From: a virus
IMG/VR virus record: IMGVR_UViG_3300020394_000625
Location: 1-30,809 of that record
Strand: one strand, 5' to 3'
Length of the DNA: 30,809 bases
Position 1 is the stretch's first letter; each line of letters opens with the position of its first letter. Positions 1 to 30,809 of the stretch are shown one piece after another. The position numbers and the translations under genes were made by a program. The notes beneath the pieces were generated by a model. The model had not been told where the DNA came from. It ran no database searches and was given only the letters and a program-made list of their open reading frames with translations.

Positions 1-3000
1 GTAATACTTGTTATAGGAGTTGATATATTACTAAATGATTCAACTGTATCGGTTCCAGTTGTTGATGAAACATTAAATGTTATTATTGTACCATTTACTG
101 ATAAAGAACCTGTACTTGTTAACGTAGGATTTGCAGTATTACCTACAAATTGTATTTCTCCGGCAGTTACAGTTTGTTGAGTTTCGCCTGTACTATCAAA
201 TATTAAAGTACCACCCGTTGTAAGATTATCTGATATTGTTGTTTGTGTTATCGCCTCAATACTTTGTGTTGCACTAAAAGCCACTGTAATTGAATCGCCA
301 TTGATTGTAAATTCATCACCAGCATTTGCACTTACTCCATTGCTTCCTGTAGCAGAAGTACCATCAAATGTTATTAGTGTATTTGTGTTTGCAATAGCAC
401 CTGAACTATTATATACAACAATTCTGGCTTGTTCACCTTCACTTACAACAGGATCTACTGTAGCAGTAGAACCACCTAGTACAATACCTGTTGTTCCTCC
501 TCCTGCTCCTGGTGTGTATGTAAACTGTTCACCGTCAATAACTAGTGAGTCTCCTGATGAAAAAGCTGGGAAACTTACTGTACCTATAGCCTCAACTGCA
601 CTTTCACTTCCTGTTGGAACAAATAAACTATCTGTAGTAGAACTATCAATTTCAACAATTAGTGGTTCGTAGTTAAGTTCAAAAACTAGATATTCATAAA
701 TTGTTGCACCATCAACTTCTCTTGTTCCATTATCAACAAGATAATAATAGTCTGCAATCTCAGGTTCAATATCTGTATTTTTAATTTTTAAGTATACACT
801 ATCTGTAGTTGTTACTTGATTTGTTAACCCTACATATAGTTGATTATCAGTTGTTTCACCTACATATCCAATTTCAGCGATTTCACTTAATCGTCTAACG
901 TCCCATTCTCTAACAGGATCAAATTGAACCCATGCAGTTTCACCTTCACTTAATGTACTTGTGCTTAAATTTTGTAAATCATATTCTGTTTGTACTGTAT
1001 ATGTAACATCTCTACCATCAACATAACCTGTAGTTTTTAAAGGATATGATTTTGGTACTGGTCTGTATACAAGTGCATTTACTATTCCGTCAAATTGAAC
1101 AACATGAGGGTCACTAATCATATCTACTGTGTTGATTGATTGTGTAATTTTATAACCTGTATTAAGTTTACCATACTCTGCACGTTTGAAAGCCCATATA
1201 TCTTTGTGTTGAATATCTTTAAAGTTTCCGTTGTTATTAACAATTCTATTAATTGCAGAATTTGTACCTTTGTGTGATAAGAAACCTTTGTAAAATTCTA
1301 ATTGTGATTCTCTTTCAATACCATGATTTCTTAAGTAATCTCTTTTTGTATATCCTATCTGACTTGATTTTAATCTATTAACTATTTCTAAATTTTGATC
1401 CACTAGTGTGTCTCTAAAGAATTTTGAGTCGCTTGTTAATGTTTCAAAGTTAGGAACTAATTCGTTTTCATAAACTAAGTATCCATCAACTCCTAGAGTT
1501 CCATCCCAATTTGCACTTCTGTTACAATCGATTTGCATTCTTAGATTTCTGTTATGTAAGAAAGGATCATAAATTACATCACCAAAACTATCAACTCTAT
1601 CGACAACAAATGCATGTTCTACATCTTGTACATCAATCTTCATTCCAAAGACTGGAACATTTGCTCTAAAGTTTATAGTTTTACCATTTGTAGTAAAGTT
1701 AATTTCACTGCTAGGTATAAGTCTACCTGATGCATCAATCACACGATAAAAGTTTTTATGTGTTTCTTTTCTTACTGATGCAACACCATAAGGTGCAGTA
1801 AAGCTACCTGTAACTAACATTGGAGATAGTGTAATGAATTCACCTGGTCCGTGTTCTTCTGCACACCATTCTAAAAATTTATATAATAATTGTTCATAGT
1901 CGATTGTTTGACCTTGTTCATCAACGTCTGTAAATCCCCAACCAATGAACTCTAGATACTTTTGATAACCTAACATCAAATGTGCAACGTCATCTAAGTT
2001 TTCTAGTATCTGTCCATAGTTGAAAGTTTTAATTTGGTCATTTTGAAACTTATTATAACCATATACAGTTTTAATATTTGTTCTTGGCCACTCTACTAAC
2101 TTTTTCCAATCTTCGATATTTTCATCTAGTAATGTACCTGAAGTATGTTCTCTTAAACATATATAAGGTTGACCTTCATATTTCATGTAAGAATTTTGTC
2201 TGTAAAAAGAACCTTGTTGCCATTCGTTAAGATTTTCTCTGTCACCTTTTGTACTGAATGCTTTTTCACCACTTGCTTTATCCCATTCCATTGCAAAGAA
2301 TGTAGGATTAAAATCATCATAACCTTGAACTCTATAACCATATCTTCTTGTCTTAGGTTGTGATATCATTACCCATGAACTATAATCAAAAGTAATATTA
2401 CCAGTAGCCTCAGCCGTGCTTTGACCTGTGTTCTTTCTTCTATAATATTTTCCGTCACTTGTGTTTAAAACTATATCACCTTGTAAGTAATTAGGTGTTT
2501 CACTTAATTGATATGAAGGATATGATTCGTCTAGTGAAACTTTTTCAATTAGTATTGCACTAAAGAATTCACTTCTGTTTGGTTCACCTGAATGAACTAC
2601 TAAATCAAAATTATCTTTTGGTATATCTGTATATCTACTATTATTAAGTGATGTATTTTCTGCTAGTAATCTAAAGTTGTTAACAAAGCCACCTAATTTA
2701 GAACCAAGTTTAAATTCATAATCTTCTTTCTCTGCAATTATACTGTTAGTATCAAAGCCTTCTCTTGAATTATAAATTGTTATACCTTGTGCTACTTGGT
2801 CTTTGTATGTGTGAAAAACTTTAAAAGGTTTTGTTAACATCATTAATATAAATTCAATAAATGGATATTCGCTTGAACGTCTCCATGCCATCTCTGCTGG
2901 TGAGCCATCTCCAAATTCAAAATCTTCTTTCATCAATACTATTTCAGCATTTGTAATACTGTTATTAAAGAATAATTCGTTTGGTTGTTTTAATGCACCG

Positions 3001-5462
3001 TTACCATCAACTGGTACAGGGATACCCGTGATATTGTAGTAAGCAAATAAGTTATTCCAAAAAGTAACAGTATCAAAATTGAAACCATGTTTATTTCTGA
3101 AATCATGTGGCTCTTGAGATAAGCCTGCAACTTTCCAAGGTTCTTCAAGAGGATTGTCAGTATTATAAGCATACATATATAACCCTCTCCAATGTCCTGG
3201 AGAGTCTGCATTTATAGTTCTATAGTTCCATGTTGTCCAATCATTTGGATTGTATGCAGTGTTATGTAAGTTATCAATATTATTTCTAATCATCCATTTC
3301 TTAAAGAAAGGATACATTGTGTAATTCTTTTCGTAAAGTTCCCAATCTGTAGTTGCTTGTTGATAAGGACCGTAAGCATATCTATCAATGTTTGTTATTG
3401 TTGTAGGATTTTCTAAACTATTAAAAATTAATGTTTCAAACATTAATAAAACATTATCTGTTCTATCGCCAAACTTAGGAGTAAGTGAACCATCATGTCC
3501 TTGAATAAATTCTATATCTGTAGAAGGTGGGTTAGTTGTATACATACGGTCAGTAACAATACCTGGAATATAAGCTGGATTTATATTTAAGAATGTTGAA
3601 CTAGGTGGTATATATGCTTCTTTTACACTATCATATTTTCTGAACATTATAACATCACTTGTAGCAGGTGTATGAGTAAATAACACTCTGTCACCAGATG
3701 TTGGTATAGTATAATCTACACCTAATAACAATATAACATTATTCTTTATAATAGTTAACTGATTGTCTTCAACTATTTGTCCTATGTTACTAGGTAAAAA
3801 TTGTTCATCAGTATTTGCTACAACTGATAATTGTTCTTCTTGATAGTTTGAAAATTGTTCACCGTAATTTATTTTAAACAAGTTATCAAAAATACTAATG
3901 CTTTGTCTTTTCGATAATGCAATAGTATTAATTGCTTCTTCTAATATTTGTAAATCAGTTTTCGATTGCGAACCTGAAGTTTGTAATATTTCTATTACAG
4001 TTGTTACTAATTTGTTTTTGTAACTTTGGTATGCAGTTGATAAAAATTCAAATGCTGATATAGGATCATAATCATTTCTTGATAAAGAAAAATATCCGTC
4101 TCTTATATCAATGCTATTAGTAACTAAAACACTACCTTGATTATTGTGTCTTACTTTATCAGTATTGTCGCCTCTTGTTCTGTAATTGTTTACACCATTA
4201 GGCTCACCTGATAATCCAGGTACTGTTTCTATAATTCTTACAAAATGTTCATACCAAGTTGAGTAAGGTATTTGTGTATTATTATAAGTTTTATTGTCTA
4301 CGTTGTACTCTAGTGAGTGATGAATTCTCTGAAACCCATCATCACCGTCGCTAGTAACAGGTCCATTAGTACAATAGTCAACGTAGACAAAACCTTCTGG
4401 ATTGCTACTAACGTTGAACGTAATAACATTACCGTTAACAGAATAATTGTTTATCTGCTTTATCCCGTCAATATAAACATCAATGGCATTTTCATTTTTA
4501 GGTGTTTGTGATAATGTTAATACGTTTGTCGCATCTCTACCAAACTCTTGTCTAAAGTTTCGGTAATCGAAATCTGTTTTAATATAAATTGATTGAAATT
4601 CTATACTTACATTTGGTACTACAAGTTTGAATTTTGCATTATCAGGTAAGTCTGTTTCAAAACAATATTCACTTATATAATCTCCTGATTTTACTAAAGG
4701 AGTAAAACCAAGTTCAATATCAGATTCATATAATGTTGAATCTCCGATTGTATAAGAAAATATTTTTGCATCTTTTAAATAAGTTTCATCTGGATTTTCA
4801 TTGACGTAAACTTTAAATGTAGGAAAAGTCCAATCTGCATTTGCGGCTAGAGCCGCACTTGTATCTGATAGTTCAAGTCTTTTATCAAATTCTACAATAG
4901 GTCTTTTAGCTTGTTCTATAAGAGTATGGTTGCTATCAGTTATCTTATCTCTAATATCATCATAATGATACCAAGCATTTTTTGTACTCCACCAATCTGT
5001 ACTACCTCTACCAATAGTTACATAATGTTTGTTAGCATTTTCTATTACTGAACCGTCACCAACGAAACCAGGATTAACCCAATAGTACATAGACCAGTTT
5101 ACAAACTTATCTAAGTCAATTGGAATATTGATTGTTTGTTTATCTGTTTCAAATAATCTTCTATGGTCGTTTGTTAATGCACCTTTATTAAAAAGTGAAT
5201 TTAATAAATCTTCATAATAAACTTTTTGGTCTGCACTTGAATAAACTGGTTCAAGCCCATAGTTATCACGTGTATAAGCATGTGGAGGAAAATTTAAATA
5301 TATATCTTTTTCTGAATTTATGCCTTTTTCTTTTCTACCAACAAATGCTCTAACTTTCTCCATGTCTCCTTTAGAGAAAACACGTTCAAGTGTAGTTTCA
5401 AAAATAGTTTCTAGTTCACTATTTTTTAAATGTCCTGGTAGAAAATCATAAATCTTAGACAT
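1..5462 (-). CDS. Giant baseplate-wedge-region structural protein, partial (gp7 position)
   Basis: The frame is open from an ATG at 5462 to the left edge, so at least 1820 residues are present and the C-terminus is missing. The start MSKIYDFLPGHLKNSELE overlaps the gp6 stop by 8 nt, which implies translational coupling. By position (25-6-this) it takes the place of T4 gp7, the wedge protein of about 1030 residues, but I do not recognise gp7 motifs with certainty. Most of the protein is aromatic-rich, tail-protein-like sequence without membrane segments. From about residue 1600 (nt 650 to 1) it changes to Gly/Ser/Thr/Val-rich sequence with recurring units of the type GD-hydrophobic-x-ING-x-x-(I/F)T, which look like adhesin or flagellin-hook modules. 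It probably forms the outer baseplate and may bear or anchor receptor-binding parts. Late expression is inferred from the GATAAATAC box in front of gp25. Other possibilities are a fused wedge/fiber protein or a gp10-like protein. Confidence 0.7.
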   Translation of the reverse strand, partial: MSKIYDFLPGHLKNSELETIFETTLERVFSKGDMEKVRAFVGRKEKGINSEKDIYLNFPPHAYTRDNYGLEPVYSSADQKVYYEDLLNSLFNKGALTNDHRRLFETDKQTINIPIDLDKFVNWSMYYWVNPGFVGDGSVIENANKHYVTIGRGSTDWWSTKNAWYHYDDIRDKITDSNHTLIEQAKRPIVEFDKRLELSDTSAALAANADWTFPTFKVYVNENPDETYLKDAKIFSYTIGDSTLYESDIELGFTPLVKSGDYISEYCFETDLPDNAKFKLVVPNVSIEFQSIYIKTDFDYRNFRQEFGRDATNVLTLSQTPKNENAIDVYIDGIKQINNYSVNGNVITFNVSSNPEGFVYVDYCTNGPVTSDGDDGFQRIHHSLEYNVDNKTYNNTQIPYSTWYEHFVRIIETVPGLSGEPNGVNNYRTRGDNTDKVRHNNQGSVLVTNSIDIRDGYFSLSRNDYDPISAFEFLSTAYQSYKNKLVTTVIEILQTSGSQSKTDLQILEEAINTIALSKRQSISIFDNLFKINYGEQFSNYQEEQLSVVANTDEQFLPSNIGQIVEDNQLTIIKNNVILLLGVDYTIPTSGDRVLFTHTPATSDVIMFRKYDSVKEAYIPPSSTFLNINPAYIPGIVTDRMYTTNPPSTDIEFIQGHDGSLTPKFGDRTDNVLLMFETLIFNSLENPTTITNIDRYAYGPYQQATTDWELYEKNYTMYPFFKKWMIRNNIDNLHNTAYNPNDWTTWNYRTINADSPGHWRGLYMYAYNTDNPLEEPWKVAGLSQEPHDFRNKHGFNFDTVTFWNNLFAYYNITGIPVPVDGNGALKQPNELFFNNSITNAEIVLMKEDFEFGDGSPAEMAWRRSSEYPFIEFILMMLTKPFKVFHTYKDQVAQGITIYNSREGFDTNSIIAEKEDYEFKLGSKLGGFVNNFRLLAENTSLNNSRYTDIPKDNFDLVVHSGEPNRSEFFSAILIEKVSLDESYPSYQLSETPNYLQGDIVLNTSDGKYYRRKNTGQSTAEATGNITFDYSSWVMISQPKTRRYGYRVQGYDDFNPTFFAMEWDKASGEKAFSTKGDRENLNEWQQGSFYRQNSYMKYEGQPYICLREHTSGTLLDENIEDWKKLVEWPRTNIKTVYGYNKFQNDQIKTFNYGQILENLDDVAHLMLGYQKYLEFIGWGFTDVDEQGQTIDYEQLLYKFLEWCAEEHGPGEFITLSPMLVTGSFTAPYGVASVRKETHKNFYRVIDASGRLIPSSEINFTTNGKTINFRANVPVFGMKIDVQDVEHAFVVDRVDSFGDVIYDPFLHNRNLRMQIDCNRSANWDGTLGVDGYLVYENELVPNFETLTSDSKFFRDTLVDQNLEIVNRLKSSQIGYTKRDYLRNHGIERESQLEFYKGFLSHKGTNSAINRIVNNNGNFKDIQHKDIWAFKRAEYGKLNTGYKITQSINTVDMISDPHVVQFDGIVNALVYRPVPKSYPLKTTGYVDGRDVTYTVQTEYDLQNLSTSTLSEGETAWVQFDPVREWDVRRLSEIAEIGYVGETTDNQLYVGLTNQVTTTDSVYLKIKNTDIEPEIADYYYLVDNGTREVDGATIYEYLVFELNYEPLIVEIDSSTTDSLFVPTGSESAVEAIGTVSFPAFSSGDSLVIDGEQFTYTPGAGGGTTGIVLGGSTATVDPVVSEGEQARIVVYNSSGAIANTNTLITFDGTSATGSNGVSANAGDEFTINGDSITVAFSATQSIEAITQTTISDNLTTGGTLIFDSTGETQQTVTAGEIQFVGNTANPTLTSTGSLSVNGTIITFNVSSTTGTDTVESFSNISTPITSI

Positions 5463-8400
5463 AGTTTGTTACTTCCTCGCCTTGTAATTCTGTTTGTGAT
5501 ATCGCTGAAATCATTTGTACATCTGATGATGTTGTAACACTCAAGAAAATTTCATTTGGTTCACTAGTAATACTTAGCAAGTCTGTAAAACCACTTGTCG
5601 AAAATTTAGGTGTTATAACAACACTTGCAATATATTCACCTAGTTGTTGATGCAAGTAAGATGCTAACTCTGAGAAATAGAATGTATCACCAAAGTCCCA
5701 ATTTTCTAATTTAAAGTATTCGTTAACTTTTGCCGATACTGCGGTTTTTATTTCGCTTTCTGTATAAGATGTTCCGGCTTTTTTAACAACCTTAAATATT
5801 GCTTGATTTTCAGGTTGTGCAAACGAACCAAATAGATATTTAAACTTAACTGGAATATAACTAATATGGTCTGCGATTGCCGCCTTTGGTTCTATAGAAC
5901 TCATTAACGATTTTAATTCATAATTATTTGGTGCAGTAGGGCTTACAGTTTTATAACCACCAGCAATCCATTTATTAACTTGTCTTACGTAATCACTTGT
6001 AAGAGCATAAACGTCAACAATGTTACTTGTGCTAGGATCAATTCTTTTATCTAAGTCTGCATAATGATCCCATCTAAAACTCATAAACTCATCTTCGACA
6101 AAACTTCTTCCTTCTACAACTTTAAATTTTGTAGGTCCATAGTATATACACGTAGGATCACTTGGATCTGGTTGAGTGAAAACAAAATCAGTTGTCCAAA
6201 CTCCATCAATATAGTTGTACCATTTTTGACCGTATGTAACGTCATTATCAGTATTAAACCATAACTTATATTCTGGTTTAGTATTTTCTGGTAAAGGAGA
6301 TGCACCGCCTATGTTTGGTGCCGCCGTTGCCATTGTTGATATACGTTCATATTGTACACCATTTAAATAATAATCTTCTGTAACAATCTTAGATGTATTT
6401 GTGCTTGTTTTAAATATATCTAAAACACCATATGGATTATCGTCAGTATCCATAGTCAACAACTTAACTCTTGTTTGATTTACATAACCAGTATTTGTTA
6501 TGTACTCATCATAAACATATGCACTTTTTGTTTCATATGTTGTTGTTTGATTCGATACTGAACTTATTAAATTAACATTTGCAACAACTTTTACTGAGAA
6601 TGTTCCTAGAGATGTTGTTGCAGTTCCATCACCGATGAATACACTAATTAAACTTCCTTCACCTGGATCTATTGTCCAGAAGAATATTGTATAGTTAGTT
6701 ACACCACCAGTACCTGCACTACTTGTAAGTTCTGCGTGGTCTGAGTCGATAATGTTATCGTTTGAATCTTTTAATATCATTGTTGATTGCGTAACAGTTT
6801 CAGTTGAACTAAATGATATCTGTGAATATGCAATCTGTTTAAATCTAACATCGTTGTCTACGTTGTCTGCACTTTCAATAGCACCCCATGTTTGAATAGG
6901 ATATGTAAATTTCCATTGATTTAAACCTGAGTCATATTGTGTAATAAAACTTGTTTGTACACCAGTCATTCCAGGTGTTGCAGTAGTATAAGTTTCTCCT
7001 GTTGGTAACTCATTACCATCTATCCAGAAAAAGTTTCCTGAAGCTGGAGCTGAATTAAAGTATGTTGATGATGCTTTACCTTTAAATCCATATGTGTTAC
7101 TTAAATTTTCAAAAGATACTGTACTATATGATGCTTCCGCTGATGCAACGTTCGCCGCACCTGTTTCTGTTACAACTGGCATTTGGTCAGGTGATATGTT
7201 TATCTCTGTAGAATCTGCTACAGTATTATCCGCTGATACTGATGTTAGTGTAGATATGTATTTTGAAATATCTGATACTGCTATACCTAATCTATAATCA
7301 GGTGTAGCACCTATAATATCGTCTGGTGAACTTGGTGAAACTATTTCACTTGGGTCTAATTCGTAAGTTAGTCCATCTTCTGAAACTAAGAAATGTTTAT
7401 ATGTAGGACTTCCTATTTGTGCTGGATTATTTTCTACAAATTCAAGTGTTTGTTCTGCACCAGTATGTTTGAATACTGCATCAAATGTTGCACCACCAGA
7501 ACCGTCAGATTGATAGTTTTCTAAATCACATGCAAAACCAATAGTGATATCATCTGAACCAACAGTACTTGATGTTGTAGGAGATACATCTCCTGGGTTA
7601 AAATAATTGATTAGTAATTTGTCTCTTTGTGCTAAATTAGTTTCATTGTCTACAATGATATCTTCATTACCATAATAAAACTTAACTTGTTCACGACTTT
7701 CAAATACAACTTTTTTACCTTTAACATGGGCTGTGTATTGTGCCTCACTTGTTCTCATTCCAGGATCGTATTTTAAGAATACTTGAATCTTTCCTGTAAT
7801 ATCACTTGTGCCGTCCCAAATTTTCCATTCCCATTTAGTATTTTGACCGTCAACTAAGTCATAGAATAATGTAAATGATTCAACATTTGCATCATCTATT
7901 TTAGCAGTTTTAATTGCAAGAATTTCTGCATCTGTAAATTTCTTTCTTATATCTCTAGTGATTTGTTTGATTACACCTGTTTCAGTAATAACTTTATCTA
8001 GTATTAATTCTGAAGGATCAGAAGAACCTACTTTTACAACTCTAGCATAATATATTGTTCCTGATTGTCCTTCTAGTTTTATAAAATCACCTTCTTCTAC
8101 ATCAATAGGATTTGTTGTTTCTATTTGTAGATTGTTCAAAGGACTTTTTGTGTAAACACCATTTGCTTGGTCAACTGCAACATTAACACTTGTATCATCT
8201 TTGTATTGATAAAAATATTGGTTAACAATAGCAGGGTGTGATATTGCTTTAACAACTTCATTTCTTATAAAGTCTGATGCATTACCATGGTCTCTGTTAA
8301 AACTTAATGCAATTTTTATAGAGTCAGTCCAGTTAGGAAGTACTGGTGTAGCATTTCCTATACCTGAATAATCTGGTTGTGACCCACCTTCATCTTCTAC

Positions 8401-9864
8401 AAAAACTGAACCATCAGTTCCTGTAATACTTAGATTTGAATGATGTCCTGTAACATCGTCCATTTCAAAGTAACGAGAGTTTCCTGCAAAGTTTGTATTA
8501 ACTGCTTTAACTTTTTCAATTACATTGTTACCTAAAGTTAAAGGATAAATGTTATAGTCTTGTGCGTTTACCATTCTATCTTGAGAATAGTAAGCCTTTT
8601 GTGCAATTCTTCTTACACTTGTAAATGTTTCACCTGCAAAGTTTTCAGCAAAGTCACGTGTACTTGCTAAATTTAAAGTTAATCTGTATGCTCTGTCATC
8701 TGAACCTATGTAAGGAATAGATATACTTACATTATCAATGTCACCTGAGTTTACTGAATAATTTTCGTTATCAACTGTTCTAAACCAAACACGATAATCA
8801 CCGAAAGCCGCATTGCCGAATACTCCATCAGGATATCTTATCTCAATAGAGTTATCAGTATTAGTATGTATACTTGCTAAATCACCTGAACCTGTTCTTA
8901 GTGAATTATAAATTGCGGTCTCACGTGTATCGTTATCTACTTTTGTAACAGAAGAAATATAAGTGTTTGTGTTTAAATCTATTTTTTGTATCCACACATC
9001 TGAGTTAGAAATATCTACATCATTAATTAATTCAACTCTGTTTGAAAGTTTTGTTAGATAACTAAAAACTTCACTCTTTAATTGTCCTGCTTTTGCAGTA
9101 ACAAAGAAACCTGTTCTATCTGATGCAGGACCTAAGTTATCATTTCTATTTAAGATAGTAAAGTTTTTACCTTGTAATGGTTCGCCTTCAACAATTTTTT
9201 CATTTTCAATAACTGTACGCACTGCCTCAAATCTTCTATTAGCACCTGCAATATCTGTACTAAATGCGTATGCTAAAGATTTTGAACTTTGATTTTCATT
9301 AACTTCATAAAGATAGTTTTCAATATTACCTACAGTTAACGATGCACTAGGATCCTGTATCTTTGTATTTTCATTGAAAGATGAATTTAATACTGTAATA
9401 AATTTTTCATACCAATCTACATCATTAGAGTCGTTCCAGTTAACAACAACACCGGCGAGAGAATTACCTTCGTTGTCTGCAACATCTTCTGTAGTTGATA
9501 CACTTGTGATTTTCATCATACCACGTGCATTGATAGGTCTTGTTTTAATATAACCTAATGTTTGTGCCATACGTAAAATACTTAAACGGCGTTCTGCGGT
9601 GTCTAAGAAATTTTCACGTGTGTTCATGTCATTTCTAAATGCTAGAGAATGACCTAGGTATGCAACAAGGTCTAGAATTGCTATGAATTCAGAACTTGCA
9701 ATAAAATCATTAAATTTTTCTGGGTATGTTTTTGATATGTAAGCAAGTAGACTTTCACGTATAGTGTCAAAGTCGTATGCTTTTAAGCTAACGTTAGTGA
9801 AGGCAGTATAAACCGAACTCCATGTCTCACTAGCAAATAAGTTATCTATTCTGTCTTGACTCAT
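5455..9864 (-). CDS. gp6: Baseplate wedge protein gp6, enlarged
   Basis: This 1469-residue protein follows gp25 with a gap of one base, as in T4. The N-terminal ~450 residues have the look of gp6/baseplate-J-type wedge proteins: an early helical stretch with ASSEFIAILDLVAYLGHSLA and RENFLDTAERR, then beta-rich sequence with IEIRYPDGVFGNAAFGDYR. The C-terminal ~150 residues again look wedge-like (FYFSELASYLHQQLGEYI). In T4, gp6 dimers form the ring that clamps the wedges around the hub. T4 gp6 is about 660 residues. The extra ~800 residues here lie mainly between about 500 and 1300 and are Thr/Ser/Asp-rich beta-type sequence, likely inserted surface domains. The ATG at 9864 has AGAGAGAA about seven bases upstream. 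The 3' end overlaps the next structural gene. The family call is firm; the role of the inserted middle is unknown. Confidence 0.85.
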   Translation of the reverse strand: MSQDRIDNLFASETWSSVYTAFTNVSLKAYDFDTIRESLLAYISKTYPEKFNDFIASSEFIAILDLVAYLGHSLAFRNDMNTRENFLDTAERRLSILRMAQTLGYIKTRPINARGMMKITSVSTTEDVADNEGNSLAGVVVNWNDSNDVDWYEKFITVLNSSFNENTKIQDPSASLTVGNIENYLYEVNENQSSKSLAYAFSTDIAGANRRFEAVRTVIENEKIVEGEPLQGKNFTILNRNDNLGPASDRTGFFVTAKAGQLKSEVFSYLTKLSNRVELINDVDISNSDVWIQKIDLNTNTYISSVTKVDNDTRETAIYNSLRTGSGDLASIHTNTDNSIEIRYPDGVFGNAAFGDYRVWFRTVDNENYSVNSGDIDNVSISIPYIGSDDRAYRLTLNLASTRDFAENFAGETFTSVRRIAQKAYYSQDRMVNAQDYNIYPLTLGNNVIEKVKAVNTNFAGNSRYFEMDDVTGHHSNLSITGTDGSVFVEDEGGSQPDYSGIGNATPVLPNWTDSIKIALSFNRDHGNASDFIRNEVVKAISHPAIVNQYFYQYKDDTSVNVAVDQANGVYTKSPLNNLQIETTNPIDVEEGDFIKLEGQSGTIYYARVVKVGSSDPSELILDKVITETGVIKQITRDIRKKFTDAEILAIKTAKIDDANVESFTLFYDLVDGQNTKWEWKIWDGTSDITGKIQVFLKYDPGMRTSEAQYTAHVKGKKVVFESREQVKFYYGNEDIIVDNETNLAQRDKLLINYFNPGDVSPTTSSTVGSDDITIGFACDLENYQSDGSGGATFDAVFKHTGAEQTLEFVENNPAQIGSPTYKHFLVSEDGLTYELDPSEIVSPSSPDDIIGATPDYRLGIAVSDISKYISTLTSVSADNTVADSTEINISPDQMPVVTETGAANVASAEASYSTVSFENLSNTYGFKGKASSTYFNSAPASGNFFWIDGNELPTGETYTTATPGMTGVQTSFITQYDSGLNQWKFTYPIQTWGAIESADNVDNDVRFKQIAYSQISFSSTETVTQSTMILKDSNDNIIDSDHAELTSSAGTGGVTNYTIFFWTIDPGEGSLISVFIGDGTATTSLGTFSVKVVANVNLISSVSNQTTTYETKSAYVYDEYITNTGYVNQTRVKLLTMDTDDNPYGVLDIFKTSTNTSKIVTEDYYLNGVQYERISTMATAAPNIGGASPLPENTKPEYKLWFNTDNDVTYGQKWYNYIDGVWTTDFVFTQPDPSDPTCIYYGPTKFKVVEGRSFVEDEFMSFRWDHYADLDKRIDPSTSNIVDVYALTSDYVRQVNKWIAGGYKTVSPTAPNNYELKSLMSSIEPKAAIADHISYIPVKFKYLFGSFAQPENQAIFKVVKKAGTSYTESEIKTAVSAKVNEYFKLENWDFGDTFYFSELASYLHQQLGEYIASVVITPKFSTSGFTDLLSITSEPNEIFLSVTTSSDVQMISAISQTELQGEEVTNYV

Positions 9865-9865
9865 T

Positions 9866-10222
9866 TTATTCTCTCTGTAGGTCTATTGTTAAAGTCACTG
9901 GTTCTTTTTCCGGTAGTAAATCTACCGATATAGACGCCGTTACTGTGTGTTCTGACTCTGATAGATTAATACTTCTTAATGTAACTCTTGGATCGTCATT
10001 TACTATCTCTGTCAAATCATCTTCTATAATTTGTTTTATATCAGAGGTCAATGGCTCAAATACTAATTCATGTATAATAGATCCATATGTAGGCATCATT
10101 ACTCTTTCACCTTTACGTGTCATTATATTGTTCATCAAATCTTCAACAACTAACTCTTTTCCTGTTAGTGTATGATTGATTGCCAACTTATTTTTAGTAC
10201 TAAAACCTATAAATCTTGCCAT
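9866..10222 (-). CDS. gp25: Baseplate wedge protein gp25
   Basis: A 118-residue protein of the gp25/GpW family, the wedge component that joins gp6 and gp53 and starts sheath assembly in contractile tails. Typical features are the N-terminal FIGFSTKNK, the central segment LVVEDLMNNIMTRKGERVM, the conserved stretch PTYGSIIHELVFEPL, and a beta-rich C-terminus ending in TLTIDLQRE. I chose the start MARFIGF at 10222 because AGAGAGA lies about eight bases upstream. The open frame reaches back to 10258, but that extension would run through the late promoter box. It is the first gene of its transcription unit, with the late promoter about 26 bases upstream of the ATG and gp6 one base after its stop. 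Length agrees with the family (T4 gp25 is 132 residues). Confidence 0.92.
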   Translation of the reverse strand: MARFIGFSTKNKLAINHTLTGKELVVEDLMNNIMTRKGERVMMPTYGSIIHELVFEPLTSDIKQIIEDDLTEIVNDDPRVTLRSINLSESEHTVTASISVDLLPEKEPVTLTIDLQRE

Positions 10223-10247
10223 TTTTAAATCTCTCTGTATATTAAGA

Positions 10248-10256
10248 GTATTTATC
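10248..10256 (-). promoter_or_regulatory. T4-type late promoter for gp25-gp6 operon
   Basis: On the minus strand this reads GATAAATAC, close to the T4 late consensus TATAAATA that gp55-RNA polymerase recognises. The identical nine bases stand before the other structural operon at 23015-23023. It lies 26 bases upstream of the gp25 start, followed by an AGAGAGA ribosome site. No -35 box is expected for this class. Confidence 0.75.
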
Positions 10257-10281
10257 AACTTATAAACTTCGAACTTTTAAC

Positions 10282-10310
10282 TTGACAATAATATCAAAAT
10301 CCTCTATACT
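10282..10310 (+). promoter_or_regulatory. Sigma70-type promoter for clpP
   Basis: TTGACA at 10282-10287 and TATACT at 10305-10310 with a 17-base spacer, a near-perfect host housekeeping promoter. It faces away from the late promoter at 10248, so the 118-bp intergenic region is divergent. AAGGAG follows at about 10323, roughly 12 bases before the clpP ATG. Confidence 0.8.
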
Positions 10311-10340
10311 TTTACTATTATTAAGGAGTATATATAGATT

Positions 10341-10937
10341 ATGCCTAATTTAGTACCTATGGTCATTGACCAAACTGCAAATGGAGAACGTAGTTTTGAT
10401 ATTTTCTCACGTTTGCTCAAAGAAAGAGTCATATTTCTCACAGGTGAAGTAAATGACTATCAATCTGATTTAATTTGTGCCCAATTTTTATTTTTAGAGG
10501 CAGAAAATCCTGAAAAAGATATACACTTTTATATCAATTCACCGGGCGGTGCAGTTACGGCTGGCATGGCTATCTATGATACTATGCAATTTATCAAACC
10601 AGATGTTTCAACTATGGTCATAGGACAAGCATGTTCTATGGGTTCATTGTTAGCAACTGCTGGTGCTCCTGGTAAAAGATATATGTTGCCAAATGCAAGA
10701 CATATGATACACCAACCTAGCGGTGGTGCAGGTGGTCAGGCAACGGACATGGAAATTCAAGTTAAAGAAATCATGAAAGTAAAAGAACGTCTAATCAATA
10801 TCTATGTAAAACATAATTCTAAGAAAAAGAAATATGCAGAATTACATGCCGATATGGAAAGAGATAATTTTATGGATCCTAAAGAATCATTAGACTATGG
10901 ATTAATTGACGAAATTCTAGAAAAAAGACCCTCATAA
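10341..10937 (+). CDS. clpP: ATP-dependent Clp protease proteolytic subunit ClpP
   Basis: A full-length 198-residue ClpP-family serine protease. The catalytic triad can be placed at Ser99 in GQACSMGS, His124 in HMIHQPSGG and Asp175 in MERDNFM, matching Ser97/His122/Asp171 of E. coli mature numbering in spacing. The oxyanion region [18 protein letters not shown] is also intact, so the enzyme should be active. ClpP forms a double heptameric barrel in the cytoplasm and depends on an AAA+ unfoldase. No ClpX/ClpA gene is seen here, so it would use the host's, or remodel host ClpP by mixed assembly (inference). It has its own sigma70-type promoter and lies in an early-type plus-strand island between two late minus-strand operons. 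ClpP genes are known in other marine phages. Possible jobs are degrading host regulators or processing phage proteins. Confidence 0.95.
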
Positions 10938-10966
10938 CTTCCCCTTAAACAATGAAAAGGAATATC

Positions 10967-11545
10967 ATGATGTCCACAAAAGACACCATACGAAACAACT
11001 GGCCTCTGGTTGAGGAAAGAATTCGAACACTCTTTAACAAATATCGAACAGAATTTAAAAAAGATGGAATAGAATTTAGTACAAAACAACAAAGCGAGTT
11101 AATGAGTGAAATTGCTCAAGCAAGTTTCTTAAATGTTCTTAAAGAGAAAAATATAAATGCAGAAGTCAAAGTAGGTGTAAATGTTGCAGATATTTACATA
11201 GAGGGCGTTCCAGTAGAAATCAAAACATGTGGTGCTGAAAAGTGGCAAGGTGGAAGTTTCTCAAAACGACCTGGATTATATCTCTTATTGAGTTGGAAAT
11301 ATCTAGAATCAACTAAGCTATTTTGTGCAATGCAAGATATGGTTGAATCTGATTGGCGTAGTCATATGCTGAATGAAGACAATAAAATGAAGAAAAATGC
11401 AACCTATTATGGCACGTGGTATGGAAAAAGAGAGTTAGTAGAAGATAATAGATATGAACTATTAACTGGATGGATTGATATTATTGTAGAAAAGAAGGAT
11501 GGATCTCCTAGAAAAGTGCCAAATATACACTTAAAATGGGTGTAA
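10967..11545 (+). CDS. PD-(D/E)XK nuclease-like protein
   Basis: A 192-residue protein. With the start at ATG 10967 (AAAAGGA ends five bases upstream; an earlier ATG at 10952 has no ribosome site), residues 75-86 read DIYIEGVPVEIK: Asp75, Glu84 and Lys86 form a D-x8-E-x-K signature typical of the PD-(D/E)XK nuclease fold. A helical segment rich in Glu and Gln comes before it (SELMSEIAQASFLNVLKEK), as in restriction-endonuclease-like cores. The C-terminal half (WRSHML, YYGTWYGKRE, LLTGWIDIIVEK) matches no family I can name. It could be a small DNA endonuclease, a resolvase, or a protein that has kept only the fold. It lies 29 bases after clpP and probably shares its transcript. Function is inferred from the motif alone. 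Confidence 0.6.
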   Translation: MMSTKDTIRNNWPLVEERIRTLFNKYRTEFKKDGIEFSTKQQSELMSEIAQASFLNVLKEKNINAEVKVGVNVADIYIEGVPVEIKTCGAEKWQGGSFSKRPGLYLLLSWKYLESTKLFCAMQDMVESDWRSHMLNEDNKMKKNATYYGTWYGKRELVEDNRYELLTGWIDIIVEKKDGSPRKVPNIHLKWV

Positions 11546-11549
11546 AAAC

Positions 11550-11577
11550 TTGACAGAATCGAGAATCATGATATAGT
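11550..11577 (+). promoter_or_regulatory. Sigma70-type promoter
   Basis: TTGACA at 11550-11555 and TATAGT at 11572-11577, spacer 16. The -35 context AAAACTTGACAGA is shared with the promoter at 11959, which suggests a common early-promoter element. ATCATGAT, a short palindrome, lies in the spacer just before the -10 box. AAAGAGAGGG follows as ribosome site for the gene at 11606. Confidence 0.75.
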
Positions 11578-11605
11578 AGTTACATAATCAAGAAAGAGAG
11601 GGATT

Positions 11606-11953
11606 ATGACTACATACGCAGATGTTCATCAAGAAGCCAGTTCAAAAGCAACTACGGCTGTTAATACATTTTTTAATAACGTTTTAAAAGGCGAAGACCA
11701 ATATGCATGTGGTTTTGCTTGGGTTACTGTTTATCCTAAAAATAAAGGTAATACTAAACTAGGTAAAGCTGAAAGGGCTGGACTAGAATCTATTGGTTTT
11801 AAGAAAGACTGGACAGGTAAAGGCTGGCAGTTGTGGAATCCTGGAAATTACGCAGGTCAGAATATAGACGCCAAAGAAGAAGGCGCACAAGTTTATGCTA
11901 ATGTAATGAAGTCATACGGATTTAATGCTTATGCAGGGTCTAGGTTAGACTAA
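11606..11953 (+). CDS. Conserved-looking phage protein of unknown function
   Basis: A 115-residue soluble protein with its own promoter and a ribosome site AGAGAGGG six bases before the ATG. The sequence is compact and motif-like: WVTVYPKNKGNTKLGKAERAGL, then WTGKGWQLWNPGNYAGQNID, then the C-terminal NAYAGSRLD. The abundance of aromatic, Gly and Lys residues in the middle suggests a small globular fold, perhaps nucleic-acid or protein binding, but I can assign no family with a known function. There is no signal peptide or membrane segment. It forms a single-gene unit between two near-identical promoters. Confidence 0.8.
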   Translation: MTTYADVHQEASSKATTAVNTFFNNVLKGEDQYACGFAWVTVYPKNKGNTKLGKAERAGLESIGFKKDWTGKGWQLWNPGNYAGQNIDAKEEGAQVYANVMKSYGFNAYAGSRLD

Positions 11954-11958
11954 AAAAC

Positions 11959-11986
11959 TTGACAGATTTGGGATCTGTGCTATATT
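11959..11986 (+). promoter_or_regulatory. Sigma70-type promoter with extended -10
   Basis: TTGACA at 11959-11964 and TATATT at 11981-11986, spacer 16, with TGC directly before the -10 box (extended -10). The spacer holds the inverted repeat CAGAT-N5-ATCTG, a possible operator. It drives the run of small genes from 12011 to 13484, which are coupled with short gaps or overlaps. Confidence 0.8.
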
Positions 11987-12010
11987 AGAATCATGATGAA
12001 GGAGAGAGAT

Positions 12011-12481
12011 ATGAGTAAATTTGTTATCGAAACACAAATTCGTGAAAACTACGCATCGCATGATTCTGATTGGGATGGTGTTTCAGAATATTGGAAAAAC
12101 AAAGGTGGCAACACTTATATTGTTGAGGCAGAAACAGCCGAAGAGGCTAAAACTGTTATTCCTTTAGTTACAGATTCTAACAATGCATTTGAAGAAAACT
12201 TTCTTGATTTCTTCCCTTGTGATGATGATTTCGAATCTGAGTTTCAAAAATCTCAAAAAGAATACGATGCCGATGGTTGGGATACTTTGTATCTTGACAA
12301 GGTTATTCGTAAAGGTAAAAAGTCAGGTGACTGGTACATGAAACGAGGTTATATCGTAGGTGGGTTTCAAAAAGGAACTCAATACGAACATCTTGTTGGT
12401 AAGTTTGTAGGTAACGTAGATAATTTGTCTACAGGTAAATGCGTTCTCAAAATCGAGGGCGATAAACGTACAACTCTTTAA
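12011..12481 (+). CDS. Small acidic protein of unknown function
   Basis: A 156-residue protein, start chosen at 12011 where AAGGAGAG stands seven bases upstream; an in-frame ATG at 11993 lies before that ribosome site and is unlikely to be used. The N-terminus MSKFVIETQIRENYASHD and the central acidic stretch (FLDFFPCDDDFESEF) suggest a soluble globular protein. The C-terminal part (VGKFVGNVDNLSTGKCVLKI) is beta-rich. No known domain is recognised. It is the first gene of a five-gene coupled set of small proteins, which in T4-like phages usually act on host take-over; that role is only inferred from position and promoter type. Confidence 0.8.
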   Translation: MSKFVIETQIRENYASHDSDWDGVSEYWKNKGGNTYIVEAETAEEAKTVIPLVTDSNNAFEENFLDFFPCDDDFESEFQKSQKEYDADGWDTLYLDKVIRKGKKSGDWYMKRGYIVGGFQKGTQYEHLVGKFVGNVDNLSTGKCVLKIEGDKRTTL

Positions 12482-12494
12482 TTAGGAGGCACTA

Positions 12495-12845
12495 ATGCAA
12501 AAATTTAAATTATATCAAATTCATCTTACTGATGCAGAAGTTGACAAAGTAAATGCTGAAGGACATAATAGTGTTCCTAAGCATCTAACTAAGTTAGATA
12601 TGTCTTTTGCTAAAAATGATGTAGGTTCTTTGGCTAAAAAGGCAATGGACAATAATTGGTACACTCATGTATCAAACATTACTGCCGATAGTATGGAACA
12701 AGTATTTGAAATCGGTAACATTGGTCCAGAAGAAAACATTGAGCGATTGGCTCCTATGTATTCTGTTAGTGTTAGTGACGTAGTTGAAAATGAAGATGGC
12801 AAACAATTTGTTTGTGCATCAATTGGTTGGCAAGAGGTAGCATAA
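12495..12845 (+). CDS. Small protein of unknown function
   Basis: A 116-residue protein with a strong ribosome site TTAGGAGG eight bases before the ATG. It begins MQKFKLYQIHLTDAEVDKVN and ends SIGWQEVA. It is soluble and mixed alpha/beta in appearance, with no recognised motif or membrane segment. Its stop codon shares a base with the start of the next gene (TAATG), so the two are translationally coupled. Expression should follow the promoter at 11959. Confidence 0.8.
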   Translation: MQKFKLYQIHLTDAEVDKVNAEGHNSVPKHLTKLDMSFAKNDVGSLAKKAMDNNWYTHVSNITADSMEQVFEIGNIGPEENIERLAPMYSVSVSDVVENEDGKQFVCASIGWQEVA

Positions 12846-13042
12846 TGATACGAATTTTTAATAGTGCAGTTTTTGAAGATACTGGTGCGGAACGTCTAAT
12901 ACCTTTAAAAGAAGCCGACATCATAGAACAAAAAATAGATGCAAGTGGTCGTCCTTACATATTCTTTGAGCATAAAGATTATCCACTAGGTGGTTTACGT
13001 GCTTGGTATGACGGCAAATATTGGCAATGTGATTTAGATTGA
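12845..13042 (+). CDS. Small protein of unknown function
   Basis: A 65-residue protein starting MIRIFNSAVFEDTG. The ATG at 12845 overlaps the preceding stop by one base and has AGAGGT seven bases upstream; the open frame extends upstream to 12812 but without a ribosome site. It is rich in aromatic residues near the end (YPLGGLRAWYDGKYWQCDLD), typical of a tiny beta-rich domain. No family recognised. Confidence 0.75.
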   Translation: MIRIFNSAVFEDTGAERLIPLKEADIIEQKIDASGRPYIFFEHKDYPLGGLRAWYDGKYWQCDLD

Positions 13043-13053
13043 GAGGTGGAATA

Positions 13054-13296
13054 ATGGCTGTTCGTGAAAAATCTGTTAAAGAACTTGTAATAGACCTTGA
13101 TGGTCCTAACGGAAATGCTTTTTATCTTTTAGGTACGGCTCAACAATTTAGTCGTGACTTAGGATTAGATGGTAATAAAATAATTGAAGAAATGAAGTCT
13201 GGAGATTATATAAATCTTCTCAAGACTTTTGAAAACTACTTTGGTAGTTATGTAACTTTAGAAACTAACAATAAACAATATTTGGAGGCTTTGTGA
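13054..13296 (+). CDS. Small conserved-looking protein of unknown function
   Basis: An 80-residue protein, start at ATG 13054 behind GAGAGGTGG. It contains the motif-like stretch LVIDLDGPNGNAFYLLGTAQ followed by a helical part with LGLDGNKIIEEMKSGDYINLL. It looks like a compact two-part domain in a soluble protein. Its stop overlaps the GTG of the next gene. The ribosome-site region TTGAGAGG (13039-13046) is fully complementary to eight bases in the loop of the small RNA at 28867-28874. Confidence 0.8.
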   Translation: MAVREKSVKELVIDLDGPNGNAFYLLGTAQQFSRDLGLDGNKIIEEMKSGDYINLLKTFENYFGSYVTLETNNKQYLEAL

Positions 13297-13484
13297 AGAA
13301 ACAGGAACAATTAAGAAATCCCGTAAGGGTAAAAGTTGATGGTAAAGATGTTACCAGAGACACAAGTGTAGACGATGCATATCGTGTACAAAAATTAATG
13401 ACTCAAATGAATCCTGAGTCCAAAGTTGAAATTGTAAATGTAGAACCTACAAGAGGTTATACTAAATCAATTTACGAATTCTAA
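13293..13484 (+). CDS. Small basic protein of unknown function, GTG start
   Basis: A 63-residue protein starting with GTG at 13293, which overlaps the previous stop by four bases (GTGA) and has TTGGAGG five bases upstream. The sequence MKKQEQLRNPVRVKVDGKDV is basic, followed by a helical part (DDAYRVQKLMTQMNPESKVEI). It could bind nucleic acid, but no motif proves this. Its stop overlaps by four bases the stop of the opposite-strand gene, so two operons collide here without a visible terminator. Confidence 0.75.
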   Translation: MKKQEQLRNPVRVKVDGKDVTRDTSVDDAYRVQKLMTQMNPESKVEIVNVEPTRGYTKSIYEF

Positions 13485-14119
13485 AAACCAGGCACGTAAC
13501 TCCACATTTTTGCAGTACGTATTTTCATAGCGGCTAGTTCTTCATCGAACTGGCCGTTATTCTTTTTGATATTAGTTTGAATTTCATCTGTAATGTCATA
13601 CCATTTTTCATTATTGATTAACGAAATGATAGGATGTTTTTCAATTTTATCTACACCTTGTTTATAAAAATAATAACATAGTGCATCAAATTGTGTTTGT
13701 GCTAATTCTTTTTCAACAAATCTTTCTAATACATTTCCAATATTTCTAAGTTGTTTGTCTAAAATAAATTTAGCCATTACTTTTGTAATCTTTCTTGTCG
13801 AGATATCTATTCTTTGCGATTCTACTGTAACAAAACCAAACTTTATTTCAGTTGGTGTAACATTATAACCATAACCAATTTTGTTATCATCTGTTAATTC
13901 AAGTATTGGTTCTTCTGTTTCTATAATTGCATCTTTACTTAATGAAGAAAAAATTAAATCAACTACAGGAAAAGTAGTAAGTCTTATGTGTGATAAGATG
14001 TATGTAGGTGTGCCATCTTCTTTATATCCTGTACCTAGATTTGTTCCATAAGGTGTTGTAACATTCAACGGCATTTGAATATAATTTAATAACGAACCTT
14101 TTTTCTTATCAAATATCAT
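13481..14119 (-). CDS. Lysozyme-like protein at the end of the hub operon
   Basis: A 212-residue protein, the last gene of the late operon. Its second half resembles the T4-lysozyme (GH24/muramidase) pattern: a Glu-rich strand (IIETEEPILEL, residues 65-75), KIGYGYNVTPTEI (80-92) in the place of the TIGYGH-x-T loop, a helical part, QTQFDALCYYFYKQG (141-155) like the family QFDAL-x-x-F-x-N-G segment, and the C-terminal helix EELAAMKIRTAKMW in the place of GL-x-x-RR. The catalytic Thr of TIGYGH is Lys80 here and the catalytic Glu cannot be placed with certainty, so activity is doubtful. The first 60 residues are of unknown type (QMPLNVTTPYG). It could be an endolysin-like lysis protein, given the two small membrane proteins before it, or a non-enzymatic baseplate part. 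Confidence 0.5.
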   Translation of the reverse strand: MIFDKKKGSLLNYIQMPLNVTTPYGTNLGTGYKEDGTPTYILSHIRLTTFPVVDLIFSSLSKDAIIETEEPILELTDDNKIGYGYNVTPTEIKFGFVTVESQRIDISTRKITKVMAKFILDKQLRNIGNVLERFVEKELAQTQFDALCYYFYKQGVDKIEKHPIISLINNEKWYDITDEIQTNIKKNNGQFDEELAAMKIRTAKMWSYVPGF

Positions 14120-14120
14120 A

Positions 14121-14366
14121 TTACCATCTCCAAGGCAACATACTTAAGCCTAATAAGTTTAAGAAAAATTCTGCCACAACAACAAATAATAAACCGCCTA
14201 CTATTTGCCATGCCCACCATTTCCAACCAGTAAGACTATCAGCCCATTTTCTCATTTTTGAATTTCTTGCTTTATCGTAAGCACCTGATTTTTCGCCTAT
14301 CTTTTCAGCCCAATAATTTGGATCCATCGAGTCTTTTAATCCTTTTAATAATTCTTTCATTGTCAT
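14121..14366 (-). CDS. Small membrane protein
   Basis: An 81-residue protein with a charged N-terminal ~45 residues (KELLKGLKDSMDPNYWAEKI, then KARNSKMRKWADS) and one hydrophobic segment near the C-terminus (WWAWQIVGGLLFVVVAEFF, about residues 50-68). Its ATG overlaps the stop of the preceding small membrane protein (ATGA), and the lysozyme-like gene starts one base after its stop. The topology, one membrane segment with a charged soluble part, fits a holin, antiholin or spanin-like role as well as an unknown membrane role. No family is recognised. Confidence 0.7.
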   Translation of the reverse strand: MTMKELLKGLKDSMDPNYWAEKIGEKSGAYDKARNSKMRKWADSLTGWKWWAWQIVGGLLFVVVAEFFLNLLGLSMLPWRW

Positions 14367-14515
14367 TTTTTAGTCTCCACTGTCATACTACCACCATATG
14401 TATCGTGTGAATTTGATGTCCAACTATTTTTAATATTACGTAACAACCACATATAAATTGGTCCAATTATTATTGTTACAATTAAACATATTATTGTAAA
14501 AGTTTCAAAAGTCAT
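14363..14515 (-). CDS. 50-residue membrane protein, holin-like topology
   Basis: A short gene between gp5 and the 81-residue membrane protein. It encodes MTFETFTIICLIVTIIIGPI followed by YMWLLRNIKNSW and a polar tail. One hydrophobic helix (about residues 5-26) is followed by positive charges. The start shares one base with the gp5 stop (TAATG) and the stop overlaps the next ATG, so the gene is fully embedded in the late operon and very likely translated. Such proteins are often holins, but this is inferred from size and position only. Confidence 0.65.
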   Translation of the reverse strand: MTFETFTIICLIVTIIIGPIYMWLLRNIKNSWTSNSHDTYGGSMTVETKK

Positions 14516-16350
14516 TATGCTAACCTCACACTTGTTGTTCCAGTAACATCTGAATTCTCTGCAACTTTATATGAACGTGTTAATCTATATGCACCACGTT
14601 CAACACTTGCGGCTGAGAAGTGCATTGGATCCCAAGGTCTAGACCAATTACCGCCCCAACCTAATCCATGTCTTGCGGCTATCGAACCTATATTCAATGG
14701 TAAATCACAACCAAAGTTTGAGCCTCTACTTCCACTTGGATCCCAACCAGCTGGCGCACTTTGGGCATATCCGTTTGGTGCGTATGCGTTAATATCTATT
14801 GCGGCTCCCATTGCATGGAAACTAGGTTTATTGCCACCTCTTGTTGTTCGTTTACAATATCCATGTAATGTTCTAATTTCATAACCTGTTGCTTCCAAAT
14901 CATTAATGAGACCTTGAAAGTTTTTAACAAATATTTGTGCAACTTGACAACCTACACCATTACTTGCTCTTATAGTTCCTAATCCTTCTCCGTCTGGTAA
15001 ACCTGGAACATCTTCATTTGAATCTTGTGCTTGATTATCTGCGTTAACTTGTCCTTCTGCACTTGAAGGATCTGTAGCAATCTCATTACCTGCTTTTTGT
15101 GAATCAGTTGTTTGTGTTGGTGTCTCACCTGATGAACTTGGCATTGATGCACTTGTTCCTCTTAAGAAAGGCTCATGTGTAGGTATCTTAGGAATAATTG
15201 TATCTTCAATCAACCCTGCCTCTAAGTTTTGCATATCTGGTTGTGCAGATAATGGTATGTCAAAAGCGATTGAAGCCATAGGACCATTAAGATGTAAATG
15301 ACCGTCAGTTGATACAAACATATTTGTTTTTACTTTTGTATGATTTGCTCCACCACTTTCAAAGAACATACTGCCTTTAGTTTTTGCATGTAATTGGTCA
15401 CCAACATTTAAGTTTGTGTTTTCACCACTACGTATGTTAATTTTTTCTGCGGCTTCTAAATTTATATTTCTATCTGAACGTAAGTTAAAATCTTTTTCAG
15501 TACGAATAGACATATTACCTTCAGCATAAACCATTACTTCACCTTTGGCTCCTATTTCTACCCAACCTGATCCAGAACTATTGATTGCATATATAAAATC
15601 GTTTGTTCCATCTACAATAACTTGGGCACCAGAACCTGATGTTACTCTTATTTGATTAGGATGAATTACACCATCATCGCCTACAGAACCATCGTCCATA
15701 GAAATATAGTTTCCACCTGGTGTACTCCAACCATATACTTTTGAATGTTGTGTAGTCTGATAGTTTGCATCTCTACCAGGACTTGCAGTTGTTTGACCTC
15801 TTATAGGATCAGAATAAATTCCTTGATTTGCAGTATTGGCATTTTTATTTGTATTTTCTTGTTCTGGTTCTTCTACATTTACTGCTTCTCTTACTGAAAC
15901 TGGTGCAACTTTTGAAGAAGGAACATCTGTAAATACTCCCTCACCTTGTCCTGTACCATCTGCTTTTGCTTTGCCTGATGCTCCTCCAACTACGTCTGGA
16001 ACTTCTTGCGAAACTGCAAACCACATGCCTTCATTTAAATCACCATTCTCTGCAAAGAATACTAATATGGTTACTCCAGCGTCTGGTGGGACCGCAAACA
16101 TTCCATATGAACCTTGTGCATTTGCACCACCAAAAGGAGATGCATATTGAAAGTACATAGGATTATCAGGTTCACCACCTAGTTTAGGAACATAGGCCGC
16201 AATTCTTCCTCTACCTTCAGGATCAGGTTTGCCTCCTACAGTAATTGCTTTATATATACCACTATTGATATTCTTTAAAATAGGATTTTCTTGATGTTTC
16301 CTATTTTCAATAATACTTGAGGCGTAACTATTTCCAACACTAGATTTCAT
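14515..16350 (-). CDS. gp5: Baseplate hub/spike protein gp5 with C-terminal M15-type peptidase domain
   Basis: A 611-residue central-spike protein. Residues ~30-120 form the OB-fold domain of gp5/VgrG proteins (PDPEGRGRIAAYVPKLGG, then GSYGMFAVPPDAGVTILVFF). Residues ~260-360 contain octad-like repeats typical of the needle beta-helix (GNMSIRTEKDFNLRSDRNIN). A low-complexity linker (~395-450) leads to a C-terminal domain (~455-585) with the zinc-peptidase pattern HAMGAAIDIN and WDPMHFS: His512, Asp519 and His577 as zinc ligands and Asp574 as catalytic acid, as in M15 D-Ala-D-Ala carboxypeptidases and endolysins. T4 gp5 carries a lysozyme between OB fold and needle; here a peptidase follows the needle. 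The ATG at 16350 has AAAGGAT seven bases upstream; a TTG lies directly before it. The start overlaps the SGNH gene by 11 nt. Confidence 0.87.
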   Translation of the reverse strand: MKSSVGNSYASSIIENRKHQENPILKNINSGIYKAITVGGKPDPEGRGRIAAYVPKLGGEPDNPMYFQYASPFGGANAQGSYGMFAVPPDAGVTILVFFAENGDLNEGMWFAVSQEVPDVVGGASGKAKADGTGQGEGVFTDVPSSKVAPVSVREAVNVEEPEQENTNKNANTANQGIYSDPIRGQTTASPGRDANYQTTQHSKVYGWSTPGGNYISMDDGSVGDDGVIHPNQIRVTSGSGAQVIVDGTNDFIYAINSSGSGWVEIGAKGEVMVYAEGNMSIRTEKDFNLRSDRNINLEAAEKINIRSGENTNLNVGDQLHAKTKGSMFFESGGANHTKVKTNMFVSTDGHLHLNGPMASIAFDIPLSAQPDMQNLEAGLIEDTIIPKIPTHEPFLRGTSASMPSSSGETPTQTTDSQKAGNEIATDPSSAEGQVNADNQAQDSNEDVPGLPDGEGLGTIRASNGVGCQVAQIFVKNFQGLINDLEATGYEIRTLHGYCKRTTRGGNKPSFHAMGAAIDINAYAPNGYAQSAPAGWDPSGSRGSNFGCDLPLNIGSIAARHGLGWGGNWSRPWDPMHFSAASVERGAYRLTRSYKVAENSDVTGTTSVRLA

Positions 16351-17251
16351 CAAATATCCTTTTTATTTGTTTAATCAAATTATTAATTGTATCTGTTCCC
16401 CAATGTCCACAATCTAATTTGTCTGTTATGGTTCCAATAGTTTCAGTCATTTGTATAACTTTGCATTTTCTAGTTGATATATCCATATCTTGTAGATATT
16501 TATTAATACATTTTTTATCTTCTGAATGTTGATAATCAAGCCAAGATTGGTTCTCTACAAATATTATATTCCACTTCATGGCTTTTGTAATCCAGTCTAT
16601 TCTTCTTAAGTTAATCTCTAAATTTTTTATAAATGAATTTGTATATGAAGTTTGATGTTCAATCATAGCAAGCCATGTATTTGATAATGGTTTCGCTATT
16701 CTATTTCTTGTTTTACTATCTTCTGGAGTAATCAATTCATTAGGAGTTACTTGAGGCATTATATCATAACCTCTTAAATAATGTGAATTCATTGGAGCGT
16801 ATATAGAATTATGAGGTGATACGTTATTAGGATGTTCACTATCCATATAATATTCATGTCTATACATAGATGATAAACCAATTATAATAGTTTTTGTTTT
16901 ATTGGAAAGTTCATCATTTGTCCATTGTTCTAATCTTGTGACTATTCTTCCATTACTGGATCCTGGTTTACTAAGATTTAAAAATGTAATCTTTGGATAT
17001 ATGTTTCTTAGTTTATGTGTAACTTCATGTTGTTTTGGTACTCCAGAACAAAACATAAAACTGTCACCAAACACTGGAACAATTTCTTTGCACGTATCAA
17101 TAGTGTTAACATTGCTTCTTGTTGGGTATATACTTTCCCAACATTCAGGTTCTACACTAAATCTTTTGTCAATAGGATAAGGTATTATATCACCTATTCT
17201 TCTTTCGTGCCATTTTAAATCTGATAATGTTGAAAATTCATTAGTAATCAT
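16340..17251 (-). CDS. SGNH/GDSL-type hydrolase-like protein
   Basis: A 303-residue protein placed between two hub genes and overlapping both (TAATG with the upstream gene, 11 nt with gp5). It carries the SGNH landmarks in order: block I VFGDSF with Ser64 as nucleophile, block II KPGSSNGR with Gly97 and Asn100, a block III region IIIGLSS (~122-128) where the usual GxND Asn is missing, and block V DCGHWG with Asp280 and His283 as remaining triad members. Such enzymes remove acyl groups or cleave esters on lipids, polysaccharides or peptidoglycan. A role in de-acylating or de-acetylating the host surface during tail contact is an inference from operon context. There is no signal peptide or membrane segment. 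It could also be a cytoplasmic enzyme carried in a structural operon by chance. Confidence 0.65.
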   Translation of the reverse strand: MITNEFSTLSDLKWHERRIGDIIPYPIDKRFSVEPECWESIYPTRSNVNTIDTCKEIVPVFGDSFMFCSGVPKQHEVTHKLRNIYPKITFLNLSKPGSSNGRIVTRLEQWTNDELSNKTKTIIIGLSSMYRHEYYMDSEHPNNVSPHNSIYAPMNSHYLRGYDIMPQVTPNELITPEDSKTRNRIAKPLSNTWLAMIEHQTSYTNSFIKNLEINLRRIDWITKAMKWNIIFVENQSWLDYQHSEDKKCINKYLQDMDISTRKCKVIQMTETIGTITDKLDCGHWGTDTINNLIKQIKRIFDEI

Positions 17252-20200
17252 TATTGTGGTCCGTCTGCTTGTTCTTGTACTCTTTCTTGTGCAACTACTA
17301 TAAAGTCATTTTTGCCTACTCTTGTTCGTAAAACACTTTCTGAATCATTTCTATCAGTTGAAGACATTCTAACATTTGATGTTTCTACATTTGGAAAGTT
17401 ATCACTTGATGCAACTTTGTTTTTCAATGTTGCACTATTTAATTGATATCTTTCTATATCATTTGCACCTTTACTTGTATCAACTAATCCAAAATGCGTA
17501 CTAGGATCTTGTATAGTTATTGTATTTCCATTTTCGTCTTGGTAACTTATAGGATCTAAATTTGAATAATCTAATACTTGTTCTGTACCATATTCATCGT
17601 TAATTGTTATTCTTGGTTTATTGTTTGCTTGTTCTATTATCTGATTGTAAACTGAACTAGCACCTTTATATTCAGCAACTTGGGCATTAGTTAATTGTGC
17701 ATCACCATCTTGTTGATAGTTTTGTATACCGTCTTGTGTAACAACATCAACACGATTATTATCACCTATTTTTACAGGAATATTTCCTATATCAGGATCA
17801 GTAACTTTTACTGCTTCTTCTATTGGTGTATGAACTAATTCTCCGTTTGCATCTTTTGAAGTTACAATACCAGTAACTGGATCTTGGTCTATTTCTTGTA
17901 GTTTTGCTCTATTGTCTGCAATAGATTGTTCTAATTCTGCTTTCTTTTCTTCATCTTCACGCCTTCCTTTTTTAGTCCAATACCAACTATCTAAATCTTC
18001 ATTAGTTTCTTTTAATTCTGCCTCATCTTTTTCAATTTGTGTTTTTAGTTTATCAGCCTCAATAGCATTTCTAATTTCGCCACGTGTTCCTGTTGTTGCA
18101 CCTGTTTCTATATCATTGATTGTGCCTTCAATAGTTTTTACTTTTGCATATTCTTCATCAGTTAAATCCATTAAACCTCTGCCCGCCATAATGTCTTGTG
18201 CCTCAGCATTTAAAGATTTTACATTATTAAGTTCTTGTTCAGTTAACGTGTTAGGTTCTATATCAACTTGATATGACCTACTTCTAAATCCGCCTGTTCC
18301 GGATTCTATGGCTTCTCTGCTTGTTCTAATTCCCTTATTTGATAATTCTATATCACCATTGATTAATGCATCTGCACCAGCAGTTCCATTATCATTTGGT
18401 TCGATATTTTGTAATGCATCTTTAGGATTGAATATCATGTCGTTGTTGCCTACTACATATGCTTTTGTATTATTTTCTATTTCATCATTGAACGAATCTA
18501 TTTCATCTTGACTTACATTAACTACACCATCTTGTATTCTTGCTTGTCCTAATCCTTCATATGCTCTGTCCATTACTGCAATAGTGGCTGGAGATACAGT
18601 TCCACCATTGTCTATAAATTCGTTTATTTGATTTCTAGCATCTGAGGCATCTGTAAATGTTCCTCTATAAGTTGCTAAATCTTGATATGCTAAATCTTTG
18701 GCATTACAACTTGCAACATGTCCTTGTAAACACGCACCCTCCATATAAGATAAAGCAGTAGCCACTGCTTTTGCCTGTGCCTCAGTTGCAAATGGAGACT
18801 CAGAAACAAAGGCATTCACTGCCGAGGTTAATGCAATATTTCTTTGAGCAAATCCTGTACTAGGATCACGATTATTAATTCTATCATTTACACCATCACC
18901 ATCAACATCTTGTGACATATCTGAACCTGCACCTACGGCACTATCTGCAATATTTTCTGCATCTTCTTTTTGTTTAGTTAATTCTTGTACATTGTCATTT
19001 AAACCTAGTTCATCTGGAATGTTTCTGTAGTATCTCATTATTTGGTCTGTATATACTTCAGGATAAGGAGTGTCACCAAACATTTTTGGTTTAACTTCTC
19101 TAAACACACTCGCTGATGGTTGTTTAACCATAGTCATTGTTTGTGTGAATCTGCCTCCACTAAATGTGCTTGTTATTTCATTTACAATATAGACCATAGT
19201 TTCTAGTCTAGTCTTTTTTATTCCATCTGAATTTGCGGCATCTTGACCAACTCTATCTGAATTTTCTAAAAAGTTTCCTTCTGCTTTATCAACAATAATG
19301 ATAACATAGTTGTAACCATTCAACTGTGTTGAATGCATTTTGTAACGTTCATTTGAATTACTTTTCCCAAAGTTTCCTTTTTCTACTTCAATAGGTAAGA
19401 ATGTTTCAAGCCAATAAGGGTCTCCTTTAATTGTCATATTGGCATGTATCATACTTAAGTTTGCCGCCCTGCCTTCATAGTATTTTTCTTTTGCTAATTC
19501 TATTTCTTCTTGATTAGGTGCTTTGATAACATCAAGTTTAGTTGCCTTTTCTAATAATGGTTTAGTTATTCTTGCAAAGTTTACTGGATTTTCAATTAAC
19601 GTTTTCATCAAAGAATTAAACTGGTCTATACTTAATTTTCTTACAATTTCTTTATCAAGTTCTTCTGTAAGAACAATACCTGGATCTCCGTTTGAGCCTG
19701 TATTAAGACCTAAATTTTCCCAAGATTCACTCATTGCAGTTGTAGCCTCTAATGCTTTGTTTGAAAGTAAATGTCCTAATGCTACTTGCATTACTTTATC
19801 ATTTTCTCTTTGATTTTCTTCTAGCTTTTTATTGGCTTCATTTGTATTAAGTTGTGCCTCTCTAACTTGATTGTTTAACTTGTTAAAGTTTTCTCTTGTT
19901 TCACCTTTTAGTATATCATTCAATACATCATATGCTTGAGTGGCGTCTTTGGTATTACTTGATTGAAGAATACTTTTAATTTGATTAATGTCTGCATTTT
20001 TAAAAAGGTTAGAATCGGCTTTACCAAACTTTCCTTGAATACCTGACTGTCTGAGTTTATTAAGAAATTTAGATTTTAGTTGCTCATTCATCTTATCAAA
20101 ATCTTTAATAAGTTGTTCGGCTTCATCTTCTTGTTTTTCAAATTTTTTCTGTAATACTTCTGCCTCTGCCTCGAGTTCAGTTAATTTTTGTTGTGCTTTT

Positions 20201-22125
20201 TTATCAATTAATTTTCTATAATCACCATCGATAGATTTAAGAAAAACATTTGCCATGTACGAATCAGCAGGCTGTGAATATGCTTTTTGTAATTGTTCTG
20301 TTAGTGTAATTCTAAAATCTAATATTTGGTCATTTTTACCAGTATATTTGTGATAATATCTTTTGTGACAACGACCATCTAGAAAAACATCTTTTAATAT
20401 TTCTGCCGTAGATGCAACTAAGTTTGCATTATCAATTTGGTTTTTAGGTAATACAGTTTTGTGAACATGCAAGTAATATGTTACTATGTAGCTATACTTT
20501 CCAGTAAGAACATTATATCCTTTTAGCTTTGGTTCACCGTGTGGTTTTATGTGAAATACTTTTGTAGTTTTAGCTTTTGATTCTGTAAGTTCTTCTCTTA
20601 TTTGTTTTGCATTTAGAACTATACTTTCTACTGCATTGTAAATAGAAATACCAGGAGTTACTACACCTGTTTGTAAACCTATTTTTATTGCTTTCTTTTT
20701 ATCAGTTTCATTGTTACCTGAAGCCATGTTAGGATTATTAGGATCTTTCATTTCTGCTTGTCCAAATGCTTCCTTAAATTCATCTGACATTTCAAATTTA
20801 TATTCATTAATAAAATTAGGATCACTGATAATAGATTTTTCTACCACACTTTTGTTTAATGCTTTAAAAAATTCTTGAAGTGTATCATCTAAAGTATCTT
20901 GTACTGGAAATTCAAAGTTATAATCAACTTGTGCAACTGATTTGTTTGTAATAACATCATCTAAAACAATTACACCTTCTAATTGTGTAGACGTTCCTCT
21001 AGCATCAGTTTCACTTGCTAATTGAGTATATGATTTTATTTTGAAAGGTAAAACTTTTGTTGCTGGAAAGTTTCTAATAACAGTATCATTTTCATCATAT
21101 CCTATAAACTTAATTTTCATAAAAAATGTAGCGGCCGCTATGTTAGGATATCCACAAAGTAAAACTGAATTGTTAAGCATGTCAGGTAAAGAAGTTGCAC
21201 CTACTTGTGTTATAGTAAAGTCTAAATTAACTGCCGTACCTGCTATTCTTGATGTATTTGTATTTCCAAAACCTTGAGATAATACATTTAAATCTGTTAT
21301 GTTTAATTCTGTAGTTACACCTGTTTTTGCAATAGTTATTTTTTCAATACTATCTGATGGCCAAGCATCATTTACGACATCTTGTAATAAGTCTGGTGTG
21401 TTTTCGTATGCTAGATATTTTCCTGCTTCTTGTTGATTGACAACAAATAATTCTAAGTTGTAAGTATAATTTTGAAACTTGTCTAATTCATTATCCCAAA
21501 ATAGATTTTTCTTTTCCATTTGGTCTATGACTTCTGCTAAAGAATTTGCACTGTTTAATATTTGTCTTGTACTTTCTTTTGGATCTTCAGGTGTATCTTT
21601 TGATTCGTCAGGTGATTCTATTCCTTGTGCTTCCTTTTCTCGTTGAGCATCTAATAAGGCTTGATTTGCCTCAGTATCATCTAAGTCTGATTGTGCCTCA
21701 TCAAAATCTTTATCTGTTGCCATTCGAATACCATTTGCTATAGTATTGCCTTGACCAAAATATTCAGATGCTTCATTGCCACCCTCTTTTTGTATCATTG
21801 CCTTAACAAATTTTTCATACAATACTGGATCCGAACTTAAATCTATTGATTCATTTGGATCTTTACCTATGGCATCGGCTACAAAGTTTATATAACCTTG
21901 AGTATCATTTTCGTTTGGTGGAGCCCAACGTCCAATAACTTGGGCAGTTGTTTCTAACTTATGTTTGTTTTGATAAGTTTCAAGTGTCTTTGCCAAAGCA
22001 CGGACACCTTGTTCTTTTGTTGCAAAATTAACGAATGAACCATCGTCACCAACTTTCCCAACCCAATTAGTTGAGTTTGTTCTGATGTTTCCTGGATTAT
22101 TGTTTCTTACACTTCTTACAGCCAT
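17251..22125 (-). CDS. Large baseplate hub protein with N-terminal cell-wall-lytic-like domain
   Basis: A 1624-residue structural protein. Residues 1-125 match the NNPGNIR-type murein hydrolase domain of virion proteins: RNNNPGNIRTN, FATKEQGVRALAKTLETYQ, then IGRWAPPNENDTQGYINFV. A beta-rich hub-like body follows (~210-900) with KAYSQPADSYMANVF, DPYWLETFLPIEVEKGNFG and FSGGRFTQTMTMVKQPSASV. There is a long coiled coil at about 640-720, a calcium-loop-like DVDGDGVNDRIN near residue 1072, and a second charged coiled coil at about 1380-1450. T4 uses separate hub proteins such as gp27; this one may combine several hub functions. It starts four bases after the gp53 stop and overlaps the SGNH gene. 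No tape-measure features (long continuous helix) are seen. Lytic activity is inferred from the domain. Confidence 0.75.
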   Translation of the reverse strand: MAVRSVRNNNPGNIRTNSTNWVGKVGDDGSFVNFATKEQGVRALAKTLETYQNKHKLETTAQVIGRWAPPNENDTQGYINFVADAIGKDPNESIDLSSDPVLYEKFVKAMIQKEGGNEASEYFGQGNTIANGIRMATDKDFDEAQSDLDDTEANQALLDAQREKEAQGIESPDESKDTPEDPKESTRQILNSANSLAEVIDQMEKKNLFWDNELDKFQNYTYNLELFVVNQQEAGKYLAYENTPDLLQDVVNDAWPSDSIEKITIAKTGVTTELNITDLNVLSQGFGNTNTSRIAGTAVNLDFTITQVGATSLPDMLNNSVLLCGYPNIAAATFFMKIKFIGYDENDTVIRNFPATKVLPFKIKSYTQLASETDARGTSTQLEGVIVLDDVITNKSVAQVDYNFEFPVQDTLDDTLQEFFKALNKSVVEKSIISDPNFINEYKFEMSDEFKEAFGQAEMKDPNNPNMASGNNETDKKKAIKIGLQTGVVTPGISIYNAVESIVLNAKQIREELTESKAKTTKVFHIKPHGEPKLKGYNVLTGKYSYIVTYYLHVHKTVLPKNQIDNANLVASTAEILKDVFLDGRCHKRYYHKYTGKNDQILDFRITLTEQLQKAYSQPADSYMANVFLKSIDGDYRKLIDKKAQQKLTELEAEAEVLQKKFEKQEDEAEQLIKDFDKMNEQLKSKFLNKLRQSGIQGKFGKADSNLFKNADINQIKSILQSSNTKDATQAYDVLNDILKGETRENFNKLNNQVREAQLNTNEANKKLEENQRENDKVMQVALGHLLSNKALEATTAMSESWENLGLNTGSNGDPGIVLTEELDKEIVRKLSIDQFNSLMKTLIENPVNFARITKPLLEKATKLDVIKAPNQEEIELAKEKYYEGRAANLSMIHANMTIKGDPYWLETFLPIEVEKGNFGKSNSNERYKMHSTQLNGYNYVIIIVDKAEGNFLENSDRVGQDAANSDGIKKTRLETMVYIVNEITSTFSGGRFTQTMTMVKQPSASVFREVKPKMFGDTPYPEVYTDQIMRYYRNIPDELGLNDNVQELTKQKEDAENIADSAVGAGSDMSQDVDGDGVNDRINNRDPSTGFAQRNIALTSAVNAFVSESPFATEAQAKAVATALSYMEGACLQGHVASCNAKDLAYQDLATYRGTFTDASDARNQINEFIDNGGTVSPATIAVMDRAYEGLGQARIQDGVVNVSQDEIDSFNDEIENNTKAYVVGNNDMIFNPKDALQNIEPNDNGTAGADALINGDIELSNKGIRTSREAIESGTGGFRSRSYQVDIEPNTLTEQELNNVKSLNAEAQDIMAGRGLMDLTDEEYAKVKTIEGTINDIETGATTGTRGEIRNAIEADKLKTQIEKDEAELKETNEDLDSWYWTKKGRREDEEKKAELEQSIADNRAKLQEIDQDPVTGIVTSKDANGELVHTPIEEAVKVTDPDIGNIPVKIGDNNRVDVVTQDGIQNYQQDGDAQLTNAQVAEYKGASSVYNQIIEQANNKPRITINDEYGTEQVLDYSNLDPISYQDENGNTITIQDPSTHFGLVDTSKGANDIERYQLNSATLKNKVASSDNFPNVETSNVRMSSTDRNDSESVLRTRVGKNDFIVVAQERVQEQADGPQ

Positions 22126-22129
22126 TGTA

Positions 22130-22423
22130 TTACTTCATGTTATCGATTTGATTTTTGCTAGGAATAATTATTTTTGTTCCTGCCGTAAAGTCTCTAATAG
22201 GATCTTCTATTCTGTCAGGGTTTCTCTTTGCAAAAATCCACCAATATTTTGAAGTGCCATACAATTTGTAACTAGCTAAATCTGGTCGTAGATTGTATTC
22301 TTGTGGTATTTCGTAAACTTCATCTAAAGCATCTTGCTCTAGAAATGTATCATTCATTATATCCAGCACTTTATCTTGTAGTACTGGTGTCTTTTTCCAA
22401 GGAGAAGTAGGATCATATGGCAT
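22130..22423 (-). CDS. gp53: Baseplate wedge protein gp53
   Basis: A 97-residue protein. The segment RPDLASYKLYGTSKYWWIFA followed by RNPDRIEDPIRDFTAG and IIIPS is characteristic of the gp53/LysM-like wedge family: a small domain that holds the trifurcation of the wedge together with gp25 and gp6. T4 gp53 is longer (196 residues); the short form here comprises the core domain only, as in several marine T4-like phages. The start shares a base with the preceding stop (TAATG). Confidence 0.85.
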   Translation of the reverse strand: MPYDPTSPWKKTPVLQDKVLDIMNDTFLEQDALDEVYEIPQEYNLRPDLASYKLYGTSKYWWIFAKRNPDRIEDPIRDFTAGTKIIIPSKNQIDNMK

Positions 22424-22995
22424 TAGATGTACCCCTTACTTTTTAGTTTACCACTTAAGAAATCATTCATTGTGAAATTATCTCTTACGTTCTTTGGAGA
22501 ATATGTCGTAGTTAACGATAAAACGAATGTTTGTTGTACAGGAAGTCTTTCTCCTGTAGTTAATTTAATATAATCAACATCTTGGTCTAAGTTCCATGTA
22601 AAGTCTCTTACAAGTATTGGTACATTTGTATATATACCATGTGCATAAAGTCTTAATACAGGAGGGGGTAGACCAGCATCTTCATCTCGCCAACCAAAGT
22701 TCATTTTCAATGCACCTCTAAGAAATTGTCCCATTTTTAAGACAGATTGTCCTTCTTCTTCACTACGAATAATGATAGGAGCCGCCATGTTAAATTCTGT
22801 ATTTGACGCCATTTCAAATGCTCTTTGTTGAAAATTTGAATGTGTTAAATCATACGATTGATAGCCAGTTTGAGTGATAACACTAAGAGTAGGTGTATAT
22901 GGAAACTGTACTGTACCTAATCCAGATGCACTTAATCTTCCACTAGGATCAGTGATATAAACTGGTTGTGTTCTTTCATATAAATTCTCGGACAT
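22423..22995 (-). CDS. Tail-tube cap/initiator-like baseplate protein (gp48/gp54 type)
   Basis: A 190-residue protein, first in the late operon, with AAGGAG directly upstream of the ATG and a late promoter 20 bases upstream of it. The sequence has the pattern of tail-tube-fold proteins: GTVQFPYTPTLSVITQTGYQ, then a helix-rich segment ending in LKMGQFLRGALKMNFG, then PPVLRLYAHGIYTNVPILVR and a C-terminal beta part with TYSPKNVRDNFTMNDFLSG. In T4, gp48 and gp54 cap the hub and start the tail tube. Position before gp53 supports a baseplate-tube junction role. Assignment to gp48 rather than gp54 is not certain from sequence inspection. Confidence 0.6.
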   Translation of the reverse strand: MSENLYERTQPVYITDPSGRLSASGLGTVQFPYTPTLSVITQTGYQSYDLTHSNFQQRAFEMASNTEFNMAAPIIIRSEEEGQSVLKMGQFLRGALKMNFGWRDEDAGLPPPVLRLYAHGIYTNVPILVRDFTWNLDQDVDYIKLTTGERLPVQQTFVLSLTTTYSPKNVRDNFTMNDFLSGKLKSKGYI

Positions 22996-23014
22996 TAAAT
23001 TCTCCTTCTTTTGT

Positions 23015-23023
23015 GTATTTATC
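23015..23023 (-). promoter_or_regulatory. T4-type late promoter for the hub operon
   Basis: Minus-strand GATAAATAC, identical to the box before gp25 (10248-10256) and similar to the T4 late consensus TATAAATA. It is followed by AGAAGGAG and the ATG at 22995. It lies back-to-back with the sigma70-type promoter of gp55, the sigma factor that should read it. Confidence 0.78.
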
Positions 23024-23063
23024 GTAATATAATGTTCGTAGTTTAAAAAAGTAAATATTTAGC

Positions 23064-23093
23064 TTGACAACCGGTTGTAATTTAGTATATAAT
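23064..23093 (+). promoter_or_regulatory. Sigma70-type promoter for gp55 operon, with palindrome
   Basis: TTGACA at 23064-23069 and TATAAT at 23088-23093, spacer 18. The -35 box runs into the perfect ten-base palindrome CAACCGGTTG (23068-23077), which could be a repressor site. A TTAGGAG ribosome site leads into the gp55 ATG at 23119. The unit probably covers gp55 to the 2OG oxygenase. Confidence 0.8.
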
Positions 23094-23118
23094 TGTACTA
23101 TTAATTAGGAGCAAAACC

Positions 23119-23991
23119 ATGGCACGTAGAGGTCAAAATTATTTAAACAACAAAGATATGCTTAGACAAATTCACGTTTCTAAGTCAAATTACTGTTGGT
23201 TCGAAGATAGAGATTTACATCAACAATATGATATTATTCTTAACGATACCAAAGAAATTCGTGAATCAATAGAACAGGCAAAACAAAACCGGGCAGATAG
23301 AATGCAAAAAGAAGCCTGGGAACTTAATACAGATAAAAAGAAAAGACAATCAGATTTTTTAGTAGATTTAGATACAATCGATAAAAACGACTTAGTTTTC
23401 AGAGTTATGACTTTTGAACATATTCCTGATGAACCAGGAAGAAAGAACAATCCAAAGTCTATCGCTGACCACAAAGTAAAACTAAACTTTCCACCTTTTA
23501 AACATTATGTACTAGACGGAAGAAAGTTTAAAGAAGTTGGAATTTCACATTATAATAAAAACAAAGAATTTGATTTACAAGCTGGCAAAATAACTGCAAA
23601 ACTTGCCAACATGTATATTAAATTAGTAGAGCGTTATTCTCAGAGAAGTAACTGGCGTGGATATACATACATTGACGAAATGAGAGGACAAGCACTTTTA
23701 CAACTTACACAAATTGGTTTACAATTTAACGAAGCAAAAAGTGATAATCCATTTGCGTATTATACCGCGGCTGTTAACAATTCATTTACACGTGTTCTCA
23801 ATACTGAAAAGAAAAATCAAGGTATTCGTGATGACTTATTAGAGAAATCAGGTCAGATGCCAAGTTGGACTAGACAGTTAGAACATGAAATGAAATCACA
23901 GGAACGTTGGCAGAAAGTAATCAAAACACGTATTACTGATGACCAAATACCTACAGAGACAATCAAAGAGATATACGCCGATAATGACTAA
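23119..23991 (+). CDS. gp55: Late-transcription sigma factor gp55
   Basis: A 290-residue protein of the T4 gp55 family, which binds host RNA polymerase core and recognises late promoters of the TATAAATA type. The diagnostic region is residues ~165-250: LVERYSQRSNWRGYTYIDEM, then ALLQLTQIGLQFNEAKSDNP and FAYYTAAVNNSFTRVLN, equivalent to the sigma region 2-like core. The N-terminal ~160 residues are an extension compared with T4 gp55 (185 residues) and include a charged helix (IEQAKQNRADRMQKEAWEL). The gene is the first of its operon and its end overlaps gp47 by 8 nt. The two GATAAATAC boxes in this window are its expected targets. Confidence 0.92.
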   Translation: MARRGQNYLNNKDMLRQIHVSKSNYCWFEDRDLHQQYDIILNDTKEIRESIEQAKQNRADRMQKEAWELNTDKKKRQSDFLVDLDTIDKNDLVFRVMTFEHIPDEPGRKNNPKSIADHKVKLNFPPFKHYVLDGRKFKEVGISHYNKNKEFDLQAGKITAKLANMYIKLVERYSQRSNWRGYTYIDEMRGQALLQLTQIGLQFNEAKSDNPFAYYTAAVNNSFTRVLNTEKKNQGIRDDLLEKSGQMPSWTRQLEHEMKSQERWQKVIKTRITDDQIPTETIKEIYADND

Positions 23992-25000
23992 TCTTTTCAA
24001 AAAAGCCGCTTGGTTTACTGATATCCATTATGGAATGCGTAACAACGCAAGACAACACAATGAAGATTGTGATGAATTCATTGATTGGTTTATAGAACAA
24101 GCCAAAGCAAAAGGTTGTGAAACTTGTGTGTTTGGTGGTGACTGGCATCATAATCGTGCTAGTCTTAATATATCAACCATGAAGTATTCATTAGATGGAT
24201 TGCGTAAACTAAACAACGCATTTGAAAAAGTTTATTTCATTTTAGGTAATCATGACTTATTCTATCGTGAAACACGTGATGTTAATTCAGTAGAGTTTGT
24301 TAAAGAGTTACCAAACATTATCCTGATAGACAGTGTATTATCCGAAGGCGATTGTACATTTGTCAGTTGGTTAGTTGGTGATGAATGGAAAAAAATTCCG
24401 AAGATAAAAAGTAAGTATATGTTCGGACACTTTGAACTTCCCACATTCAAATTAAACGCTATGGTCGAAATGCCTGACCATGGAGGTTTAAAAAGTGAGA
24501 TGTTTACGAACCAAGAGTTCGTTTTTTCAGGGCATTTTCATCACCGGCAAATAAAAGGCAACGTGATATATACGGGCAATGCATTCCCACATAACTTCTC
24601 CGATGCCGGAGATGACGAAAGAGGTTGGATGTTCTTGGAATGGGGCAGTGAACCTGAATTCTTTGCATGGCCCGATGCTCCTAAATATAAAAATATCACG
24701 TTGTCTGACTTGCTTGTAGATCCTTCTAAGTATCTACTACCAAAAACAACTGCAAGAATTACACTTGATATTGATATATCGTATGAAGAGGCAAACTTTA
24801 TCAAAGATACATTTATCGAAGCCTATGATTTAAGAGATATATCTTTACAACCAATGAAAAATACACAACATGAAGAGGACACAGGTGCAGAACTTCACTT
24901 TGAAACTATTGATGAAATTGTAATTTCACAATTAAACTCTATCGATGATGGTGGAAGTTTCAATAAAAAGATTCTAGTAGAATTGTACCAAAATCTATAA
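23984..25000 (+). CDS. gp47: Recombination endonuclease subunit gp47 (Mre11/SbcD-like)
   Basis: A 338-residue metallophosphoesterase. The start at ATG 23984 lies inside the gp55 end; the open frame reaches further upstream but is out of context. Metal-binding motifs appear in order: Asp13-x-His15 (FTDIHYG), FGGDWHHN, LGNHDLF, MFGHFELP and SGHFHHRQ. It works with gp46 as the phage Mre11-Rad50 complex that resects DNA ends for recombination-dependent replication. Its stop shares a base with the next ATG (TAATG). Length equals T4 gp47 (339 residues). Confidence 0.93.
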   Translation: MTNLFKKAAWFTDIHYGMRNNARQHNEDCDEFIDWFIEQAKAKGCETCVFGGDWHHNRASLNISTMKYSLDGLRKLNNAFEKVYFILGNHDLFYRETRDVNSVEFVKELPNIILIDSVLSEGDCTFVSWLVGDEWKKIPKIKSKYMFGHFELPTFKLNAMVEMPDHGGLKSEMFTNQEFVFSGHFHHRQIKGNVIYTGNAFPHNFSDAGDDERGWMFLEWGSEPEFFAWPDAPKYKNITLSDLLVDPSKYLLPKTTARITLDIDISYEEANFIKDTFIEAYDLRDISLQPMKNTQHEEDTGAELHFETIDEIVISQLNSIDDGGSFNKKILVELYQNL

Positions 25001-25602
25001 TGCAGACATACAAAGTATTAATAACAGGAAACAAATATTATGGGCTTTGCAAAGCGATATGCAATATTTTTGATAGTGTGGATTATATTAGTTATCATAC
25101 TGCTAGTAGGAGCAACAATTGGTCTCTAGACCAAGCATCTGAACAAACAAGACTAGCAGATTATTTTGTAGATAATGATTTTGATATATTCATTAATAAT
25201 TCTGCAATATGGAAGTTTCATCAAGTAATGATAGCTGAACAAGTTTATACTAAATGTATTGATAAACAAAAATCTGCACACATTATTAATATAGGTTCTA
25301 CTGCCGATACAGGTGTCAAAGGTAGAACATGGCGATATCCTACAGAAAAGAAAGCATTAAAAGATTATAACAGAGACTTGACTTACATGGCAATAGGTGG
25401 TAGTAATATCAAAACAACATTGATATCTCCTGGTAGTTTGAATACTTCAAGTGTTATGAAAAAACATCCTGATAGAAAGTTAATTGATACAGATTACATA
25501 GCTGAACTTGTTTTATGGTTGATAAAACAACCAACTTATGTTAATATAAATGAAATAAGTTTAGACCCAATACAACTAGGCAAATTCGCAAGAGAGAGGT
25601 AA
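25000..25602 (+). CDS. SDR-like (short-chain dehydrogenase/reductase) protein between gp47 and gp46
   Basis: A 200-residue Rossmann-type protein. SDR landmarks are visible: N-terminal VLITGNKYYGL (residues 6-16, a variant of TGxxxGxG), INNSA at 65-69 in the place of NNAG, IINIGS with Ser100, the active-site Tyr113-x3-Lys117 (YPTEK), and LISPGSLNT with the PG motif at 144-145. The catalytic Ser-Tyr-Lys set is therefore intact, so an NAD(P)-dependent oxidoreductase is likely; the substrate is unknown. It sits inside the recombination module, starting on the last base of gp47 and ending four bases before gp46. The glycine motif is degenerate (Lys and Tyr where small residues are usual), so a non-catalytic nucleotide-binding role is an alternative. 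Confidence 0.7.
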   Translation: MQTYKVLITGNKYYGLCKAICNIFDSVDYISYHTASRSNNWSLDQASEQTRLADYFVDNDFDIFINNSAIWKFHQVMIAEQVYTKCIDKQKSAHIINIGSTADTGVKGRTWRYPTEKKALKDYNRDLTYMAIGGSNIKTTLISPGSLNTSSVMKKHPDRKLIDTDYIAELVLWLIKQPTYVNINEISLDPIQLGKFARER

Positions 25603-25606
25603 TACT

Positions 25607-27388
25607 TTGCTAAAAATAAAAAATATTACGATCCGAAACTTTATGAGTGTAGGAAACGTCACACAGGCAGTTGACCTTGAACGAGATAATTTGACTCTTG
25701 TTTTGGGTAACAACTTAGATTTAGGTGGTGACGGTTCTCGTAATGGTACAGGTAAAACTACTCTTATCAATGCATTGTCTTTTGGTATATATGGTAATGC
25801 ACTTACAAATATCAGAAAAGATAACTTAATTAACAAGACAAATGCAAAGAACATGCTTGTTACGATTGACTTTGAATATAACGGAAGTCAATACAGAATT
25901 GAACGTGGTCGTAGACCAAATGTATTTCGTTTTATCAGAGACGGAATAGATTTAAACGATGGTGCTGATGATGTAGCACAAGGCGAAATGAGACAAACAC
26001 AAGTCGAAGTTGATTCGATTATTGGTATCTCTCATGCAATGTTCAAACACATTGTTGCTCTAAACACATACACAGATCCTTTCTTGAGTATGAGAGCAAA
26101 CGACCAACGTGAATTAATCGAAGAATTATTAGGTATTACTGAATTGTCTCGTAAAGCAGAGGCACTTAAAGAAGTAATCAAAGAAACAAAAGACGAAATC
26201 AAAGAAGAAGAATACAATCTAAAATCAATAGAAGATGCTAATTCACGTATTCTTAAAAACATTACAGACATAGAACGCAGACAACGTATTTGGCAAGACA
26301 AACACGACAAAGAATTAAAAGAATTAGAAGATGCATTGAATTCTTTATCACATGTTGATATCAAACAAGAAATTGCAAATCATCAAACTCTAAACGAATA
26401 TACAGAAAAGAAATCTAAACTAGAAGAAGCACAACGTTGGGTTGATAGTATTTCAGCCGATAACAAAAAGTTTCAAGATTTAGAAACAAGAGTTATAAGT
26501 GATATTGAAAAGATTAAAGACCACAAATGTTTTGCATGTGGTCAAGAAGTACATGATAGTAAACAAGAAGAAATTTTAAGAGAAAAAGAAGACTTGTTGG
26601 GTGAAACTAAATCACATCTAATGGAAAACTACGACAAGTTAGATACACATACAAAAGTAATCGATGAAGTAGGTGAACTAGGTGATAAGCCTACAGTATT
26701 CTACGATAATCTAAATGATGCATACGAACATCAAAACTCAGTTAGTGTATTAAAAGAACAAATCGAAACTAAAAAGAAACAAGAAGATCCTTATACAGAA
26801 CAAATCAAAGAAATGCGTGAAAGCAGTTTAGAAGAATTAGATTATTCTAAAATGAACGCATTACAATCTTATCGTGAACATCAGGACTTCTTGATGAAAC
26901 TGTTAACAAACAAAGACAGTTTTATTCGTAAAAAGATTATTGACCAAAACTTATCATATCTAAATTCACGTTTAGAATTTTATCTTGATAAACTTGGTTT
27001 ACCACATGAAGTAAAATTCATGAGTGATTTAACTGTAGAAATTACAGAATTAGGTCGTGAATTAGACTTTGATAATTTATCTAGAGGTGAACGTAACAGA
27101 CTTATCTTGGGATTAAGTTGGAGTTTCCGTGATATATTTGAATCTCTTTATAGTACAATTAACGTATTATTTGTAGACGAACTTATTGATAGTGGTATGG
27201 ATACAAACGGTGTTGAATCATCACTTGCAGTATTGAAGAAAATGCAACGTGATAGAAGTCGTTCAATATTCTTGATATCACATAGAGATGAATTATATGG
27301 ACGTGTTACTAATGTTCTTAATGTTATAAAAGAAAATGGCTTTACATCATTCTCTAATGAAGACGAAATTATAACTGAAACAACATAA
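25607..27388 (+). CDS. gp46: Recombination endonuclease subunit gp46 (Rad50/SbcC-like ATPase), TTG start
   Basis: A 593-residue SMC-type ATPase. Residues 41-52 (GDGSRNGTGKTT) are the P-loop; FRFIRDG follows as part of the N-terminal ATPase half. Two long coiled-coil arms flank a zinc hook C-F-A-C at 308-311 (HKCFACGQEV). The C-terminal half has the ABC signature LSRGERNRL (~491-499) and Walker B VLFVDEL (~520-526), followed by ISHRDEL. With gp47 it forms the end-resection complex. The only suitable start is TTG at 25607, seven bases after AGAGAGAGG; no ATG lies nearby. Its ribosome-site sequence GAGAGAGGT is fully complementary to nine bases of the small RNA loop at 28874-28882. T4 gp46 is 560 residues. 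Confidence 0.93.
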   Translation: MLKIKNITIRNFMSVGNVTQAVDLERDNLTLVLGNNLDLGGDGSRNGTGKTTLINALSFGIYGNALTNIRKDNLINKTNAKNMLVTIDFEYNGSQYRIERGRRPNVFRFIRDGIDLNDGADDVAQGEMRQTQVEVDSIIGISHAMFKHIVALNTYTDPFLSMRANDQRELIEELLGITELSRKAEALKEVIKETKDEIKEEEYNLKSIEDANSRILKNITDIERRQRIWQDKHDKELKELEDALNSLSHVDIKQEIANHQTLNEYTEKKSKLEEAQRWVDSISADNKKFQDLETRVISDIEKIKDHKCFACGQEVHDSKQEEILREKEDLLGETKSHLMENYDKLDTHTKVIDEVGELGDKPTVFYDNLNDAYEHQNSVSVLKEQIETKKKQEDPYTEQIKEMRESSLEELDYSKMNALQSYREHQDFLMKLLTNKDSFIRKKIIDQNLSYLNSRLEFYLDKLGLPHEVKFMSDLTVEITELGRELDFDNLSRGERNRLILGLSWSFRDIFESLYSTINVLFVDELIDSGMDTNGVESSLAVLKKMQRDRSRSIFLISHRDELYGRVTNVLNVIKENGFTSFSNEDEIITETT

Positions 27389-27397
27389 GGAACTATC

Positions 27398-27607
27398 ATG
27401 TCTGACGATGTTAAAAAAGTTGCCGAACAACAGGCAACTGAAGCCTATGGCTTATTTTTAAAATTCTTAAAATTCTTTTCATATGCCTGTATTGCAGGTT
27501 TGTTATTTGTAGCAAGTTGTAACTTTGGTGTAGATGGAACTGGAGGTAAACCAGACCCAAATCCAGAATTGTTTGAAGAATATAAAAGTAATATGGGAAT
27601 AGATTGA
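27398..27607 (+). CDS. Small single-pass membrane protein
   Basis: A 69-residue protein with a polar N-terminus (MSDDVKKVAEQQATEAYG), one hydrophobic segment (about 20-42, including YACIAGLLFVASCNF) and a Gly/Pro/Asp-rich tail. AAGGAA stands eight bases upstream of the ATG, nine bases after the gp46 stop. The order of charges suggests a cytoplasmic N-terminus. No family recognised. The Cys at the end of the hydrophobic part is weakly lipobox-like (VASC), but the long N-terminal part argues against a lipoprotein signal. Confidence 0.7.
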   Translation: MSDDVKKVAEQQATEAYGLFLKFLKFFSYACIAGLLFVASCNFGVDGTGGKPDPNPELFEEYKSNMGID

Positions 27608-28005
27608 TGCCTTATCATACAGAAGCAAAATTATTTACAGTTGGTGACTTTACTAGTCATGCAGGATTACCATTAAAATGGAAAATAGAATGTGATGCTA
27701 TATCGCCTGAACAGTGGTCAGCATTGGCAACTATGATAATGGAGTATCAAACTGAACCTTTCAGCAAAGTAGTAGGCATACCCAGAGGAGGATTAGCATT
27801 ACAATATGCTCTAGAACCTTATGTAACAGAAGGCGATTATCCTTGGTTAGTTGTTGACGATGTTTATACAACTGGTACAAGTTTTAGAGAATTCTGTACA
27901 AACAAGCATACAATGTTTGCGTACAAGTGGTGTGTATTTGCAAGAAAGCCAATCCCTTCTATGGAAGATATTAATGCGTTATTCACAATGCCGGAAGCAA
28001 AGTAA
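27607..28005 (+). CDS. Phosphoribosyltransferase-like protein
   Basis: A 132-residue protein starting at ATG 27607, one base into the previous stop (TGATG). The PRPP-binding loop WLVVDDVYTTGTSF is the hallmark of type I phosphoribosyltransferases, and VVGIPRGGLALQYAL ahead of it is the usual first strand-loop region. The protein is shorter than typical nucleobase PRTases (~170-200) and lacks a recognisable hood, so the substrate cannot be named; salvage of a base is the plausible role. A non-enzymatic PRTase-fold protein is possible. Confidence 0.7.
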   Translation: MPYHTEAKLFTVGDFTSHAGLPLKWKIECDAISPEQWSALATMIMEYQTEPFSKVVGIPRGGLALQYALEPYVTEGDYPWLVVDDVYTTGTSFREFCTNKHTMFAYKWCVFARKPIPSMEDINALFTMPEAK

Positions 28006-28787
28006 TGTGGCGACACGGCAATACTTATGGGTGGTTTGATATGTGGGATAATCCAGTTCAAGATGAAGTTTGGATACATGATAATTTTCTTCCAGAAGAT
28101 AAAGTTGATGAACTTTTAGAAAAGTTAAACTCAACTAGTTACCGAACTATTGGTGAAACAATCAAATCAGAGTCACAATTAAAAGACAGTAAAGTAGAAC
28201 AAGACACACAAACAGTATCAGACTTTTCTTATAATGTACATGGTGATATAAAAATAAGAGAAGACTTTGTGGTTAGAGATTCTATTGCTAAACAACTAGC
28301 AAAAATATTTCCGAAAGAAAGAGTAGCAGACTACTCAGACAGAAGTAATGAACTTTATCCTTTACAACTATTCATGAAAAGTCACGGAGTGGGAAGACGT
28401 TATTCACTTCATTCTGAATCTTTTTCAACATATGGTAGTCACGGATTTATGATATTTTTAGATGAAGTTGAAGGTTGTGATTTAGTATTTCCAAGTGAAA
28501 AGTCTTTACCTGCATTATGGGAAAAATATCCTCTATGGAAACCAATATGGGAAAAGAATAAAGAAACTATACCAACAAGTAGATATCTAAATGACTTTAG
28601 ATATACACCAAAAAGAAATCAATGTATTTTATTTAAACTTGAATCTGCACATTATGTTGATGAACCACAAGGCGAATATGTAAATAAACCCGGTTCTTGG
28701 CGTCATTCAATACAGGGTTGGCCTTGGGTTGAATCTGAATTTCAGAAAAGAATGTTAAACAAGATATCAACATATGGTGATAGATAA
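28005..28787 (+). CDS. 2OG-Fe(II) oxygenase-like protein (prolyl-4-hydroxylase type)
   Basis: A 260-residue protein whose start overlaps the preceding stop (TAATG). The double-stranded beta-helix pattern is visible in the second half: RRYSLHSESFSTYG gives a His136-x-Glu138 iron site, then FMIFLDEVEGCDLVFPS, a strand CILFKLESAHYVDEP with distal His216, and SWRHSIQGWPW with Arg233 as the likely 2-oxoglutarate anchor. The usual HxD is HxE here, which the family tolerates. Many marine T4-like phages carry such oxygenases; substrates are mostly unknown. It is the last gene of the gp55 operon, and no terminator follows before the next promoter. Confidence 0.72.
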   Translation: MWRHGNTYGWFDMWDNPVQDEVWIHDNFLPEDKVDELLEKLNSTSYRTIGETIKSESQLKDSKVEQDTQTVSDFSYNVHGDIKIREDFVVRDSIAKQLAKIFPKERVADYSDRSNELYPLQLFMKSHGVGRRYSLHSESFSTYGSHGFMIFLDEVEGCDLVFPSEKSLPALWEKYPLWKPIWEKNKETIPTSRYLNDFRYTPKRNQCILFKLESAHYVDEPQGEYVNKPGSWRHSIQGWPWVESEFQKRMLNKISTYGDR

Positions 28788-28811
28788 AATAAAAAAAGTT
28801 TAAAAAAGGTG

Positions 28812-28840
28812 TTGACTTTCCATTCAGTATTTGTTATTAT
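28812..28840 (+). promoter_or_regulatory. Sigma70-type promoter for the candidate small RNA
   Basis: TTGACT at 28812-28817, spacer 17, TATTAT at 28835-28840, with TGT before the -10 box (extended -10). Transcription is expected to start at about 28847, which is the base of the first stem of the RNA. Confidence 0.7.
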
Positions 28841-28846
28841 TAAACT

Positions 28847-28953
28847 ATTAAAGATGTCAAGTGTCTCCTCTCAACCTCTCTCATCTAGCTAGGCATCTTT
28901 AGTATTCTCATACGAGAGCGAGTAATATGCCGGCTTCGGCCGGCATATTTTTT
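28847..28953 (+). ncRNA. Candidate small regulatory RNA with pyrimidine-rich anti-Shine-Dalgarno loop
   Basis: Between the promoter at 28812-28840 and the terminator at 28924-28953 lies a ~107-nt stretch with no open frame. The predicted 5' end falls on a long stem: TAAAGATGTC (28849-28858) pairs with GGCATCTTTA (28892-28901), extended by a few pairs outward, with one or two GU pairs. It encloses a 33-nt loop rich in C and U, containing CTCCTCTCAA and CCTCTCTC. A short hairpin TCTC-ATAC-GAGA follows, then the terminator. The loop is complementary to ribosome sites: TTGAGAGG of the gene at 13054, GAGAGAGGT of gp46, and AGAGGTT of the gene just downstream. This resembles anti-Shine-Dalgarno loops of some alphaproteobacterial trans-acting RNAs. 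It may instead be a 5' leader with an attenuator. Confidence 0.6.
28924..28953 (+). terminator. Strong Rho-independent terminator with TTCG tetraloop
   Basis: The stem AATATGCCGGC (28924-28934) and GCCGGCATATT (28939-28949) closes a TTCG loop, eleven perfect pairs, followed by a run of T to 28953. It is by far the most GC-rich helix in this AT-rich window. It ends the small RNA and separates it from the small genes that follow. Confidence 0.93.
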
Positions 28954-28964
28954 AAGAGGTTCAA

Positions 28965-29132
28965 ATGGATAAAAACGAAAAGAAAAAACTAGAAAAAGCC
29001 GAACTAGAAAAACAGATACAAGAGTATCTTAAAAAAGGTGGCAAGATAGAACAATGTCCTGAAGGTGCTATCACAGATGAAGGACAAATGAACTATAAAT
29101 TTCGTAGAAAGAAAAATCCTAAATCAAAATGA
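28965..29132 (+). CDS. 55-residue basic protein of unknown function
   Basis: A short gene with AAGAGGT five bases upstream of the ATG. The product is highly charged: MDKNEKKKLEKAELEKQIQE at the start, a middle with KIEQCPEGAITDEG, and a Lys/Arg-rich end (KFRRKKNPKSK). The first part looks like a single charged helix. Its stop overlaps the next ATG (ATGA). It lies directly behind the terminator of the small RNA, so its expression needs read-through or an unseen promoter. Confidence 0.65.
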   Translation: MDKNEKKKLEKAELEKQIQEYLKKGGKIEQCPEGAITDEGQMNYKFRRKKNPKSK

Positions 29133-29305
29133 AAATGAGAAAACTACTAGACGGTAAAGAAGTACCTGAACTTAAAACTGCAATTACCTTAAAAGTCTAT
29201 ACGAAATCTCCCAAAAAATATAAACTCATCGACATGGAAACTGGCGAAGAGTATATAGGTACACATCACCCTGATTCACATTGGCAAAAGATAGAAAAAG
29301 AATAA
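29129..29305 (+). CDS. 58-residue protein of unknown function
   Basis: The start ATG at 29129 overlaps the previous stop by four bases; a second in-frame ATG follows two codons later. The product (MKMRKLLDGKEVPELKTAIT, then YKLIDMETGEEYIGTHHPDS, then HWQKIEKE) looks like a tiny beta-rich domain. No motif recognised. Coupling to the upstream gene supports translation. Confidence 0.65.
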   Translation: MKMRKLLDGKEVPELKTAITLKVYTKSPKKYKLIDMETGEEYIGTHHPDSHWQKIEKE

Positions 29306-29316
29306 AGTAAGTGTTT

Positions 29317-29338
29317 AACTTAACAACGTTGTTAAGTT
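29317..29338. repeat. 22-bp perfect palindrome
   Basis: AACTTAACAAC followed directly by GTTGTTAAGTT, a perfect inverted repeat without spacer, 11 bases after a stop codon and 27 bases before the next start. A T-rich stretch (TATTTTTT) follows. It fits a dimeric repressor site or a weak AT-rich terminator hairpin. Confidence 0.8.
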
Positions 29339-29364
29339 GATGTATTTTTTCCATAAATATTTGT

Positions 29365-29589
29365 ATGAAAGTGTTTATGGTAATAATTTTTATTCTATCT
29401 AATGGTACAGAAATTTATCCTACACAAAAAGGTTGGGCTCCACATGAAGTTGAGTCTCTTGAAGTGTGTGAACAAAAGAAACTGGCCGCAGAAGAATATA
29501 TTGAATGGGCTTTCCTAACCGGAAAGATGCCTAGCTATTATGATGGCTATAAGATTCTTTGTAATGTTACCGGAGGAGACGATAAATGA
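29365..29589 (+). CDS. Small secreted or membrane-anchored protein of unknown function
   Basis: A 74-residue protein with a short hydrophobic N-terminus (MKVFMVIIFILSNGTEIYPT) that could be a signal peptide or anchor, followed by a soluble part with two Cys residues (SLEVCEQKKLAAEEYIEWAF and GYKILCNVTGG), which could form a disulfide outside the membrane. No ribosome site precedes the ATG; instead CCATAAATAT, similar to a late promoter box, ends six bases upstream, so the message may be almost leaderless, or translation may begin at the second Met (29377). Its stop overlaps the next ATG (ATGA). Confidence 0.65.
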   Translation: MKVFMVIIFILSNGTEIYPTQKGWAPHEVESLEVCEQKKLAAEEYIEWAFLTGKMPSYYDGYKILCNVTGGDDK

Positions 29590-29720
29590 TAAAGTGGCAC
29601 AGAAAACAAACTGAATATTGGCAAAAGAAATTCAATGTTGATTCTTATGGTTTAGCATGGATTGCCTGGGCAAAAGGTCTTGTTATGGGTGTATTGATTG
29701 CTTGGTTTATATTCCACTAA
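29586..29720 (+). CDS. 44-residue single-pass membrane protein
   Basis: The start overlaps the previous stop by four bases. The product has a basic N-terminus (MIKWHRKQTEYWQKKFNVDS) and a hydrophobic C-terminal segment (GLAWIAWAKGLVMGVLIAWF), a C-tail-anchored topology. The last 14 bases overlap the end of the opposite-strand nuclease gene. No family is recognised; pairing with the preceding small secreted protein suggests both act at the host membrane. Confidence 0.65.
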   Translation: MIKWHRKQTEYWQKKFNVDSYGLAWIAWAKGLVMGVLIAWFIFH

Positions 29721-30234
29721 TACAGTGGTATTCAAATCTTTCGGTATTATATGACCAAAATTCTTCTGTACTTGTAACTATCCAAGTACCGTATTTCTCA
29801 GAATTATATTTTACATGAACAGGGCTTCTCCAGCCTTTGTTCAATAGTATTTCTTGAAATGCTACATAAGTTCCCTTACGACTAAACTTCATAAAAAGAA
29901 TATTCACATCGCCTTCTTCTGCGATTTCCATAGTTTGATTTATCCAACCTTCTAAAAGCGGAATTTTTTTATTGTGTAGAAAATGGTGAAAAGGGAAATC
30001 AGCATAATTCTTGCATTCGCAATTAAAATACTTCCAGTTATCAGGAGGTATAATATCTCCTTTAAAACCTCTTACTTGTCCTTCACTTAGATTAGTTGCT
30101 CTATGGAAATTACTTCCACCTATATATGCACCACTATTAGGTACACGTACAAAGCTACCATTGTATTTCTCACTTAGGAACTTAGCTAAATCTCTTTCAT
30201 AGCTACTACCTTTTGCTTTACTTTTGCTTGGCAT
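29707..30234 (-). CDS. PD-(D/E)XK endonuclease (resolvase-like or free-standing homing type)
   Basis: A 175-residue protein with a complete nuclease core: Glu13 in GSSYERDLAKFL, Asp60 in KGDIIPP, and Glu73-x-Lys75 in NCECKNY, in the order E...D...ExK seen in Holliday-junction resolvases and in the I-Ssp6803I/F-CphI homing-endonuclease group. VRVPNSGAY and the basic N-terminus (PSKSKAKGSS) could bind DNA. It has its own sigma70-type promoter and stands alone on this strand, pointing away from the structured region at 30361-30809. A free-standing homing enzyme is suggested by that setting; a resolvase or DNA-repair nuclease is equally compatible with the motif. Ribosome site is weak (GAAAGATAGA). 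Confidence 0.75.
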   Translation of the reverse strand: MPSKSKAKGSSYERDLAKFLSEKYNGSFVRVPNSGAYIGGSNFHRATNLSEGQVRGFKGDIIPPDNWKYFNCECKNYADFPFHHFLHNKKIPLLEGWINQTMEIAEEGDVNILFMKFSRKGTYVAFQEILLNKGWRSPVHVKYNSEKYGTWIVTSTEEFWSYNTERFEYHCISGI

Positions 30235-30256
30235 AAATTCTATCTTTCATCATAAA

Positions 30257-30270
30257 AGGTCTAAAGACCT
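30257..30270 (-). terminator. Small hairpin with T-run in the nuclease leader
   Basis: On the minus strand AGGTC-TTTA-GACCT is followed by TTTT, about 25 bases before the nuclease ATG and downstream of its promoter. The stem is short, so it would be a weak attenuator at most. Confidence 0.35.
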
Positions 30271-30303
30271 AATCCCTCTTAATTCTCAATCGCTTTGCTC
30301 TTT

Positions 30304-30315
30304 CGAATTAATTCG
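30304..30315. repeat. 12-bp palindrome downstream of the nuclease promoter
   Basis: CGAATTAATTCG is a perfect palindrome located about 8-19 bases past the expected transcription start of the nuclease gene, a usual place for a repressor site. An operator role is inferred only from position and symmetry. Confidence 0.45.
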
Positions 30316-30329
30316 GTATTTGTTTTATA

Positions 30330-30358
30330 AGTATATATCATTAATTGGTATATGTCAA
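30330..30358 (-). promoter_or_regulatory. Sigma70-type promoter for the nuclease gene
   Basis: On the minus strand TTGACA (30353-30358) and TATACT (30330-30335) with a 17-base spacer. The leader to the ATG at 30234 is about 90 bases and holds a palindrome and a small hairpin. Confidence 0.8.
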
Positions 30359-30360
30359 TA

Positions 30361-30809
30361 GTATTAGTCTCTGTCCCGTGAAGAAGCCATAATTGCCCTG
30401 TTGCCAGGACAATTAAAAAATGGCTGTACAGAAAAATCTTGTCTTATCTGTCCCTTGCTCATCGCCTCTATGTCTAAGTTAGTCGCTAGTTACGACGGAG
30501 TCGGTTGGCGATCCCTCCTTAACTTAGTATTGCATCTTTCGATCCAACGGCACCTTTTATAATCCACATAGATAGAAACTATAAAAAGCAGATAGTGTTA
30601 TAAAAACCTATCATCGGTAATATTATACTAGTCAACCATGTCCTTCAGGGACCATGGCTGTTTTGTGATTATGAATACTCTTTGTGGTTTACGAGAAGAA
30701 TGTCAGAATTCATCCTGACTAGTCCGACGGCAAACTTTATTTGCAATCTCAATCCCGTGTCGGCAACCCGACAAACGATTCCACTATGTATGCTGAGATA
30801 TTAGTCATT
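30361..30809. other. Gene-poor structured region, possible large non-coding RNA
   Basis: No open frame of convincing length is present, yet the stretch is more GC-rich than its surroundings and dense in inverted repeats. Seen: a long hairpin 30385-30425 (AGCCAT outer arm, AATTG/CAATT and CCTG/CAGG inner arms) that pairs better on the minus strand, where a C-A mismatch becomes U-G and the loop becomes GCAA; an interleaved pair ATCGCC 30461-30466 with GGCGAT 30507-30512 and CTAAGTTA 30474-30481 with TAACTTAG 30520-30527, a pseudoknot; CGAC-GGA-GTCG 30493-30503; CCATGTCC/GGA-C-CATGG 30636-30657; GCAAA/TTTGC 30730-30744; TGTCGG/CCGACA 30758-30773. Two near-copies of TCCRACGGCA occur at 30543 and 30723, and TATTAGTC occurs at both ends (30362, 30799). 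Strand and identity are open; the element may continue past the window. Confidence 0.5.
30570..30606. repeat. Two imperfect tandem copies 20 bp apart
   Basis: AGATAG-N4-TATAAAAA at 30570 and AGATAG-N3-TATAAAAA at 30590 are spaced about two helical turns apart inside the gene-poor region. They could be paired protein-binding sites or a local duplication. Confidence 0.45.

Follow-up and report, generated by a model that had tools for sequence, protein, structure and literature searches.

Does a giant phage carry the gene for a small RNA (sRNA) that is aimed at ribosome sites and, if so, whose mRNAs would that RNA reach? This question is raised by an intergenic element near the end of a 30.8-kb virus record that also encodes a late sigma factor, gp47, and gp46; the whole stretch analyzed, 30,809 nucleotides long, is hereafter called the window. 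In gp46, the closest match among named phages is to Pseudomonas phage PA5oct and its relatives (50%), followed by Sinorhizobium phage Phosso (47%) and Agrobacterium phage Atu_ph07 (43%); family contigs are up to 342 kb long. We take the probable host to be an alphaproteobacterium, since a permuted tmRNA on the jumbo-phage contig G006 (L220:5334-5725, minus strand; tag ANENFAPVAYALAA) is of the alphaproteobacterial type by score; a host lookup in GTDB genomes via the loop pattern or gp46 gave nothing useful. This tmRNA is preceded by a TTGACA...CGAATCGTGTATAAAT promoter. Phage contigs also hold matches to the manA RNA motif (RF01745, listed as cis-regulatory) at L218:2546-2743 (plus strand), L235:14360-14566 (minus), and L240:15833-16038 (minus), which score slightly over the gathering score and lie directly behind a strong sigma70-like promoter.

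An sRNA gene with its own promoter and terminator

The promoter, stem, C/U-rich loop, small hairpin, and TTCG terminator that an earlier note on this DNA had described were all found at their places, both in the sequence and in the minimum free energy (MFE) fold. The promoter (28812 to 28840, plus strand) has a −35 TTGACT (28812 to 28817), a 17-nt spacer, and an extended −10 TGnTATTAT, with the TG at 28832 to 28833 and the TATTAT at 28835 to 28840, and its position sets the expected start of the sRNA at about 28846 to 28848, i.e., at the foot of the stem. The relatives whose copies were inspected have a TTGAC-type −35 and an AT-rich −10 in the equivalent position. The sRNA gene extends over ~108 nt on the plus strand (28846 to 28953, both ends predicted), and its MFE is −37.2 kcal/mol, compared with −20.3 ± 3.2 kcal/mol in dinucleotide shuffles (z = −5.3, n = 200), none of which folded as well.

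In the MFE fold, the loop-closing stem (28846 to 28904) pairs 28846-28858 with 28892-28904 over 13 bp, followed by a 1×1 mismatch and three inner base pairs (28860-28862 with 28888-28890). It closes a C/U-rich loop (28863 to 28887) whose core, GUCUCCUCU-N-AACCUCUC, is nearly invariant; in the predicted folds of the window and of 46 distinct copies, the loop is unpaired. The 33 nt previously given for this loop apply in the form without the inner pairs (~31 to 33 nt); with those three pairs formed, the loop measures 25 nt. A second small hairpin of 5 bp (28905 to 28918) is present in the MFE and the centroid fold and takes a CTC...GAG form in several relatives, not in all. The intrinsic terminator (28924 to 28953) folds into an 11-bp stem (28924 to 28949) with a TTCG loop and a T run to 28953, and in relatives a hairpin with a T run occupies this place with a sequence other than that of the window. 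With its own promoter and its own terminator in an intergenic position, the gene has the layout of an intrinsically terminated trans-acting sRNA.

An RNA family in giant phages

The loop pattern TGTCTCCTCTNAACCTCTC occurs exactly in 83 IMG/VR viral stretches, and the exact 24-nt loop core AAGTGTCTCCTCTCAACCTCTCTC in 32. Each full-length copy that was inspected lies inside a promoter-stem-loop unit, except at L037, which is an isolated 17-mer match lacking these surroundings. An independent survey, anchored on the neighboring gp46 instead of the loop, covered 80 loci: The sRNA was found on the gp46 strand in 56 of the 61 loci where gp46 identity was at least 68%, at 0.1 to 3.1 kb downstream of gp46 (52 copies measured), and the contigs of the remaining five stop within 761 nt of gp46. 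It was found in none of the 19 loci with gp46 at 56 to 59% identity, 11 of which have at least 3.4 kb downstream, nor in four larger relatives (gp46 identity 54 to 56%), two of which are contigs of ~342 to 345 kb. A 55-nt query did not find the sRNA among INPHARED phages, and the pattern TGTCTCCTCTMAACCTCTCTC had no exact match among 84,980 GTDB species genomes. Rfam 15 gave no match in the window and, in six loci of relatives searched to E 1, none at gathering score. A weak covariance-model match in PA5oct (L163:6752-6783) was dropped, as it spans 32 nt for a 63-position model. The sRNA is a real RNA family that is unlisted in Rfam.

A constant loop on a changing stem

Folding each sequence separately showed the loop closed by a stem in all 46 distinct copies, among which 41 stem sequences differ. 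In the clade of the window, 6 of 16 stem pairs were altered on both sides, as were 6 of 11 in a second clade (clade 2, loop CCTCTAAACCTC); the covariation score was reached by 0 of 500 shuffles in either clade, with controls that leave sequence kinship partly uncorrected. When the pairing partner was slid by one to three columns, pairing fell from above 90% to 36 to 50%. We used clade-wise alignments and per-sequence folding, as RNAalifold gave zero pairs on a mixed alignment, in which the stem arms of different clades are offset. Compensatory stem changes in related genomes, whose absence the earlier note had named as grounds for rejecting its claim, are thus present in both clades.

Per-position conservation gives the opposite picture for the loop, whose core hardly varies, in contrast to the much more variable stem and flanks. 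What variation the core has falls mostly at the GUCUCCUCU/(A)ACCUCUC junction, in the form of alternative bases (C, A, or U), an inserted CU, or a short deletion, and U/C swaps across clades are essentially absent. The pattern is that of a putative fixed seed, or of two joined seeds, displayed on a replaceable scaffold. The clade-2 sRNAs (L123, L124, L080, and others) also have an additional conserved 3′ domain, GGTGGGTTAGACCTTAACGTACCACC and then AAAAAGCACAAAAAGG, which lies ~70 to 150 nt downstream of the loop ahead of the terminator and has no Rfam match.

Ribosome sites complementary to the loop

Three loop-complementary ribosome sites had been pointed out before, and all three exist in the sequence: TTGAGAGG at 13039 to 13046, upstream of an 80-aa open reading frame (ORF) starting at 13054; GAGAGAGGT at 25592 to 25600 (plus strand), ahead of gp46 (25607 to 27388), where it is also coding sequence, at the 3′ end of the preceding gene; and AAGAGGTT in front of the gene that starts at 28965, a possible target site as is that of gp46. 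Among them, the gp46 site alone is widely retained in relatives. It is found as GAGAGAGGT or GAGAGGT in most relatives that bear the sRNA (exceptions are L063-L065, L071, L075, and L079) and is missing from more distant relatives that lack it, so that gp46 may be a further target. The broader proposal, that the RNA tunes purine-rich leaders in general, did not hold: Scored against every translation-initiation region of the two 342-kb relatives G001 and G002, the loop fitted no better than dinucleotide-shuffled loops. Besides the sRNA itself, neither of these two phages contains a full-length complement of the loop. Two individual candidates were judged secondary. One, in G001:4132-4722 (minus strand), has a 13-nt perfect match, AGAGGAGACACTT, of the ribosome site to the other loop half and the stem, ahead of an ORF with a hydrophobic segment at its N-terminus, yet this gene occurs in G001 alone among 24 records; the other, G001:218231, has an 11-nt match upstream, of which AGAGGAGA is kept and the extension is not.

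A more specific class of candidate targets, which the earlier note did not contain, stands out instead: genes with an early-type promoter and an AGAGAGG ribosome site, to which CCUCUCU in the loop is the complement. A promoter listing yielded a class, TTGACA-N(5-8)-CGAATCRTGYTATATT with a short leader behind it, which we call early-type for its sigma70 consensus, unlike the T4-like TAAATA late sites, the timing being presumed. With simple ORF picks serving as gene calls, the top enriched 7-mer in early-type ribosome sites of 11 sRNA-bearing contigs was AGAGAGG (16/49 versus 12/1932, P = 3e-20), a result obtained without the loop as bait, and AAGGAG was not comparably enriched (5/50 versus 131/1932). 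The shorter GAGAGG was found in 17 of 50 early-type genes, 0 of 51 late-promoter genes, and 24 of 1592 other genes, and in 2 of 718 in relatives without the sRNA; counted per gene family, the enrichment was 9/32 versus 16/709 (P = 2e-7). About two thirds of the early-type genes have no GAGAGG.

The window itself holds one such gene, of 115 aa (11606 to 11953), with an early-type promoter from the promoter scan (11550 to 11577, plus strand; TTGACA...GAATCATGATATAGT) and a candidate target site AGAGAGG at 11595 to 11601 (plus strand) that is retained by orthologs in G001, G004, and G007. In five phages, GAGAGG is retained ahead of a gene for a 140-aa LPD29-domain protein even where protein identity drops to 31 to 40%, and homologs of this gene in G062, G063, G064, and G067, which have no sRNA, have AGGAG instead. 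The sRNA-less G062 has a parallel sigma70-type gene set with AAGGAG-type leaders behind a different promoter class (TTGACCARWATTSCCCATTTTGCTATAAT), as if related phages differed in the wiring of the early regulon. Between the −35 and −10 of early-type promoters in G001, G002, G004, G007, G016, and the window (11550 to 11577), we observed a conserved box, CGAATCRTG, a probable regulator-binding site; TAATCA or TAGTCA is frequent in the leaders that follow.

The predicted pairing energy points in the same direction, with a mean of −11.7 kcal/mol between the loop and early-type leaders as against −8.1 kcal/mol for other leaders and −8.5 kcal/mol for an assumed 16S 3′ tail sequence on the early-type leaders. 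On these leaders, 14 of 100 dinucleotide-shuffled loops matched the real one, because a shuffled CU repeat retains CUCUC; among mononucleotide shuffles, 1 of 100 did. The clade-2 contigs examined have almost no GAGAGG leaders while retaining the sRNA. G042, which has GAGAGG leaders, was left out, as its link to clade 2 was not established. We found no compensatory change between loop and leader, and the early leaders may have inherited their ribosome site together with the promoter from a common ancestor.

Alternative explanations

The layout of promoter, conserved loop, and terminator could also be that of a cis-acting leader, i.e., an attenuator of the downstream gene, and in the window and its close relatives the next gene does begin directly behind the terminator, and no promoter is visible between them. 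In the window, this gene (28965 to 29132, plus strand) encodes a 55-aa protein similar to the SutA RNA polymerase-binding domain (Pfam PF20661, E 1e-8), and a similar small protein follows the sRNA in many relatives. In clade 2 and at L067, however, the sRNA is followed by different genes with promoters of their own, while the loop is identical, and neither the MFE nor the centroid fold contains an alternative pairing of loop and terminator; we regard attenuation as improbable. As the downstream gene varies between clades and the loop stays constant, so that the sRNA is not bound to a single neighboring gene, the comparison speaks for a trans-acting sRNA and supports the discrete, trans-type phage RNA of the earlier note. 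The PF20661 protein, for its part, might serve the phage as a regulator of RNA polymerase. Coding can be set aside with greater assurance: The element had been described as free of ORFs, but a 12-codon ORF, MSSVSSQPLSSS, spans the loop in the window (28854 to 28892). Relatives disrupt it (ATG-TGA at L015, no ATG at L010), and the synonymous variation expected of a reading frame is not seen in the loop core across relatives, which leaves a short-peptide gene with hardly any likelihood.

The remaining alternatives concern what the loop binds. Proteins such as Rho or cold-shock proteins bind long unpaired pyrimidine-rich RNA, and the loop, a stretch of just this kind, might be a site for a host or phage protein, e.g., a decoy, instead of a pairing seed. 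Such proteins tolerate U/C swaps, however, of which the core has essentially none, and protein binding would leave the AGAGAGG sites of early-type leaders unexplained; we consider it rather improbable. A somewhat less unlikely alternative, if still one that we doubt, is that the sRNA acts mainly on host mRNAs, like the host anti-SD (anti-Shine-Dalgarno) sRNAs AbcR, NfeR1, and alphaR8, or sequesters a host sponge RNA, in which case the match to early leaders would be secondary or a by-product of shared descent. The probable host belongs to a group that has such sRNAs, and pairing over 7 to 9 nt leaves a 20-nt invariant core unexplained, which is constrained beyond the need of the phage targets found. 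A core of this length points to additional partners, which may include host mRNAs, as with AbcR1/2 (PMC8844928) and SisA-D (PMC12559287). Action on the host alone would nevertheless not explain why AGAGAGG marks one phage promoter class, and does so only in phages that bear the sRNA.

Discussion

We propose, at what we judge to be even odds, that the element encodes a trans-acting phage sRNA of ~108 nt that pairs with the AGAGAGG sites of some early-type genes and lowers their translation. A strong host-type promoter would drive the sRNA and its own terminator would end it; the variable stem would display the fixed C/U-rich loop, whose CCUCUCU would pair with exposed AGAGAGG ribosome sites in part of the early-type genes and compete there with binding of the 30S subunit, such that early-gene translation would fall as infection proceeds, with gp46 and host mRNAs perhaps paired too. 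In this way, a group of early-type genes of the phage itself would probably be turned down during infection. More tentatively, and with some reserve on our side, the sRNA and a phage-wide AGAGAGG dialect of ribosome sites, used chiefly by early-type genes, may have co-evolved as a dedicated translational off-switch, which would silence part of the early class together by RNA while genes with AAGGAG continue. Such a switch would be a concrete answer to how a jumbo phage might stop early expression while early mRNAs persist. If the match to early genes is causal, it would give a phage a simple means of tagging a group of its mRNAs to be treated alike. Independently of its action, the sRNA family, absent from Rfam, is widespread in uncultured marine giant phages and deeply conserved in one lineage.

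We did not find this RNA family, its place in jumbo phages, or the match to one phage promoter class in the open-access literature; the mode of action, that of an anti-SD sRNA, would be of a known kind. Phage-derived sRNAs that act on phage and/or host mRNAs include VpdS and OOP RNA (PMC12197685), and the examples considered from that review come mostly from temperate phages, include antisense RNAs, and feature no anti-SD loop matched to a jumbo-phage early-gene class. The nearest parallels are bacterial. AbcR1 and AbcR2 of alpha-rhizobia (~115 to 120 nt) are Hfq-bound intergenic sRNAs with the motifs CUCCUCCC and UUCCCCUC that repress host transport and metabolism mRNAs at the ribosome site (PMC8844928); the phage RNA resembles them in size, intergenic location, and predicted ribosome-site action, but differs in that a single loop, of another and nearly invariant sequence, contains both C/U motifs. 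NfeR1 of Sinorhizobium meliloti (115 nt) carries repeated anti-SD motifs that are redundant in translation inhibition (PMC8844928) and is thus similar in size and motifs, differing in that its three motifs are identical and that it is a stress-induced bacterial RNA. The alphaR8 sRNAs SisA-D of Caulobacter, which are bound by the sponge CrfA (PMC12559287), share a conserved single-stranded C/U-rich 10-mer with an anti-SD signature and repress many targets, yet their UUUCCUCCCU lies downstream of a weak hairpin and they are bacterial and CrfA-controlled. For a comparison with Hfq-dependent sRNAs, the phage RNA offers the U run at its terminator end. An Rfam search and the exact TGTCTCCTCTMAACCTCTCTC pattern in GTDB revealed no homology to the AbcR, NfeR1, or alphaR8 families, and we do not assign the RNA to any of them. 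It does have an unpaired C/U-rich motif complementary to ribosome sites, those of the early-type genes in which AGAGAGG is enriched, and the resemblance to alphaproteobacterial anti-SD sRNAs that had been noticed at the outset holds: By analogy, the phage sRNA probably works as they do.
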